A stretch of DNA of 64,000 nucleotides from Streptomyces sp. DI166. GTDB lineage: Bacteria; Actinomycetota; Actinomycetes; Streptomycetales; Streptomycetaceae. The notes under the pieces are model-generated. The model ran no database searches, was not told the origin of the DNA, and saw only the letters and a program-made list of their open reading frames with translations. Each line of letters begins with the position of its first letter. Position 1 is the first letter of the stretch. Positions 1 through 64,000 of the stretch are shown in pieces. Location: NCBI RefSeq assembly GCF_900091315.1, contig NZ_FLSP01000023.1:1-64000 (forward strand), given 5' to 3'. The translations under genes were made by a program, and so were the position numbers.

Positions 1-237
1 TTCGCCAACCTCACGTACAGCCACTACGCGCTGATCTACGAGTGGGGAAGCATGTCCGACGCCGAGGTCCTCGCCCATGCGCGAAGCCTGGTGCGGAGTC
101 CGGCGTTCCGCCGCTACTGGCAGCTGTCGCGCGACGCCAAGGCCGCGCTCCCCGAGGACAGTACGGAGGCGCGCTTCTTCCGGCTCTTCGACCGGGCGAT
201 CCGCGAAGCCTCCACGGGTGACGGATCACCCGCCTGA
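1..237 (+). CDS. C-terminal part of an unidentified protein (5' end outside window)
   Basis: Frame 1 is open from the first base and stops at 235-237, so this is the last 78 codons of a gene that begins before the window. An ATG at position 52 could start a 61-residue protein, but the coding pattern continues upstream of it (FANLTYSHYALIYEWGS), so a longer protein is more likely. The segment is helical and rich in Trp, Arg and Tyr (SPAFRRYWQLSRDAK). It resembles small Streptomyces proteins of the DUF6082 type, a weak recollection. It is followed by about 75 bases of non-coding sequence and a decayed citrate-synthase-like gene. Confidence 0.6.
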   Translation, partial: FANLTYSHYALIYEWGSMSDAEVLAHARSLVRSPAFRRYWQLSRDAKAALPEDSTEARFFRLFDRAIREASTGDGSPA

Positions 238-313
238 AAATCGCCCGGACCGAGCGACCTCCGGCACCGCCACGGCCGCTCCGGCCCCACATACCGTGCC
301 GCAGGGCGGATGA

Positions 314-1234
314 TCTTTCGGTCCTCCGACTGGCCAAGCCGCCGACGCGCTGCCCGAATGCACCGGGCCCACCGGCTGGTTGAGGGTCGCGGTCGTCGCC
401 GCGGCGACCGCGGACCCGCTGCGCTTCGACCTGTCCGAGGACGCCGTCCTCGGCACCGCACGCACGCTCATCCCCACCCTCATCGCCGCCCCGCCCCCGG
501 CACGGCGCCACCACCGCGACACCGGCCCCCTCGCCGCCCTCCTGTGGGCGCGACTCAGCGGGCTGCCCGCCGACGAGGACTGTGTGCGTGTCCTGGACAC
601 GGTGCTCGCCCTGCTCGCCGACCACGACCTCGCCGCCTCCACGCTGGCCGTGCGCGTCGCCGCCTCCGCCCGAGCGCACGCCTACGCGGCCGTCTGCGCG
701 GGTCTGGACGTCCTGGAGGGCCCCTTGCACGGCGCGTCCAGCGGGCTCGCCCACCGGATGCTCCTGGACGTCCTAGACCGCGGTGACGCGGCCCCGGTGA
801 TCGCCGAGGAACTGCGCGCCGGACGCCGCATCCCCGGCCTCGGGCACCGGCTCCACCCCGGCGAGGACCACGCGCGCGTGCTGTTCGATACGAAACCTGG
901 GCCGACCAAGTCCGCCCCACCGCGAGGACCACGCGCGCGTGCTGTTCGAGCTGCTGGGGCGGATCCCCCAGGGCCGAATCCGCCCTGGCGGCGGCCGCGA
1001 CATCGTCCCCACGACCGCCCGGCACACGCCGCTGCACGCCAATGTCGACCTGGCCCTGGCCGTGTTCACCGCGTCCTGCGGCATGCCCGCCACCGCGGGC
1101 GAGACGATCTTCGCCGTCGCCCGGACGGCGGGCTGGATCGTCCACGCGCTGGAGGAGTACGGCGAGCGCCCCCGAGGATGCGCCCCAGTGGTCACTACGC
1201 CGGCCCGAGGCCGCCCCGACCACTGCCGGAGTAG
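314..1234 (+). pseudogene. Citrate-synthase-like remnant, disrupted
   Basis: Pieces of a citrate synthase/methylcitrate synthase-like protein lie in two frames. Frame 2 carries the middle of the protein, including the family substrate-binding segment GPLHGASSG (about 721-747) and the GLGHRLHPGEDHARVLF region near 838-888. A 61-base insertion carrying a 28-base duplication (861-888 and 922-949) then moves the reading to frame 3. The C-terminal part (HANVDLALAVFTASCGMPA, WIVHALEEYGERP) continues there. The family-like end (RPSGHYAGPRPPRPLPE, stop 1232-1234) is back in frame 2 and is restored if one C is added to the run at 1169-1173. An in-frame TGA at 311 precedes the homologous region, so the N-terminal third is also missing. 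It probably no longer makes a working enzyme. It lies near a citrate-type two-component system. Confidence 0.75.
861..949 (+). repeat. 28-bp direct duplication inside the citrate-synthase remnant
   Basis: The same 28 bases, beginning GCGAGGACCACGCGCG, occur at 861-888 and 922-949. They are separated by 33 bases (889-921) that do not match the surrounding gene. The 61-base period is not a multiple of three and shifts the reading frame. The family-like protein continues directly after the second copy. Confidence 0.9.
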
Positions 1235-1269
1235 GACACGAGCGGCCCGGCAAGCCACTCTGGATCAAG

Positions 1270-1288
1270 TCAGGTTAGGCTCACCTTC
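1270..1288 (+). promoter_or_regulatory. Iron box (DtxR/DmdR-type operator)
   Basis: The sequence TCAGGTTAGGCTCACCTTC matches 15 of 19 positions of the actinobacterial iron-box consensus TTAGGTTAGGCTAACCTAA. Its last base directly precedes the GTG start at 1289, so a bound DmdR repressor would cover the transcription or translation start. This predicts repression under iron sufficiency. The AGG at 1277-1279 inside the box could also serve as ribosome binding site. Confidence 0.8.
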
Positions 1289-2233
1289 GTGAGTACCTGC
1301 TCAAGTGTCTCCCGGGACCTCGACGAGCCGATCGCGGGCACCGCGGCCACCGCGAAGACCTGGCTGCTGCTGGAGCAGCCCGGTCCGTGGGGCGCCAAGG
1401 CGCTCACGTCCAGCCATCTGGACCCCGCGCTGGGCCGCGCCCTGGAGGCGGCCGCCAAGGGCACCGGCGTGCGGATCGCGCTCATCCGCCGCCCCGGGCG
1501 CCACGCCGACCGCGGCACACCCGCCGCGCGCCAGGTGTACGCCGCCCACACCACCCCCGCGAACGCCTGGCTGCACGGCGCCACCGTCACCGACCCGAGC
1601 CGGCTGCTCGACCTCGACTTCGCCGCGCTCGGCAGGGGCGACCACCGTGTGTTCGACACGGTGCTCCAGGCCACCCCGCACACCGGCGACCCGCTCGCGC
1701 TCGTGTGCACCAACGGCAAGCGGGACCGCTGCTGCGCCCTCCTCGGCCGCCCCCTCGCCGCCGAACTCGACGCCTCGGGCCTGGAGGGCGTCTGGGAGGT
1801 CACCCATCTGGGTGGGCACCGTTTCTCCCCTACCCTGCTGGTCCTGCCGTACGGCTACGCCTACGGCCGCGCACAGGCGCCCGCCGTCAAGGAGGTCCTC
1901 CTTCACGCGCGGGAGGGGCGGATCGTCGTCGAGGGCTGCCGCGGGAACTCCGCGTGGGAGCGGCCCGGACAGACGGCCGAGCTGGCCGTGCGCTCGGCGG
2001 TGGGCGAGTACGCGGCGGACGCCCTGAGCGTCATCCGCACCGAGGGCGCCGCGCCGCGCTGGACGGTGACAGTCGGCCACACCGACGGCCGCCTGTGGCA
2101 TGTGGTCGTCGCCCAGGGCGAGGCGCTGCCGCCCCGCGCGGAGAGCTGCGGTACGTCGGTACTGGGCTCGCCCGCGCGGATGGACGTGGTCGCGGTACGC
2201 GAGCTGGCCACCACGACGGCACTGGCCGGCTGA
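1289..2233 (+). CDS. Sucrase/ferredoxin-like protein, HxGGH-type [2Fe-2S]
   Basis: This 314-residue protein belongs to the sucrase/ferredoxin-like family with a thioredoxin-like fold. Cys140, Cys148 and Cys149 (CTNGKRDRCC) and His173/His177 (HLGGH) match the family's ligand pattern. Yeast Apd1 relatives bind a [2Fe-2S] cluster through Cys and two His in an HxGGH motif, so a similar cluster is inferred here. The GTG at 1289 was chosen because the iron box ends one base before it and homology begins within a few residues. Control by DmdR and the redox cluster suggest a role in iron use or reduction, perhaps of an iron chelate; the substrate is unknown. It is a single-gene unit between the citrate-synthase remnant and a two-component system. 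Confidence 0.88.
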   Translation: MSTCSSVSRDLDEPIAGTAATAKTWLLLEQPGPWGAKALTSSHLDPALGRALEAAAKGTGVRIALIRRPGRHADRGTPAARQVYAAHTTPANAWLHGATVTDPSRLLDLDFAALGRGDHRVFDTVLQATPHTGDPLALVCTNGKRDRCCALLGRPLAAELDASGLEGVWEVTHLGGHRFSPTLLVLPYGYAYGRAQAPAVKEVLLHAREGRIVVEGCRGNSAWERPGQTAELAVRSAVGEYAADALSVIRTEGAAPRWTVTVGHTDGRLWHVVVAQGEALPPRAESCGTSVLGSPARMDVVAVRELATTTALAG

Positions 2234-2305
2234 CGTCCATGACCGCACCCGGTCGGCCGAAAGCGACCGCACCGGGCTGCTGACGAACACGGCGGCACCG
2301 GCCCG

Positions 2306-2336
2306 CTGACGCGTCCGCGGCGGGCCCACGTACCGT
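2306..2336 (+). promoter_or_regulatory. Candidate promoter of the CitA-type kinase operon
   Basis: CTGACG (2306-2311) and TACCGT (2331-2336) lie 19 bases apart and resemble HrdB-type -35 and -10 boxes. The expected start point falls on the ATG at 2344, which has no convincing ribosome binding site, so the transcript is probably leaderless. Confidence 0.45.
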
Positions 2337-2343
2337 CGTGGGT

Positions 2344-4032
2344 ATGAGCCCCACTCCCCCCGCGCGCCGCCTGCGCCTCGGCCTGCCGCGGCGGATGTTC
2401 TCGCAGGTGCTGCTGATGCAGGTGGCGATCGCCGCGGGGGTAGCGGTGCTCGCGACGGGCCTGTTCCTCGCGCCGCTCGGCAACCAGCTCGACGACCAGG
2501 CCATGCGCCGGGCCCTGTCCATCGCCCAGACCACCGCCGTCGATCCGCAGATCGCCCACGGTGTCGTGAACACGCCCCCGACGGCCGACGGGCCCGTCCA
2601 GCAGGAGGCCGAGCGGATCCGCGAGGCCACCCGGGCCGAGTACGTGGTCGTGATGGACTGGCGGGGCGTGCGCTGGTCGCATCCCACGCCCGACGAGGTC
2701 GGCAGAACCGTGTCCACCGACCCGGGCGACGCCCTGGCCGGCGACGAGGTCATGGAGATCGACGCCGGCACCCTGGGCCGCACCGCGCGCGGCAAGGTGC
2801 CCCTGCGCGACAGCGACGGCGACATCGTCGGCGCGGTCTCCGTCGGCATCGCCTACGACAGTGTCCGGGCCCGGCTCATCCACGCGATCCCGGAGCTGCT
2901 GGCGTACGCGGGCGGCGCTCTGGCGGTGGGCGCGCTGGCCGCCTGGCTGATCTCCCGGCGGGTCCAGCGGCAGACCCGCGACCTGGCCTTCTCCGACATC
3001 TCGGCGCTGCTGGCGGAGCGCGAGGCGATGCTGCACGGCATCCGCGAGGGTGTGGTCGCGCTCGACCGCGAGGGCCGGGTGCGCCTGCTCAACGACGAGG
3101 CGCGGCGGCTGCTCGGCATCGGCGACGAGGCGCTCGGGCGCTCCCTGGACGAGGCGCTCGGGGAGGGCCGTACGACCGACGTACTGGCCGGGCGGGTGAC
3201 GGGCACGGATCTGCTCACCGTGCGCGGGCAGCGCGTCCTGGTCGCCAACCGTATGCCCACCGACGACGGCGGCGCCGTGGCCACCCTGCGCGACCGCACC
3301 GAGCTGGAGCAGCTGGGCCGGGAACTGGACTCCACGCGCGGGCTGATCGACGCCCTGCGCGCCCAGGACCACGAGCACGCCAACCGTATGCACACCCTGC
3401 TCGGGCTGCTGGAGCTGGAGATGTACGACGACGCCGTGGAGTTCGTCGGCGAGGTGGTGGGCGAGCACCGGGCGACCGCGGAACAGGTCACGGAGCGGAT
3501 CCAGGACCCGCTGCTGGCGGCGTTGCTGGTCGGCAAGGCCACCGTGGCAGCGGAGCGCGGGGTGGCGCTGCTGGTGTCGGACCGGACGCGGCTGCCGGAC
3601 CGGCTGGTCGACCCCAGAGGCATCGTGACGGTCGTCGGCAACCTGGTGGACAACGCCCTGGACGCGGTCGCGGGCACCGCGCACGCACGCGTGGAGGTCG
3701 AACTGCGCACCGAGGGGGACACGGCCGTCCTGGTCGTACGCGACACCGGGCCCGGAATCCCGGCCGAGCGACGCGAGTTGATCTTCACCAAGGGCTGGTC
3801 CACGAAGGAGGCACCGGCCCACCGCGAACGCGGGATCGGGCTCTCCCTGGTGCGCAGGCTCGCCGAACGGCAGGGTGGCAGCGCCACCGTGGGCGAGGCG
3901 CCCGGCGGCGGCGCGGAGTTCACCGTGGTCCTGCCGGACGCACTGACCGAGCCGGCCGCCGAACCCGCCCTGACCGCACCCACCGCCCACCGGACCGCCG
4001 CCCGCCGGACCGCCGAGGAGGAGTCGCGATGA
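2344..4032 (+). CDS. Sensor histidine kinase, CitA/DcuS type
   Basis: A 562-residue membrane kinase of the citrate/dicarboxylate-sensing family. Order of domains: first membrane helix about residues 20-43, extracellular PAS-like sensor about 50-180, second helix about 185-204, cytoplasmic PAS about 225-320, then the family dimerisation box with phospho-acceptor His343 in the pattern DHEHANRMH, and the ATPase domain with N-box NLVDNALDA (433-441), DTGPGIP and GIGLSLVRRLAE. A GTG two codons upstream (2338) is an alternative start. It overlaps the response regulator by four bases (ATGA), so the two are co-translated. The extracellular ligand is probably a C4 or C6 carboxylate, by family. The adjacent convergent transporter is a plausible target but its link is inferred. 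Confidence 0.93.
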   Translation: MSPTPPARRLRLGLPRRMFSQVLLMQVAIAAGVAVLATGLFLAPLGNQLDDQAMRRALSIAQTTAVDPQIAHGVVNTPPTADGPVQQEAERIREATRAEYVVVMDWRGVRWSHPTPDEVGRTVSTDPGDALAGDEVMEIDAGTLGRTARGKVPLRDSDGDIVGAVSVGIAYDSVRARLIHAIPELLAYAGGALAVGALAAWLISRRVQRQTRDLAFSDISALLAEREAMLHGIREGVVALDREGRVRLLNDEARRLLGIGDEALGRSLDEALGEGRTTDVLAGRVTGTDLLTVRGQRVLVANRMPTDDGGAVATLRDRTELEQLGRELDSTRGLIDALRAQDHEHANRMHTLLGLLELEMYDDAVEFVGEVVGEHRATAEQVTERIQDPLLAALLVGKATVAAERGVALLVSDRTRLPDRLVDPRGIVTVVGNLVDNALDAVAGTAHARVEVELRTEGDTAVLVVRDTGPGIPAERRELIFTKGWSTKEAPAHRERGIGLSLVRRLAERQGGSATVGEAPGGGAEFTVVLPDALTEPAAEPALTAPTAHRTAARRTAEEESR

Positions 4033-4709
4033 TCGAGGTCCTGGTCGTGGACGACGACACCCGTGTCGCCCACGTCAACGCCGCCTACGTGGAGAAGGTG
4101 CCGGGCTTCCACGTGGCCGGGGAGGCGCACAGCGCGGCCCAGGCGCTGCGGCAGGTCGAGGAGCTGCCCCGGGTGGACCTGGTGCTGATGGACCACTACC
4201 TCCCCGACGACACGGGCCTGTCGGTCGTACGGGAGATGCGGCGGCGCGGCCACCAGACCGACGTGATCATGGTGACGGCCGCACGGGACGTCTCCACCGT
4301 CCAGGAGGCGATGCGGCACGGGGCGCTGCAGTACCTGGTCAAGCCGTTCGCCTTCGCGGGGCTGCGCGCCAAGCTGGAGGCGTACGCGGAGCTGCGCCGC
4401 ACGCTGGACGGCGGCGGCGAGGCCGAACAGGCCGAGGTGGACCGGATCTTCGGCGCCCTGTCCGCGCCGTCGGAGCCGGGGCTGCCCAAGGGCCACTCCC
4501 CCACCACGGCCGAACTGGTGCGGCGCTGCCTGATCAACGCGGACGGTCCGCTGTCCGCCCAGGACATCGCGGACCGCACCGGAGTCAGCCGCCAGACCGC
4601 GCAGCGCTATCTCAAACTCCTGGAGCGCACAGGCCGCGCACGGCTCACCCTCAAGTACGGCGACGCGGGCCGCCCTGAGCACCGATACGTATGGGCGACC
4701 CGCGCCTGA
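4029..4709 (+). CDS. Response regulator, CitB/DcuR type
   Basis: A 226-residue partner of the preceding kinase. The receiver domain (1-120) has the acidic pocket VVDDD (7-10), phospho-acceptor Asp55 (LMDHYLPDD) and Lys105 (LVKPF). After a linker, the C-terminal part carries a winged-helix/HTH segment around residues 175-212 (SAQDIADRTGVSRQTAQRYL), typical of CitB/DpiA regulators. The start ATG overlaps the kinase stop. The gene is followed at once by a hairpin terminator. Likely targets are carboxylate uptake and catabolism genes; none is proven by sequence. Confidence 0.93.
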   Translation: MIEVLVVDDDTRVAHVNAAYVEKVPGFHVAGEAHSAAQALRQVEELPRVDLVLMDHYLPDDTGLSVVREMRRRGHQTDVIMVTAARDVSTVQEAMRHGALQYLVKPFAFAGLRAKLEAYAELRRTLDGGGEAEQAEVDRIFGALSAPSEPGLPKGHSPTTAELVRRCLINADGPLSAQDIADRTGVSRQTAQRYLKLLERTGRARLTLKYGDAGRPEHRYVWATRA

Positions 4710-4750
4710 GGGCACGGCCGTTCGTGGGGGCGGGGGAAGCGGCCGTGCCC
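4710..4750. terminator. Bidirectional hairpin between response regulator and symporter
   Basis: GGGCACGGCCG (4710-4720) pairs perfectly with CGGCCGTGCCC (4740-4750) across a 19-base loop. It follows the response-regulator stop directly and also lies downstream of the convergent symporter gene. Confidence 0.75.
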
Positions 4751-4808
4751 CCACCCTGGGATACGGATTTCACGGCCGATTGTCTCCGGCCGCCCGGGCT
4801 CGCCTGGA

Positions 4809-6401
4809 TCAGGCCGCTCCCGCCCCGGTCAGTGACCGCACCTCGGTCTCCGCGTGCTTGGCCTCGTCGGGGAGTTCGGCGGAGGTGACGGTGCCAAGCC
4901 AGCCGGCCAGGAAGCCGAGCGGGATGGAGACGATGCCGGGGTTCTGGAGCGGGAACAGGTGGAAGTCCACGCCGGGGAAGAGGGATTCGGGGCTTCCGGA
5001 GACCACCGGGGAGAGCAGGACGAGCGTCAGAGCGGGGATCAGGCCCCCGTAGACGGCCCAGACCGCACCGCGTGTGGTGAACCCTCGCCAGAACAGCGAG
5101 TAGAGCAGCACGGGCAGATTGGCGGACGCGGCGACGGCGAAGGCCAGGCCGACCAGGAACGCGACGTTGAGGTCGCGGGCGAGCAGGCCGAGGGCGATGG
5201 CGACGACACCGATGCCGACCGCTGCGACCCGGGCGACGGCGACCTCACTGCGCTGCTTGGCCCGTCGGCGCCGCAGTGACGCGTACAGGTCGTGGGCGAC
5301 GGACGCCGAGGAGGCGAGGGTGATTCCGGCGACCACGGCGAGGATCGTGGCGAAGGCGACGGCGGCGACAACGGCGAACAGAACCGTTCCACCGGTGGAG
5401 TCGGCCCCGCCGCCCAGGTCGAGGGCCAGCAGCGGTACGGCGGTGTTGCCTGCGGCGTTGGAGGCACGCACGGCGTCGGAGCCGACGATGGCGGCGGCGC
5501 CGAACCCGAGGACGATCGTCATCAGGTAGAAGCCGCCGATCAGCCCGATCGACCAGACCACCGACCGGCGGGCCGCCCGCGCGGTGGGCACGGTGTAGAA
5601 GCGGGACAGGATGTGCGGCAGTCCGGCGGTGCCCAGCACCAGGGCGAGTCCGAGGCTGATGAAGTCGAAGCGGGCGGTCCAGTCGGCGCCGTACTTCAGA
5701 CCCGGGGCCAGGAACGATTCGCCGTGGCCGCTGCGTTCGGCGGCGCTGGTCAGCAGGTGGTCGAAGTCGCCGTGGAAACGCACCAGGACCAGCACGGTCA
5801 GCGCGATGGTGCCGCCGAGCAGCAGGACCGCCTTCACGATCTGGATCCAGGTGGTGGCCCGCATCCCTCCCAACGACACGTAGATCACCATGAGCGCGCC
5901 GACGCCGATGACGGTCCAGGTCTGCGCCGCCTCGCCCTGTCCGCCGAGCAGCAGCGCGACCAGGCTGCCCGCACCCACCATCTGCGCCACCAGATACAGA
6001 ACGGACACGGTGACCGAGGAAGTTCCCGCGGCGATGCGCACGGGCCGTTCGCTCATCCGGGCGGCGACCACGTCGGCGAGGGTGAACCGGCCGCAGTTGC
6101 GGACCAGTTCGGCGACCAGGAAGAGCACAACCAGCCAGGCCACCAGGAAGCCCACCGAGTAGAGCAGGCCGTCGTATCCGTAGAGGGCGATGAGTCCGGA
6201 GATGCCGAGGAAGGACGCGGCCGACATGTAGTCGCCCGCGATGGCAAAACCATTCTCCATCGGCGAGAAGAGCCGGCCTCCCGCGTAGAACTCCTCGGCG
6301 GAGCCGTGCCGGTGGCGGCTCACCCAGGTGGTGATCGCCAGGGTGACGGCGACGAACGCGCTGAACAGCAGGAGGGCCAGGGTCTGATGATCGCCCGTCA
6401 C
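4809..6401 (-). CDS. Sodium:solute symporter, acetate permease (ActP/MctC) type
   Basis: This 530-residue SSS-family transporter has about 13 hydrophobic segments. The N-terminal family signature EEFYAGGRLFSPMENGFAIAGDYMSAASFLG is typical of ActP/MctC carriers of acetate, pyruvate or propionate. A Na+ gradient is expected to drive uptake across the cell membrane. The start is GTG at 6401, overlapping the DUF485 stop by four bases (GTGA), so the pair is translated together. It faces the carboxylate two-component system convergently. The exact substrate cannot be read from sequence. Confidence 0.9.
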   Translation of the reverse strand: MTGDHQTLALLLFSAFVAVTLAITTWVSRHRHGSAEEFYAGGRLFSPMENGFAIAGDYMSAASFLGISGLIALYGYDGLLYSVGFLVAWLVVLFLVAELVRNCGRFTLADVVAARMSERPVRIAAGTSSVTVSVLYLVAQMVGAGSLVALLLGGQGEAAQTWTVIGVGALMVIYVSLGGMRATTWIQIVKAVLLLGGTIALTVLVLVRFHGDFDHLLTSAAERSGHGESFLAPGLKYGADWTARFDFISLGLALVLGTAGLPHILSRFYTVPTARAARRSVVWSIGLIGGFYLMTIVLGFGAAAIVGSDAVRASNAAGNTAVPLLALDLGGGADSTGGTVLFAVVAAVAFATILAVVAGITLASSASVAHDLYASLRRRRAKQRSEVAVARVAAVGIGVVAIALGLLARDLNVAFLVGLAFAVAASANLPVLLYSLFWRGFTTRGAVWAVYGGLIPALTLVLLSPVVSGSPESLFPGVDFHLFPLQNPGIVSIPLGFLAGWLGTVTSAELPDEAKHAETEVRSLTGAGAA

Positions 6402-6916
6402 GACGTGCCGCTCCTCGTGCCGCGGGTCATTTCCTGGGTGTCCCAGCGCAGTTCGAGCGCGGCCCGGTCCCGGCGCAGGCGCGCGTGGCGGGTGTAGGCC
6501 CAGGTGAGCAGGAAGGTGGTGAAGAACTGCGCGAGCCCGGCGACCATCGCCACGTTCACCGCGCCGGCCACGGGGCGGGCCATCAGTGCGGGCGCGGTGG
6601 TGGCGGTGACGACGTACCCGATGTACCAGGCCAGGAAGCCCACGACGGCCGGGACGACGAACCTGCGGTACTGGCTGCGTACTTCCTGGAAGGCGGCGCT
6701 GCGCTGCACCTCCAGGTAGACCTCCGCGGCCGTGACCCCCTCCGCGCGGGCCGCCGGTGCGGCAGCGGGAGCGGGGGCGGGGTCCGACTCGCCCCAGCCG
6801 GAGGCGAGAGCGTCGTACCAGGGATCGTCGTACCGCACGCTCCCGGTTGACCCGACCGCGTCGGGTCCGCCGGGACCACCCTCGCGCACGCGGGAGTGAC
6901 CGTTGCTTGAGTGCAT
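6398..6916 (-). CDS. DUF485 membrane protein, partner of the symporter
   Basis: A 172-residue protein with a disordered, Ala/Pro-rich N-terminal half and a DUF485 domain holding two membrane helices (FVVPAVVGFLAWYIGYVV and NVAMVAGLAQFFTTFLL). DUF485 proteins such as E. coli YjcH are usually encoded just before ActP-type symporters, as here, and probably support the carrier. The ATG at 6916 is preferred over an in-frame TTG at 6922; neither has a strong ribosome binding site. It is the first gene of the two-gene operon. Confidence 0.88.
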   Translation of the reverse strand: MHSSNGHSRVREGGPGGPDAVGSTGSVRYDDPWYDALASGWGESDPAPAPAAAPAARAEGVTAAEVYLEVQRSAAFQEVRSQYRRFVVPAVVGFLAWYIGYVVTATTAPALMARPVAGAVNVAMVAGLAQFFTTFLLTWAYTRHARLRRDRAALELRWDTQEMTRGTRSGTS

Positions 6917-7025
6917 GCCCAAGGATGGACAGAACGGGAAGATCCCCGACTCTTGTTCCCCTACCCCTTCACCCCATCAGGTGATTTGTCCCGCATGTAC
7001 GGTGCGGTTCGCTTCGCAAACGCGT

Positions 7026-7077
7026 AGGCCGGGGCGGGCCGAAGGCGGATTCACCCGCCGACGGCCCGCCCCGGCCT
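7026..7077 (-). terminator. Strong hairpin downstream of parE
   Basis: A perfect 16-base stem pairs AGGCCGGGGCGGGCCG (7026-7041) with CGGCCCGCCCCGGCCT (7062-7077). The loop can fold further. It follows the parE stop by 9 bases. Confidence 0.85.
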
Positions 7078-7085
7078 GAAGGTTC

Positions 7086-9209
<2,124 letters not shown>

Positions 9210-9650
9210 GCGGTTCGCTCCTCGCTGAATTTCAGGTGGCGCCCTGATGGGTAAGGGCGCGGCTTCGGTCGCCGCTCAGAGGGTACCGAGGCCTGGTAGA
9301 GCCGATGTAACGCCACCCTCGTCTGTCGGCAGACTAGTCCAGAGTCGCATACATGTTCGATCCCTCGATGGAGTGAAGTACATATCACGTTCCCTTCCAG
9401 GCATGAACCATTTAGGCTCCGGGCACGTCCTCATGAACAAACCGGCAATCCAGCCGGAGGGACCCGACACCGACCGACAGCGCGAACCCGTACGACTCAC
9501 AGACACGCGATACGGCACATTCGCCGCCAACCGGCAGCAGCCAGCCGCCCGGAAAGATTTTTTCAAGGAAAAGCCACGAGCGGGAACGTTTTCGGGCTGG
9601 TTGGATGTTGACCCTGGTACGACAGCTCGTCGAGCTAGAGAAGAGGCGAC
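9210..9650. other. 441-bp divergent promoter region, parE and DUF7455 gene
   Basis: This region separates two divergent genes. It holds a 7-base inverted repeat, GCGCCCT / AGGGCGC, at 9239-9260 in the parE leader and an unusually AT-rich stretch near 9555-9571. TTGACC at 9608-9613 is a candidate -35 for the rightward gene. No convincing protein-coding pattern is seen. Confidence 0.5.
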
Positions 9651-9881
9651 GTGACTACTGTTCTGACCCCCGCGAGCCCGCTGACGGCCGCCGATCGCTG
9701 CGACCGTTGCGGCGCCCAGGCATACCTGCGCGTCGTCCTGGTAAGCGGCGGAGAACTGCTCTTCTGCGCCCACCACGGCCGCAAGTTCGAGCCGGGACTC
9801 AAGAAGATCGCCGCTGAGATACAGGACGAGACGGAGCGGCTGACGGCCGTTCCCGCCACCGCTTCCGAGGAAGAGCGCTGA
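9651..9881 (+). CDS. Small conserved DUF7455 protein
   Basis: This 76-residue acidic protein contains a compact Cys/His pattern, CDRCG (residues 17-21) with CAHHG (42-46), that could hold one zinc. I recognise it as the small DUF7455 family conserved in actinobacteria near the principal sigma-factor gene; its function is unknown. Start GTG at 9651 follows a purine-rich GAAGAGG. It is transcribed away from parE and shares a terminator with the convergent protease gene. Confidence 0.85.
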   Translation: MTTVLTPASPLTAADRCDRCGAQAYLRVVLVSGGELLFCAHHGRKFEPGLKKIAAEIQDETERLTAVPATASEEER

Positions 9882-9924
9882 CACCCTCGCGTCCACGACG
9901 AGCCAGATACAGGCATTAGGCCGG

Positions 9925-9967
9925 CGTAGGGCGGCTGTCCCCGATTTCCCGGGGCAGCCGCCCTACG
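9925..9967. terminator. Bidirectional hairpin, DUF7455 gene / protease gene
   Basis: CGTAGGGCGGCTG (9925-9937) pairs with CAGCCGCCCTACG (9955-9967), with additional C/G pairs in the loop. It lies between two convergent genes. Confidence 0.85.
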
Positions 9968-9982
9968 CGTACCCGGAGCCGC

Positions 9983-10846
9983 TCAGGGCGCCGCCTGCGC
10001 CCCTTCCACGCCTCCGGTGCCCCAGCCCAGCTTCGTCAGCACGTCGGAGACCCGCGCGTACACCCCGGGGCTCCCTGGGCGGCCGCAGCCGCTCCCCCAG
10101 GACACCAGCCCGATCAGCCGCCCCTCGGCGACCAGCGGCCCGCCGCTGTCCCCCTGGCAGGCGTCCCGGCCCCCGAGCACCTCACCGGCGCACAGCATGC
10201 TGTCGGCGAGATACACACCGCCGCCGCCACCGCCGGGATAGGCCCGCTCGCAGCGGCTGTCGGCAAGCACATGCACGCGCGCGGCCCGCAGGCTCGTCGC
10301 GTAGTCCCCTCCCCCGGTCACATCCCCCCAGCCGTAGACCATGGCCGCCGTCCCCTCCGCGTACGCCGGATCCCCGGCCGCCGCCGCTCCGATCACCGAA
10401 TCCTGCGGCAGCGGTTCCGCGAGGCTGAGGACGGCGAAGTCCCCGGCGTTGGTGGCATCGTCGTACTCCGGGTTCACCCAGCTCTGCCGTACGGCGATCT
10501 CCTGCCCCCGGTCCGTCCGCAGGTCGGTGCGTCCCGTGACGACCCTGAGGTCGGGCACCTCGTCCGGCGGCGACCCGAGGACGTCCTCACGCAGACAGTG
10601 CGCCGCGGTGAGCACGGTGGTCGGGCCGACGGCGACGCCGCCGCAGAACTGCCCCGAGCGCGTACCCCCGAACCGGTCACGGCTGGACAGCGCCACCGTC
10701 CAGGGACTGTCGGCGACATCCACCGGGAAGCCCCCCACGATGATGCTGTCGGAGGCCGCCGGAGCGGCGGAGGCGAAGGGTATGACGGCCGCGGTGGCAG
10801 CCAGGGCCAGAGGCCGGGCGAGCGCCCGGGCCAGGGGACGACGCAT
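9983..10846 (-). CDS. Secreted trypsin-like serine protease (S1)
   Basis: A 287-residue exported protease. An Arg-rich signal peptide (about 1-32) precedes IVGG at 36-39, the usual activation site. The catalytic triad is intact: His83 (TAAHC), Asp136 (NAGDFAVL) and Ser234 (GDSGGP). Asp228, six residues before the serine, predicts cleavage after Arg or Lys. A Gly-run (205-210) sits in a surface loop. No dedicated inhibitor gene is adjacent. It is a single-gene unit lying between the DUF7455 gene and hrdB. Confidence 0.93.
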
Positions 10847-10928
10847 ACGCGCTCCTCACTCAGGGGTGGTCGTGGGACACCCAGCGTCATCCACCCCGGC
10901 GCGCCCCGCACCCGCGCGGGCAGCGCGA

Positions 10929-10960
10929 AGGCCCGGCCCCCGCGCGGGGGAACCGGGCCT
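10929..10960 (-). terminator. hrdB terminator
   Basis: AGGCCCGG (10929-10936) pairs with CCGGGCCT (10953-10960), with an inner CCCCC/GGGGG stem. It lies about 20 bases after the hrdB stop. Confidence 0.8.
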
Positions 10961-10980
10961 GCGTCGTCGTAGGACTCGAC

Positions 10981-12513
10981 CTAGTCGAGGTAGTCCCGAA
11001 GGACCTGGGAGCGCGACGGGTGGCGCAGCTTCGACATGGTCTTGGACTCGATCTGGCGGATGCGCTCACGCGTCACGCCGTACACCTTGCCGATCTCGTC
11101 GAGGGTCTTCGGCTGACCGTCGGTGAGACCGAAGCGCATCGAGACGACGCCCGCCTCACGCTCGGACAGGGTGTCGAGAACGGAGTGCAGCTGCTCCTGC
11201 AGCAGCGTGAAGCTGACCGCGTCGGCCGGGACGACGGCCTCGGAGTCCTCGATGAGGTCACCGAACTCGCTGTCGCCGTCCTCGCCGAGCGGGGTGTGCA
11301 GTGAGATGGGCTCGCGACCGTACTTCTGGACCTCGATGACCTTCTCGGGGGTCATGTCGAGCTCCTTGGCCAGCTCCTCCGGGGTGGGCTCGCGGCCCAG
11401 GTCCTGGAGCATCTGGCGCTGCACGCGCGCGAGCTTGTTGATGACCTCGACCATGTGCACCGGGATACGGATGGTGCGGGCCTGGTCGGCCATGGCGCGG
11501 GTGATCGCCTGACGGATCCACCATGTGGCGTACGTGGAGAACTTGTAGCCCTTGGTGTAGTCGAACTTCTCCACCGCGCGGATCAGACCGAGGTTGCCCT
11601 CCTGGATGAGGTCCAGGAAGAGCATGCCGCGGCCGGTGTAGCGCTTGGCCAGGGAGACCACCAGACGGAGGTTGGCCTCCAGGAGGTGGTTCTTGGCGCG
11701 GCGGCCGTCCTCGGCGATGATCTCCAGCTCGCGCTTGAGCTTGGGGGCGAGCTTGTCGGCGTTGGCCAGCTTGTCCTCGGCGAACAGACCGGCCTCGATG
11801 CGCTTGGCGAGCTCGACCTCCTGCTCGGCGTTGAGCAGCGGGACCTTGCCGATCTGCTTGAGGTAGTCCTTGACCGGGTCGGCGGTGGCACCGGCGGCCG
11901 CGACCTGCTGCGCGGGCGCGTCGTCCTCGTCCTCGTCGGAGAGCACGAACCCGGCGCTCTCGGTGCCCTCGGGCTCGTCGCCGGGCTTGACCTCTTCGAG
12001 GACCTCGTCCTCGGCCAGCTCGGCGTCGTCCTTCTTGGCGGTGGTCTTCTTGGCCGCCGTCTTCTTCGCGGTGGTCTTCTTCGCGGCCGCCTTCTTGGCG
12101 GTGGTCTTCTTGGCGGCAGCCTTCTTCGCGGGAGCCGCTTCCTCCTCGGTGGCCGCGTCGGCGGCGGGTGCCGCAGGCGTGGCGGTGGCGGTGGCCTTCT
12201 TGGTGGTCACCGTCTTCGCCGCGACCGTCTTGGTGGCGGTGCGCTTGGCCGGACTCTTCGCTGCGACGCTCTTTCGGGTGCGCTTGGGCTCCGCGGCACT
12301 GACCATCAGCGTCACACCCTCTTCCTCAAGAATCTGGTTGAGGCTGCGCAGTACGTTCTTCCACTGAGTGGCCGGAATCTGGTCAGCTTCGAAGGCCCGA
12401 CGCACGTCATCGCCGGCGATCTGCCCCTCAGCCTTTCCCCGCTCAATGAGCGCCATGACAGAGACGGACTCGGCGATCTCCGGCGGGAGCGTACGGGATG
12501 TGCTGGCCGACAC
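10981..12513 (-). CDS. hrdB: Principal RNA polymerase sigma factor HrdB
   Basis: A 510-residue sigma-70 protein that directs housekeeping transcription. Residues 80-161 form a Lys/Ala-rich repetitive arm ([10 protein letters not shown]-type) specific to streptomycete HrdB. Then follow an acidic stretch, region 1.2 (212-245), region 2 with the -10 recognition helix ([20 protein letters not shown], 321-340), region 3 (355-430) and region 4 with the -35 recognition HTH ([19 protein letters not shown], 471-489). GTG at 12513 is chosen because GAGAGG lies at 12520-12525 and this gives the known HrdB N-terminus [16 protein letters not shown]; the open frame continues 61 codons upstream without coding character. 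Confidence 0.97.
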
Positions 12514-12942
12514 GAACAACCTCTCGGAACGTTGGAAAACGGCTTCCGGCCCCGTCCACAGCGGACAGGAGCCGACCACCGACCTGGGGATGGGCCGACG
12601 GTGCGGGCGGGGGCCGGGAAGATGCACAGCGCCGTGTACGGCGTCCGTATTCCCTCCGCGGCTGTCACCTCTTAGGTCATCGCGCTGTTTCCACAAGCGT
12701 TACGCCCAATCTGCGTGGCCCGAGTCACACCCCGTAAGCGATCAAAAACGGTCAGATACGGACAGATAGTGTCGGTCGGGGGCACTGCCAACGGTAACTC
12801 CGCCCGCGCCGTCGCCTCGCCGCGCCGTCGGACCCCGCAGGATCGCGCGGATCCTGCGGGGTCCGACGGGGGGCGGTCCGCCGGCCGGACGATGCCACGG
12901 GAGGGGGGAGGCATCCCCGGCCGCGCCGCCCGTGGGGCACGG
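12514..12942. other. 429-bp hrdB upstream region
   Basis: This region carries the hrdB promoter(s) and the downstream hairpin of whiH. GGGAAT on the minus strand (12649-12654) resembles the -35 element of an oxidative-stress sigma-R promoter, which S. coelicolor hrdB is known to have, but the matching -10 is not clear here. No protein-coding pattern is seen. Confidence 0.45.
12826..12868 (-). terminator. Perfect 19-bp stem downstream of whiH
   Basis: CGTCGGACCCCGCAGGATC (12826-12844) pairs completely with GATCCTGCGGGGTCCGACG (12850-12868), leaving a 5-base loop. It lies about 75 bases after the whiH stop and insulates whiH from the hrdB promoter. Confidence 0.8.
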
Positions 12943-13830
12943 TCAGTGCTCGCGCGGGGCGGGCACCACGCGCTCCACCTCCGGATGGACGGTGAGCAGC
13001 TGCCGCATCGCCGCCTCGGCCGCCGCGCCGTCCCCGGCGGCGAGGGCGTCGACGATGCGGGCGTGGTGCGCCAGCGACGACTCGTTCGGGCGTTCGCAGC
13101 CGGTGACCGGACCGCCGGAGACCTGGAGGGCGGCCGAGACGATCCCGGAGAGGTGCTCCAGCATGCGGTTGCCGGCGACCTGGATGAGCAGGGAGTGGTA
13201 CTCGGCGTCCGCGCGGGAGAAGGTGAGCGCGTCGCCCTGCCCCATGGCGTGGCCCATGATCTCGACCATGTCGGCCAGCCGCTGCTGGACGTCCTCGCGG
13301 CCGTGCCCCGCGGCCAGGCGCGCGGCGAGCGGCTCGATCGTCCAGCGCAGCTCGCTCAGCTCACGCCGCTGATCGTCGCGCTGCGGCCCGAAGGCCCGCC
13401 ACTCGATGATGTCCGGGTCGAGGAGGTTCCAGTCGCTGACGGGACGCACGCGCGTGCCGACGTTCGGCCGGGCGCTGACCAGGCCCTTGGCCTCAAGGAC
13501 GCGGAGCGACTCACGGACGACGGTGCGGGAGACCTCGAAGCGCTGGCCGATCTCCTCGGGCACCAGCGGGCGGTCGGCACCCAGGTCGCCGGAGACGATC
13601 ATCTGGCCGAGCTGCTGAACGAGTTGGCCGTGCAGCCCACGTCCGCGGCTGCCCGCGGCGCGCCGGCCCACACGGCCCAGCTCCGGCTCCGCGCTCTCCC
13701 AGGAAGGGGCTCCGACGCGGTCGGCCACCGGGGCCTCGGCGTAGGGGTAGCGGTCGAGTTCGCCCGGGCCGACGAGACCGGAGTCGGCGGCGCGGGCGGC
13801 GGTCATCATGGTGTGCGCAAGGGTACTCAC
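12943..13830 (-). CDS. whiH: Sporulation regulator WhiH (GntR/FadR family)
   Basis: A 295-residue DNA-binding regulator needed for sporulation septation in aerial hyphae. After an N-terminal extension typical of WhiH, the GntR winged helix lies at about 65-130 (PEEIGQRFEVSRTVVRESLRVLEAKG) and a FadR-type FCD ligand domain at about 150-285. The GTG at 13830 is chosen over upstream in-frame starts because CAAAGGATCC precedes it and it gives exactly 295 residues, the length known for WhiH. It sits directly downstream of the ABC transporter region, on the same strand as hrdB but with its own hairpin. Confidence 0.95.
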   Translation of the reverse strand: MSTLAHTMMTAARAADSGLVGPGELDRYPYAEAPVADRVGAPSWESAEPELGRVGRRAAGSRGRGLHGQLVQQLGQMIVSGDLGADRPLVPEEIGQRFEVSRTVVRESLRVLEAKGLVSARPNVGTRVRPVSDWNLLDPDIIEWRAFGPQRDDQRRELSELRWTIEPLAARLAAGHGREDVQQRLADMVEIMGHAMGQGDALTFSRADAEYHSLLIQVAGNRMLEHLSGIVSAALQVSGGPVTGCERPNESSLAHHARIVDALAAGDGAAAEAAMRQLLTVHPEVERVVPAPREH

Positions 13831-13993
13831 GGATCCTTTGTCGGCGCCCTCCCCAACTCCCTTGAGGTCTTTGGTGAAAAGCACACGAAAGGGTGATCGC
13901 TTACCCCGTCGCAATTGACGCCTTATCGGAAAGAAATGGGCATTCCACGGGGAGTTGCGCACACCGAAGCCACTGAATGGACAGAAACAGTCG

Positions 13994-15798
13994 CTATCGA
14001 AGCCTGCCGCGCATCGTTGTGAGCAGATATGCGCACAGCAGCGTGGCGAGCGACAACGCCAAGGCCCCGCCCACGGGTTGAGCCAGTACGCGCGCGACTC
14101 CCACGAGATAGCGCTCTCCCCCGAAGGGCCACTGCATCAGCAGCACTTCCCTGACCCGCATCGGGAATCCCGCCGCCGACCGCACACCGGGCCCCTCCAG
14201 GAACTTCTGCACCAGCGGTACGACAACCACCGGCACCGCGACCACCGCCGCGAGCCCGGCCGTCGTCGAGCGGAACACCCCGGCGGCCAGCACCCCCGCC
14301 CAGGCGCACCCCACCACCAGCCCCACCCAACTCGCACTCAGCGAAAGCCACTCCGAGGGAACTTCCGCCAGCTCCCGTCCGTATACGAGATACAGCGCCT
14401 CCGCATCGCACCCCACCGTCACCACGGCCAGCGCCACCGCGGTGACCCCGGACACCAGCAGCTTGGCCGCGAGCAGCCCCAGCCGGCGGGGCACCGTGCC
14501 GCGGTCCGCCGCCAGCGCCGGATGCCGGAACTCGTCCCCGAAGGCCAGCGCACCGAGCAGCCCCGCACCCAGCGCCGCGGGCGGCAACGGCATCTCCCGC
14601 GGCCAGGCCGCCAGCAGCCGCTCCTGCGGGGTGTGCCCGATCCGCGCCAGCACGACAGCGGCAAGCGCGGACACGACGAGCACGGTGGCACCGGTGAGAA
14701 AGGCGGTGCCGACACTGAAGGCACGCCGCAGTTCGTAGCGGAGGGGGCGGAGAGGGCTGGGGGCGGGGCGGACGGAGATGGGGGGGTGGGAGGGGAGGGG
14801 AGGGGGGAGGGGGGCAGGGGGGAGCCCCCCGAAGAGCCGCTGCCCTCTGTCACGGGGCCTTGTTGCCCCGTCTCCTCCGGCCCGGTTCCGTGCTCACCCT
14901 CGGGCGCCTTCTCCGCCGCCCTCGGCCCCATGTCCCCGATCTCATCGGCGAGTTGGTGAACGAGGACATCGTGCCGGAACGCGATCTCGCCGATGTCGGC
15001 GCAGGTACTGCCGTACACGGAGAGGCGGTTGCCGTCCTCGCGGACGATCTCGACGGAGCGCCGGGTCGTGCGGGCGTCCTTGGCGAGCAGCGCCGCGAGG
15101 CGGGCGGCGTGCGGGGTGCGCACGGCGACGCGGGGACGCAGGCGGGTCCGGGAGAACTCAGCGGCGTCCTGGTCGGCGACGAGCCTGCCCTGGTCGAGGG
15201 TGATGACGCGGTCGGCGGTGCGGGCGGCCTCCTTGGGGTCGGAGGTGGTGAGCAGGACGGTTCCGCCCTGGGCCGCGTGGGCGCGCAGGACGCTGTACAG
15301 CCAGCGGCTCTCGCGGGTGGAGAGTCCGTCGGCGGGGTTGTCGAGGACGAGGGTGTGCGGGTCGGCGAGGAGTGCGCAGGCGAGGCCGAGCCGCCGGTCC
15401 ATGCCGCGGGAGAGGGTGCGCAGGCGTTCGTCGCGCAGGCTGACGAGGCCGACGACTTCGAGGACTTCGTCGGCGCGGCGCACCGGCACTCCGGCCGCGG
15501 CGCAGAGCATGCGCAGATGGCCGCGGACGGTGCGGGCGGGGTGCCCGGGCACATCGCCGAGGAGGACGCCGACCTCGCGGGAGGGGTGGGCGATGCGGTG
15601 CAGGGGGCGGCCTCTGAAGTGGGTGAGTCCGCGGCCCTGTTGGAGTTCGAGCATGAGTCTGAGCGCTGTGGTCTTGCCCGCTCCGGGTGCACCGAGCAGC
15701 GTGGTGACTCGGCCGGCGTGTGCCTCGAAGGAGACGTCGTCGACGGCGGGCGGAAGATCCTTGCGCGGGTCGCTGGTCAGTCCGATGGCCTGGATCAC
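13994..15798 (-). CDS. ABC transporter, ATPase and permease parts split by a frameshift
   Basis: The N-terminal part (about 325 residues) is an ABC ATPase: Walker A GAPGAGKTT, signature TLSRGMDRRLGLA, Walker B TLVLDNP, H-loop replaced by TTSD. It runs into a Pro-rich tract encoded by G runs at 14741-14830. The membrane part (ABC-2 permease, about six helices, from RYELRRAFSVGTAFLTGATVLVVS to the end) is in another frame, and one added base in the tract would join them. No ATG, GTG or TTG exists in the permease frame between the tract and its first helix (GTG 14683 is inside it), so a single fused protein is the simplest reading. GTG 15798 follows a TATCTT box and is probably leaderless. Substrate unknown. 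Confidence 0.7.
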
Positions 15799-15934
15799 CC
15801 GAAGCAAGATAGCGCGGTATGTCCGGTTTTTCGGGCATCTCTAGGCCCGCTCCCGGGCCGGGACTCGGCGCGCTCGGACCCGTGTTCGCCGTTCGCTCGC
15901 GGGCCCGGTCCGGCCTGTGCGCCCGCGGCTCGCC

Positions 15935-16693
15935 TCAGACTTCCGGGCGCAGCATCGGGGGGTTGAGCAGCGTGGCCCCACCGGCCCGGAAGAGCTGTGC
16001 CGGACGTCCGCCCTGACGGGTGGTGGTGCCGCCGGTGGGGACGAGGAAGCCCGGGGTGCCGGTCACCTTGCGGTGGAAGTTGCGGGGGTCGAGGGCGACG
16101 CCCCAGACGGCTTCGTAGACGCGGCGCAGCTCGCCGACGGTGAACTCGGGCGGGCAGAAGGCAGTGGCCAGTGAGGAGTACTCGATCTTGGAGCGGGCGC
16201 GTTCCACTCCGTCGGACAGGATTTGGGCGTGGTCGAAGGCGAGCGGGGCGAGGGGTTCGCCGTCGCGGCCGTAGCCGCCCTGCTGGAGCAGTTCGTCCAC
16301 CGGCGCCCAGCGGGCGTTGCTGGCGTCGCCGCCTGCGCGCGGGGCGGGCATGTCGGGGGCGAGGGCGAGGTGGGCCACGCTGACGACGCGCATCCGCGGG
16401 TCCCGCTTGGGGTCGCCGTAGGTGGCGAGCTGTTCCAGGTGGGCGCCGTTGTCCTGGACGGGTGCGGTCGGGTCGTGGGCGCGCATGCCGGTTTCCTCGG
16501 CGAGCTCGCGCGCCGCCGCCTGCGCCAGGTCCTCGTCGGCCCGTACGAATCCGCCGGGCAGCGCCCAGCGCCCCTGGAACGGTGGTTCGCCCCTGCGTAC
16601 CGCCAGCGCGCACAGGGCATGGCGGCGCACGGTCAGCACGACCAGGTCCACGGTGACGGCAAAGGGCGGAAAGGCTGACGGGTCGTAGGGCAT
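15935..16693 (-). CDS. nrtR: Nudix-related regulator NrtR
   Basis: A 252-residue NrtR-family protein: an N-terminal Nudix domain and a C-terminal winged helix (about 165-252). NrtR proteins repress NAD-synthesis genes and respond to ADP-ribose. The Nudix box is complete (Gly48, Glu54, REL-EE around 62-67), whereas many NrtRs have lost it, so hydrolase activity is possible. ATG at 16693 is chosen because a TATGAT box lies 6 bases upstream and no ribosome binding site exists; longer in-frame reading upstream is not coding. A palindrome between -35 and -10 suggests self-repression. Confidence 0.85.
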   Translation of the reverse strand: MPYDPSAFPPFAVTVDLVVLTVRRHALCALAVRRGEPPFQGRWALPGGFVRADEDLAQAAARELAEETGMRAHDPTAPVQDNGAHLEQLATYGDPKRDPRMRVVSVAHLALAPDMPAPRAGGDASNARWAPVDELLQQGGYGRDGEPLAPLAFDHAQILSDGVERARSKIEYSSLATAFCPPEFTVGELRRVYEAVWGVALDPRNFHRKVTGTPGFLVPTGGTTTRQGGRPAQLFRAGGATLLNPPMLRPEV

Positions 16694-16699
16694 GCCGCG

Positions 16700-16721
16700 A
16701 TCATAGTCGTCTGCCTGACGA
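16700..16721 (-). promoter_or_regulatory. nrtR promoter and operator
   Basis: Read on the minus strand, TATGAT (16700-16705) is a near-ideal -10 box placed 6 bases before the nrtR ATG, implying a leaderless mRNA. Just upstream, TCGTC-N5-GACGA (16707-16721) is a perfect palindrome in the -35/-10 spacer, where a bound dimer would block RNA polymerase. Self-control by NrtR is the simplest reading. Confidence 0.7.
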
Positions 16722-16750
16722 TAAACACTCCCTTCGCCGGTCGCTTCGAC

Positions 16751-16799
16751 TGTTGATCGAGTTCGTACCGTCAAGGACCGCCTTTGTTGATCGAGTTCG
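16751..16799. repeat. Two 15-bp direct repeats upstream of nrtR
   Basis: TGTTGATCGAGTTCG occurs exactly at 16751-16765 and 16785-16799, 34 bases apart. Both lie 58-106 bases upstream of the nrtR start, between it and the next gene. They may bind a second regulator; the binding factor is not known. Confidence 0.7.
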
Positions 16800-16847
16800 C
16801 ACTGCGAGGGGCCTCCTTTCGGTGCCGGAGTGGTACGTCGTGCGAGG

Positions 16848-18974
16848 TCACACGCCCAGTTGGAGTCCGTCGGCGGCCTCCTCGACCATGGCGAGGCCCA
16901 GGCGGCCGACCCGCAGGGAGAAGGGGGCGCCCGCGACGCGGAGTCCGGTGAGGACGATCTCCCCGAGGGGGGCACTGGCGGCGGGGCGGAGGGTGACGGT
17001 GCCCGCGGGGGCGTCGGGGCGGATTCCGGCGAGCGTGGTCAGGAGCAGGACTCCGGCCGCGGCCGCGGTGGCGGCGGGGCGGCAGGCGGCCGGGTGCGGG
17101 ATGGGTGCGCTGCCGTCGGTGCGCTGCTCTCCCCCGTACATCTCCGGCAGGCGGTGGTCGAACGCCTCGGCGGCGGCCATGGCGCCGCGCAGCAGCCCGG
17201 TGGCTTCCTTCTCGTATCCGGCGGCGAGCAGTCCGGCGACGGCGACGGCTGTCTCGTGGGTGCGTACGGCGCCGCTGCGGTGGCCGAAGGGGTTGAACCC
17301 GGCTTCCTTGGTGCCCAGTCCGCGCAGTCCCCAGCCGGAGTCCATCGCGGGGCTGCCGAGCAGCCGGGCGAGTTGCTCGGTGGTCACCTTGTCGAGGAGG
17401 CCGGGTGCCTGTTCGCCACCGCCCAGCAGGCCGGTGTCGAGAAGGTGGACGGCCGAGGAGCCGAGGTGCGGTGCGAGGCGCCCGTCGGGGGTGCGGGCCG
17501 CGGCGGGTCTGCCGCCGCCGAGGTCGTCAATCCAGAAGTCCCGCTGGAACGCGGTGCGCAGCTCTCCCGCCCACTGGCGCAGTCCGGCGCCTCCCGGTCT
17601 GCCGAGGGCGTCGAGCAGGTCGGCGCCAAGCAGGGCCGCGCGGTGGGCGTGGGCCTGGGTCTCGCACCGCTGTGGTCCGCCGGGGTGCGGGTCGCTGAGG
17701 TAGGTGCCGTCTCCGACGGTGGTGCGCAGCCAGGTCAGGCATCTTTCGGCGGCCGGGAGCAGTTCCTCGGTCTCCCTGTCCGGGAGACCCCAGCGGCGGG
17801 CCTCGGCGAGGAGAACGGGGAAGAGCAGGGTGGCTTCCGTGGCGGTGCAGCTGGGTGGAAGGTGGGGGCCTGCGTCCCGGCGCGGGGCGGGGATCAGGCC
17901 GACGCGTGTTCCCTCGGTGAGCTGGGTGCGGGCCAGAGTACGGAGCGTGCCCGCGGCGAGGCGGGTGCCGAGGGGCAGGGTCATCCGGGCGGCGGCGAGG
18001 GCGTCGGCGGGGGCGAGCCCGCAGCGCCAGGGTGCTCCGGCGGCGAGGTGGGTGTCGGTGGGGTGGGTGGGGTCGCGCAGCAGGAGGGCCTGGAGGTCGT
18101 CGACGCAGGTGCGCAGGAGTGCCTGGGCGCCGGGGTGGTCGCCGTCGGCCCGGGCCTGGGCCAGTGGGGCGGCCGTGGAGGCCCGGCTCACGGCGCGGGC
18201 GGGGCCCGCTCCTTCCGGCCGGATCCTCAGTTCGATCGTCGCGCTGCCGCCGGGGGGCAGGGTGATGTCCCAGCGGAGCAGGCCGGCGGATGCCAGGGCG
18301 TCGGTGGGTGGCGGGTCCGCGGTGACGCTCGCGGTCCCGGTGGCGCAGGTCCAGCGCAGGCCGGAGTCGTGGACGGTGGCGGGCAGTTCGGGGCCGGTCC
18401 GGCCGGAGGCGACGGCGCTGAGGTCGGCCAGGTCGGTGCCGAGGGCGACTTCGACGGGCAGGCGCAGGGGGCGGGAGGCCGCGCTGTGCAGGGTGATGCG
18501 TTCGGCGCCCTCGGCCTGCCGGGCGCGCTCGACAACGACATCGGGGTCCGGGCCCGCGTCCGGTGAGACGCGGAGGGTTCCTACGAAGCGGGCCCGGTCC
18601 GCGGTGGTGATGCGGGCGTGCACGGGGAGTGGTTCATGGCCGGCGACACGCAGTTGGCAGCGGGAGAGCAGGCGCCTGCCTGCCCGGTAGAAGCCCTCCA
18701 GTCCTTCGCCGGTCAGTTGGGCTTGCGGTGTGGAGATGGCGAGGCTCGGGAGGGCGACGCAGATGAGGGCGGTGTGGGTGGGCGGCAGGCCGGAGGGGCG
18801 TCGGGGTGGAGCCGCTCGTGGGGGTGGTGGGGTGGGTGCTCGGTGCGTGGTGGGGGGATTCGGGTCGGTCGCTGTCGTGCGGGGTGGTCCTTGGTTGCCG
18901 GGTCCGGGTGGTTGCGTCGGCCGGGAGCCGGGCGGGCGGCTGTCGGCGGTGGAGGGCGGAGTCGGCTGGTGCAT
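16848..18974 (-). CDS. Glycogen-debranching-like protein (GDE N-terminal plus six-hairpin fold)
   Basis: A 708-residue protein. The first 90 residues are Pro/Thr-rich and disordered. Residues about 95-330 look like the beta-sandwich N-terminal domain of bacterial debranching enzymes (LTGEGLEGFYRAGRRLLSRCQLRVAGHEP). The rest resembles an alpha/alpha-barrel glycosidase domain (GWGLRGLGTKEAGFNPFGHRSGAVRTHETAVAVAGLL). It may trim or bind alpha-glucans, but I cannot assign catalytic acids with confidence. ATG 18974 is chosen because AGAGGAAG precedes it by about 7 bases; the frame stays open further upstream through the DUF4192 gene as antisense-frame noise. It follows the DUF4192 gene on the same strand, 212 bases away. 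Confidence 0.7.
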   Translation of the reverse strand: MHQPTPPSTADSRPPGSRPTQPPGPGNQGPPRTTATDPNPPTTHRAPTPPPPRAAPPRRPSGLPPTHTALICVALPSLAISTPQAQLTGEGLEGFYRAGRRLLSRCQLRVAGHEPLPVHARITTADRARFVGTLRVSPDAGPDPDVVVERARQAEGAERITLHSAASRPLRLPVEVALGTDLADLSAVASGRTGPELPATVHDSGLRWTCATGTASVTADPPPTDALASAGLLRWDITLPPGGSATIELRIRPEGAGPARAVSRASTAAPLAQARADGDHPGAQALLRTCVDDLQALLLRDPTHPTDTHLAAGAPWRCGLAPADALAAARMTLPLGTRLAAGTLRTLARTQLTEGTRVGLIPAPRRDAGPHLPPSCTATEATLLFPVLLAEARRWGLPDRETEELLPAAERCLTWLRTTVGDGTYLSDPHPGGPQRCETQAHAHRAALLGADLLDALGRPGGAGLRQWAGELRTAFQRDFWIDDLGGGRPAAARTPDGRLAPHLGSSAVHLLDTGLLGGGEQAPGLLDKVTTEQLARLLGSPAMDSGWGLRGLGTKEAGFNPFGHRSGAVRTHETAVAVAGLLAAGYEKEATGLLRGAMAAAEAFDHRLPEMYGGEQRTDGSAPIPHPAACRPAATAAAAGVLLLTTLAGIRPDAPAGTVTLRPAASAPLGEIVLTGLRVAGAPFSLRVGRLGLAMVEEAADGLQLGV

Positions 18975-19186
18975 GGGGCGGCTTCCTCTGCGCTCTGTGC
19001 GCCTGGGGCGGGTTCGGCGCCGGGTGGGGGGTCCGGGGTTGGGTCCGGGGTTGCCTGGGGAGGTCGGCGGCAAGGCCCGTACGGACATTCCGCCACTCAG
19101 GTGAACGGAGTGACGCTCCTCCAGGTCACGCACGGGAGTGGGTGACCTGTGCGGGCGGTGGCGGCCGTGGTGCGTAGGGCGGGTGG

Positions 19187-20929
19187 TCACGCTTCCCCCT
19201 CGGGTCCGGTGTTCGTCCCCTCCTGGCACGTGCCGCCGGGCTGTCCCGGGATCCGTGTGGTGCGGGGCTTGCGGGTCGTTCCGGTGCGCGTGCTGCTCAT
19301 GGGTGTGCGGGGTCCGGGCACCCTCGTCCTGGGCCGGCGTCCTGCCCTGCCGACGGGGGCCGTGGCGGCGGGGGTGGTGGGGCGGGACTGGGTGCGGTAG
19401 GGGCGTCGGGGGGTGGTGACCGACCGGGACGGCGGGGCGTCGGTCGATGGTGCCGGGGCCTTGGTCGGGTGGGGGTCGGGCACGTCGTGGGTCGGGTGGG
19501 CGACCGGCGCACCGTTGGTCGCGTGGACGTCCGGCGCACCGTTGGTCGCGTGGACGTCCGGCGCACCGTTGGTCGCGTGGACGTCCGGCGCACCGTTGGT
19601 CGCGTGGACATCCGGCGCACCGTTGGTCGGGATGGTTTCCGGCGCCTCGGCCGCGGGGGTGTGGTCCGCAAGTGCCGCATCGGCGTGCTGCGCGGCGCCC
19701 CGGTCCGACGCTGCGGGCGCGGGCGTACGTCCGCGTTCCGCGCGCAGGCAGCGTCGGATCTTTTCCGGGTCCAGGCCCTCGTTGCACGCCTGGTGCAGGA
19801 GGCGTGCGAAGAGGTAGTCGGGGTCTGCCCCGAGGGCCATGGCGAGGGCCTCCCGGGCCTCCAGTTCGTCACCGGTGGACCAGGCGACCCAGCCGACGAG
19901 GGTGAGGCACGGCGCGGCGTGCTCGTTGTAGGGGCCGACGCAGCGGCGGGCCATGGCTCGCCACAGACGCAGTGCGGGTGAGGCCTCGTCGCCCTCCATC
20001 CAGGCGGCGGCTCGGTCGCGGGTGGTGCGGTCCTGGAGGCCGAGGATGAGCCGGGCCGCTTCGTCGTGGGTGATCAGGTCGTCGTCGCGGAGGTCGGATG
20101 TGAGGGTGCCGGATACGGACGGTGCCTCGGCGAGGCGCTGCATCAGCTTCTCCGCCAGTTCCAGGGTTTCCTCGGCGACCTCCGCGCGGGTTTCCTCCTC
20201 CAGGATCCGCGGGACCAGGGCCATGCTCGCGGTGTCGAGGGCGATCTCCTGTTCCAGCGCGGCTCCGGTCTCCCAGGGCAGCAGCCTGGCTCGCAACTCA
20301 CGTAGCGTGCCTCGCACCTGGAGCCCGGCGTAGGTGGCGGCCGCGGCCAGCACCGAGGTGCCCGGGAGGCCCATGGCGGTGCCGTTGGGCGGGCAACAGG
20401 TCGCGTTGTCACAGCAGTACGACCAGAAGCGGCCGTCCGAGATGCACAGCGCCTCGATCACGGGTACGTCGAGGTGACCGCACTCGATGCGCAGTTTCTG
20501 GGCGAGCGGGCGCAGCCGCTCCATGACCTGGCGCCCGGACTCCCCGGCCGCGGGCTCCTGGCAGAGAAAGGCCACGATCTGCTCGGGGCGTGCGCCTCGG
20601 CGTTCGCTGCCCGTGACCAGCCCGTGGGCCAACTGGCGTGCCGCGGACGGCCAGTCGTCCGGGTTGGTGGGGATGCCGAGCCGCGCCCTCCCACCGAAGC
20701 GGCCGCGGCCGTCCCGGTCGTGCAGGGCGACCAGCACGATGCTGTCCTCGGGGCGGTAGCCCAGCAGATACGGGAGCGCGTCGGCCAGTTCGGCCGGAGT
20801 GCGCAGGGTGACCTGCTGGTCGCGGTGGCCTTCGTAGGCGGTGCAGTCGAGTTGCTTGGCGGGACGGGGGTCGTGTCCCACGATGCCGTGGTTCTCTGAG
20901 TTTCCTGTGGTTTCGCCGTGGTTCGTCAT
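19187..20929 (-). CDS. DUF4192 protein with repetitive C-terminal tail
   Basis: A 580-residue protein. Residues 35-400 form the DUF4192 domain (RTPAELADALPYLLGYRPEDSIVLVAL), widespread in actinobacteria with unknown role. It contains a Cys-rich patch (SYCCDNATCCPPNGTAMG). The tail holds five units of the nonapeptide TNGAPDVHA, then 100 residues of Pro/Thr/Arg-rich sequence, probably unstructured. The tail is encoded by a 27-bp minisatellite. It lies between the RecQ-fusion gene and the debranching-like gene, all on the minus strand. Start ATG 20929 lacks a strong ribosome binding site. Confidence 0.85.
   Translation of the reverse strand: MTNHGETTGNSENHGIVGHDPRPAKQLDCTAYEGHRDQQVTLRTPAELADALPYLLGYRPEDSIVLVALHDRDGRGRFGGRARLGIPTNPDDWPSAARQLAHGLVTGSERRGARPEQIVAFLCQEPAAGESGRQVMERLRPLAQKLRIECGHLDVPVIEALCISDGRFWSYCCDNATCCPPNGTAMGLPGTSVLAAAATYAGLQVRGTLRELRARLLPWETGAALEQEIALDTASMALVPRILEEETRAEVAEETLELAEKLMQRLAEAPSVSGTLTSDLRDDDLITHDEAARLILGLQDRTTRDRAAAWMEGDEASPALRLWRAMARRCVGPYNEHAAPCLTLVGWVAWSTGDELEAREALAMALGADPDYLFARLLHQACNEGLDPEKIRRCLRAERGRTPAPAASDRGAAQHADAALADHTPAAEAPETIPTNGAPDVHATNGAPDVHATNGAPDVHATNGAPDVHATNGAPVAHPTHDVPDPHPTKAPAPSTDAPPSRSVTTPRRPYRTQSRPTTPAATAPVGRAGRRPRTRVPGPRTPMSSTRTGTTRKPRTTRIPGQPGGTCQEGTNTGPEGEA
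19505..19639 (-). repeat. 27-bp minisatellite, five units, coding
   Basis: Units start at 19505, 19532, 19559, 19586 and 19613. The first three are identical, the fourth differs by one base and the fifth diverges at its end. Each encodes nine residues of the DUF4192 tail and preserves the frame. Confidence 0.95.
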
Positions 20930-21060
20930 GGCTAGACGATCTCGCGGAATTCAATCTTCCGCTTAGCCCTGTGGATAACTCGGGGCAGGGACATGGCAAT
21001 TCCACGTTCCGTCGGTCTCACCACGCCCCGCGCCAACCGCCCGGTCGGGAGCTCGCCGGC

Positions 21061-23214
21061 TTACCCCGCCGCGGCCAGTACCAACGGCAGAACCTCTCCG
21101 CTCCCGGCCCGCCGCAGCAGCCGTGCCGCGACCGCCAGCGTCCACCCGGTGTCGGTGTAGTCGTCGACGAGCAGTACGGGACCGCGTGAGTTCGCCAGCG
21201 CCTCGGCCAGTTCCCCGGAAACACCGAACGCATCGGACAGCGCCCTCAGCCGCTGCGCCGAGTTGCTCCGGCGCAGCGCGTGCTCGGGCCCCGTGCGGGT
21301 CAGCGTGCCGAGGAACGGCAGCCGTCCGACATCCGCGATGCCCCGCGCCAGCGTGCCCACCAGCTGCGGCCGCGTCAGGGACGGCACCGCGACCACACCC
21401 ACCGGCCGCGCCATCGCCTGCTCGCCGCCCGATGCCCAACCACCCGGCGACCGGGCCCAGTCGGCGAGAACCGACACGGCTGCTCGCAGGACGTCGTCGG
21501 GGACCGGTCCGTCCGCCGCGTTCTCGGTCAGGAGCGGACGCAGGCGGTTGCCCCACCCGATGTCCGAGAGGCGTCCGAGGGCACGCCCGGTGGAGCACTG
21601 TTCGCCGGCCGGAATGCGGCCCTTGAGCTCGATGCCCAGGGCGGGCATGCCCGTCGGCCACATCCGGCGCGGCTCGATCTCGACGCCGGGCCGGTCCAGT
21701 TCCTTGACTGCTCCCGTCAGCGCCTCCGGTGTGACGGCCGGATCGGCCCACGGGCCCGCACAGTTGTCGCAGCGGCCGCACGGGGCCGCGCCCTCGTCGT
21801 CCAACTGGCGGCGCAGGAACTCCATCCGGCACTCATGGGTGCTCGCGTACTCGCGCATGGCCTGTTGCTCGGCCGCCCGCTGCCGCGCCACCCACGCATA
21901 GCGCTCGGCGTCGTACACCCACTCCGCTCCGGTGGCGGTCCAGCCGCCCTTGACGCGCTTCACCGCGCCGTCGACGTCCAGCACCTTCAGCATCGTCTCC
22001 AGGCGGCTGCGCCGTAGTTCCACGGCCGCCTCCAAGGCGGGCACGGACAGCGGGCGTCCGGCTCCGGCGAGGGCCGAGAGGGTCTGCCGGACTTGGTCCT
22101 CGGGCGGGAAGGCCGTGTCGGCGAAGTAGCGCCAGATGGCCTCGTCCTCCTTGCCCGGCAGCAGCAGGACATCGGCGTGGGCGACGCCCCGGCCGGCCCG
22201 CCCCACCTGCTGGTAGTAGGCGATGGGTGAGGAAGGTGAGCCGAGGTGGACCACGAAGCCGAGGTCGGGTTTGTCGAAGCCCATGCCGAGCGCGGAGGTG
22301 GCGACCAGCGCCTTGACCCGGTTGGCGAGCAGATCCTCCTCCGCCTGGAGCCGGTCCGCGTTCTCCGTGCGCCCGGTGTAGGAGGCCACGGCGAAGCCGC
22401 GCTGCCTGAGGAAGGCGGCGGCCTCCTCGGCCGCGGCCACGGTCAGGGCGTAGATGATCCCCGAGCCCGGGAGGTCGTCCAGGTGCTCGGCCAGCCAGGC
22501 AAGGCGGTGTGCGGCGTCCGGCAGCTGGACCACGCCGAGCCGCAGGCTCTCCCGGTCCAGCGGGCCGCGCAGCACCAGGGCCTCACCGGCGCCCGTTCCC
22601 AGTTGCTCGGCGACATCCGCCGTGACGCGCGCGTTGGCCGTCGCTGTCGTGGCCAGCACGGGCACGCCGGGGCCCAGCTCGGCCAGCATTGCCCGCAGCC
22701 GCCGGTAATCGGGGCGGAAGTCGTGACCCCAGTCGGAGATGCAATGCGCCTCGTCGACCACGAGCAGACCGGTCGTCGCCGCGAGCTTGGGCAGCATCTG
22801 GTCGCGGAAGTCGACGGAGTTGAGCCGCTCCGGGCTCACCAGGAGCACATCGGTCTCGCCCCGCTCGACCTCGTCGTGGATGGCGTCCCACTCCTCCGGG
22901 TTGGCGGAGTTGATGGTGCGCGCCCGGATTCCGGCCCGTTCCGCCGCCTCGACCTGGTTGCGCATCAGCGCCAGCAGCGGCGACACGATCACTGTGGGTC
23001 CCGAGTCGCGTCGCCGGAGCAGCGCGGTGGCCACGAAGTACACGGCCGACTTGCCCCAGCCGGTGCGCTGCACCACCAGGGCGCGTCTGCGCTCCCGCAC
23101 CAGGGCGGCCACCGCCTGCCACTGGTCCTCCCGCAGACGCGCGGTACCTCCCGGGTCGCCCACCAGCTGACCGAGGACGGTGTCGGCTTCGGCACGGAGT
23201 TCCAGTTCGTCCAT
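21061..23214 (-). CDS. RecQ-family helicase fused to a phosphoribosyltransferase-like domain
   Basis: A 717-residue protein. The N-terminal half is a RecQ DNA helicase: Walker A TGWGKS (51-56), DEAH 154-157 in VVDEAHCISDWGHDFRPDYR, motif VI YYQQVGRAGRG (333-343) and RecQ zinc ligands Cys462, Cys479, Cys482 and Cys485. There is no HRDC domain. Residues about 600-717 instead form a phosphoribosyltransferase-like fold with the PRPP-loop pattern VDDYTDTGWT (683-692), as in ComF and purine PRTases. ATG 23214 with a G-rich stretch just upstream is chosen; 47 upstream codons lack coding character. The pairing suggests helicase action coupled to nucleotide salvage or a PRPP signal, which is inference. 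Its upstream region holds three palindromic repeats. Confidence 0.9.
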   Translation of the reverse strand: MDELELRAEADTVLGQLVGDPGGTARLREDQWQAVAALVRERRRALVVQRTGWGKSAVYFVATALLRRRDSGPTVIVSPLLALMRNQVEAAERAGIRARTINSANPEEWDAIHDEVERGETDVLLVSPERLNSVDFRDQMLPKLAATTGLLVVDEAHCISDWGHDFRPDYRRLRAMLAELGPGVPVLATTATANARVTADVAEQLGTGAGEALVLRGPLDRESLRLGVVQLPDAAHRLAWLAEHLDDLPGSGIIYALTVAAAEEAAAFLRQRGFAVASYTGRTENADRLQAEEDLLANRVKALVATSALGMGFDKPDLGFVVHLGSPSSPIAYYQQVGRAGRGVAHADVLLLPGKEDEAIWRYFADTAFPPEDQVRQTLSALAGAGRPLSVPALEAAVELRRSRLETMLKVLDVDGAVKRVKGGWTATGAEWVYDAERYAWVARQRAAEQQAMREYASTHECRMEFLRRQLDDEGAAPCGRCDNCAGPWADPAVTPEALTGAVKELDRPGVEIEPRRMWPTGMPALGIELKGRIPAGEQCSTGRALGRLSDIGWGNRLRPLLTENAADGPVPDDVLRAAVSVLADWARSPGGWASGGEQAMARPVGVVAVPSLTRPQLVGTLARGIADVGRLPFLGTLTRTGPEHALRRSNSAQRLRALSDAFGVSGELAEALANSRGPVLLVDDYTDTGWTLAVAARLLRRAGSGEVLPLVLAAAG

Positions 23215-23746
23215 GCCCCCATGCAACCCGATGGCACTGACAGTCGGCCACTTCAGTGGCGCGCGATGCGAGCGGGACCCCGGCACGCGCGCGCGGGGCA
23301 CAGCTCTACCGCAGCAGCGACGGACGCTGGCTCGGGGACCCCGGCACGCGCGCACGGGGCACAGGATCCCAATCGACGAGACTCAGCGCTGCCCGGTTGG
23401 CTCCCCGGCACGCGCGCGTGGGGCGGGATCAGTGCGACGGGAACAGTGCACTACCGAGAGGGTCCGATCACGCGGCGTAATCAACATGGGGGGCGCATTC
23501 AAAAGGCGTACGACGGCGGACGCACCCGCGCGTCAGCAGGTGGCACACGGGGTAGGGATATAACACTCACTCCTCCCTATATCGGTCGGGCATCCCAATT
23601 GCTCGTTGCCGCAACCAAGTTCGACAGGAAGAATTGAAGTCCGCTCCCCGCACGGCTCGCCCGTGGTCCGGCAGGGCTTTGCTGCGGTGTGCGCTCCCCC
23701 GAATCCACCCCGCCCTCAGTGTGGGCGCGTAGCCGAAGGGAGGACC
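23215..23746. other. 532-bp region between RecQ fusion and RadC-like gene
   Basis: Divergent promoter region. The first 210 bases hold three long palindromic repeats. After 23460 the base composition changes: it is AT-richer, with TATAAC near 23559 and TATATCGG near 23579, which may belong to the rightward promoter. No coding pattern is evident. Confidence 0.5.
23274..23424. repeat. Three palindromic repeats upstream of the RecQ fusion
   Basis: Copies lie at 23274-23303, 23335-23364 and 23403-23424. The first two are 30 bases and differ at one base. The shared core is CCCCGGCACGCGCGC followed by a GGGGC end; in the third copy CACGCGCGCGTG is a perfect palindrome. Spacing between copies is 61 and about 68 bases. 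Confidence 0.9.
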
Positions 23747-24373
23747 GTGACCTTCGGATTCGCTCCGTCCACCGCGGCATCCACGTCGACCTCCACCGAC
23801 CTGTCCGCCTCTACGACGGGCCGCGTGCTGGAACTCGCGGAGTGGGCTGCCGCCGGGATCCCCCTGCTGCGCAACCCCCGCGAGGTCGTCAGTGGACTGC
23901 ATGCGCGGCACCACCCCAGACCGGCGACCGCGATCGTGGCCGTGCTCGACCCGGACGAACGGCTCCGGGCGAGCGCCTCGTTCACCCGCCGTACAACTCA
24001 GGCCGACGGCTGGATGTTCCGCAACGTGCTGCTCGACCAGTTGCGCCGGGTCATTCCGCACGACCTGCGCCGCCGCACCCCCGTGCGCACCGCTGTGCTG
24101 CTCTACTGCCGCGAGGGCGACGCGCGTTGGACGCAGGAGGACGGGGCGTGGATGTGGGGGCTGCGTGACGCCTGCACGCTGCACGGGCTGCGCTGTGGCG
24201 CGTACATCACGCTGACCCGGGACGGCTGGCAGGTCCTCGGAGAGGGCCGCGGTGGGCGTCGCCCCAGCGCGAACTCCGCTCCGGAGTCCTTCGCCACGTC
24301 CGAGTCACCGCCTCCGCTGCCCCGCACCGGAGGCGCCGCCTCGGACATCCTGCGCCGCGCCGCGGCCCGCTGA
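23747..24373 (+). CDS. Unassigned protein, possibly a degenerate RadC/JAB-fold protein
   Basis: This 208-residue protein has no certain family. Residues about 50-160 (AVLDPDERLRASASFTRR, WMFRNVLLDQLRRVIPHDLR, AVLLYCREGDARWTQEDGAW, LRDACTLHGLRCGAYITLTRDGWQVL) follow the order of a RadC/JAB domain. The metal-binding HNHPSG is replaced by YCREGD, so if related it is not a metalloprotease. This alignment is by eye. The tail is Ser/Pro-rich. GTG 23747 follows GGGAGG. The gene is divergent from the RecQ fusion and convergent with the next gene. Confidence 0.75.
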   Translation: MTFGFAPSTAASTSTSTDLSASTTGRVLELAEWAAAGIPLLRNPREVVSGLHARHHPRPATAIVAVLDPDERLRASASFTRRTTQADGWMFRNVLLDQLRRVIPHDLRRRTPVRTAVLLYCREGDARWTQEDGAWMWGLRDACTLHGLRCGAYITLTRDGWQVLGEGRGGRRPSANSAPESFATSESPPPLPRTGGAASDILRRAAAR

Positions 24374-24585
24374 GCGGCTCGGCTCCGTCTCCCCCGACTT
24401 CCCGACGGAACGTTTCCGCGCTGCCCTGGCCAGGGCAGCGCGCCGCACACCCTCGTTCACTGACAAGTCCCCGCAACCGTCGGTCGACGCGCCCCAGGGC
24501 GTCGTCGAACCAACCGCCACACCTTCCCGCGGGCACGCCGAAGGCCGCACCGTGCAGGTACTCCTGCGGCAACACCGGTTCGCCG

Positions 24586-24612
24586 ACCGCCCCCGAAGGA
24601 ACCGGGGGCGGT
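24586..24612 (-). terminator. Hairpin at the end of the UvrD-C-like gene
   Basis: ACCGCCCCCG (24586-24595) pairs with CGGGGGCGGT (24603-24612) over a 7-base loop, directly after the stop codon at 24613-24615. Confidence 0.7.
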
Positions 24613-25274
24613 TCAGACGCCCGCGCCCAGCACGGAGTTGATCTGCTGCGGGTCGCCGCAGACGATCAGCAGAGCGCCGGCCCGGGTGAGGGCCAGGGGC
24701 AGGGCGGTGGCGGCAGCGGAGTCGGATCCCCCGTTGACGGCGACCACGACGACGGGACGCTCGGCCGCACGGCTCGCGACGGCGGCGTCCGCATAGAAGA
24801 CGTCGTCGGCGGCGTCGTGCTGGCTCCAGTAGGCAGCCTCGCCGAAGGACAGCTCGTGGGCGGCCCACGGGTGCTGTTCGCCGGTGGTGATCACCAGCAC
24901 GTCACCGGGGGCACGCCCCGACTCCAGCAGCAGGTCGACGGCTTCCTCGGCAGCATCGAGCGCACCCTCGGCCGAGGCCGGGATCAGCTGGATCTGCGGA
25001 GTCGCCTTGGCCGGCGCGGAGGCGGGGGCAGCCGGAGCGGAAGCTCCCGGCTTGGGCGCGGCCACATCACGGGGCGTGCGTTGCGCCGGCGCCGTGGGCC
25101 GCGGGGGGCCCCGGGACGGCCGGGACGCGACGGAGCCGCGGGACGCGGACCGGGTACGGGGCGGGGGGTCGGCGCGGTGCGGCCGCTGGCCGGCGTGGCG
25201 CGGGGACCCTGGGCACTCTCGTGAATCTGAGGCTCCTCGGGAATGAGAGGCATGGGCTGATATTTATCAAACAT
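24613..25274 (-). CDS. Pro-rich protein with UvrD-C-like end; frame broken at a G run
   Basis: The C-terminal 150 residues are continuous: GDVLVITTGEQHPWA and ALTRAGALLIVCGDPQQIN resemble the last domain of SF1 (UvrD-like) helicases, including a motif VI-like ALTRA, but there is no Walker A anywhere. The N-terminal part, MFDKYQPMPLIPEEPQIHES and a Pro/Arg-rich linker, is in another frame starting at ATG 25274. Adding one base to the G run at 25103-25108 joins the two. The unbroken downstream part alone would start at GTG 25065. A real frameshift or a sequence error are both possible. Function is unknown; a degenerate helicase-derived protein is my best guess. Confidence 0.6.
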
Positions 25275-25321
25275 TGGTGCGGCTCACGTGGGCGGGTGGC
25301 ACACGAGTGCGAGCGGAACGG

Positions 25322-26023
25322 TCAGAAATCGAAGCCGAGCTGCCCTTCGATCTCCGGAACGCTCCGTTCCGCCCAGCTGCGGACCTTCTTGAGGTGCCGC
25401 CACTGGGGCAGCGCATCAAGATACGCCCACGACAGGCGGTGGTACGGGGTGGGCCCCCGCTCCTCCAGTGCGGCCTTGTGCACGGGCGACGGATACCCGG
25501 CATTGTCCGCGAAACCGAAGTCTGCATGGTCGATACCCAGTTCGGCCATCATTTTGTCGCGCTGAACCTTGGCGATCACCGAAGCCGCCGCGACCGCGAC
25601 GCACGACCGGTCGCCCTTGATCACCGTACGGACCTTCCACGGGTCCCCGAGGTAGTCGTGCTTGCCGTCGAGGATCACCGCGTCGGGACGGACCGGCAGG
25701 GCCTCCAGGGCACGCACCGCGGCCAGGCGCAGCGCGGCCGTCATACCCAGCTCGTCGATCTCCTCCGGCGAGGCATGCCCGAGGGCGTACGACGTCACCC
25801 ACTTCTGCAGTTGCCCGGCCAGTTCGGTGCGCCGCTTGACGGTGAGCAGCTTGGAGTCGGTGAGCCCTTCCGGGGGCCGACGCAGTCCGGTGATGGCCGC
25901 GCAGACGGTGACGGGCCCGGCCCAGGCGCCGCGCCCCACCTCGTCGACACCGGCAATGACCTTCGCTCCGGTCGTGGCGCGGAGTGAGCGCTCGACGGTG
26001 TGAGTAGGCGGTTCGTACGGCAT
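25322..26023 (-). CDS. rnhB: Ribonuclease HII
   Basis: A 233-residue RNase HII that cuts RNA in RNA/DNA hybrids and starts removal of misinserted ribonucleotides. The family signature [14 protein letters not shown] (about 24-37) carries the first Asp-Glu pair; further catalytic acids are in [10 protein letters not shown] and in the [20 protein letters not shown] region. Length is typical. Start ATG 26023. It lies alone on the minus strand between the UvrD-C-like gene and the TetR regulator. Confidence 0.95.
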
Positions 26024-26107
26024 GACGCCCTTAGCCTACGCCGCCCGGATCACCCGGCGACACCCAGGTTTTCCGGAACGTAACCGAAGCCCCCCGACGC
26101 CCCGAGT

Positions 26108-26731
26108 TCAGCCCGCGTGCGGCCGGAGGAGCGGCAGCATCAGCTGGTCGATCATCTCCTCCAGCTCCCTGTCCTCCCATTCACTTCCGCACATCTTGGA
26201 TCGATACATCATCATGGCCGGGATGGCGTCGAAGACGCATGCGTTGGCCGCGTCGGAGCGCACCTCACCCCGCTCTATTCCACGGGTGATGACCTCTCGG
26301 ATCAGTTTGAGGGTCGGCTCCACGATCCCGTTGAAGATCACGCCATGGAACCGCTCCGCCTGCAGATGGTCACATTCGTGAATGACCGCACGGAACGCGA
26401 AACCGGGGCGTGAATACATGGCGTCCCGCGCCAGCCGACATAGCGCGAGCAGGTCCTCGCGCACGCTGCCGAGGTCCGGCACCGCGTCGATGCGCGGCAG
26501 TCCGACCTTCAGCGCGTCGGCGACGAGGTCCTCCTTGGACGGCCAGCGACGGTACACGGCGGCCTTGCCGGTCTGGGCACCGGCGGCGACACCTTCCATC
26601 GTGAGGCCGTTCCAGCCGACCGTGCTCAGTTGCTCCAACGTGGCGTCGAGGATGGCGCGTTCCAGTACGGCGCCGCGCCGGCGCAGTGAAGCCGCCTGAG
26701 CGGGGGCGGCCGTCCAGCGCGAGGTAACCAT
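26108..26731 (-). CDS. TetR-family repressor of the adjacent efflux pump
   Basis: A 207-residue TetR regulator. The N-terminal HTH (about 25-70: LDATLEQLSTVGWNGLTMEGVAAGAQTGKAAVYRRWPSKEDLV) is typical; the C-terminal domain (TetR_C_33-like) should bind the inducing drug. ATG 26731 has GGAGAA five bases upstream; the open frame continuing upstream is antisense to the transporter. It is divergent from an MFS exporter, with a perfect 18-bp palindrome over each promoter, so it probably represses both itself and the pump. Confidence 0.93.
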   Translation of the reverse strand: MVTSRWTAAPAQAASLRRRGAVLERAILDATLEQLSTVGWNGLTMEGVAAGAQTGKAAVYRRWPSKEDLVADALKVGLPRIDAVPDLGSVREDLLALCRLARDAMYSRPGFAFRAVIHECDHLQAERFHGVIFNGIVEPTLKLIREVITRGIERGEVRSDAANACVFDAIPAMMMYRSKMCGSEWEDRELEEMIDQLMLPLLRPHAG

Positions 26732-26827
26732 CAGTGTTCTCCAACGAGCGAAAGGCGAGGGGTGCGGGGGACATGGGGAAGCCACACGGCGGCGGCTGGC
26801 GGGGAGCGTCATGAGGCAACGGATTAT

Positions 26828-26845
26828 GTGAACGCTTGCGTTCAC
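26828..26845. promoter_or_regulatory. TetR operator 1 (repressor promoter)
   Basis: GTGAACGCTTGCGTTCAC is a perfect 18-bp palindrome. On the minus strand CATAAT (26823-26828) follows it as the -10 of the tetR promoter, so the operator fills the spacer. Confidence 0.85.
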
Positions 26846-26875
26846 TACTGGGGACTCACTACCTTTGACGCGACA

Positions 26876-26893
26876 GTGAACGCGAGCGTTCAC
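26876..26893. promoter_or_regulatory. TetR operator 2 (efflux-pump promoter)
   Basis: GTGAACGCGAGCGTTCAC is a second perfect 18-bp palindrome with the same half-sites. It lies just after TTGACG (26865-26870), the likely -35 of the pump gene. The two operators are 48 bases apart centre to centre. Confidence 0.85.
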
Positions 26894-26917
26894 TAAGGCG
26901 CTTATGGGGGACCCATA

Positions 26918-28465
26918 GTGACAACCTCTCAGTTGATTCAGAACAAGCAACCAGGCGCGGCCCGCAGGCAGGGCCACCCCGGCATCGCGCTCACCGTCAT
27001 CGCGGCCTGCCAACTCATGGTGGTACTCGACGCGACGATTGTGAACATCGCGCTGCCGCACATTCAAGACGCGCTCAAGTTCAGCACCACCGACCTCACC
27101 TGGGTCGTCAGCTCCTACACACTCACCTTCGGCGGTCTGCTGCTGCTCGGCGGCCGGGCGGGCGACATCCTCGGCCGCCGCCGGGTCTTCATGACCGGCA
27201 TCCTGCTCTTCACCTTCGCCTCCCTGCTCGGCGGACTCGCCCAGGAACCCTGGCAGTTGCTCGCCGCGCGTGTGCTCCAGGGCGTCGGTGGCGCCATCGC
27301 CTCGCCGACCTCGCTGGCGCTCATCACCACGACGTTCCCCGAAGGCCCGGAACGGAACCGGGCATTCGGTGTCTTCGCCGCCGTCTCCGCGGGCGGTGGC
27401 GCCATCGGACTGCTCGCCGGCGGCATGCTCACCGAGTGGCTCGACTGGCGGTGGGTGCTCTTCGTCAACGTCCCGATCGGCGTCCTGATCGCCGTCCTCA
27501 CCCCGCTGTACATCAACGAGTCCGAACGGCACACCGGCCGCTTCGACATCGCCGGCGCGCTGACGTCGACCCTGGGCATGGCGACCCTGGTCTACGGGTT
27601 CATCCGGGCCGCCGACGAGGGCTGGCGGGACAACCTGACCATCGGTTCCTTCGTCGCCGCGGTGATTCTGCTGCTCGCCTTCGCGTTCATCGAGTCGCGG
27701 GCGAAGGAGCCGATCACCCCGCTGCGGATGTTCGCCGACCGCAACCGCTCCGGCACGTATGTGATCATGCTGAGCCTGGCGGCGGCGATGTTCGGCATGT
27801 TCTTCTACATCGTGCTCTTCGTGCAGAACGTCCTGGAGTACACCCCGATCGAGGCGGGCCTCGCCTTCCTCCCCGTCACCGTGGTCATCGCCCTTGGCGC
27901 GGGCCTGTCGCAGCGGTTCCTGCCGGTGCTCGGGCCCAAGCCGTTCATGCTCACCGGCTCGGCCCTCGTGGTGGTCGGTCTGAGCTGGCAGGCCCTCCTC
28001 AGCGCGGACAGCTCGTACGTGGGCGGAGTGCTCGGACCGATGCTGCTGTTCGGCTTCGGCATGGGGCTGAACTTCGTGACGCTGACGATCACCGCGGTGT
28101 CCGGGGTCGCCCAGCACGAGGCAGGCGCGGCCTCCGGTCTGCTCAACGCCATGCAGCAGGTGGGCGGATCGCTCGGCCTGTCCATCCTGACGACCGTGTT
28201 CGGCTCCGCCAGCAAGGACGAGGCGGAGAAGCAGGTGGCGCAGTTCATGGCGGAGGCCTCGCCCGAACAGAAGGCGCAGTTCGCCGAGACGCAGCAACTG
28301 CCCGCGCCATGGGGGCACGAAGTGCTCGCCAAGGGCATCTCGATGGGCTTCGTGGCGGCCGCCTCGATGGGTGTACTCGCCCTCATCACCGCCTGGTTCG
28401 TGATCAAGGTCCGCAAGAGCGACCTGGAGGCCCTGTCCGGCACAGCCGCCCCCATCGCTCACTGA
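26918..28465 (+). CDS. MFS drug exporter, DHA2 family (14 helices)
   Basis: A 515-residue proton-driven multidrug exporter of the EmrB/QacA type. Motif C-like and A-like segments are visible: VVLDATIVNIALPHIQ in helix 1, and GGRAGDILGRRRVFMTG (loop 2-3). About 14 hydrophobic segments are seen. GTG 26918 follows GGGGGA. It is controlled with the divergent TetR gene through two palindromic operators. Substrates cannot be told from sequence; export of a toxic or self-made compound is the usual role. Confidence 0.93.
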   Translation: MTTSQLIQNKQPGAARRQGHPGIALTVIAACQLMVVLDATIVNIALPHIQDALKFSTTDLTWVVSSYTLTFGGLLLLGGRAGDILGRRRVFMTGILLFTFASLLGGLAQEPWQLLAARVLQGVGGAIASPTSLALITTTFPEGPERNRAFGVFAAVSAGGGAIGLLAGGMLTEWLDWRWVLFVNVPIGVLIAVLTPLYINESERHTGRFDIAGALTSTLGMATLVYGFIRAADEGWRDNLTIGSFVAAVILLLAFAFIESRAKEPITPLRMFADRNRSGTYVIMLSLAAAMFGMFFYIVLFVQNVLEYTPIEAGLAFLPVTVVIALGAGLSQRFLPVLGPKPFMLTGSALVVVGLSWQALLSADSSYVGGVLGPMLLFGFGMGLNFVTLTITAVSGVAQHEAGAASGLLNAMQQVGGSLGLSILTTVFGSASKDEAEKQVAQFMAEASPEQKAQFAETQQLPAPWGHEVLAKGISMGFVAAASMGVLALITAWFVIKVRKSDLEALSGTAAPIAH

Positions 28466-28772
28466 GCAGGCCGAGCCGCCGACGGGTAGCGGACGGCCGG
28501 ACCTCGCCCGGAAGGCAGACGGCGAGGGCGACGGCCCGGCCATCCGCACCAACGCCCCCAGCAACCCGGTGATCAGCGCCAGCAACGGCACGGACACCCT
28601 CTGCACCCACACCACGTACATCTCCACCCCCGAGACCCTGTCGCACCCACGCTCCGTACCCTCATGGATCACACAGCGAGTACCGGGACAACGGACGGGT
28701 CGTCACGGAGAGTTCCCAATACGCACGGAGAGTTGCGACCCGGGTGCAGCGACAGGAGTCCGGGCAGGGCCC
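28466..28772. other. 307-bp intergenic stretch with no clear content
   Basis: This lies between two convergent genes, the MFS exporter and the ADP-ribosylglycohydrolase. I see no strong hairpin, repeat or coding pattern. A short hydrophobic reading on the minus strand (around 28540-28620) has no start signal. Confidence 0.5.
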
Positions 28773-29699
28773 TCAGGCCGACGCAGCGCCCGAGCTCTCC
28801 GCCCCGGAAGCCCAGGCGGGCAACGCCTCGGTCCGCTCCGCCCACTCCGTCGGCGGGAGCCCGGCCTTGCTCGCCGCGAGCACCCCGCCCACGATCGCGC
28901 AGGTGGTGTCCACGTCCCCGCCGACCTGCGCGGTCGTCCAGAACGCCTGCTCGTAGTCACCGAGTGAGCGGGCCGCCGACCACAGGGCGAACGGCACGGT
29001 GTCATGGGCGCTCGTCCGCCGACCGCAGCCCAGCACGGCCGCGACGGTGGCGGCGTCGCCGTAGTCGAGCATGTCGCGCGCCCGGCGCAGCCCGGCGCCC
29101 ACCGCGCTCTTCGGGACCAGGGCAATCACGCCGTCGAGCAGCGCCTCCGGGCTGGGCGGGCCGCCGGGCGCGGCGGCCAGTGCCGCGGCCGCGGCGACGG
29201 CCATGGAGCCGACGACCGCCTCGCGGTGCTGATGCGTGGGGTAGGCCGAGATCTCGGCCTGGTGGGTGGCCTGCTCCGGATCGTCCGCGTACCAGGCGCC
29301 CAGGGGCGCGATCCGCATCGCCGCGCCGTTGCCCCACGAGCCCTGGCCGTTGAAGAGCGCGGCGGACAGCTCACGCCAGTCGCCGCCCTCCCGGACCAGC
29401 CTCAGCAGGCGGTTCACGGCGGGGCCGTAGCCCCGGTCGAAGTCGTGGTGGTGGGCGAAGGAGTGGGCCAGTGCGTCCTGGTCGATACGCCGGTGAGCGG
29501 CGAGCACGGCGACGACGGAACAGGCCATCTCCGTGTCGTCCGTCCACTGCCAGGTGCCCTGCGGCAGCTCGCGGCGCTTGAGCAGGGGGTAGTTCGCCGG
29601 AACGAAGTACTGCGAGCCCAGCGCGTCACCGACCGAGAGTCCGCGCAGGCTGGCGAGGGCGCGGTCCAGGGGTCCGTAAGGTGAGGAATCAGCGGTCAT
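28773..29699 (-). CDS. ADP-ribosylglycohydrolase (ARH/DraG family)
   Basis: A 308-residue enzyme expected to remove ADP-ribose from proteins or small molecules. Metal-binding acidic motifs are in place: TDDTEMA (Thr53-Asp54-Asp55) near the N-terminus and GGDVDTTCAIVGG near residue 260, the two hallmarks of the binuclear Mg2+ site. The fold is all-helical, as the sequence suggests. Start ATG 29699. It sits 12 bases downstream of a histidine phosphatase gene on the same strand, so the two may be co-transcribed. Confidence 0.92.
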   Translation of the reverse strand: MTADSSPYGPLDRALASLRGLSVGDALGSQYFVPANYPLLKRRELPQGTWQWTDDTEMACSVVAVLAAHRRIDQDALAHSFAHHHDFDRGYGPAVNRLLRLVREGGDWRELSAALFNGQGSWGNGAAMRIAPLGAWYADDPEQATHQAEISAYPTHQHREAVVGSMAVAAAAALAAAPGGPPSPEALLDGVIALVPKSAVGAGLRRARDMLDYGDAATVAAVLGCGRRTSAHDTVPFALWSAARSLGDYEQAFWTTAQVGGDVDTTCAIVGGVLAASKAGLPPTEWAERTEALPAWASGAESSGAASA

Positions 29700-29711
29700 C
29701 GCACTGCCACT

Positions 29712-30371
29712 CTAACCGGTGATTCCGTAGGGTTCCGGTTCACGCCAACGATCAAATGGCCTGTCGAGGCTGTACTTGCCGTCGTCCCCGAGAACGAGCA
29801 TCCGCATCTCCGCGTTCCCCGGATTCGACAGCGACTCGAAATCCGCCACGGTCCAGTGGAACCAGCGCATGCAGAACAGGCGCATCGCCAGGCCGTGAGT
29901 GACGAGCAGGACGTTCGGCGGATGATCAGGGGCCTCGAAGCTGCGGAACAGGCTCTCCAGGAAGTTGCCGACCCGGTCGTACACATCGGCTCCGGACTCG
30001 CCCTGGGCGAAGCGGTAGAAGAAGTGCCCGTAGGCGTCCCGGTAGGCCTTCTGGAGGCGTACGTCGTCGCGGTCCTGCCAGTTCCCCCAGTCCTGCTCGC
30101 GCAGCCGGGGCTCCTCACGCACGCGTATGAGCTCGGGGTCCAGGTGGAAGGCGCGGAGCGTCTCGTGCGTACGGCGGTAGGGGGAGACGTAGACGCTGAC
30201 CCGCTCGCGGCCGAACAGCTCGCGCAGCCGTTTGCCCGTCTCCTCCGCCTGCTGCCAGCCGCGCTCGGTGAGGGCGAGCGCGTGATCGGGTTCGCGCTCG
30301 TACACGGTGTCATCAACATTGCCGGTTGACTCGCCGTGCCGGACAAGGACGATGCGCCGTGGTCGTGCCAT
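29712..30371 (-). CDS. Histidine phosphatase (phosphoglycerate-mutase-like)
   Basis: A 219-residue member of the histidine phosphatase clan. The phospho-acceptor motif LVRHGEST begins at residue 9 (His12), with Arg59-type YRRTHET and the second histidine in LLVTHGLAM. The sequence EQDWGNWQ is typical of actinobacterial paralogues. Substrate is unknown; several such proteins act on sugar phosphates or phospholipid precursors. It starts at ATG 30371 and is followed closely by the ADP-ribosylglycohydrolase gene. Confidence 0.9.
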   Translation of the reverse strand: MARPRRIVLVRHGESTGNVDDTVYEREPDHALALTERGWQQAEETGKRLRELFGRERVSVYVSPYRRTHETLRAFHLDPELIRVREEPRLREQDWGNWQDRDDVRLQKAYRDAYGHFFYRFAQGESGADVYDRVGNFLESLFRSFEAPDHPPNVLLVTHGLAMRLFCMRWFHWTVADFESLSNPGNAEMRMLVLGDDGKYSLDRPFDRWREPEPYGITG

Positions 30372-30456
30372 GCCAAAACCCTAGATCGAGTGACGGCCGA
30401 TCGAGGACTCGAACGGGCTCCATACAGCGTAGGTCACACTGCGTTCAAGATCCTTT

Positions 30457-31062
30457 TCAGACCGTCCAGCTCGGTTCAAGATCCACGATGTCGCCGGTGA
30501 GGGAGGCGACATCGGCCTCGATCTGGGCCCGCAGGGCCAGCCGCTCCACCCTTTCCTCCCGGTATTTGCCGTGCTCCGCACTCGACAGCCACATCGACAG
30601 GACGAGGAATTCGTGGCCGGGCGCCTCGCCGTACATCCCGCGGACCATACCTGGCGAGCCCGCCATCGCGGGGTTCCAGACCTTCTCCTGCATGAGCGTG
30701 AAGTGCTCGGCACGCTCCTCGTGCACCCGGCAGTGCGCGACCCGCAGCAGATCGACATCCGTGAAGCGGGGCTCGAAGCCCGTCTTCACGTCGAATCGGT
30801 AGTCGAAGAGCTTGACCTGGGAGTCCTTGAACGTGCCCGACTGCGAGGCCGCCAGCCGATCGTGGGAGCGCGCCATGAAGGAGTCGTAGAAGGCACGGCT
30901 TTCCCAGAAGGCGAAGATGTGCGCAACCCCAGGACGGCTACGACTCCAGCCCCCGCCCTGTCCCCGAAATCCCGGCTCCCCCAGAAGCCCCGCCCACTTT
31001 CGCTGCCCCCGCTCAAAACCGCGGCGGTCCACCACGGTGCAGCGAATCCACTTGACCAGCAC
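30457..31062 (-). CDS. YdbC-like DUF4937 protein
   Basis: A 201-residue protein with two antibiotic-biosynthesis-monooxygenase-like (ferredoxin-fold) halves: MLVKWIRCTVVDRRGFERGQRKW at the N-terminus and RVAHCRVHEERAEHFTLMQEKVW in the middle. I recognise it as YdbC/DUF4937-like; its function is unknown. The GTG at 31062 is chosen because a TACGAT box (31069-31074, minus strand) lies 6 bases upstream, the same leaderless layout as nrtR, and homology begins at this residue. Confidence 0.85.
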   Translation of the reverse strand: MLVKWIRCTVVDRRGFERGQRKWAGLLGEPGFRGQGGGWSRSRPGVAHIFAFWESRAFYDSFMARSHDRLAASQSGTFKDSQVKLFDYRFDVKTGFEPRFTDVDLLRVAHCRVHEERAEHFTLMQEKVWNPAMAGSPGMVRGMYGEAPGHEFLVLSMWLSSAEHGKYREERVERLALRAQIEADVASLTGDIVDLEPSWTV

Positions 31063-31217
31063 CGCGCCATCGTAAGGCCCCGAGGCGCGGCGCCGGCTGC
31101 CCTCGCTCCCACTGCTCCGCCGCGCACCGCCACGCACGCGTGGCAGGATGGACAATCGGCCTTGCCCACAGGGCAGTTCGGGCCGCACGCGGTTGACGAA
31201 CGGGGAAGGGGAGTCTG

Positions 31218-31751
31218 GTGAACGGCCTCAACAAGGGGATCCGTAAGGTCGAGATCGCGCTCAAGTGGGACCCGAGTCCGGCCGGGGAGCCGGACACCGA
31301 CCTGGACATCGTCGCCGCGACCTATCCCGCCAGTGACCCTTACGGCGATCCGGCCTTCGTCGTGCACTTCGACAGCCGCTCCCCCGACGGCACGATCTAT
31401 CTGAACCGCGACAGCCACGACGGCAAGGGCTTCGGCTGGGACGAGGTCATGACAGTGGAGCTGTACCGGCTCGACGCCCGCTACGCGCGCGTGGTGGCCG
31501 GAGTGGTCATACAGCAGCGGTCCGTGGAGCGCACCTTCGTCAATGTGGCCAACCCGGGGCTGCGGATCCGCGAGGGCTACACCGACCTGGCCACGGACGA
31601 CTTCGGCGGTGTCCTCGGCGCCACGGCGGCCACCGTGGCGGAGTTCGCCCGACAGGAGGACGGCAGCTGGGACTTCCACCCCGGCATCCACGGCTTCGAC
31701 GGCGACCCGGCCACCTTCACGCGCGTGATGGGCAGGACCCACCAGCCCTGA
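31218..31751 (+). CDS. TerD-family protein
   Basis: This 177-residue protein has a single TerD domain: KVEIALKWDPSPAGEPDTDLDIVAATY, and VHFDSRSPDGTIYLNRDSHDG with acidic clusters that bind calcium in characterised members. TerD proteins are linked to tellurite and stress resistance and, in Streptomyces, to calcium-dependent development. Here it stands alone, without other ter genes. GTG 31218 follows GGGGAG. It is divergent from the YdbC-like gene and shares a hairpin with nrdJ. Confidence 0.9.
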   Translation: MNGLNKGIRKVEIALKWDPSPAGEPDTDLDIVAATYPASDPYGDPAFVVHFDSRSPDGTIYLNRDSHDGKGFGWDEVMTVELYRLDARYARVVAGVVIQQRSVERTFVNVANPGLRIREGYTDLATDDFGGVLGATAATVAEFARQEDGSWDFHPGIHGFDGDPATFTRVMGRTHQP

Positions 31752-31763
31752 CCGAGGGCCGAA

Positions 31764-31807
31764 GACGAAGGAGGGGCGCCGGCGGAATGCCGACGCCCCT
31801 CCTCGTC
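31764..31807. terminator. Bidirectional hairpin, TerD gene / nrdJ
   Basis: GGAGGGGCG (about 31770-31778) pairs with CGCCCCTCC (31794-31802), extended by GACGA/TCGTC with one bulged A. It lies between two convergent genes. Confidence 0.8.
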
Positions 31808-31819
31808 AAGGGCCGATGA

Positions 31820-34714
31820 TCAGCTGCAGCCGCTGGTCGAGCCGCAGCCCTCGCAGATGTAGCAGGAACCGGCCCGCTGCATCTTGGTGCCGCAGGAGAA
31901 GCAGAGCGGGGCGTCGGCCTGGATGCCCAGCTGCATCTCCACCAGCTCGGCGCTGGTGTGCGCCTGCTTCGGGGCGGGCTTGACCGCCTCGACCTCGGTC
32001 TTCGGCGCGGCGACGGCCTTCAGCTCCTGGGTGCGCGGAGCCGACTGGGCCAGGCCCTCGACGTCCACCTCGTCGTCGGCCGGCTCGTAGGAGCCGGTCT
32101 CCAGGTGGCGCTGACGCTCCTCGGCGGAGTGGATACCGAGTGCGGAGCGCGTCTCGAAGGGCAGGAAGTCCAGCGCCAGGCGGCGGAAGATGTAGTCGAC
32201 GATCGACTGCGCCATCCGCACGTCCGGGTCGTCGGTCATACCGGCCGGCTCGAAGCGCATGTTGGTGAACTTCGAGACGTACGTCTCCAGCGGCACGCCG
32301 TACTGGAGGCCGACCGAGACTGCGATGGAGAAGGCGTCCATCATGCCCGCGAGGGTGGAGCCCTGCTTGGACATCTTCAGGAAGACCTCGCCGAGACCGT
32401 CGTCCGGGTAGGAGTTGGCGGTCATGTAGCCCTCGGCGCCGCCGACGGTGAAGGACGTCGTGATGCCGGGACGGCCCTTGGGCAGACGCTTGCGGACCGG
32501 GCGGTACTCGACGACCTTCTCGACGGTCTCACGGATGGTGGCCTCGGCCTTCTCCGTGATCTCCGCCTTCTCCTTCTCCTTGGTCTTGGCGGAGAGGGGC
32601 TGGCCGACCTTGCAGTTGTCGCGGTAGATGGCGAGCGCCTTGACGCCCATCTTCCACGCCTCGAAGTAGATCTCCTCGACCTCCTCGACGGTCGCCGACT
32701 CCGGCATGTTGACCGTCTTGGACAGGGCGCCGGAGATCCAGGGCTGGATCGCGGCCATCATGCGGACGTGGCCCATCGGGGAGATGGCGCGCTCGCCCAT
32801 GGCGCAGTCGAACACCTCGTAGTGCTCGTGCTTGAGGCCCGGGGCGTCGATCACATTGCCGTGCTCGGCGATGTGGGCGACGATCGCCTCGATCTGCTCC
32901 TCCTGGTAGCCCAGGCGGCGCAGGGCCTGCGGGACGGTGCCGTTGACGATCTGCATCGAGCCGCCACCGACCAGCTTCTTGAACTTGACCAGCGCGAGGT
33001 CGGGCTCAAGACCGGTGGTGTCGCAGGACATCGCCAGACCGATGGTGCCGGTCGGGGCGATGACGGACGCCTGGGAGTTACGGAAACCGTTCTTCTCACC
33101 GAGGCGGAGCACGTCCTGCCAGGCCTCCGTGGCGGCAGCCCAGATCGGCGTGTCCAGGTCGTCCATGCGGACGGCCTCGGTGTTGGCGTCGGCGTGCTGC
33201 TTCATGACCCGCAGGTGCGGCTGCGCGTTGCGGGCGTAGCCGTCGTACGGGCCGACGACCGCGGCGAGTTCGGCCGAGCGCCTGTACGAGGTGCCGGTCA
33301 TCAGGGAGGTGATGGCACCGGCGAGGGCACGGCCGCCGTCGGAGTCGTAGGCGTGGCCGGTCGCCATCAGCAGGGCGCCGAGGTTGGCGTAGCCGATGCC
33401 GAGCTGGCGGAACGCGCGCGTGTTCTCGCCGATCTTCTGGGTCGGGAAGTCCGCGAAGCAGATGGAGATGTCCATCGCGGTGATGACGAGCTCGACGACC
33501 TTGGCGAAGCGCTCGACGTCGAAGGACTGGTTGCCCTTGCCGTCGTCCTTGAGGAACTTCATCAGGTTCAGCGAGGCGAGGTTGCAGGACGTGTTGTCCA
33601 GGTGCATGTACTCGCTGCACGGGTTCGAGCCGTTGATACGGCCGGACTCCGGGCACGTGTGCCAGTGGTTGATGGTGTCGTCGTACTGGATGCCCGGGTC
33701 GGCGCAGGCCCAGGCGGCCTCGGCCATCTTGCGGAACAGTGCCTTGGCGTCGACCTCTTCGATGACCTCGCCGGTCATCCGCGCGCGGAGGCCGAACTTG
33801 CCGCCGGTCTCGACCGCCTTCATGAACTCGTCGTTCACGCGGACGGAGTTGTTGGCGTTCTGGTACTGGACGGACGTGATGTCCTCGCCGCCCAGGTCCA
33901 TGTCGAAGCCCGCGTCGCGCAGCGCGCGGATCTTCTCCTCCTCCTTCACCTTGGTCTCGATGAAGTCCTCGATGTCGGGGTGGTCGACGTCGAGGATGAC
34001 CATCTTGGCGGCGCGACGGGTGGCACCGCCGGACTTGATGGTGCCGGCCGAGGCGTCGGCGCCGCGCATGAAGGAGACCGGGCCGGAGGCGTTGCCGCCG
34101 GAGGACAGCAGCTCCTTGGAGGAGCGGATGCGGGAGAGGTTCAGGCCGGCGCCGGAGCCGCCCTTGAAGATCATGCCCTCTTCCTTGTACCAGTCGAGGA
34201 TCGACTCCATGGAGTCGTCGACGGACAGGATGAAGCAGGCGGAGACCTGCTGGGGCTGGGGCGTGCCGACGTTGAACCAGACGGGGCTGTTGAAGCTGAA
34301 GATCTGGTGCAGGAGGGCGTAGGCCAGCTCGTGCTCGAAGATCTCGGCATCGGCGGGCGAGGCGAAGTACTTGTAGTCCTCGCCGGCCTTCCGGTACGTC
34401 TTCACGATGCGGTCGATCAGCTGCTTGAGGCTGGTCTCGCGCTGCGGGGTGCCGACGGCACCGCGGAAGTACTTGCTGGTGACGATGTTGACCGCGTTCA
34501 CCGACCAGAAGTCGGGGAACTCGACGCCGCGCTGCTCGAAGTTCACAGAGCCGTCGCGCCAGTTGGTCATGACGACGTCACGGCGCTCCCACTGGACCTC
34601 GTCGTACGGGTGCACGCCGGGGGTGGTGTGGATGCGCTCGATACGCAGGCCCTTGGTCGCCTTGGTGCCCTTGGATCGGGAACCTCGTGCCGGACCGCTC
34701 GCCGTCTCTGTCAT
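31820..34714 (-). CDS. nrdJ: Adenosylcobalamin-dependent ribonucleotide reductase (class II)
   Basis: A 964-residue enzyme that reduces ribonucleotides to deoxyribonucleotides using vitamin B12 coenzyme, with or without oxygen. Typical features are present: SNPCSEYMHLDNTSCNLASLN in the catalytic barrel, FSFNSPVWFNVG with the radical site nearby, and a C-terminal zinc-ribbon-like tail CFSCG...CYICEGCG with the redox Cys residues that recharge the active site. ATG 34714 has GGGAGG upstream. It lies 165 bases downstream of nrdR on the same strand; the two form the nrdRJ operon known in S. coelicolor, repressed by NrdR. Confidence 0.96.
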   Translation of the reverse strand: MTETASGPARGSRSKGTKATKGLRIERIHTTPGVHPYDEVQWERRDVVMTNWRDGSVNFEQRGVEFPDFWSVNAVNIVTSKYFRGAVGTPQRETSLKQLIDRIVKTYRKAGEDYKYFASPADAEIFEHELAYALLHQIFSFNSPVWFNVGTPQPQQVSACFILSVDDSMESILDWYKEEGMIFKGGSGAGLNLSRIRSSKELLSSGGNASGPVSFMRGADASAGTIKSGGATRRAAKMVILDVDHPDIEDFIETKVKEEEKIRALRDAGFDMDLGGEDITSVQYQNANNSVRVNDEFMKAVETGGKFGLRARMTGEVIEEVDAKALFRKMAEAAWACADPGIQYDDTINHWHTCPESGRINGSNPCSEYMHLDNTSCNLASLNLMKFLKDDGKGNQSFDVERFAKVVELVITAMDISICFADFPTQKIGENTRAFRQLGIGYANLGALLMATGHAYDSDGGRALAGAITSLMTGTSYRRSAELAAVVGPYDGYARNAQPHLRVMKQHADANTEAVRMDDLDTPIWAAATEAWQDVLRLGEKNGFRNSQASVIAPTGTIGLAMSCDTTGLEPDLALVKFKKLVGGGSMQIVNGTVPQALRRLGYQEEQIEAIVAHIAEHGNVIDAPGLKHEHYEVFDCAMGERAISPMGHVRMMAAIQPWISGALSKTVNMPESATVEEVEEIYFEAWKMGVKALAIYRDNCKVGQPLSAKTKEKEKAEITEKAEATIRETVEKVVEYRPVRKRLPKGRPGITTSFTVGGAEGYMTANSYPDDGLGEVFLKMSKQGSTLAGMMDAFSIAVSVGLQYGVPLETYVSKFTNMRFEPAGMTDDPDVRMAQSIVDYIFRRLALDFLPFETRSALGIHSAEERQRHLETGSYEPADDEVDVEGLAQSAPRTQELKAVAAPKTEVEAVKPAPKQAHTSAELVEMQLGIQADAPLCFSCGTKMQRAGSCYICEGCGSTSGCS

Positions 34715-34879
34715 GCCGCCTCCCTGTACGGGCTGAAACGCCCTGAAGTGCCCCGTTGTTCCCGTGGCACGGTGTTCTGTCTGGTGTTGCGGGCATCTCT
34801 CGCCGCCGCCCGCAACAGGTCTTCGGTCGCCGCCGCGCGGCCGGACCCGGAGCCTGGTTCCCCGGACCCGGTCCGCCAA

Positions 34880-35437
34880 TCAGTCGGCGGCGGTGGCGGG
34901 CAGGGGGACCTGGGCAGCCCCTCCGGACCCGCGTTCGTCTTCCTGGCTCCCCGCACCCGTGTCCTCGCGGTCTTCGTCGTCCGCGGCGGGGTGTCCCGTC
35001 TGCCTGAGTTCCGCGATGGCGGCCTCGAAGTCCTCAAGCGAGTCGAACGCCCGGTAGACGGAGGCGAATCGCAGATAGGCGACGAGGTCGAGCTCCTGCA
35101 ACGGGCCGAGTATGGCCAGCCCCACGTCGTGGGTGGTCAGCTCGGCGCTCCCGGTGGCCCGCACCGCCTCCTCGACCCGCTGGCCGAGCTGGGCGAGCGC
35201 GTCCTCGGTGACAGGCCGTCCCTGGCATGCCTTGCGCACACCGTTGATGACCTTGGTACGGCTGAACGGCTCGGTGACTCCGGACCGCTTCACCACCATG
35301 AGCGAGCACGTCTCCACGGTCGTGAAACGACGGGAGCAGTCAGGGCACTGGCGGCGCCTGCGGATCGACGTGCCGTCGTCGGTCGTACGACTGTCGACCA
35401 CACGGCTGTCGGGGTGCCTGCAGAAGGGGCAGTGCAT
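34880..35437 (-). CDS. nrdR: Transcriptional repressor NrdR
   Basis: A 185-residue repressor of ribonucleotide-reductase genes. The N-terminal zinc ribbon has CPFC (3-6) and CPDC (about 31-34). Next is the ATP-cone (about 45-135, [24 protein letters not shown]), which senses the ATP/dATP ratio. A disordered acidic tail of about 35 residues follows. ATG 35437 (MHCPFC) is preferred over an in-frame ATG three codons upstream because family members begin exactly there. The promoter region holds two NrdR boxes. Confidence 0.95.
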
Positions 35438-35544
35438 GAACTCCAACCCTCCTCACAGCAGACTCAATAGCCTCGCTGGGCCTCATGGACCCCTCGAAGC
35501 AGCCCCAAGCATAGGCGATGATCGAGGGCCCGAAGACCCGGGGG

Positions 35545-35591
35545 ACCACAACTTCTGGGCTGCTGCTGCAATCCAACCACTAGATGTGGGG
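35545..35591 (-). promoter_or_regulatory. Paired NrdR boxes upstream of nrdRJ
   Basis: On the minus strand CCCCACATCTAGTGGT (35576-35591) and GCCCAGAAGTTGTGGT (35545-35560) share 11 of 16 bases. The first matches 12 of 14 positions of the NrdR-box form CACTACATCTAGTG. Their centres are 31 bases apart, close to three helical turns, the known spacing of NrdR boxes. Confidence 0.75.
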
Positions 35592-35937
35592 ATTGGCTCA
35601 TACATACACGCCACGCGCGCGTGTCGCTCCTCTACGGAGTCGGCTTCTCCAGCCGCACCAACACGCGGAGGCCCGCGGCAACACGGGCATGCACAGCCGT
35701 ACCGCTGCGGCACATGCGGAGATACGGTGTGCGCGACAGGGAGGCGTCGTGGGGCTCCGGCAGAGAACGGAGCCAGGCCCCGGTCGGCACCGCAACGGAT
35801 GGCAGACTGGGACGGCAACCGCGAGGCCGTTGCCCCGGCGGTGAAGGGTACAGCAATGAACCCTTTTGTCCGTCGGGCGCCGCGTTAGCCATACACCCAG
35901 ACACATGATCACGTCAGGCGAAGCACGATTTTTCACT
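35592..35937. other. About 350 bases between the NrdR boxes and the lexA operator
   Basis: No coding pattern or strong repeat is visible. An unusual CACGCGCGCGTG palindrome lies at about 35610-35621, resembling those upstream of the RecQ fusion. The rest is ordinary intergenic DNA between divergent genes. Confidence 0.4.
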
Positions 35938-35951
35938 CGAACGTGTGTTTG
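35938..35951 (+). promoter_or_regulatory. LexA (SOS) box of lexA
   Basis: CGAAC-GTGT-GTTTG matches the Gram-positive SOS box CGAAC-N4-GTTCG at all but one defined base. It lies 61 bases upstream of the lexA GTG. Confidence 0.8.
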
Positions 35952-35978
35952 GCGCAACCTTTCGAAAGCAACTACCGT
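35949..35978 (+). promoter_or_regulatory. lexA promoter
   Basis: TTGGCG (35949-35954) and TACCGT (35973-35978), 18 bases apart, form a good HrdB-type promoter. Its -35 overlaps the LexA box, so LexA would block its own promoter. Confidence 0.6.
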
Positions 35979-36011
35979 TGTCCAGCAGGGAGACCATCGA
36001 GAGGGGCCGAC

Positions 36012-36791
36012 GTGACCACCACCGCAGACAGTGCCACCATCACTGCCCAGGACCGCTCCCAGGGCCGACTTGAGCCGGTGCATGCGATGAACGAAGCCGC
36101 GAATCCCGACGGACACAAGCGCTCCCTGCCGGGCCGACCTCCAGGCATCCGGGCCGACAGCTCCGGACTCACCGACCGGCAGCGCCGGGTGATCGAGGTC
36201 ATCAGGGACTCCGTGCAGCGCCGCGGCTACCCGCCGTCGATGAGGGAGATCGGGCAGGCCGTGGGCCTCTCCAGCACCTCCTCGGTCGCGCACCAATTGA
36301 TGGCACTGGAGCGCAAGGGCTTCCTGCGGCGCGACCCGCACCGCCCGCGCGCGTACGAGGTGCGCGGCTCCGACCAGGCCGCCTCCGTGCAGCCCACGGA
36401 CACCGCCGGCAAGCCCGCCGCGTCCTATGTCCCGCTGGTCGGCCGGATCGCCGCCGGTGGCCCCATCCTCGCGGAGGAATCCGTCGAGGACGTCTTCCCT
36501 CTCCCCCGGCAGCTGGTCGGTGACGGTGAGCTGTTCGTCCTCAAGGTCGTCGGTGACTCGATGATCGAGGCCGCGATCTGCGACGGCGACTGGGTCACGG
36601 TCCGCCGCCAGCCGGTCGCCGAGAACGGCGACATCGTGGCCGCGATGCTCGACGGCGAGGCCACCGTCAAGCGCTTCAAGCGCGAGGACGGCCACGTCTG
36701 GCTTCTCCCGCACAACTCCGCGTACGAGCCGATCCCCGGCGACGACGCGACCATCCTCGGCAAGGTCGTGGCGGTGCTGCGGCGCGTGTGA
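36012..36791 (+). CDS. lexA: SOS repressor LexA
   Basis: A 259-residue repressor of DNA-damage genes. Winged-helix DNA-binding domain at about 52-118 ([20 protein letters not shown]); self-cleavage site Ala148-Gly149 (RIAAGGPI); catalytic Ser183 (VGDSMIEA) and Lys220 (EATVKRF), so RecA-stimulated self-cleavage should work. The N-terminal 50-residue extension is typical of Streptomyces LexA. GTG 36012 follows GAGAGGGG. It is divergent from nrdR and convergent with dinG, a common SOS gene. Confidence 0.97.
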
Positions 36792-36816
36792 GCACCGCGC
36801 GGTCGCCGTTCTGACC

Positions 36817-36850
36817 GGGCCCCGGAACCCCTGCGCCGGTTCCGGGGCCC
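36817..36850. terminator. Bidirectional hairpin, lexA / dinG
   Basis: GGGCCCCGGAACC (36817-36829) pairs perfectly with GGTTCCGGGGCCC (36838-36850) over an 8-base loop. Confidence 0.85.
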
Positions 36851-36932
36851 TGTTCTGTCCGGTCCCGGTGAAATCCGGTGACACACGGGTGGTTGGCCTG
36901 TCCCGGCTGCGGGACGACCAACCACCCCCGCC

Positions 36933-38918
36933 CTACGCTCCGGCCTGCGCCTCTGCCTGCTTGGCCGCCGCGTCGATCGCGGACAGCGACCTGCGCACCT
37001 GATTACGGTCCGTTGTGTACCAGAAGTCCGGAAGCGACGCCTTCAGATAGCTCCCGTACCGCGCCGTCGCCAGCCGCTGATCCAGTACGGCGACCACGCC
37101 CCGATCCCCCGACGCCCGTACGAGGCGGCCGGCGCCCTGCGCCATGAGCAGCGCCGCGTGGGTGGCGGCCACCGCCATGAAACCGTTGCCGCCCGCGTCC
37201 TCCACCGCCTTCTGGCGGGCGCTCATCAAAGGGTCGTCGGGGCGCGGGAACGGGATCTTGTCCATGACGACGAGCTGACAGCTCGGGCCGGGCACGTCGA
37301 CGCCCTGCCACAGCGAGAGCGTGCCGAACAGACAGGTCTTCGGGTCGGCCGCGAAGTTCTTGATCAGCTCGCCGAGGGTCTCCTCGCCCTGGAGGAGGAT
37401 CGGGAACTCCGGAATGCGCGAGCGCAGTTCCTCCGCCGCGAGTTGCGCAGCCCGCATCGAGGAGAACAGACCCAGCGTGCGGCCACCGGCCGCCTGGATC
37501 AGTTCCGTCAGCTCGTCCAGCATGTCCGCGCGGTCTCCGTCCCGCGCAGGGCGGGACAGATGCTTGGCGACGTAGAGGATGCCCTGCTTGCGGTAGTCGA
37601 AGGGCGAGCCGACGTCGACGCCCTTCCACTGCGGCAGGTCGTCTCCCTCCGTGCCCTCGGGGGCGAGGCCCAGCGACGCGCCGACGCCGTTGAAGTCGCC
37701 GCCCAGCTTCAGGGTCGCCGAGGTAAGGACCACCGAGCGGTCGGTGAAGAGCTTCTCGCGGAGCAGGCCGGAGACCGACATGGGCGCCACGCGCAGGGAC
37801 GCGCCGAAGCGGTCGTGGCGCTCGTACCAGACGACGTCCCACTCGGAGCCGTTCGTGATCCGTTCCGCGACATCGTGCACGGACTCCACGGAGGCCAGCG
37901 CCTGCTTGCGGACCGCGTCCTCGTCCTGGACGGACTTGTCACGGGTCGCGCCGATCGCGGAGATCACCGTGCGGCAGGCGTCCCGCAGCGCCATCAGCGC
38001 ATAGCCGAGATCCTCGGGAATCTCCTCCAAGCGGCTCGGCAGCGCCAGCTCCATCAGGCGCTCGAAGCCCTCGGCCGCGGTCTGGAGCTGGTCTGCGGCC
38101 TTCTCGTTGACCAGCTTGGCGGCGCGCCGGACAGCCCGGTTGACCTGGCCCGGGGTGAGCTCGCCGGTGGCGACACCGGTGACCCGGGAGACAAGTTCGT
38201 GCGCCTCGTCGACGATCAGCACCTCGTGCTGCGGCAGCACCGGGGCGCCCTCGATGGCGTCGATTGCGAGCAGGGCGTGATTGGTGACGACAACCTCGGC
38301 GAGCTTGGCGCGCTCACGGGCCATCTCGGCGAAGCACTCGGCGCCGTACGCACACTTCGAGGCGCCGAGGCATTCGCGCGATGAGACGGACACCTGCGCC
38401 CAGGCCCGGTCCGAGACACCGGGGGTGAGGTCGTCGCGGTCGCCCGTCTCGGTGTCGTCGGACCAGTCGCGCAGCCGCAGCAGGTCCTGGCCCAGCTTGC
38501 TGGTCGGCGCCGCCGCCTCGAACTGGTCGAAGAGGCCCTCCTCCTCGTCCTGCGGAACACCCTCGTGCAGACGGTGCAGGCAGAGGTAGTTCGAACGACC
38601 CTTGAGCATCGCGAACTCCGGGCGGCGACGCAGCAGCGGATGCAGGGCGTCGACGGTGCGCGGCAGGTCCCGCTCCACCAGCTGGCGCTGCAGGGCCAGC
38701 GTGGCCGTCGCCACGACGACGCGCTCCCCGTGCGCGAGGGCGGGGACCAGATAGCCGAGCGACTTTCCGGTGCCGGTGCCGGCCTGAACCAGCAGATGCG
38801 AACCGTCGTCGATCGCCTCCGCGACGGACTCGGCCATGGTCACCTGGCCGGGGCGCTCCGTACCGCCGACAGCAGTGACGGCAGCGTGCAGGAGTTCGGG
38901 GAGTGAGGGCTTCGTCAT
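36933..38918 (-). CDS. dinG: DinG/XPD-type ATP-dependent DNA helicase
   Basis: A 661-residue 5'-3' superfamily 2 helicase. Walker A AGTGTGKS (46-53), DEAH box 237-240, and four cysteines for a [4Fe-4S] cluster: Cys113, Cys183, Cys189 and Cys195. Motif VI lies near the C-terminus (QGAGRLVRASGDRG). DinG unwinds R-loops and D-loops and helps resolve replication-transcription conflicts. Start ATG 38918. A TAGGGT box just upstream may serve as -10; I find no LexA box there, although dinG is SOS-regulated in other bacteria. Confidence 0.95.
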   Translation of the reverse strand: MTKPSLPELLHAAVTAVGGTERPGQVTMAESVAEAIDDGSHLLVQAGTGTGKSLGYLVPALAHGERVVVATATLALQRQLVERDLPRTVDALHPLLRRRPEFAMLKGRSNYLCLHRLHEGVPQDEEEGLFDQFEAAAPTSKLGQDLLRLRDWSDDTETGDRDDLTPGVSDRAWAQVSVSSRECLGASKCAYGAECFAEMARERAKLAEVVVTNHALLAIDAIEGAPVLPQHEVLIVDEAHELVSRVTGVATGELTPGQVNRAVRRAAKLVNEKAADQLQTAAEGFERLMELALPSRLEEIPEDLGYALMALRDACRTVISAIGATRDKSVQDEDAVRKQALASVESVHDVAERITNGSEWDVVWYERHDRFGASLRVAPMSVSGLLREKLFTDRSVVLTSATLKLGGDFNGVGASLGLAPEGTEGDDLPQWKGVDVGSPFDYRKQGILYVAKHLSRPARDGDRADMLDELTELIQAAGGRTLGLFSSMRAAQLAAEELRSRIPEFPILLQGEETLGELIKNFAADPKTCLFGTLSLWQGVDVPGPSCQLVVMDKIPFPRPDDPLMSARQKAVEDAGGNGFMAVAATHAALLMAQGAGRLVRASGDRGVVAVLDQRLATARYGSYLKASLPDFWYTTDRNQVRRSLSAIDAAAKQAEAQAGA

Positions 38919-39282
38919 AGCGCGTCCACCCTACGGCCCGGCACTGACAAACGGGTGATCGCTGAGGGGGTGGGGGGCTCGATCATGACAGGGGGCTGGA
39001 TCACGGCAGGTAACTGGATCACGGCGGGGGGTTGGATCAAGACCGGGGGTCCTTGAGGTGTGAGTGGGGCGGTGAAGGGGCGTGGGCGTGAAGGGGTGTG
39101 GGGTGGGTGCCGCGGTGGGGCGGATGCCGCGGCGGGAGGTGGTGACCGAGGCTGGTGTCGTCGGAGCCGACGCACTCGCCTTCCGGCCCGCTGCGAAATC
39201 CATCCACGAAGAGTGGGAACCCCAGCCGCCCGACCGGTGTACTCAAAGTGACGACACAACGTGACGACATCACGACGCGCCG
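38919..39282. other. 364-bp dinG upstream region
   Basis: This region separates dinG from the siderophore acetyltransferase gene, both on the minus strand. It holds an 18-bp tandem repeat (38978-39049) and otherwise G-rich sequence. A 123-codon minus-strand reading over it overlaps the dinG start but shows no coding bias or ribosome binding site. Confidence 0.5.
38978..39049. repeat. 18-bp tandem repeat, four imperfect units, upstream of dinG
   Basis: Units start at 38978, 38996, 39014 and 39032. The consensus is CTGGATCACGGCGGGGGG. Each unit contains a GGATCA or CGATCA core, placed 18 bases apart. Confidence 0.85.
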
Positions 39283-40146
39283 TCACAACACATCGCGCAA
39301 GGCCCGGTCCCTGACCATGAGAGCGGCCCGCTTGTCCGGCAGGTCGACCTCTGCGCAGAACCGGAACCCAGCGCTCAGGAAAGCGGCGACGGAGGGGGTG
39401 TTTCGAAGGTCGGGCTCGGCGATGACGCGCGCACAGGCGGGCCGCCGGTCGAGCGCCCGATCGGCAACGGCACGCAGGAGCGTGGAGCCGAGCCCTCGTC
39501 CGCGGTCGACGACATCACCGATGAGGAGGTGGATTCCGGTGTCATGAGGACGGGCGGGATAGTGGCGGGCCAAGGGGTCGAGGTCCGCTCGGTAGATCTC
39601 CCAGTAACTCATCGGCGTGCCGTCCAGCACGCCCACGCATGGCACACTGCGCCCGTCCCCGGCGGACTGGGACCGTACGTGCTGCTCGACCACGCCCAGG
39701 GGCCCGGCCAGCTCCCAGAAGGCGGCAACAGCGGGGTCGTTCATCCAGCGGGAGATGAGAGGAAGGTCGCGTTCAAGGCAGACGGGAACGAGTTGGAGCA
39801 CGCCCGCGGACGTGGTGATCGGCCCCCAGTCCACGACGCGGTCGAGGAGGTCGTCACCTAGCGGTGCTGACGGGGCGGACTGGATGGGCGCCGGCGCGCC
39901 TGGGCCACCGCCCCCGTCGCCCGGGCCGCCGCCACCGTCGCCCGGGGCGGAACCAGCCCCCGGATCGGTATTCGCCGCCGTCTCCGTCGCCCCCTCCGTC
40001 GCCGCGATCAGCGCGAGGAGTTCGGGGGGCAGGCGCAGGTCCAGGGTGTCCTCGCTGTCCCCGCCGAGGGCACCGGGATCGGGGTCGGTACTCACGGGTG
40101 CGGCGGGGTCGATACCGGCGTCGGTGCTCGCGTCGTTGGGAGCCAC
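39283..40146 (-). CDS. Siderophore-type GNAT acyltransferase
   Basis: A 287-residue protein with a disordered Gly/Pro/Ala-rich N-terminal 100 residues and a C-terminal GNAT fold of the AlcB/IucB/RhbD type (ISRWMNDPAVAAFWELAGP, HLLIGDVVDRGRGLGSTLLRAVADRAL, RVIAEPDLRNTPSVAAFLSAGF). It should acylate an amine or hydroxylamine of a siderophore precursor using acyl-CoA. It is the third gene of a same-strand set with an IucA/IucC synthetase and a diaminobutyrate-type aminotransferase. Start at 40146. Confidence 0.88.
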   Translation of the reverse strand: MAPNDASTDAGIDPAAPVSTDPDPGALGGDSEDTLDLRLPPELLALIAATEGATETAANTDPGAGSAPGDGGGGPGDGGGGPGAPAPIQSAPSAPLGDDLLDRVVDWGPITTSAGVLQLVPVCLERDLPLISRWMNDPAVAAFWELAGPLGVVEQHVRSQSAGDGRSVPCVGVLDGTPMSYWEIYRADLDPLARHYPARPHDTGIHLLIGDVVDRGRGLGSTLLRAVADRALDRRPACARVIAEPDLRNTPSVAAFLSAGFRFCAEVDLPDKRAALMVRDRALRDVL

Positions 40147-40249
40147 GGCGACGCTCCTCTCTCAGGAAACGGGGTGGGTCATGGTCCTCGGTGATGCGGG
40201 GGCGGAGGTGGTCAGCAAGGTCAGAGGCTGGAAGTCCGGGATGTGAAGC

Positions 40250-42412
40250 TCAGCAGTGAAGGGGGTTGGCGATGGTGACGTAGACGGACTGGGTGTCGAC
40301 CGGGCCGACGAGTTCGTCCAGCCCGTGCAGACGTGTCAGGAGGTTGGCCTTGCAGCGCAAGGTGGGCGAGTCGAGGAGGTGGGCCGGGAGTGAGGTGCGC
40401 AGAGGGGCGGACCCTCGGGAAACGTCGCCGAGGAATCGGCGGAATGCGGCCAGCAGAAGCCGCTCGTCGGCCAGGCCCTGTGACCCGAAGGCGCCGATCA
40501 GGCCGAAGACGTTGTTGATGGCGAGGTAGTAGGTGAAGCGTTCTTCGGTCACGTCGTCGGTGACGAAGGTGTCGCTGTGCTGCCCGATGCCTGGCAGCCG
40601 GGCGTCGAGTTCCTCGCGTCGGGACTCGCGGAAGTAGTAGCCCTGGTTGTCGCGGTAGCGGCCGCCGGTGGGCCAGCCGTCCGGGTCCAGCAGGAGCAGG
40701 GTGTTCTGCTGGTGCGCCTCCAGGGCGACGCCGGCCTCGGCGTCCAGCCAGAGCACCGGGCGCACCACGTGTTCGAGATAGCGCAGGAACCACTCGACGG
40801 ACACGGCACCCCGGGGCCGGCCGGAGCGGGCGGCCAGGCGCGTGACGACATCGGCCAGGCGGGACCGCCAGACCGGTCCGGTCTGCGGGTGGCAGCCGAC
40901 GGCACTGGGCAGAGCGGTCTGCGGTCGCGGGGAGACGAGTCCGGCGACGCAGGACACGTCGGCGGCGGGGTGGAAGGGGTTGTGCCTGATCACCACGTCC
41001 AGGCCGGACAGGGGCGCGCCGTCCGGGCCGTCGACGGCGATCCAGGCGGGGTCCCGGACGATGTCGAAGCCCGGGTGGGCGGTCTGCCACTTGCTGGCCA
41101 GCCCGGTGCGCAGCAGGCGGTGAACCTCGACGCCGCGGTGCAGTTCTTTGCGGAGGTTCTCACGACGGGAGTTGGTGATGCGCAGGCCCAGCGAGAGCTT
41201 GAGCATGGCGGCGGCGCCGGAGCGGTGGACGGTGCGTACGGAGGAGGTGGGGTGCCAAGGAGCGCCGTGAGGGCCCAGGTCCCGGAGGAGTCCGGCGTCG
41301 AAGAGGGCTGCGGTCTCGGGGCGGTTACGGATGTCGCGGAACTGCCAGGGGTGCAGGGGAAGGGCCGCGTAGGTGTCGGGCAACCGCAGGCCGGGGCCCG
41401 CGAGGCGGGCGGTGAGGTGGGGCGCGGGGACGGGTCGGCCGCGTTCGGTCCACGCCGAGTCGGTGGCGAGTACGGAAGGAGCGATCGCGATCCAGTGAAG
41501 GGGGAAGGAGCCACGTGTCTCGGGTGAGTACAGCCGGGCTTCGGAGTCCGATACGCCCTCGCGGCTCTTCGGGGCCGGGTGGAGGGGGTGGCCCAGGACG
41601 AGTGCCTGCTCTGCGCTGAGGAAGAGGTCGGGGCCGTCGGCGGGGCGTTTGCGGCGGTCGCTGATGAAGAGGGCGGTCCGGCGAACCGAGTCGGCGACCC
41701 GGGCGACGAGGTCTGCGCCGTCGAGGGCATGTGCTGCTGGGGGCCGTGGCCCAGCGCCGGGGGTCTCCCGGGCGAGCAGTGCGGCCACGGTGACCGCGTC
41801 GGCGGGTGGCGACTGCTCGGGGGCGCCCTCCAAGCGGGGGAGTCCGAAACGGTGCCAGCCTGTCGGGGACCAGTAGTGGACCGGTGCGATCAGGGCCGTG
41901 CCGCTGGCGGGGAGCGGGATATGGAGGGTCCCGGTGGTGGGGGCGGCGAGGCCTGCTTCCCGTACCCAGCAGCGGAGCAGATTCTCGACGGCGGCGGCGT
42001 CAGCCGCTGTGCGGGGGTCGGGGTGCTGGAGGAGGTCGGCTGTTGGGCGGAGTCGGTGCTTGGCGGTGAGGGCGTCGCCCGGCCCTGCAGCGACCGCCTC
42101 CGGGTTCCGTACGCCCTGGGGCTCAGGACGCCCTCCCCGGCCGCCTCCACCACCCTCCCCGCCCCTGCTCCCGGCCCCGCCGCTCCCCCGCCCCGTCCCG
42201 TCGTCCCCGCCCGCTCCCTCCGAGCCGCCCCCGCCCCCCGATGGGCCGCTCAGCTCCGGGCTGGCGCCTTGTTGCCGGGGAACCGCGGGGTCCTGTTTCC
42301 GGGGGACCGAAGGGTCCGTCGGCAGTGAGGGCCGGGGCTGGGAGGGGCCGGAAGGGGGGCGGGCGGGTGTGCCCCCCTGGGTGTGCTCGTCGGATGTGTG
42401 GGTGGTGTTCAA
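40250..42412 (-). CDS. IucA/IucC-family siderophore synthetase
   Basis: A 720-residue NRPS-independent siderophore (NIS) synthetase, which joins carboxylates such as citrate to amines through acyl-adenylates. Core motifs are clear: HPWQFRDI, KLSLGLRITNSRRENLRKELHRGVEVHRLL, and the C-terminal EAHQQNTLLLL and RDNQGYYFRES. Residues about 50-100 are a Gly-rich, low-complexity insertion. The start is a TTG at 42412, taken because the frame closes just upstream; a later start after the Gly tract is possible. It lies 82 bases after the aminotransferase gene and 103 before the acyltransferase gene. Confidence 0.9.
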   Translation of the reverse strand: MNTTHTSDEHTQGGTPARPPSGPSQPRPSLPTDPSVPRKQDPAVPRQQGASPELSGPSGGGGGSEGAGGDDGTGRGSGGAGSRGGEGGGGGRGGRPEPQGVRNPEAVAAGPGDALTAKHRLRPTADLLQHPDPRTAADAAAVENLLRCWVREAGLAAPTTGTLHIPLPASGTALIAPVHYWSPTGWHRFGLPRLEGAPEQSPPADAVTVAALLARETPGAGPRPPAAHALDGADLVARVADSVRRTALFISDRRKRPADGPDLFLSAEQALVLGHPLHPAPKSREGVSDSEARLYSPETRGSFPLHWIAIAPSVLATDSAWTERGRPVPAPHLTARLAGPGLRLPDTYAALPLHPWQFRDIRNRPETAALFDAGLLRDLGPHGAPWHPTSSVRTVHRSGAAAMLKLSLGLRITNSRRENLRKELHRGVEVHRLLRTGLASKWQTAHPGFDIVRDPAWIAVDGPDGAPLSGLDVVIRHNPFHPAADVSCVAGLVSPRPQTALPSAVGCHPQTGPVWRSRLADVVTRLAARSGRPRGAVSVEWFLRYLEHVVRPVLWLDAEAGVALEAHQQNTLLLLDPDGWPTGGRYRDNQGYYFRESRREELDARLPGIGQHSDTFVTDDVTEERFTYYLAINNVFGLIGAFGSQGLADERLLLAAFRRFLGDVSRGSAPLRTSLPAHLLDSPTLRCKANLLTRLHGLDELVGPVDTQSVYVTIANPLHC

Positions 42413-42443
42413 CGTCTGCTCTGTTCCTAGGGAGGTGGTTCTG

Positions 42444-42497
42444 GTGGAGGGGAAGCCGGTCGTGGAGGGGAAGCCGGTGGTGGAAGGGCGGCCGTCA
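42444..42497. repeat. 18-bp tandem repeat between aminotransferase and synthetase genes
   Basis: Three units at 42444, 42462 and 42480; the first two differ by one base and the third has diverged. The last unit includes the aminotransferase stop codon. Confidence 0.8.
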
Positions 42498-44036
42498 GGG
42501 GCGGAGCCTGGTCTGCGTGTGGGTGCGGGCGGCTGTCTGGACGGCGTCGGTCAGACGGTCCAGGACCGCGGTGGCCTGCTCGTCGGTGATCGTGAGCGGC
42601 GGCAGGAGCCGTACGACGCTGTTGTGGCGTCCGCCGAGTTCGACGATCAGGCCTCGGCGCAGGCACTCCCGCTGGACGGCGGCGGCGAGTTCGGGGGCCG
42701 GTGGCAGGGGCTCGTAGGTTCGGTCCGCCGGAGTCGGGTTCTCGGTCGGCTGCGGGTGCTGTTTCGGCGTCGGCTCCCCCGACGGGTCGACCAGCTCGAC
42801 GCCGATCATCAGACCTCGGCCCCGGACGTCGCCGACGCAGGTGAAGTCGGTTCGCAGGCGGCGGAGTTCGGTCAGCATGCGGTCGCCGAGGCGGTGGGCG
42901 CGGTCGGCGAGGCCGTTCTCGCGGACGTGGGTGAGGGTGGCCGTGCCCGCGGCCATGGCGAGTTGGTTGCCGCGGAAGGTGCCCGCGTGGGCTCCGGGCT
43001 CCCAGACGTCGAGGTCCTCGTGGTAGACCACCACCGCCAACGGGAGGCTGCCGCCGATGGCCTTGGAGAGGACCATCACGTCCGGGGTGACGCCGCTGTG
43101 CTCCACGGCCCAGAAGGCGCCGGTGCGGCCGACGCCGGTCTGGACCTCGTCGACGATGAGCGGGACGGAGTGGTCCGCGGTGAGCTGACGCATCCGGCGC
43201 AGCCAGGCGTCGGGGGCCGGAATCACTCCGCCCTCACCCTGGACCGGTTCGAGGATCATCCCGGCGGGGTGCGGCACGCCGGACTTGGGGTCGGTGAGGA
43301 CGGACTCGGTCCAGCGGGCGGCCAGTTCGGCACCGCGGTCGCCGCCGACGCCGAACGGGCAGCGGTAGTCCTGGGGGTAGGGCAGTCGGGCGACACGTAC
43401 GTCGGGGGCGTTGCCGGAGGCTTCGAGGGCGCCGCTGGTCATGCCGTGGTAGGCGCCGGTGAAGGCGAGCAGTCCGTCGCGGCCGGTGGCGGTGCGGACG
43501 AGCTTGAACGCCGCCTCCACGGCGTCGGTCCCGGCGGGTCCGCAGAACTGCACGCGTGCGTGGTCGGCGAGTCCGGCAGGCAGCGTGCGGAACAGTTCCG
43601 TGATGAAGGCGTCCTTCACCGGGGTGGCGAGGTCGAGGACGTGCAGCGGGGCGCCGGAGTCCAGGACCTTGCGGATCGCCTCCAGCACGACGGGGTGGTT
43701 GTGGCCGAGGGCGAGTGTTCCGGCACCGGACAGACAGTCCAGGTACCGGCGTCCGTCCGCCCCCTCGATCGTCATCCCGCGCGCCCGTACCGGCACGATC
43801 GGCAGGGCCCGCGCGTAGGTGCGTGCCGACGATTCGCGCGCCGCCTGCCGCCGCAGGATCCCTTCGTGCCAGGGCAGGCGCGCGCCGGTACTGCCCTCAC
43901 TCCCCCCGCGCTTCCGCCCGCCCGGCGCACGCGCCCCGGACGCGCCCGCGCGGCCCTCGGTGTGACCCTCTTCCGGGTCCTCCTCACCAACTCCCGCCAC
44001 AGGCCCCCCGGCTGTGCGTACCCCCGCCCCGGTCAC
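42495..44036 (-). CDS. Diaminobutyrate-type class III aminotransferase
   Basis: About 513 residues of PLP-dependent class III aminotransferase, closest to diaminobutyrate-2-oxoglutarate aminotransferases (EctB, RhbA). Conserved parts: [48 protein letters not shown], and the PLP lysine in LSKAIGG. It likely makes L-2,4-diaminobutyrate for the siderophore. A Pro-rich stretch ([20 protein letters not shown]) interrupts the C-terminal domain. The start is uncertain: GTG 44036 with GGAG nearby is chosen; TTG 44075 is an alternative. It is the first gene of the cassette. Confidence 0.85.
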
Positions 44037-44407
44037 CCCGGCTCCGGCCCCTCCCCGTACCCCGTCCACGCCCAACGCTCCCCGACCTCCCGCCGTTCTG
44101 GGGCGAGCAAGTCCCTTGTGTCCTCGCCCGTCCCGACATACGCACCCCCGCGAGCCTTCACTCGAAGGTGCGGGGAAATGGGTGCAGGGGGTCGCCTCCG
44201 GACAGCAGAACCCCCACCGCTACCAACCCCGGAGCACGCACGGGGTTACGGGTTGCTTCAAGATCCTTGCCGTGACGGAACCGTTGCCGTTCCGTCGGAA
44301 GTCCCCCACAGCGAGCGCATAGTGTGTGTTGCCGTTCCCGTCGCCGTCCGTGGCGCGGGACAGCGGCAGCGCCGCCCGGTTCGTTCACCTCAGGGGGAGT
44401 CAGACTC
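44037..44407. other. 371-bp divergent promoter region, siderophore cassette / protease genes
   Basis: A perfect 8-bp inverted repeat, GACGGAAC (44274-44281) and GTTCCGTC (44289-44296), lies 112 bases before the protease start. TAGTGT (44320-44325) is a possible -10 for the protease gene. No iron box was found despite the neighbouring siderophore genes. No coding pattern is evident. Confidence 0.5.
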
Positions 44408-45622
44408 ATGCGATCGATACGCCCGTCCTTCATTGCTCGCCGAGGGAGGGGCGCGCGGCGCAGAACCCCCCTGCCTGCCGCTGTCGCCCTCGTCGCGGCC
44501 CTCGCGCTCACCGCCACCGCCTGTGACTCGGACGACGAGGCCGCCGACATCGCCGCCTCGGCCACCGCCGACGCGGGTGACGGCAAGATCTCGTTGGACG
44601 ACATCAAGGACCGGCTCCAGGAGCACGGGATCGACCTCGACAAGTGGAAGGACGGCGCCTGGAAGAACTGGGACAAGGACGACTGGCTGCGCGAGGCCGA
44701 GGACTTCGTCAACCCGATCATCGAGGACCTGTGGGACCCGGACCGGATGCGCGAGGCCGAGGAGCCGGACCAGGGTGTCGACGACAGCGACCTCTCCGGT
44801 GACCAGGGCGTGACCGACCCGGAGCCGGCTCCGGTGGACGCGAAGGCCGTTCCGGCCGCGTACCACGAGAGCGAGCCGACCGCGGGCAAGGTGTTCTTCG
44901 ACTCGCCCGAGGGGACGATGGTCTGCTCGGCGACTGTCGTGGCCGACCCGGCCAACCCCGGTAAGTCCAACCTGGTGTGGACGGCGGGCCACTGCGTCCA
45001 CGCGGGCAAGAGCGGCGGCTGGTACCGGAACATCGCCTTCGTGCCGTCGTACAACAACGACTCCATGGAGACGGCGGAGCTGGAGAGCGCCACGCGCGAG
45101 GAGATCGCGCCGTACGGGGTCTGGTGGGGCGACTGGGTCCAGACCTCGGACCAGTGGATCGAGCAGGGCGGTGCGACCGGCGGTGACGGTGCCTCGTACG
45201 ACTTCGCCGTGATCCATGTGACGCCGGAGGAGGGCAGCGGCGGCAAGTCGCTGGAGGAGATGGTCGGTTCGGCCCTCCCGGTGGACTTCAACGCCCCGGC
45301 CGTGCCCGAGGTGGACAGCATCACCGCGACCGGGTACCCGGCGGCGCCGCCGTACGACGGGCAGAAGCTGTACCAGTGCCAGGACAAGCCGGGCCGGCTG
45401 TCGCTGAACAAGACGGACCCGACGATGTACCGGATCGGCTGCACGATGACCGGTGGTTCGTCGGGCGGTGGCTGGGTCGCGACGGGGTCGGACGGCAAGC
45501 CCGCGCTGGTGTCCAACACCTCCATCGGCCCGGTGGAGTCGGGCTGGCTTGCCGGGCCGCGGCTCGGCAAGGAGGCCAAGGGCGTGTTCGACGAGGTCAG
45601 CGGGAAGTTCGCCGGCCAGTGA
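44408..45622 (+). CDS. Trypsin-like protease lipoprotein (paralogue 1)
   Basis: A 404-residue exported protein. After an Arg-rich signal, LTATAC with Cys39 is a likely lipid-attachment site. Residues 60-115 form a conserved Trp-rich module (DIKDRLQEHGIDLDKWKDG, FVNPIIEDLWDPDRM). The protease domain keeps a triad: His195 (TAGHC), Asp265 (YDFAV) and Ser352 (GGSSGGGW), with the S1 family V8-like layout. Cys324 (LYQC) and Cys345 (IGCT) probably form a disulfide. ATG 44408 has GGGGAG upstream. It is about 60% similar to the next gene, an evident tandem duplication. Natural substrate unknown. Confidence 0.88.
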   Translation: MRSIRPSFIARRGRGARRRTPLPAAVALVAALALTATACDSDDEAADIAASATADAGDGKISLDDIKDRLQEHGIDLDKWKDGAWKNWDKDDWLREAEDFVNPIIEDLWDPDRMREAEEPDQGVDDSDLSGDQGVTDPEPAPVDAKAVPAAYHESEPTAGKVFFDSPEGTMVCSATVVADPANPGKSNLVWTAGHCVHAGKSGGWYRNIAFVPSYNNDSMETAELESATREEIAPYGVWWGDWVQTSDQWIEQGGATGGDGASYDFAVIHVTPEEGSGGKSLEEMVGSALPVDFNAPAVPEVDSITATGYPAAPPYDGQKLYQCQDKPGRLSLNKTDPTMYRIGCTMTGGSSGGGWVATGSDGKPALVSNTSIGPVESGWLAGPRLGKEAKGVFDEVSGKFAGQ

Positions 45623-45628
45623 GCAAGG

Positions 45629-45667
45629 ACGGCGGTGGGACCGGAACCTTCACGGTCCCACCGCCGT
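45629..45667 (+). terminator. Hairpin after protease paralogue 1
   Basis: ACGGCGGTGGGACCG (45629-45643) pairs perfectly with CGGTCCCACCGCCGT (45653-45667) over a 9-base loop. It separates the two paralogues, so they are probably transcribed separately. Confidence 0.85.
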
Positions 45668-45755
45668 TCGCCCTCAACTCCCCGGGCATAGTGGGGAGTC
45701 GCGTGCCCGGCACGCGTGCATCAGTCAGAGCAGTTCTACGGGGGTCATCGCACCA

Positions 45756-46931
45756 ATGCGTTCCACACGTACCCGCCTCGCCGCCACCGCGCTCCTCGCG
45801 GCCGTGGCACTGACCGCGACCGCGTGCGGCGGTTCCGACGACAAGGCGAGCGACAAGGCGAGCGGCGGGCCCGGCGCCTCCCAGGAGGCCGGTCAGGACA
45901 AGGTCGACGTGCCTCAGGGCATCGCCGACAAGCTGAAGGAACACGGCATCGATGTCGACGCCTGGGCCGACGGCGGCTGGCAGGACTGGGACAAGGACAA
46001 GTGGCTCAGTGAGGCCAAGGACTTCGTCAACCCGGTGATCGAGGGGCTGTGGAAGCCCGACCGGATGCAGTCCGCCAAGGCGGCCGACAAGACGATCTCG
46101 GTCAAGGACGCCTCCGCCGACCAGGGCGTCAGCGACCCGGAGCCGGCGCCCGTGGAGGCGACGGCCGAGAAGACGCCGTACCACGAGAACGCCGCGCCCG
46201 TCGGGAAGGTCTTCTTCGATTCCCCGGACGGACCGGCGGTCTGTTCCGGCACGGTGGTCAAGGACGTCAACCACCCGGGCAAGTCCAACCTGGTGTGGAC
46301 GGCGGGGCACTGTGTGCACGCCGGCGGTGACGGCGGCTGGTACCGCAACATCGTCTTCGTCCCCGCCTACAACGACCTCGGCAAGTCCGAGACGGATCTG
46401 GCCAACGCCGGCTCCACGCAGATCGCGCCCTACGGCAACTGGTGGGCGGACTGGGCCTCCACCTCCAACGAGTGGATCCAGGGCGGCTCGTCCTCGGGCG
46501 GCGCGGGTGCGGCGTACGACTACGCCGTGCTGCATGTGAAGCCGGAGCAGGGCGCGAAGTCGCTGGAGGAGACGGTCGGCGCCGCGCTGGACGTGGACTT
46601 CTCGGCGCCGTCCGCGACCGAGTCCGGCACCATGGGCGCCTGGGGCTACCCGGCGGCGCCGCCGTACAACGGTCTGAAGATGTTCAAGTGCCTGGATCAG
46701 CCCGGCCGTCTGTCGCTGAGCCCGACGTTGCCGACGATGTACCGGATCGGCTGCACGATGACGGGTGGCTCGTCCGGCGGCGGCTGGTTCCGGGTGGTGG
46801 ACGGCGAGACCAAGCTGGTGTCGAACACCTCGATCGGCCCCCAGGACAACACCTGGCTCGCGGGCCCGCAGCTCGGCAAGAACGCAGAAGCGCTGTACCA
46901 GAACATGAGCAAGACCTACGGCGGTCAGTGA
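45756..46931 (+). CDS. Trypsin-like protease lipoprotein (paralogue 2)
   Basis: A 391-residue paralogue of the preceding gene. It has a signal with LTATAC and Cys24, the same Trp-rich module (GIADKLKEHGIDVDAWADGG, FVNPVIEGLWKPDRM, about residues 54-104) and the triad His185 (TAGHC), Asp255 (YDYAV) and Ser340 (GGSSGGGW). ATG 45756 follows GGGGGTC. The two genes differ in their acidic linkers and in loops around the active site, so substrates may differ. It ends in a strong hairpin shared with hflX. Confidence 0.88.
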   Translation: MRSTRTRLAATALLAAVALTATACGGSDDKASDKASGGPGASQEAGQDKVDVPQGIADKLKEHGIDVDAWADGGWQDWDKDKWLSEAKDFVNPVIEGLWKPDRMQSAKAADKTISVKDASADQGVSDPEPAPVEATAEKTPYHENAAPVGKVFFDSPDGPAVCSGTVVKDVNHPGKSNLVWTAGHCVHAGGDGGWYRNIVFVPAYNDLGKSETDLANAGSTQIAPYGNWWADWASTSNEWIQGGSSSGGAGAAYDYAVLHVKPEQGAKSLEETVGAALDVDFSAPSATESGTMGAWGYPAAPPYNGLKMFKCLDQPGRLSLSPTLPTMYRIGCTMTGGSSGGGWFRVVDGETKLVSNTSIGPQDNTWLAGPQLGKNAEALYQNMSKTYGGQ

Positions 46932-46941
46932 CCCCGACGTG

Positions 46942-46979
46942 AGAAGGCCCGCCTCCCGGGAAAGGGAGGCGGGCCTTCT
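46942..46979. terminator. Bidirectional hairpin, protease 2 / hflX
   Basis: AGAAGGCCCGCCTCCC (46942-46957) pairs perfectly with GGGAGGCGGGCCTTCT (46964-46979) over a 6-base loop. Confidence 0.9.
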
Positions 46980-46999
46980 GTCGTAGCCGTGTGTGCCGT

Positions 47000-48493
47000 C
47001 TACACAGCCGGAGCCGGGACGTACGGCATGAGTTCCGCCGCCAGCTCCTCGTGCACCCGCACCTTGAGCAGGGTGCCCTCCGGGGTGTGCTCCTCGGAGA
47101 TCACCTCGCCCTCGTCGTGCGCACGGGCGACCAGCTTGCCGAGGGTGTACGGCACCAGCGCCTCGATCTCGACCGAGGGCCGGGGCAGCTCGTTGTCGAT
47201 CAGGGCGAGCAGCTCCGTGATGCCCTGGCCGGTGCGGGCCGAGACGGCGATGGAGCGCTTCTCGATCCGCATCAGCCGCTGGAGCGTCAGCGGGTCGGCC
47301 GCGTCGGCCTTGTTGATCACGACGATCTCGGGTACGTCGGTGGCGCCGACGTCCCTGATCACCTCGCGCACGGCGGCCAGCTGCTCCTCCGGGTTCGGGT
47401 GCGAACCGTCGACCACGTGCAGGATCAGGTCGGACTCGCCGACCTCCTCCATCGTGGAGCGGAACGCCTCGACCAGGTGGTGCGGCAGGTGCCGGACGAA
47501 GCCGACGGTGTCGGCCAGCGTGTAGAGCCGGCCGCTCGGGGTCTCGGCCCGGCGCACGGTCGGGTCCAGGGTCGCGAACAGGGCGTTCTCGACCAAAACG
47601 CCCGCGCCGGTGAGCCGGTTGAGCAGGGAGGACTTGCCCGCGTTGGTGTAGCCCGCGATGGCGACCGAGGGCACCTTGTTGCGCTTGCGCTCCTGGCGCT
47701 TGATCTCGCGGCCGGTCTTCATCTCCGCGATCTCCCGGCGCATCTTCGCCATCTTCTCGCGGATCCGTCGCCGGTCCGTCTCGATCTTGGTCTCACCGGG
47801 ACCACGGGTGGCGAGGCCGCCGCCCTTGCCGCCGCCCATCTGCCGGGACAGCGACTGACCCCAGCCGCGCAGCCTGGGCAGCATGTACTGCATCTGCGCG
47901 AGCGCGACCTGCGCCTTGCCCTCTCGGGACTTGGCGTGCTGGGCGAAGATGTCGAGGATCAGGGCCGTACGGTCGATGACCTTGACCTTGACGACGTCTT
48001 CGAGATGGATGAGCTGGCCGGGGCTGAGCTCACCGTCGCAGATGACGGTGTCGGCGCCCGTGTCGAGAACGATGTCCCGCAGCTCGGTGGCCTTGCCGGA
48101 ACCGATGTAGGTGGCGGCGTCGGGCTTGTCGCGGCGCTGGATGACGCCGTCGAGGACGAGTGCGCCCGCGGTCTCGGCGAGGGCGGCGAGCTCCGCGAGG
48201 GAGTTCTCCGCGTCCTGCACGGTGCCGGTGGTCCAGACGCCGACGAGCACGACCCTCTCCAGACGGAGCTGGCGGTACTCGACCTCGGTGACGTCCTCAA
48301 GCTCGGTGGAGAGGCCCGCCACGCGGCGCAGGGCCGCGCGCTCGGAGCGGTCGAACTGGTCGCCGTCCCGCTCTCCGTCGATCTCGTGGCTCCAGGCGAC
48401 GTCCTCTTCCATCAGGGCATCGGCCCGAAGACCTTCGGCGTAGTTGTGCGCGAGGCGCTGCGAGTCCTGGGAAGGGGAAGAAGAGGAGGTCAT
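47000..48493 (-). CDS. hflX: Ribosome-splitting GTPase HflX
   Basis: A 497-residue HflX GTPase, which binds 50S or 70S ribosomes and rescues stalled or hibernating ones. N-terminal HflX domain (LVGVWTTGTVQDAENSLAELAALAETAGA, YIGSGKATELRD), a coiled-coil linker (GPGETKIETDRRRIREKMAKM) and the G domain with GYTNAGKSSLLNRL (G1), DTVGF (G3) and NKAD (G4). ATG 48493 with AAGGA upstream is chosen over a longer in-frame start. It is the only gene of its unit and converges on the proteases. Confidence 0.96.
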   Translation of the reverse strand: MTSSSSPSQDSQRLAHNYAEGLRADALMEEDVAWSHEIDGERDGDQFDRSERAALRRVAGLSTELEDVTEVEYRQLRLERVVLVGVWTTGTVQDAENSLAELAALAETAGALVLDGVIQRRDKPDAATYIGSGKATELRDIVLDTGADTVICDGELSPGQLIHLEDVVKVKVIDRTALILDIFAQHAKSREGKAQVALAQMQYMLPRLRGWGQSLSRQMGGGKGGGLATRGPGETKIETDRRRIREKMAKMRREIAEMKTGREIKRQERKRNKVPSVAIAGYTNAGKSSLLNRLTGAGVLVENALFATLDPTVRRAETPSGRLYTLADTVGFVRHLPHHLVEAFRSTMEEVGESDLILHVVDGSHPNPEEQLAAVREVIRDVGATDVPEIVVINKADAADPLTLQRLMRIEKRSIAVSARTGQGITELLALIDNELPRPSVEIEALVPYTLGKLVARAHDEGEVISEEHTPEGTLLKVRVHEELAAELMPYVPAPAV

Positions 48494-48657
48494 TGGATCC
48501 TTACGTCGTAGAGGATGCGTGCTCGGCGTCATTGTGCACAACGTACGAGTGCCCCGGGAGATTCCCTCGGAACCTCTGCGGGCCCGTGCGGGCCCTCGGG
48601 CCCCGTGCCGCGCCGACCCGAAGATGGTCGCACGGCACGAGGCGTCTCGTCACCGCC

Positions 48658-50145
48658 TTATTCCGGGGGCGCCGCCGTCGCGGCGGGCGCGACTGCGGGC
48701 CGCGCCTGTGCGACCGGCTTCCAGTCCGGGTGGCCGGGCATGGGCGGGGTCTTCTCGCCGTACAGCCAGGGGTGGAGGAAGCCGGTCAGGTCGCGTCCGG
48801 CGATGGTCGAGGCGAGGGCGACGAAGTCGGCGGTGGAGGCGTTGCCGTCCCGGTGGCGGACCACCCAGGTGCGTTCCAGTCGCTCGAAGGCGGGGCGGCC
48901 GATCTCCTGGCGCAGGGCGTAGAGCACGAGCGCGGCGCCGTCGTAGACGTTGGGCCGGAAGATGCTGATCTTGCGACCGGGGTCGGGGGCCTTGGGCGCG
49001 GCGGGGGGCCCGCCCGCGGCGCGCCAGCGGTCGGAGACGCTGTAGGCGGCCTTCATACGGGCCTGAAGGGGGCGGTCGGCCTTCTCCTCCGCGTACAGGG
49101 CCTCGTACCAGGTGGCGTGCCCCTCGTTGAGCCACAGATCGGACCAGGTACGGGGGCTGACGCTGTTGCCGAACCACTGGTGGGCCAGCTCGTGCACCAT
49201 GATCGCTTCCACGTACCAGGCGGGGTAGGAACGGTCGGTGAACAGGCCCTTCTCGAAGAGGGAGAGGGTCTGGGTCTCCAGTTCGAATCCGGTGTCCACG
49301 TCCGCCATGAGCACGCCGTACGTCTCGAAGGGGTAGCGGCCGACCTTGCTCTCCATCCAGGAGATCTGGTCGGGGGTCTTCTTCAGCCAGGGCTCCAGCT
49401 TCTCCCGGTGTGCGGTGGGGACGACGTCACGGACGGGGAGGGCGTGCGGGCCGGTGCGGCGCAGGATGGTGGAGCGGCCGATGGAGACCTGGGCGAGTTC
49501 GGTGGCCATGGGGTGCTGGGTGCGGTAGGTCCAGGTCGTCGCCGCGCGGGTGCGGTCCACGTCGGTGGGGACGCCGTTGGCGACGGCGGTGTATCCGTTC
49601 GGGGCGGACACCCTGATGGTGAACATCGCCTTGTCCGAGGGGTGGTCGTTGCCGGGGAAGACCAGGTGGGCGGCGTCGGCCTGGTTGGCCATGGCCAGGC
49701 CGTCCGCGGTGCGCACCCAGCCGCCCTCGCGGTCCTCGGCGGGCCTCGGGTCGCTGGTGTGCCGGACGGTGATACGCATCCAGCTGCCCCGCGTGAGGGG
49801 GTCCTCCGGGGTGACGACCAGGTCGTCGCCCGCGGTGGTGAAGGCGGCGGGCTCGCCGTCCAGCTCCACGGAGTGGACCTTGCCGTGGGCGAAGTCGAGG
49901 TTGACGCGGTCGAGGGTCGTCGTGGTCCAGGCGTCGATGGTGGTGACGGCCTGGAGGGGCTCGCTGTTGCTGCCCGCGTAGGTGAAGGACAGGTCGTACG
50001 AGGCGACGTCGTAGCCCGGGTTGCCGAGGTGCGGGAAGAGACGGTCGCCGACGCCCAGGGGTTCGGCGGGGGCGGCGGCGGCGACCAGGCAGACGGTCAC
50101 GGCCGAGGCGAGGAGGGCGCTGGCCTTGCGGGACGTGTGCGGCAT
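48658..50145 (-). CDS. Secreted M1-family metallopeptidase
   Basis: A 495-residue exported zinc aminopeptidase-like protein. Signal peptide about 1-27. The zinc site is complete: HELAH at 318-322 and the third ligand Glu341 in NEGHATW. The exopeptidase motif usually written GAMEN reads GFELETQ here (286-292), as in the actinobacterial secreted M1 group. It lacks the large C-terminal domain of aminopeptidase N, so it is a short form. The C-terminus is Ala/Pro-rich. It follows rshA on the same strand, 78 bases away. Confidence 0.93.
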   Translation of the reverse strand: MPHTSRKASALLASAVTVCLVAAAAPAEPLGVGDRLFPHLGNPGYDVASYDLSFTYAGSNSEPLQAVTTIDAWTTTTLDRVNLDFAHGKVHSVELDGEPAAFTTAGDDLVVTPEDPLTRGSWMRITVRHTSDPRPAEDREGGWVRTADGLAMANQADAAHLVFPGNDHPSDKAMFTIRVSAPNGYTAVANGVPTDVDRTRAATTWTYRTQHPMATELAQVSIGRSTILRRTGPHALPVRDVVPTAHREKLEPWLKKTPDQISWMESKVGRYPFETYGVLMADVDTGFELETQTLSLFEKGLFTDRSYPAWYVEAIMVHELAHQWFGNSVSPRTWSDLWLNEGHATWYEALYAEEKADRPLQARMKAAYSVSDRWRAAGGPPAAPKAPDPGRKISIFRPNVYDGAALVLYALRQEIGRPAFERLERTWVVRHRDGNASTADFVALASTIAGRDLTGFLHPWLYGEKTPPMPGHPDWKPVAQARPAVAPAATAAPPE

Positions 50146-50223
50146 GGACCACCGCTACCAGCGGGAACGGCCAAGGCGGCGGCGACGCGCGCCCGGCCCA
50201 CCCGAACGGGGTCGGCTCGGCCC

Positions 50224-52350
50224 CTACGACATGCCCGGCTGGGTCTGCGTCCGGCTGACGTCGTACACGCCCGCCACGTTCCGCATGGCCCGCATGAGGG
50301 CGGGCAGGTCGGCGGCGTCCGGGAGCTGGACGGTGTAGGTGTGCCGGACCCGCTGCTGGGTGGGCGGTTCCACCGTCGCCGACACGATCTCCGCGCCCTC
50401 CGTGGCCATCGCCTCGGTGAGGTCGGCCAGCAGATGCGGGCGGACGAACGATTCGGCGACCAGCGTCACCCGGCATTCGCTCGTGCCGCGCCAGTGCACG
50501 GCGATCTCCGGACGGCCTGTGCTCTTCATACGCGCGACCGCCGTGCACAGCACGCGGTGCACGGTCACCGCTCCCCCGCGTACCGCGAAGCCGGTGATCT
50601 CGTCGGGCGGTACCGGGGTGCAGCAGCCCGCCAGCCGTACCGTCGCGTCCGGCTGGTCGACCACGACATTGGCGGCCGGACGGGCGGTCGAGGAGCCCTC
50701 CGTGGACAGCGCCTCGGTGGTGGGGCGGGGCGCTGGGGCGCTCTCGGCGGGGCGCTCGCCCTCCTCCCCGGTGGCCGGGTGCGCGGCCAGCCAGCGCTGG
50801 ATGGCGATGCGGGCGGCGGGGGTGTGGGCGTGCTCCAGCCACTCCCTGGAGGGCTCGGAGGCGGGGTCCTGGCCCATGAGGAGCTCGACGGTGTCGCCGT
50901 CCTTCAGGACGGTGCTGAGGGTCGCCAGGCGGCCGTTCACACGGGCGCCGATGCAGGCGTGGGCGTCCTCGCCGTACTGCGCGTAGGCGGCGTCCACGCA
51001 GCTCGCGCCCTCGGGCAGACCGAGGGTGCCGCCGTCGGCGCGGAAGACGGTGATCTCGCGGTTCTGGGCGAGGTCCTCGCGCAGGGTGGACCAGAAGGTG
51101 TCGGGGTCCGGGGCGGCCTGCTGCCAGTCGAGGAGGCGGGAGAGCCAGCCGGGGCGGGTGGGGTCGGCGCGCTCGCCGTCGGCGGGTTCGTCGGAGGAGG
51201 GGGCGTAGGGGTTGCCGAGGGCGACCACGCCGGCCTCGGCGACCTTGTGCATCTGGTGGGTGCGGATGAGGACCTCGACGACCTGTCCGTCCGGGCGGGC
51301 GACCGCGGTGTGCAGGGACTGGTACAGGTTGAACTTCGGTACGGCGATGAAGTCCTTGAACTCCGAGACCACCGGGGTCATACAGGTGTGCAGTTCGCCG
51401 AGGACGCCGTAGCAGTCCGCGTCCTCGGCGACCAGGACCAGCAGCCGTCCGAAGTCGGCGCCGCGCAGTCGGCCGCGTTTGCGGGCCACCCGGTGCACGG
51501 AGACGAAGTGCCGTGGCCGGATGAGGACTTCGGCCTGGATGTCCGCGTCCCTGAGCACCGTGCGCATCTCGTCCGCGACCTCGGCGAGCGGGTCGTCCGC
51601 GCGGGAGGCGTTCTCGACGATCAACTCCCGCGTGTGCTCGTACTCCTCGGGGTGCAGGATCGCGAAGACCAGGTCCTCCAGCTCCGTCTTCAGTGCCTGG
51701 ACGCCGAGCCGTTCGGCGAGCGGGATGAGGACGTCCCGGGTCACCTTGGCGATGCGTTCCTGCTTCTCGGGGCGCATCACGCCGAGGGTGCGCATGTTGT
51801 GCAGGCGGTCGGCGAGTTTGATCGACATCACCCGGACGTCGTTGCCGGTGGCCACGAGCATCTTGCGGAAGGTCTCCGGCTCGGCGGCGGCGCCGTAGTC
51901 GACCTTCTCCAGCTTGGTGACGCCGTCGACGAGATAGCGCACCTCCGCGCCGAACTGCTCGCCGACCTGATCGAGCGTCACCTCGGTGTCCTCGACGGTG
52001 TCGTGGAGCAGGGAGGCGGTCAATGTCGTGGTCTCGGCGCCGAGTTCGGCGAGGATGAGGGTCACGGCGAGGGGGTGCGTGATGTACGGCTCGCCGCTCT
52101 TGCGCATCTGGCCGCGGTGCGAGGACTCGGCCAGCACATAGGCGCGGCGCAGCGGTTCGAGGTCGGCGTCGGGGTGGTGGGCGCGGTGGGCCTCGACGAC
52201 ATGGCTGATGGCGTCGGGCAGGCGGTCGCGGGCGGTCGGGCCGAGCAGTGCGGCACGCCCGAGGCGCCGCAGGTCGATACGGGCCCGCCAGCGTGCTGCG
52301 GGCCCGGTCACCGGACCGGGCGTCGCGGGGTTCGTGGCCTCCGCACTCAT
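50224..52350 (-). CDS. rshA: RelA/SpoT homologue RshA
   Basis: A 708-residue (p)ppGpp enzyme. HD hydrolase domain at about 55-230 with His116-Asp117 (LLHDTVEDT). Synthetase domain at about 275-395: FKDFIAVPKFNLYQSLHT and Glu359 in VVEVLIRTHQMH are intact, but the first half (RPRHFVSVHRVARKRGRLRGADFGRLL) lacks parts of the usual RPKH...YDL pattern. TGS (about 430-510), zinc-finger (AGCCTPVPPDEITGF) and ACT domains follow. ATG 52350 has GGAGGTG upstream; the longer in-frame reading is not coding. S. coelicolor has RelA plus RshA; this is the RshA type next to dapF. Confidence 0.92.
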   Translation of the reverse strand: MSAEATNPATPGPVTGPAARWRARIDLRRLGRAALLGPTARDRLPDAISHVVEAHRAHHPDADLEPLRRAYVLAESSHRGQMRKSGEPYITHPLAVTLILAELGAETTTLTASLLHDTVEDTEVTLDQVGEQFGAEVRYLVDGVTKLEKVDYGAAAEPETFRKMLVATGNDVRVMSIKLADRLHNMRTLGVMRPEKQERIAKVTRDVLIPLAERLGVQALKTELEDLVFAILHPEEYEHTRELIVENASRADDPLAEVADEMRTVLRDADIQAEVLIRPRHFVSVHRVARKRGRLRGADFGRLLVLVAEDADCYGVLGELHTCMTPVVSEFKDFIAVPKFNLYQSLHTAVARPDGQVVEVLIRTHQMHKVAEAGVVALGNPYAPSSDEPADGERADPTRPGWLSRLLDWQQAAPDPDTFWSTLREDLAQNREITVFRADGGTLGLPEGASCVDAAYAQYGEDAHACIGARVNGRLATLSTVLKDGDTVELLMGQDPASEPSREWLEHAHTPAARIAIQRWLAAHPATGEEGERPAESAPAPRPTTEALSTEGSSTARPAANVVVDQPDATVRLAGCCTPVPPDEITGFAVRGGAVTVHRVLCTAVARMKSTGRPEIAVHWRGTSECRVTLVAESFVRPHLLADLTEAMATEGAEIVSATVEPPTQQRVRHTYTVQLPDAADLPALMRAMRNVAGVYDVSRTQTQPGMS

Positions 52351-52509
52351 GGGCACCTCCGGCTGCGTGGACCGGCGGACGGGGTGCCCCATGGCGGACA
52401 CGGCTCCGGGGACTGGCAACGGTCCCCCGTCCGGGCCGGTGCTTGATGCTACCGAGCCCATCACGCGCGGCTGACCGCCTCTCGCCGAGCGTGAAACGGA
52501 TCACCCATT

Positions 52510-52523
52510 CGAGCGAAGGTTCG
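52510..52523. promoter_or_regulatory. LexA-box-like site upstream of rshA
   Basis: CGAGC-GAAG-GTTCG differs from the SOS box CGAAC-N4-GTTCG at one base. It lies 160 bases upstream of the rshA start. Confidence 0.4.
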
Positions 52524-52586
52524 CAGGTTTACGGTTTCGAACCCCGCGACCTGCGGCCGACCGGGGTTTCGATCGTCGACCGGGTA

Positions 52587-52611
52587 CCCGCGGAGGACGC
52601 CCCTCCGCGGG
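52587..52611. repeat. 10-bp inverted repeat between rshA and dapF
   Basis: CCCGCGGAGG (52587-52596) pairs perfectly with CCTCCGCGGG (52602-52611) over a 5-base loop. It may be a second terminator of dapF. Confidence 0.7.
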
Positions 52612-52656
52612 CCGAGCACCCGGCAGAACCGATATCAAGTCGTTGCGGTACGACGG

Positions 52657-52685
52657 GTTTCAGCGGGCCGTTGAGGCGCTGAAAC
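52657..52685 (-). terminator. dapF terminator
   Basis: GTTTCAGCG (52657-52665) pairs with CGCTGAAAC (52677-52685) over an 11-base loop, a few bases after the dapF stop. The surrounding 339 bases (52351-52689) show no coding pattern. Confidence 0.75.
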
Positions 52686-52689
52686 GGAC

Positions 52690-53559
52690 TCAACCGGCGA
52701 GCGAGGCCAGCCAGTCGGCGTCGATCTCGCCCTCGGCGACGATCACCGCGGGACCGGTCATCTCGATCTCGCCGTCGGGCAGTTCGGTGATCACCAGAGT
52801 GCCGCCGGGCACGTCGACGGTGTACGTCGCGGGCGTGCCGGTGACCGCGGGGTCGGCGCCGTCCCGGCGGGCCGTGGCGACGGCGACGGCGCACGCGCCC
52901 GTGCCGCAGGAGCGGGTCTCCCCGGCGCCGCGCTCGTGCACGCGCAGGGCGACGTGCCGGGGGCCGCGGTCGACGACGAACTCGACGTTCACCCCGTCCG
53001 GATAGGCCGAGGCCGGGCTGAACGGCGGCGGCGCGAGCAGGTCCCCCGCGTGGGCGAGGTCCTCGACGAACGCGACCGCGTGCGGGTTGCCCATGTTCAC
53101 GTTCCGCGCGGGCCAGCTGCGCTCGCCGACGCTCACCGTGACCTCGCCCTCGGGCAGGCGGGCCTTGCCCATGCCGACGGTGACGTCGCCGTCCTTGGCG
53201 AGGTGCACGCGCTTGACGCCCCCGCGCGTGGCGACCGCGAGGTCACCTTCGCCGACGTGTTCGGCGCGCTGGAGGTAGCGGGCGAAGACGCGGACGCCGT
53301 TGCCGCACATCTCGGCGATCGAGCCGTCGCCGTTGCGGTAGTCCATGAACCACTCCGCCTCGGCCGCCATTTCCTTGGCCTCGGGGTGCGCGGCGGACCG
53401 CACTACGTGCAGCAGCCCGTCACCGCCGATGCCCGCGCGCCGGTCGCACAGCGCGGCGACGGCGGACGGGGGCAGGTCGATGGCGTTCTCCGGGTCCGGG
53501 ACGATCACGAAGTCGTTCTCGGTCCCGTGCCCCTTGAGGAAGGCGATCCGCGTGCTCAT
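52690..53559 (-). CDS. dapF: Diaminopimelate epimerase
   Basis: A 289-residue epimerase that converts LL- to meso-diaminopimelate for lysine and, in other genera, peptidoglycan (Streptomyces walls carry LL-DAP). The two catalytic cysteines are Cys85 (MCGNGVR) and Cys218 (SCGTGAC). ATG 53559 is chosen because a TACGAT box (53566-53571, minus strand) lies 6 bases upstream and homology begins at MSTRIAFLKGHG; this again indicates a leaderless mRNA. Upstream and downstream genes are unrelated. Confidence 0.96.
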   Translation of the reverse strand: MSTRIAFLKGHGTENDFVIVPDPENAIDLPPSAVAALCDRRAGIGGDGLLHVVRSAAHPEAKEMAAEAEWFMDYRNGDGSIAEMCGNGVRVFARYLQRAEHVGEGDLAVATRGGVKRVHLAKDGDVTVGMGKARLPEGEVTVSVGERSWPARNVNMGNPHAVAFVEDLAHAGDLLAPPPFSPASAYPDGVNVEFVVDRGPRHVALRVHERGAGETRSCGTGACAVAVATARRDGADPAVTGTPATYTVDVPGGTLVITELPDGEIEMTGPAVIVAEGEIDADWLASLAG

Positions 53560-53611
53560 GCCTCGATCGTACGGTGCCGCACCGACAGGCACGGAAACTG
53601 CAACCGGCGGC

Positions 53612-54118
53612 TCAGCGCAGCCGGGCCACGCGCAGCACGGCGAGCATCACCACGGCGGCCACGACCACGACGTACAGCAGCACCATGCGCCAGTCCGCAC
53701 GTCTGCCGGAGCCGCGCTGGGGCAGGCCGGGCCACGTGTAACCCACGCGGCGCGCCGCCATCATTCCCCAGCCGGCCGCGCAGGAGCAGATCAGCAGGCC
53801 CAGCATGGCGATCACGGCGCCGCTGTCGCCGAAGTCGAAGGCCAGCGGGAAGGCGAACATCAGGGAGCCGACCGCGGCCAGGGCCACGATGGGGGCCAGC
53901 TGCCAGATACGCAGTCTGCGCTGCGGGCGGAGCTCGACCTCGACCTCGGGGCCGTCGGGGAACATCTCCTCCGGTTCCGGGCCGTCGGCGGTCACGCCGC
54001 CCTGGATGTCGTCGTCGGGACCGTCCGGGCTGAGACGGTCGTCGTTCCGCTCCGGTTCGCCCCGGTCACCGGTGACGGCTTCGGTACCTTGTGCGGTGTC
54101 GCGAGGGCCGGCCTCCAT
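53612..54118 (-). CDS. Conserved membrane protein of unknown function
   Basis: This 168-residue protein has an acidic, disordered N-terminal 65 residues (GPEPEEMFPDGPEVEVEL) and three membrane helices (LAPIVALAAVGSLMFAFPLA, AVIAMLGLLICSCAAGWGMM, MVLLYVVVVAAVVMLAVL). I do not recognise a family. ATG 54118 follows GGGAGG by about 10 bases; a GTG ten codons upstream is an alternative. It lies between miaA and dapF on the same strand. Confidence 0.8.
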   Translation of the reverse strand: MEAGPRDTAQGTEAVTGDRGEPERNDDRLSPDGPDDDIQGGVTADGPEPEEMFPDGPEVEVELRPQRRLRIWQLAPIVALAAVGSLMFAFPLAFDFGDSGAVIAMLGLLICSCAAGWGMMAARRVGYTWPGLPQRGSGRRADWRMVLLYVVVVAAVVMLAVLRVARLR

Positions 54119-54226
54119 CGCCACGCGCCCTCCCAACTCGGACTCCACTTGGTCGATCGAAGCTCGATGATGGCATGGCGCCGGAGGCCACGATGACGGC
54201 CGGAGCGTCCCGATGCCATGACGTGA

Positions 54227-55164
54227 TCAGGCTGTAACCGGTCGTTCGACCAACGCCAGCGCGAGCTGCGGAAGTTTGGTCAGGTCCTCCGCGGCCCCAC
54301 TGAGCCAATGCACCCGCGGATCGCGTCTGAACCATGAATCCTGACGGCGCGCGAAGCGCTTGGTGGCGCGGACGGTCTCGGTCCGGGCCTCGGCCATGGT
54401 GCACTCCCCGGAGAGCGCCGCGAGCACCTGCTGGTAGCCGAGCGCGCGCGAGGCCGTACGCCCCTCGCGCAACCCTCGCGCCTCCAGTGCGCGCACTTCC
54501 TCGACGAGTCCGGCGTCCCACATCCGGTCGACGCGCCGGGCGATGCGCTCGTCGAGTTCGGGGCGGGCGACGTCGACACCGATCTGCACGGTGTCGTAGA
54601 CCGAGTCGTGGCCCGGCAGGTTGGCCGTGAAGGGCTGCCCGGTGATCTCGATCACTTCGAGGGCGCGGACGATACGGCGGCCGTTGCTGGGCAGGATCGC
54701 CTGCGCGGCCTCCGGGTCGGCGGCGGCGAGGCGGGCGTGCAGGGCGCCGGAGCCGCGCAAGGTGAGCTCCTCCTCCAGGCGGGCGCGGACCTCGGGGTCG
54801 GTGCCGGGGAACTCCAGGTTGTCGACGGCGCCGCGGACGTACAGGCCGGAGCCGCCGACCAGGATCGGCCAGCGCCCCTCGGCGAGCAGTGCGTCGATCC
54901 GCTCCCGCGCGAGGCGCTGGTACTCGGCGACGGAGGCGGTGACGGTGACGTCCCAGACGTCCAGCAGGTGGTGCGGGACGCCGTGCCGCTCCTCGGGCGT
55001 CAGCTTGGCGGTGCCGATGTCCATCCCTCGGTAGAGCTGCATGGAGTCGGCGTTGACGACCTCGCCGCCGAGCTCTCGGGCCAGGAAGACGCCCAGATCG
55101 GACTTTCCGGCCGCGGTGGGACCGACGACGGCGATGACGCGGGGGGCGGGGGTGCGCTGCTCAC
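54227..55164 (-). CDS. miaA: tRNA dimethylallyltransferase MiaA (start obscured by a possible frameshift)
   Basis: About 312 residues. MiaA adds dimethylallyl to A37 of tRNAs reading U-starting codons; MiaB, encoded nearby, completes ms2i6A. P-loop [36 protein letters not shown] and the C-terminal [14 protein letters not shown] are typical. The frame is open far upstream without a good start. GTG 55164 (MSSAPPP) is out of frame by one base; adding one C to the run at 55141-55146 joins it to PRVIAVVGP, which gives a normal N-terminus. TTG 55180 is the only in-frame alternative nearby. Confidence 0.85.
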
Positions 55165-55336
55165 GGAAACAGTCTCGCAAACCTCGGAGGGTGACCTCGA
55201 ACGAGTTACGTGACGGCCCCGGACCGACGTCGTTGCCAGATGCGAGCCGGTCCCGAGGGGCGGCGACCCGGGCGACGCAAAGGGACGCACCGGACGACGC
55301 GGGAATTCGCCCGCACGAGTACCGTATGGAGTTGAT

Positions 55337-55591
55337 ATGGGCGTTTTGGCACGACTGTTCCGGAGGTCTAGGACGGCGGAGGAGGCGTCGACCGCCGTGA
55401 CCGAGGCCGGCACCGCGGCCACCGAGTCCGGGACGGAGAAGACGGATTCGGCGGAAGAGGCCACCGAGGCGAAGGACTCGGCCGGGGCCGAGGGCACGGA
55501 GACGGCGGCAGCCGCCGAAGGCGTGATCCCCAGGCAGCAGTCCGCCGAGGAGGCGGCCGACCGAGAGGCCGGCGAGGGCGCCCGCACCTGA
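55337..55591 (+). CDS. Small acidic Streptomyces protein
   Basis: This 84-residue protein has a basic, amphipathic N-terminus ([12 protein letters not shown]) and a long Ala/Glu/Thr-rich region that is probably disordered. The end [21 protein letters not shown] looks conserved. I recall similar streptomycete proteins labelled gliding motility protein without evidence for that role. GGAG lies 5 bases before the ATG. It is divergent from miaA and 24 bases before the next small gene, so the pair may be an operon. Confidence 0.7.
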
Positions 55592-55615
55592 CGATCCCGC
55601 GTGGGAAGGCGAACG

Positions 55616-55894
55616 ATGGGTCTCCTGGACAATTTGAAGGCCAAGCTCGGCCCGGCCAAGGGCAAGGTCTCCGACCTCGCCCATCAGCACGGGCCCAAGG
55701 TCCAGCACGGTCTGGACAAGGCCGCCAAGGTCGTCGACGAGAAGACCAAGGGCAAGTACAGCGAGAAGATCCAGTCGGGCACGGGCAAGGCCAAGGGCGC
55801 CATGGACCGGCTCGCGCACAAGGACGAGGGGCCGAGCCGCGGCACGGGCGGTGACACCACCCCGCCGAACAGCCCCCCGCCTCCCGCTTCCTGA
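55616..55894 (+). CDS. Antitoxin-like protein (Rv0909/MT0933 type)
   Basis: This 92-residue Lys-rich protein, [26 protein letters not shown] followed by helical repeats and a Pro tail, resembles the Rv0909/MT0933 antitoxin family. In Mycobacterium such proteins pair with a toxin; no toxin gene is adjacent here. GGAAGG lies upstream of ATG 55616. It follows the small acidic protein gene and ends before a strong hairpin. Confidence 0.75.
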
Positions 55895-55930
55895 TCACGG
55901 CGGCACGCAGCACCTGGGCACGGAAACATC

Positions 55931-55970
55931 GGCGGACGGCCGCGGAGCATCCCGCTCCCGGCCGTCCGCC
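55931..55970. terminator. Hairpin after the antitoxin-like gene
   Basis: GGCGGACGGCCG (55931-55942) pairs perfectly with CGGCCGTCCGCC (55959-55970). It lies between convergent genes. Confidence 0.85.
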
Positions 55971-56021
55971 GTTTCGCCCGAACGGCAGCCCCTGCATGCG
56001 CCGGAACCGCCGCTGCGGCCA

Positions 56022-56735
56022 CTACGACCAGGTCGCGACCAGGTACCCCACGCCGTACGGCGCGCTCTCGTGCAGCAGTGCGCCGGACAGCCCGGCGTCC
56101 TGCGCGGCGCCCGCGAGCACCTGCCAGGGTGCCCGGCCGGACGCCTTGAGCTGGCGCGCCAGCTCGGTGTCCAGCTCCTTGAGCGCGGTCACGTCCGCCT
56201 CGCCGAGGGCCCGCGCGACAGCCGCGTCGAAGGGCTCCGCACGCTCGTCGAGGTAGCCGGGTGCCTTGAGCGTGCGGCAGGCGCTGGCGTCGCCCATCAC
56301 CAGCATCGCCACGCGGTCGGGGCCCGCGGCGATCTCCCTTCCGGTTTCGATACACCGCTCGGCGTCCAGAGGTTCCCCCACGCCGAGTCCCTCGATCGGG
56401 GCATCGGCCCAATCGGTCCGCTCCAGCAGCCAGGCCGCGACGGCGAGCGAGGCCGGCAGCTCACGCGCGTTCTCCGGGGCCTGCCCGGTGCCGAGCCGTA
56501 CGTCGCCCTCGACGCCGAAGCCCCGGAAGGAGCCGCGCGCGCCCTCCGGGTAGGCCCCGTGTCCCTCCGGGGCGGCGGGGCCGACGACCACGAGGCGGTC
56601 GGGGCGCGCGGCGGCGAGCACGCCGAGCGCGTCGGCGCACGCGGCGCGCGCGGTATCCAGCTCGGGCGCGGCCCCTGCGGCGACCTCGGGCACGAGCAGC
56701 GGCGGACAGGGGCACACGGCGGCGGCGACAAGCAT
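56022..56735 (-). CDS. Class III extradiol dioxygenase subunit B-like protein
   Basis: A 237-residue protein related to the LigB-type extradiol dioxygenase fold (MLVAAAVCPCPPLLVPEVAAG, VMGDASACRTLKAPGYLDERAEPFD). The metal-binding histidines of true dioxygenases are not all apparent, so enzymatic activity is doubtful. Such proteins occur near miaA and miaB in many actinobacteria. Start ATG 56735; the miaB gene lies upstream on the same strand with a 48-base gap. Confidence 0.8.
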   Translation of the reverse strand: MLVAAAVCPCPPLLVPEVAAGAAPELDTARAACADALGVLAAARPDRLVVVGPAAPEGHGAYPEGARGSFRGFGVEGDVRLGTGQAPENARELPASLAVAAWLLERTDWADAPIEGLGVGEPLDAERCIETGREIAAGPDRVAMLVMGDASACRTLKAPGYLDERAEPFDAAVARALGEADVTALKELDTELARQLKASGRAPWQVLAGAAQDAGLSGALLHESAPYGVGYLVATWS

Positions 56736-56783
56736 GATCGGCAGCGTAACCCCGCGCGGGATCAGCGCGGGGTCACGGGGGCG

Positions 56784-58304
56784 TCAGTCGCAGCCGCAGC
56801 CGCTGCCCGAGGCCACCGGAAGCGGCTCCGGGGCGCCGATCCTCGGCAGGCCGAGCATGACGCCGGCGGGCTTGGCCGCCTCGGCGGCGTTGCGCTTCTC
56901 CCAGGCGTCGCCCGCGCGCGTGCGGCGGATCGAGAGGACCTCACCCTCGGCCAGCAGGTGGTGCGGCGCGGCGTAGGTGATCTCGACGGTGACCACGTCG
57001 CCGGGGCGGACCTCCTGGTCGGGCTTGGTGAAGTGGACCAGACGGTTGTCGGGGGCGCGGCCGGAGAGGCGGTGCGTGGCGCCGTCCTTGCGGCCCTCGC
57101 CCTCGGCGACCATCAGCTCCAGGGTGCGGCCGACCTGCTTCTTGTTCTCCTCCCAGGAGATCTCCTCCTGGAGGGCGACGAGACGCTCGTAGCGCGCCTG
57201 CACGACCTCCTTGGGGATCTGGTTCTCCATGGTCGCGGCCGGGGTGCCGGGGCGCTTGGAGTACTGGAAGGTGAACGCCTGCGCGAACCGGGCCTCGCGG
57301 ACCACGTGCAGGGTCTGCTCGAAGTCCTCCTCGGTCTCGCCGGGGAAGCCGACGATGATGTCGGTCGTGATGGCAGCGTGCGGGATGGCGGCGCGGACCT
57401 TCTCGATGATCCCCAGGTAGCGCTCCTGGCGGTAGGAGCGGCGCATCGCCTTCAGGACCGTGTCCGAGCCGGACTGGAGCGGCATGTGCAGCTGCGGCAT
57501 CACGTTCGGCGTCTCGGCCATGGCCGCGATCACGTCGTCGGTGAAGTCACGCGGGTGCGGGGAGGTGAAGCGGACGCGCTCCAGGCCCTCGATCTTCCCG
57601 CAGGCGCGCAGCAGCTTGCTGAACGCCTCGCGGTCGCCGATGTCGGAGCCGTAGGCGTTGACGTTCTGGCCGAGCAGGGTGATCTCGGAGACGCCCTCGG
57701 CGACCAAGGCCTCGATCTCGGCGAGGATGTCGCCGGTGCGGCGGTCCTTCTCCTTGCCGCGCAGCGCCGGGACGATGCAGAAGGTGCAGGTGTTGTTGCA
57801 GCCGACGGAGATCGACACCCACGCCGCGTACGCGCTCTCGCGCCGGGTCGGCAGGGTGGAGGGGAACGCCTCCAGCGACTCGGCGATCTCGACCTGGGCC
57901 TCCTCCTGCACGCGGGCGCGCTCCAGCAGGACGGGCAGCTTGCCGATGTTGTGCGTGCCGAAGACGACGTCCACCCACGGCGCCTTCTTCACGATGGTGT
58001 CGCGGTCCTTCTGCGCCAGGCAGCCGCCGACCGCGATCTGCATGCCGGGCCGCGACGCCTTCTTCGGCGCGAGCCGACCCAGGTTTCCGTAGAGCCGGTT
58101 GTCGGCGTTCTCGCGGACGGCACAGGTGTTGAAGACGACGACGTCGGCGTCGCCGTCGGCGCCCTCGGGGGCGCGGACGTACCCGGCCGCCTCCAGCAGC
58201 CCGGACAATCGCTCGGAGTCGTGGACGTTCATCTGGCACCCGTAGGTGCGCACCTCATACGTTCGCTTGGCGTCCACGTCCTGGCTCCGGTCGATGCTGC
58301 TCAT
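56784..58304 (-). CDS. miaB: tRNA-2-methylthio-N6-dimethylallyladenosine synthase MiaB
   Basis: A 506-residue radical-SAM methylthiotransferase that acts on the i6A37 product of MiaA. The N-terminal UPF0004 domain holds Cys23, Cys61 and Cys95 for the auxiliary cluster; the radical-SAM motif is Cys169, Cys173 and Cys176 (CNNTCTFC). A TRAM domain follows (about 400-465). The C-terminus ends with SGSGCGCD, a Gly/Cys tail common in actinobacterial MiaB. Start ATG 58304. It is co-directional with the dioxygenase-like gene and may be co-transcribed with it. Confidence 0.96.
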
Positions 58305-58349
58305 GTCACAAGGGTAAGGGCGCGCCGGGAGCGCCCCTGCCCCTCGCGG

Positions 58350-60230
58350 TCACAGCGGACGGCAGTACAGGGCGTCCGGCGTCCTGCGGGAGCCGATGCG
58401 CCCCGTGTACGCGATCCCGGCCGCGTACTCGTCATCCGCGCACTGCCCCTTGTAGTGGCCGTGCGCGAAGTCGCCGCCCTTGGGCGAGGCCCCGCGGTTG
58501 TCGCTCCGGTCGAACCAGACCGTACGTCCGCCCGCGCTGCCGACCGGGGCCTGCGTGCACAGTGCGGCCGAGACCGCGGCGCCGCGCACGCTGTAGCCGG
58601 TCAGGGCGTGGCCGCTCGGGCACTGGAGCTTGGTGTAGCCGCCCGCCCAGTCCTGCCCCGGCCGGACGTGGCGTTCGTCCAGGACGACCTCGTACCCGCC
58701 TGTCGGCCCCGACGACAGGCCAACGTCGGAGCAGAGCCCCCGGTTCCCGGTGTGGCTCAGCCCGAGCAGGCGCTGTCCGTCCGGGCAGACGGCCTTGCGG
58801 GCGCCGACGTCCCAGTCGGGCCGGGCGCGCATCCGCCGGGAGGCGATGAAGTCGCCGTGGTCGGGGCTGAGCATGGACCAGTCGGCCACGGGCGCCACGT
58901 ACCCGGTGCGGCCCTGGGCGGCGATGAGCCGGCTCCAGGCGGCTGAGCGCCAGTCGTCGCCGTCGTGGACGCCCATCCGGTTGCCCTCGGCGTCCCAGTG
59001 CAGCAGGGCCCAGCCGTTGCCCCTGCGGTTCTCGTGCCAGCCGACGAGCGGCCAGTACGCGAAGTCGGCGTCCATGCGGATCAGGTGGTCGACGAAGTTC
59101 TCGAACCAGGCGCGCGCCTTGGCGCTGTTCTCCTCGCGGCCGCCGACGCCGAACTCGCTGATCCACACCGGGGCGGTGAAGTGCTGGTCCCGCTCGGAGG
59201 CGACGTAGAACGCCTGACGGTTGAGGACGGAGATCAGTTCGGTGAGGCTCAGGTCCTGGTAGCGCGGGTCGCTGGTCTCACCGATGCCGGTGGCGCCGCT
59301 GTGGTTGGGGCCCGTGTAGCCGTAGAAGTGGGCCGAGTACACGAGCTTGCCGGAGTCGACGAGGGTGTGCGAGAGGCGGCGCACCGGCTCCAGGGTGGGG
59401 CGCTCGTGGGCGAAGCCGTCGACGGGGATGCCGGTCCAGTTGATGCCCTCGACGATGATCAGCAGGTCGGGATTGGCCTCGGTCAGGATGCGGTCGGCCA
59501 CGCGCTGGGAGGCGGCGAACCAGTCGTGGTTGTCGCCGAGGCCCCAGTTGGGGTCGTCCCAGACGTTGCGGCGGACCTCGTTGTAGAGGTCGGCGCCGAC
59601 GACCCGCTCGTTGTCCTTGTAGCGGCTCGCCATGAACAGCCAGTCCGCCTCCCAGGACGCGGTGGACTGGCTGGCGTTCCAGCGTTCGTTGCCGTCGACT
59701 CCGCAGCACCAGCGGGTGGTGTTGGTGTGGTTGTTGAGGATGACGGCGAGTCCGGCGGCGGTCAGTTCCCGGACCACCACGTCGTAGACCTGGAGCGGGG
59801 TCCTGCCGCGCAGGGACGGGTTGGCGGCGACGGCGTCGTCCGTGACGGGGCGGGTGTCGCGGATCATCTCGTTGGAGAACGGCAGCCGGATGCTGTTGAT
59901 CCCGATCTCCCGGAAGCCGGAGATGATCTCGGCCATCGGGGCGCGGTCCAGGCCCAGTGGGATGCGCCCGGAGTTCTCGCCCGCGTGATGGTTGGCGTCG
60001 TCCTCGGTACTGCCCGATCCGTTCCAGGTGCCGCTGGCGCCGTGCCAGTTGCCCGAGCGCAGCTTGAACCGGTCGCCGTCCGCGTCGACGATCCAGCGGC
60101 CCCTCGTACTGAGCGGGCCCGTCCAGTCCGCCTCCTGTGTGTCCGCCGCCCGCGCGGGGAGGGACGTCAGGGGCACTAACAGCAGTACGGCGACCAGGGT
60201 CGCCCTGAGGAAGCTCATCCGCGTTGTCAT
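58350..60230 (-). CDS. Secreted GH5 family glycosidase (cellulase-like)
   Basis: A 626-residue exported protein with signal peptide about 1-30. The catalytic domain resembles glycosyl hydrolase family 5: NSIRLPFSNEM, ILNNHTNTTRWCC, acid/base Glu in ADLYNEVRRN and nucleophile Glu in VWISEFGVGG. The C-terminal 150 residues form a Cys-rich module (KAVCPDGQRLLGLSH, GLCSDVGL, LQCPSGHALTGYS, ALCTQAP) with three or four likely disulfides, possibly carbohydrate-binding. ATG 60230 or 60218 could start it. Unusual in a region of tRNA modification genes. Confidence 0.88.
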   Translation of the reverse strand: MTTRMSFLRATLVAVLLLVPLTSLPARAADTQEADWTGPLSTRGRWIVDADGDRFKLRSGNWHGASGTWNGSGSTEDDANHHAGENSGRIPLGLDRAPMAEIISGFREIGINSIRLPFSNEMIRDTRPVTDDAVAANPSLRGRTPLQVYDVVVRELTAAGLAVILNNHTNTTRWCCGVDGNERWNASQSTASWEADWLFMASRYKDNERVVGADLYNEVRRNVWDDPNWGLGDNHDWFAASQRVADRILTEANPDLLIIVEGINWTGIPVDGFAHERPTLEPVRRLSHTLVDSGKLVYSAHFYGYTGPNHSGATGIGETSDPRYQDLSLTELISVLNRQAFYVASERDQHFTAPVWISEFGVGGREENSAKARAWFENFVDHLIRMDADFAYWPLVGWHENRRGNGWALLHWDAEGNRMGVHDGDDWRSAAWSRLIAAQGRTGYVAPVADWSMLSPDHGDFIASRRMRARPDWDVGARKAVCPDGQRLLGLSHTGNRGLCSDVGLSSGPTGGYEVVLDERHVRPGQDWAGGYTKLQCPSGHALTGYSVRGAAVSAALCTQAPVGSAGGRTVWFDRSDNRGASPKGGDFAHGHYKGQCADDEYAAGIAYTGRIGSRRTPDALYCRPL

Positions 60231-60313
60231 GACTTGGTCATGATGACGGGTGGCAGTGGTCCAGTCCATACCCAGGGACGCCGTGAACCACGCTCAGCCC
60301 CGCACGCCCCGCG

Positions 60314-60733
60314 TCACACCCCGTCAGCGACCCGGTCGCCCCCGTCCCACCCCTGCCTCCGCAGCACCCCCGCCACGTCCGGAGCCTCGTAGTGGTCGCC
60401 CTTGAGGACCTTGCCGTCGGAGCGGCGGGACACCGTGCCGTCGGGGCCGAGCTTGGTCATGTTGGAGCGGTGGATCTCGGCGATCACCGCGTCGAGGTCG
60501 ATGCCGTGGACGAGGGCCGTGCCGTAGGCGACGTACACCACGTCGGCCAGTTCGTGGGCCAGTCTGTCGAGCGGCCCGGTCACCGAGACCTCGGCGACCT
60601 CCGCGGCCTCCTCCGCGAGCAACTCACCCCGGTGCTTGGCGAGTTCCGGTGAGACTTCGGTGGGCCGGGTGCGGGCGTCGAGCCCGAAGGCGTGGTGGAA
60701 GGCGCGGACCAGTTCGGCGGGCGAGGAACTCAT
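60314..60733 (-). CDS. MazG-like nucleotide pyrophosphohydrolase
   Basis: A 139-residue all-alpha NTP-PPase superfamily protein. The metal-binding EExxE segment is ELLAEEAAEVAE and the downstream ExxD is HELADVVYVAYG. Such proteins hydrolyse (d)NTPs to monophosphates and may clean damaged nucleotides. The C-terminal KVLKGDHYEAPDV is typical. Start ATG 60733. It lies between the glycosidase gene and the divergent TAXI gene. Confidence 0.9.
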   Translation of the reverse strand: MSSSPAELVRAFHHAFGLDARTRPTEVSPELAKHRGELLAEEAAEVAEVSVTGPLDRLAHELADVVYVAYGTALVHGIDLDAVIAEIHRSNMTKLGPDGTVSRRSDGKVLKGDHYEAPDVAGVLRRQGWDGGDRVADGV

Positions 60734-60808
60734 GGCGCGACCCTATAGGCCGCCACCGGGCCCGCCTCCCCTGGTCAGCGGGGTGCACCGCCTGGCAGGA
60801 TCGCACGC

Positions 60809-61804
60809 ATGTCCACGCTGCTCCCCCGTATCGGCAGGCGCCGCGCCGTCCAGGCCGCGGTCGCCGCCGCTGTCGCCCTCGGGCTGCTGCTGTGGTGGCT
60901 GCTGCCCCTGGGGGAGAAGCCGCCGAGCGGGACGATCAGGTTCAGCACGGGCACCCAGGCCGGCGTCTACCACGAGTACGGCGAGCGGCTGCGGGCCGAG
61001 CTGGCCAAGGACATGCCGGATCTGAAGGTGGAGCTGCGCCCCAGCGCCGGGTCCCAGGAGAACGTCCGCCGCGTGGCGACCGGCGAGGCCGACCTCACCA
61101 TCGCCGCGGCCGACGCCGTGGAGACGTACGCGCTGGAGGACGGGCCCGGCGCCGACCGGCTGCGCGGCGTGGCCCGGCTGTACGACGACTACGTGCAGCT
61201 CGTCGTGCCGCCGGACTCCGACATCGAGTCGGTCGCCGACCTGCGCGGCAAGCGCGTGGCCATAGGGCTGCCGCACTCGGGGGTCCGGCTGATCGCCACC
61301 CAGGTGCTGGAGGCGGCCGGGATCGACCCGGAGAAGGACATCACGCCCCGCTCGGACGGCATCGACACCGGTCCCAAGCTGCTGGGGCGCGACCTGGACG
61401 CGTTCTTCTGGTCGGGCGGCCTGCCCACGGGCGGGCTGAAGGACATCGCGGAGACGTCGACCTTCCGGTTCGTGCCGATCGACGAGGACCTGGTCGCCAA
61501 GGTGCACGCCCAGGGCGGCGCCACCCGCTACTACCGGGCCACCAACATGCCGGAGTCGGCCTACCGGACCATCCAGAACGGTTCCACCGTGCCGACCATG
61601 GCCGTGGCCAACGTCCTGGTGACCCGCGACGACCTCGACCCGCGGCTCGCCGAGTGGCTGACCCGGACCGTGCTGGACAGCCGCGACGGCATCGGCGCCC
61701 ACGTCCACTCCGCGCAGCTCGTAGACGTACGCACCGCGATCTACACCGACCCCCTCCCCCTGCACGAGGGCGCCCGGCGCTACTACCGCTCCGTGAAGCC
61801 CTGA
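60809..61804 (+). CDS. TAXI-family (TRAP-type) solute-binding protein
   Basis: A 331-residue TAXI (TRAP-associated extracytoplasmic immunogenic) binding protein. An N-terminal membrane anchor (AVQAAVAAAVALGLLLWWLL, about 13-33) is followed by the periplasmic-type fold (GTIRFSTGTQAGVYHEYGERL, ADLRGKRVAIGLPHSGVRL). The ligand is unknown; glutamate-like acids are usual. CAGGAT (60796-60801) lies 7 bases before the ATG, so it is probably leaderless. No TRAP membrane subunit gene is nearby; it is convergent with a two-component system. Confidence 0.9.
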   Translation: MSTLLPRIGRRRAVQAAVAAAVALGLLLWWLLPLGEKPPSGTIRFSTGTQAGVYHEYGERLRAELAKDMPDLKVELRPSAGSQENVRRVATGEADLTIAAADAVETYALEDGPGADRLRGVARLYDDYVQLVVPPDSDIESVADLRGKRVAIGLPHSGVRLIATQVLEAAGIDPEKDITPRSDGIDTGPKLLGRDLDAFFWSGGLPTGGLKDIAETSTFRFVPIDEDLVAKVHAQGGATRYYRATNMPESAYRTIQNGSTVPTMAVANVLVTRDDLDPRLAEWLTRTVLDSRDGIGAHVHSAQLVDVRTAIYTDPLPLHEGARRYYRSVKP

Positions 61805-61811
61805 CCGCGGC

Positions 61812-63203
61812 TCACTCCGCCGACGGCCCCCGCGGCACCCGCACCGTCACCTTCAGCCCGTGCGGCTTGTGATGGGCGTACGCGATGGTGCCGCCGCCCG
61901 CCGAGAGCAGGGCCCGGGAGATGGACAGGCCCAGGCCGGAGCCCTTGACGTTCTGATGGCGGCCGCTGCGCCAGAAGCGGTCGCCGATCCGGCCGAGCTC
62001 CTCGTCGGTCAGCCCGGGGCCGAGGTCGGTGACCACGACGCTGGCACTGTCGCCGTTGGAGGCGACGGTCACCTCGACGCGCTCCCCCTCTGGGGTGAAC
62101 TTCACGGCGTTGTCGATCACCGCGTCCAGCGCGGAGGACAGGGCCACCGGATCGACCCACGCGGTGGTCGCCGGGCACTCCCCGACCAGGGCCACGCCCT
62201 TGGACTCGGCCGTGGGTGACCAGGCCGCGACCCGCTCGGCGGCCAGCGCGCCGATGTCGGTGAGGCGCAGCTCGGCCGCGGTGTGCTCGGCGAGCGCCAG
62301 GTCGAGCAGATCGTCCAGGACCTGGGCCAGGCGTTTGCCCTCGGCCTGGACCGACGCGATCTCCTCATTGCCCTCGGGCAGTTCCAGGGCGAGCAGTTCG
62401 ATGCGCAACAGCAGCGCCGACAGGGGGTTGCGCAGCTGGTGCGAGGCGTCGGCGACGAAGGCGCGCTGCTGCTCCAGCACGTCCTCGACGTTGTCGGCCA
62501 TTTCGTTGAACGACCGGGCCAGCCGTCTGAGTTCCGGCGGGCCGCCGGCCGCCGCGACCCTGGTCTTGAGTCTGCCGCTGGCGATGGCGTGGGTGGTGGC
62601 GTCCAGGATGCGCACCGGCCGCAGGACCCAGCCGGTCAGCCGCAGGGCCGCGCCGACGGCCAGCAGCATGGCCGCGAACTCGCCCGCGGCGATGAGCAGC
62701 CAGCCGCGCAGGATCCGCGAACGCATGTCCCCGGTGGGCGAGTCGGTGACGACGACCGCGACGACATCGCCGTCCCGCACGACCGGGGAAGCGACCACGA
62801 GCCGCCCGTGCTGCCACGGCCACACCTGCTCCGGGTCGTGGCTACGACGGCTGAGCAGCGCCTCCTCGAAGGCCTCGCGCACCTCGCCGGACTCGGGCAG
62901 GAACCACGTCTCCGGGGCGTTGGCCAGCGGGGTGTCCCCGGGCAGGAAGACGCCCGCGCGGATGCCGTAGACGCCGTAGTAGCTCTCCAGGGCGTGGCTG
63001 AGGTTGCGGCCCTCGTCGCTCGGGCCGTGGGAGGTGTCCATGACGGAACGGGTGACGGCGGCGAAGTACGCCGTGTCGTCGATCCGGTCGACGACCACCT
63101 TCTGCTGCTGGGCGGCGGCCAGGCTGACGGCGAGCGGGATGCCGAGCGCCAGCAGTACCGCCGCCATCAGAACAATCAGCAGCGGGAGAAGTCGAGTGCG
63201 CAC
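61812..63203 (-). CDS. Sensor histidine kinase (OmpR-type partner)
   Basis: A 463-residue kinase. Membrane helices at about 8-30 and 168-188 enclose a 135-residue extracellular sensor. HAMP (about 190-245), dimerisation box with His255 (ADASHQLRNPLS), and an ATPase domain with N-box VIDNAVKF, DLGPGLTDEEL and GSGLGLSISRALL. Its stop is 9 bases before the response-regulator end, reading on the same strand, so they form an operon with the regulator first. It ends 7 bases from the convergent TAXI gene. Confidence 0.94.
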   Translation of the reverse strand: MRTRLLPLLIVLMAAVLLALGIPLAVSLAAAQQQKVVVDRIDDTAYFAAVTRSVMDTSHGPSDEGRNLSHALESYYGVYGIRAGVFLPGDTPLANAPETWFLPESGEVREAFEEALLSRRSHDPEQVWPWQHGRLVVASPVVRDGDVVAVVVTDSPTGDMRSRILRGWLLIAAGEFAAMLLAVGAALRLTGWVLRPVRILDATTHAIASGRLKTRVAAAGGPPELRRLARSFNEMADNVEDVLEQQRAFVADASHQLRNPLSALLLRIELLALELPEGNEEIASVQAEGKRLAQVLDDLLDLALAEHTAAELRLTDIGALAAERVAAWSPTAESKGVALVGECPATTAWVDPVALSSALDAVIDNAVKFTPEGERVEVTVASNGDSASVVVTDLGPGLTDEELGRIGDRFWRSGRHQNVKGSGLGLSISRALLSAGGGTIAYAHHKPHGLKVTVRVPRGPSAE

Positions 63204-63212
63204 CCGTCCCCG

Positions 63213-63899
63213 CTAGGCGGCCGGGGCGACGAGCCGGTAGCCGACGCCGCGCACGGTCTCGATCAGGGCCGGCATGCGCAGCTTGGAGCGCAGCGAGGCC
63301 ACATGGACCTCCAGGGTGCGTCCGGTCCCCTCCCAGCTGGTCCGCCAGACCTCGCTGATGATCTGCTCGCGGCGGAAGACCACGCCGGGCCGCTGGGCGA
63401 GCAGCGCCAGCAGGTCGAACTCCTTGCGGGTGAGCTGGACGACCGAGCCGTCCACGCTGACCTGCCGGGTCGGCAGCTCGATGTGCACCGGGCCCAGCCG
63501 CAGCACGGTGTCCGCGGCTCCGGTCGGGTCCTCGTGGACGTTGCGCCGGCTGACGGCGTGGATCCTGGCGAGCAGCTCGCCGGTGTCGTACGGCTTGACC
63601 ACGTAGTCGTCGGCGCCGAGGTTGAGGCCGTGGATGCGCGAGCGGACGTCGGAGCGGGCGGTCACCATGATCACGGGCGTGCTGGTGCGCTTGCGGATCT
63701 TGCCGCAGACCTCGTAGCCGTCCTGGTCGGGCAGGCCGAGGTCGAGCAGGACGACCCCGAAGCCGGGGCCCTCCGGGACCAGTGCCTGGAGCGCCTCCTC
63801 GCCGCTACGGGCGTGCGTGACGTCGAAGCCGTGCCGCGCCAGGACCGCGGACAGGGCGGCGGCGACGTGGTTGTCGTCCTCGACGAGGAGCAGTCTCAT
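63213..63899 (-). CDS. OmpR/PhoB-family response regulator
   Basis: A 228-residue regulator. Receiver domain (1-118) with EDD (7-9), phospho-acceptor Asp53 (LLDLGLPDQDG) and the KPY lysine near 103. Winged-helix domain at about 130-226 (LTRKEFDLLALLAQRPGVVFRREQI, TGRTLEVHVASLRSKL, VRGVGYRLV). GGAGGGGGA precedes the ATG at 63899. The kinase gene follows 9 bases later. The regulated genes cannot be read from the sequence. Confidence 0.94.
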   Translation of the reverse strand: MRLLLVEDDNHVAAALSAVLARHGFDVTHARSGEEALQALVPEGPGFGVVLLDLGLPDQDGYEVCGKIRKRTSTPVIMVTARSDVRSRIHGLNLGADDYVVKPYDTGELLARIHAVSRRNVHEDPTGAADTVLRLGPVHIELPTRQVSVDGSVVQLTRKEFDLLALLAQRPGVVFRREQIISEVWRTSWEGTGRTLEVHVASLRSKLRMPALIETVRGVGYRLVAPAA

Positions 63900-63951
63900 C
63901 CGTCCCCCTCCTGTTCATCGGCCGTACGGGTGGTCGAGCTGGAACACGACC

Positions 63952-63971
63952 GGGCACGCGCGCGCGTGCCC
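63952..63971. promoter_or_regulatory. Perfect 20-bp palindrome at the window edge
   Basis: GGGCACGCGCGCGCGTGCCC is a perfect palindrome. It lies 53 bases upstream of the response-regulator start and directly abuts an ATG at 63972 on the plus strand. It resembles the CACGCGCGCGTG cores upstream of the RecQ fusion. Confidence 0.75.
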
Positions 63972-64000
63972 ATGGCAGTCACGCTGATGGACGCCAGCGG
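63972..64000 (+). CDS. Possible 5' end of a rightward gene (cut by window)
   Basis: ATG at 63972 begins MAVTLMDAS and remains open to the window end. A competing reading is the 3' end of a leftward gene whose TGA overlaps the response-regulator ATG (ATGA at 63896-63899); its last residues would be TRTADEQEGDG. The sequence available is too short to decide. Confidence 0.25.

What the first reader, a model, noticed from the sequence alone, without database searches (positions are those of the whole stretch)
21061..23214. RecQ helicase fused to a phosphoribosyltransferase-like domain
The helicase motifs and RecQ zinc site are intact, but the HRDC domain is replaced by about 118 residues with a PRPP-loop pattern (VDDYTDTGWT, 683-692). 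A helicase physically joined to a nucleotide-salvage fold suggests coupling of DNA unwinding to PRPP or nucleotide levels, or a nucleic-acid modifying role. The mechanism is not known to me.
Basis: partly seen in the sequence, partly recalled or inferred. Interest (0 to 1): 0.62.

Follow-up and report, generated by a model that had tools for sequence, protein, structure and literature searches.

The report
Streptomyces RqlH helicase with PRTase domain
This is the Streptomyces copy of RqlH, an already described DNA helicase joined to a nucleotide-binding (phosphoribosyltransferase-like) domain; in some other bacteria the same protein is a toxin held in check by a partner, but here it is a conserved gene without that partner.

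Summary
The gene is real, on the minus strand (ATG 23214 to stop 21061, 717 aa). It has an intact RecQ-type motor, a four-cysteine zinc site, no HRDC hit, and a C-terminal domain of about 228 residues, not 118. That domain models well (pLDDT 91); its best structural matches are the PRTases ComFC and ShosT. The PRPP-loop acids are conserved (D684 in 140, D685 in 129 of 142 rows). The architecture is published as RqlH and, as a toxin, PsyrT; the window protein matches the PsyrT profile end to end (E 1e-214), and Streptomyces is already reported to carry RqlH without its DprA-like partner RqlI.

Copies beside RqlI keep Q655, N658, D684 and D685 in 27 of 27. Streptomyces-type copies lack Q655 and N658 in 93 of 93 but keep both acids. 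Other solo copies are mixed. This follows one deep split of the tree and is not significant in a phylogenetic pairs test: a lead, not proof. Most likely it is a chromosomal 3'-5' repair motor whose PRTase-like domain binds a PRPP-like ligand and handles or senses DNA, rather than a toxin.

The parts
21061..23214 (-). rqlH coding sequence (717 aa, ATG at 23214, stop codon at 21061-21063)
   Evidence: full-length PsyrT profile match; many relatives match from residue 1
22117..23214 (-). RecQ-type ATPase/helicase core, residues 1-366
23047..23064 (-). Walker A TGWGKS (51-56); K55 equals K49 of F11-type E. coli RqlH
22744..22755 (-). DEAH box (154-157); D154 equals E. coli D148
22189..22209 (-). 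motif VI QVGRAGR (336-342)
21910..22116 (-). extra segment between motor and zinc site (367-435), helical with a hairpin: the RqlH-specific linker
   Evidence: secondary structure; RecQ core 4q48 aligns its 8..408 to 6..489 here
21760..21831 (-). tetracysteine zinc site (C462, C479, C482, C485)
21064..21747 (-). ComFC/PRTase-like C-domain, residues 490-717
21241..21264 (-). start of the helix after the flexible loop, NSAQRLRA (651-658); R655 and A658 stand where RqlI-paired copies have Q and N
21139..21177 (-). PRPP loop VLLVDDYTDTGWT (680-692); D685 equals E. coli D663, needed for toxicity there

Best explanation
It is the chromosomal RqlH of a Streptomyces (identity about 0.97). Shown elsewhere for relatives: RqlH is an ATP-driven 3'-5' DNA helicase whose PRTase domain is not needed for unwinding. 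Inferred here: the Streptomyces protein is a housekeeping DNA-repair translocase without the RqlI antitoxin, and its ComFC-like domain still binds PRPP or a nucleotide through the intact PRPP loop but, with the conserved Q and N of the flexible-loop side replaced by R and A, works as a ligand-sensing or single-strand-DNA-handling module rather than as the genotoxic enzyme seen in E. coli (mechanism about 0.45).
For: Full-length PsyrT profile match, 712.8 bits; 42% identity over 10-717 to an E. coli RqlH whose K49, D148 and DIVD-663 numbering fits the published protein. C-domain fold closest to ComFC and ShosT. ComFC binds PRPP and nucleotides by this loop and has affinity for ssDNA (PMC9005727, passages). 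22 same-genus genomes are listed, each with a match, and none among the 20 of 81 non-matching rows shown. Syntenic neighbours: upstream ORF in 73 of 79, rnhB in 68 of 79, DUF4192 in 61 of 79 near loci. No RqlI in any of the 93 usable Streptomyces-type loci; one DprA in the genome, on another contig. D684, D685, W691, T692 in 93 of 93 Streptomyces-type copies, Q655 and N658 in 0 of 93.
Against: No ligand binding or activity was tested. The Q/N loss follows one deep branch and is not significant by independent pairs. Pfam PRTase detection does not separate the groups: 18 of 26 paired, 31 of 60 solo, 29 of 31 Streptomyces-type. Eleven of 109 other solo copies (12 if E counts as D at 688) keep the complete site, and no true RqlI was found in those 12 genomes, some of them incomplete, so solo status does not require an altered site. 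In ComFC a loop mutant that no longer binds nucleotide still handled ssDNA in the cytoplasm (PMC9005727, passages), which speaks against a tight coupling of ligand and DNA. The roles of Q655 and N658 are not known to me.
Confidence: 0.55

Rival explanations
1. It is an active PsyrT-type toxin or anti-phage effector in Streptomyces, restrained by an unlinked or unknown partner (for instance the single DprA).
For: Full-length PsyrT match; D685, the residue whose change largely abolished E. coli toxicity, is kept in 93 of 93; some paired relatives lie in defence operons.
Against: Genus-wide, syntenic and chromosomal rather than patchy; no true RqlI in the genome, the only DprA matches RqlI at E 1.5e-11 against 1.8e-57 to 7.3e-205 for linked RqlI in five genomes, one of them the query's own; Q655 and N658 absent in 93 of 93. 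In a study of the isolate NILS69 no protective activity of PsyrTA was detected under overexpression (PMC12409345, passages).
Confidence: 0.18
2. The domain is a working PRTase that alters bases in DNA opened by the helicase (the model of Russell and Mulvey).
For: PRPP loop intact; published model.
Against: No such activity is reported in the passages seen. Among the 109 other solo copies D685 is lost in 22 and D688 in 52, while W691 stays in 109 of 109, which fits a structural or binding role better.
Confidence: 0.1
3. The domain is only a structural or protein-docking remnant.
For: Weak sequence match to PRTases outside the loop; it is dispensable for helicase activity in M. smegmatis (as cited in PMC4670107).
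Against: D684, D685, G690, W691, T692 in 93 of 93 Streptomyces-type copies.
Confidence: 0.17
4. A fused counterpart of ComFA-ComFC that moves incoming single strands during DNA uptake.
For: Closest fold is ComFC; a helicase and a PRTase also occur together in comF (PMC4670107 discussion).
Against: The five neighbouring window proteins scanned hold no competence family; the motor is RecQ, not ComFA; Streptomyces is not known to me as naturally transformable (recalled).
Confidence: 0.07

Closest known systems
RqlH (M. smegmatis MSMEG_5935; E. coli F11 RqlH)
   Same: RecQ-like ATPase, extra linker, four-cysteine site, no HRDC, ComF/PRTase-like C-domain; 42% identity end to end to an F11-type E. 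coli RqlH, L171
   Different: No RqlI beside it; Q655 and N658 replaced by R and A; G at 690 where 19 of 27 paired copies have R
PsyrT of PsyrTA (toxin-antitoxin / defence pair)
   Same: Profile matches over 9-715 of 717 residues, E 1e-214
   Different: The antitoxin PsyrA/RqlI was not found in this genome; chromosomal and syntenic across the genus
ComFC (H. pylori, PDB 7p0h)
   Same: Best structural match of the C-domain, Z 12.8, rmsd 5.1, 177 residues aligned; same loop family (DDIITTGTTL, against DDYTDTGWTL)
   Different: 13% identity; ComFC is a separate membrane-associated protein with its own zinc finger, not fused to a helicase
ShosT (PRTase toxin of ShosTA, PDB 8zvc, 8zvd)
   Same: Second-best fold match, Z 10.8, rmsd 3.7; its partner ShosA is DprA-like
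   Different: 13% identity; chains of 412-424 residues, too short to hold a RecQ motor as well (inferred from the listing)
Canonical RecQ
   Same: Motor and zinc site, Z about 25-30 to RecQ cores
   Different: No HRDC found, extra linker before the zinc site, PRTase-like C-domain; TIGR01389 recQ scores 276 bits against a cut-off of 640

Membership tests
RqlH | RecQ-like ATPase with intact motifs | tested here: met
RqlH | family-specific linker between ATPase and zinc site | tested here: met
   about 70-80 residues (367-435) more than RecQ cores have; that this defines the family is recalled from Ordonez et al. 2012
RqlH | tetracysteine zinc site | tested here: met
   C462, C479, C482, C485
RqlH | no HRDC domain | tested here: met
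   no HRDC in Pfam at E up to 1
RqlH | ComF-like PRTase module at the C-end | tested here: met
   by fold; by sequence TIGR00201 comF only E 0.0047
RqlH | end-to-end similarity to a characterised member | tested here: met
   42% over 10-717 to E. coli L171, whose residue numbering fits the published F11 protein; neither F11 itself nor the M. smegmatis protein was compared
RqlH | ATP-dependent 3'-5' unwinding | not testable with these tools
   motor residues intact only
PsyrTA system | PsyrT toxin homologue | tested here: met
   E 1e-214
PsyrTA system | adjacent DprA-like PsyrA/RqlI antitoxin | tested here: not met
   the genome's only DprA match is on contig C8 and is of the canonical kind
PsyrTA system | toxicity relieved by the partner | not testable with these tools
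   needs an experiment
Type I PRTase fold | PRTase fold by structure | tested here: met
   ComFC, ShosT, APRT, PurF among the best matches
Type I PRTase fold | PRPP loop with two acids conserved | tested here: met
   140 and 129 of 142 rows, (the window counted twice)
Type I PRTase fold | PRPP binding or transfer activity | not testable with these tools
   needs an experiment
Canonical RecQ (TIGR01389) | score over the curated cut-off | tested here: not met
   276.4 bits against 640.2

The most novel reading that the evidence does not exclude
RqlH exists in two functional states that can be read from its PRTase site. Copies beside RqlI keep the whole site (Q655, N658, D684, D685) because it is the enzyme that RqlI restrains; the large antitoxin-free lineage that includes Streptomyces has re-tuned or relaxed the site several times, which explains why RqlH without RqlI is tolerated, and has turned the domain into a PRPP or nucleotide sensor on a housekeeping helicase. 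Russell and Mulvey raised the question and reported no major sequence differences.
Probability: 0.3. Interest if true: 0.5.

Novelty: already known. Interest (0 to 1): 0.3.

Why it matters
The fusion itself is known, so the window adds no new kind of system. What could matter is an old question: why many bacteria, Streptomyces included, carry RqlH without the partner that prevents its genotoxicity in E. coli. The motif difference found here gives two residues and one acidic loop to test, in harmless laboratory hosts, for whether the solo protein is a tamed version and what its PRTase-like domain binds.

Tried and rejected
Considered and rejected: that the PRPP-like motif is chance (conserved, and fold confirmed); that the protein is canonical RecQ with an unrecognised HRDC (no Pfam hit, PRTase fold); that it is phage or plasmid cargo (genus-wide and syntenic; in the phage collection 0 of 31 matching records cover 80% of it; in the plasmid collection 11 of 159 do, one a 2.8 Mb Streptomyces replicon).

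Tried without yield: a PDB sequence profile search of the C-domain gave mostly PRPP-loop matches to PRPP synthetases and PRTases (best E 0.0022). The BFVD fold search gave nothing at E below 0.001. Paper searches for ShosTA led to no mechanistic paper that I opened; ShosT is known here by PDB titles and one passage. The survey of actinobacterial defence systems (PMC10482375, passages) has no occurrence of PsyrTA or RqlH in its main text. A search for Streptomyces with RecQ, helicase and phosphoribosyltransferase found two papers, both already seen.

Results against my lead, kept: the phylogenetic pairs test was not significant (6 pairs; complete site goes the same way in 1.9, the other way in 1.0; Q/N 1.1 against 0); Pfam detection does not separate groups; the 12 genomes of solo copies with a complete site hold no true RqlI (best E 4.8e-17, one with no match; some are 81-90% complete). 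The Fisher value (3e-15) ignores relatedness and should not be quoted as support. Three of 27 paired copies have lost D688.

Rows dropped: of 282 loci that could hold RqlH, 42 (duplicates of one place, viral fragments, pseudogenes, broken or cut copies) were left out by hand before (240 kept), 9 more for a short downstream flank, L154 (frame broken) and L146 (partial): 229 used. The RqlI matches in L159 and L182 cover only part of RqlI. The tree used 143 rows: 25 of 27 paired (L155, L299 left out as partial), 109 solo, 8 of 93 Streptomyces-type and the window. The Pfam counts used 26 of 27 paired, 60 of 109 solo and 30 of 93 Streptomyces-type copies plus the window. Searches counted the window twice (P0001 and L098). 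The loci L009-L088 came from a pattern scan in which DDYTDTGW was one of six seeds, which favours an intact loop.

Full report
What is there. The interval 21061-23214 holds one gene, on the minus strand: ATG at 23214, 717 residues. The + strand reading of the interval is broken by stops. The genome is a Streptomyces by its nearest relatives. Pfam places DEAD at 29-198, Helicase_C at 247-342, RecQ_Zn_bind at 445-485 and, below its cut-off, Pribosyltran at 680-708; HRDC is not found. Motor motifs and the four cysteines 462, 479, 482, 485 are intact.

The C-domain. Residues 490-717 were modelled with 49 sequences: pLDDT 91.2, pTM 0.88. Among PDB chains the best matches are H. pylori ComFC (7p0h, Z 12.8, rmsd 5.1, 177 residues), then ShosT with phosphate or PRPP-Mg (Z 10.8, rmsd 3.7, 164 and 167 residues), then APRTs and PurF near Z 10; Foldseek alone also puts ComFC first, E 1.3e-4. 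The least confident stretch of the model (about 640-649) lies where PRTases have their flexible loop (inferred from the order of elements). The full-length model (pLDDT 84.0) aligns with RecQ cores at Z 25-30 through the zinc site, with an extra segment between motor and zinc site.

Is the loop conserved? In 142 aligned rows (141 loci and the window, the window's own genome copy being counted again) D684 is kept in 140, D685 in 129, W691 in 142 and T692 in 139. The glycine before W691 is often R. The family signature is roughly DDxxxSxWT, with an invariant tryptophan where ComFC has threonine.

What it is. PADLOC's PsyrT profile matches residues 9-715 at E 1e-214. The E. coli RqlH from a chromosome (L171) is 42% identical over 10-717, and its K49, D148 and DIVD at 663 agree with the numbering in the paper on strain F11, so the window's K55, D154 and D685 are the residues changed there. 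The M. smegmatis founder paper (Ordonez et al. 2012) is not held; what I say of it is recalled or from passages of PMC4670107. Of PMC4670107 I saw the abstract, passages, sections 12 and 15 and part 1 of 2 of the discussion. It reports that RqlH is genotoxic in E. coli without RqlI; that removing the PRTase domain, or D663A, removes the growth and SOS effects (D663A leaves a modest effect on viable counts); that the domain alone is not toxic; that helicase-dead K49A and D148A still lower viability and raise SOS; that RqlI binding needs the PRTase domain; and that Streptomyces have RqlH and no RqlI. PsyrTA appears in later papers as a toxin-antitoxin or defence pair (listing and passages).

Distribution and surroundings. 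In a sample of 296 genomes of the phylum, 56 places in 55 genomes run from residue 30 or before to residue 701 or beyond, and two more genomes have broken copies (counted by hand from its table, which is cut below the weak matches). In the class, 165 of 246 genomes match at E 1e-130 or better, by genus 67 of 103; 22 same-genus genomes are listed with a match and none among the 20 non-matching rows shown of 81. In 79 near loci (5 of them outside Streptomyces and its sisters) the upstream ORF is found in 73, rnhB in 68 and DUF4192 in 61; some contigs end early. None of these neighbours was found at the loci outside the Streptomyces-type group. This is a stable chromosomal place, not an island. 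Within it the gene itself stands in either orientation: as in the window in 28 loci, turned round between the same neighbours in 66.

The partner. A DprA-like RqlI lies in 28 of 240 loci, in each case on the same strand and downstream, 27 of them within 264 bases of the RqlH stop or overlapping it and one behind a frame-broken copy; none is of the Streptomyces type. The window's genome has one DprA, on contig C8, which matches RqlI at E 1.5e-11, against 1.8e-57 to 7.3e-205 for the linked RqlI of five genomes, one of them the query's own.

A difference between paired and solo copies. In 229 usable loci, the 27 paired copies have Q646, Q655, N658, D684 and D685 in 27 of 27 and D688 in 24. The 93 Streptomyces-type copies have R655 in 93, never N658, D684 and D685 in 93, and D or E at 688 in 92. 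The other 109 solo copies have Q655 in 35, N658 in 46, D685 in 87, D688 in 57, and the complete site in 11. The pattern was first seen on 10 paired copies; at Q655, N658, D684 and D685 it held when 17 more were added, at D688 it did not hold fully. On a tree of the motor region alone, all 25 paired rows used fall among 44 rows on one side; the other 99 rows, Streptomyces included, are all solo. Complete sites (E allowed at 685 and 688): 33 of 44 against 1 of 99; Q and N together 43 of 44 against 14 of 99. The fewest changes needed over the whole tree are 7 for Q/N, 4 for D685 and 18 for the acid at 688. So the site has been loosened repeatedly, chiefly on the solo side, but the link to pairing rests on one deep split, and the independent-pairs test has only 6 pairs and is not significant. 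Solo members of the 44-row side keep the site in 11 of 19 (paired 22 of 25), and the 12 genomes of solo copies with a complete site hold no true RqlI. Loss of RqlI can therefore precede any change of the site, or another control exists. Pfam's PRTase model is also no help: it matches 18 of 26 paired, 31 of 60 solo and 29 of 31 Streptomyces-type domains.

How it probably works. Shown for relatives: 3'-5' helicase; PRTase domain not needed for unwinding; domain and D663 needed for toxicity; ComFC uses the same loop to bind PRPP and nucleotides and has affinity for ssDNA, though a loop mutant still handles ssDNA in the cytoplasm (PMC9005727, passages). Inferred for the window: a repair motor with a domain that still binds a PRPP-like ligand and handles or senses DNA, without toxin function. 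The weakest step is the last.

Verdict. Interest lies in the testable question of the antitoxin-free form.

Noticed in passing
window 19187-26023 and the same place in Streptomyces-type loci (for example L070, L071): rqlH stands in either orientation between the same neighbours (DUF4192 on one side, the unnamed ORF and rnhB on the other): as in the window in 28 loci, inverted in 66. The 28 are mostly the closer relatives (81% identity or more), so one in-place inversion of a single gene, or a replacement, is possible.
   Followed up: partly
L156:2688-12767 (E. coli plasmid NZ_OX030731.1): rqlH and rqlI sit inside a type I restriction operon, hsdM-hsdS-rqlH-rqlI-hsdR; a near-identical rqlH covers at least 80% of the query in 53 of 5426 E. 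coli genomes.
   Followed up: partly
L160:1-14091 (Acinetobacter plasmid NZ_CP090068.1): rqlH and rqlI lie inside a BREX operon, between pglX and pglZ, with a DUF262 gene.
   Followed up: no
L164:6179-14559 (viral contig): WYL regulator, rqlH, DprA-like rqlI, HsdM and HsdS in a row on a contig filed as viral.
   Followed up: partly
L172:4941-8238 and L173:5941-9267 (E. coli chromosomes): rqlH is annotated as a pseudogene while the downstream rqlI is annotated intact, as expected if the helicase is the harmful half.
   Followed up: no
L144 and L145 (genome G045, contig C10): One small actinobacterial genome carries two rqlH-rqlI pairs about 21 kb apart, the RqlH copies 72% alike.
   Followed up: no
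L157:5938-8019: A haloarchaeal plasmid carries a full-length RqlH with no DprA gene annotated or matched beside it.
   Followed up: no
L159:7974-8777 (Sinorhizobium pSymB): An RqlI match begins at the end of rqlH but covers only residues 1-268 of a 481-residue RqlI, and no gene is annotated there.
   Followed up: no
window 19187-20929: The DUF4192 protein downstream carries repeated NGAPDVHAT-like peptides in its C-terminal part.
   Followed up: no
window 23606-24373 and 24613-25065: Two ORFs without a Pfam match at E 0.01 are conserved near rqlH in 73 and 70 of 79 near loci.
   Followed up: partly
L161:5935-14028: A Tsukamurella plasmid has a solo RqlH with an altered loop (VVDESGTGW in place of VDDxxxxGW), near yajC, secD, secF, an adenine phosphoribosyltransferase and a RelA/SpoT gene.
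   Followed up: no
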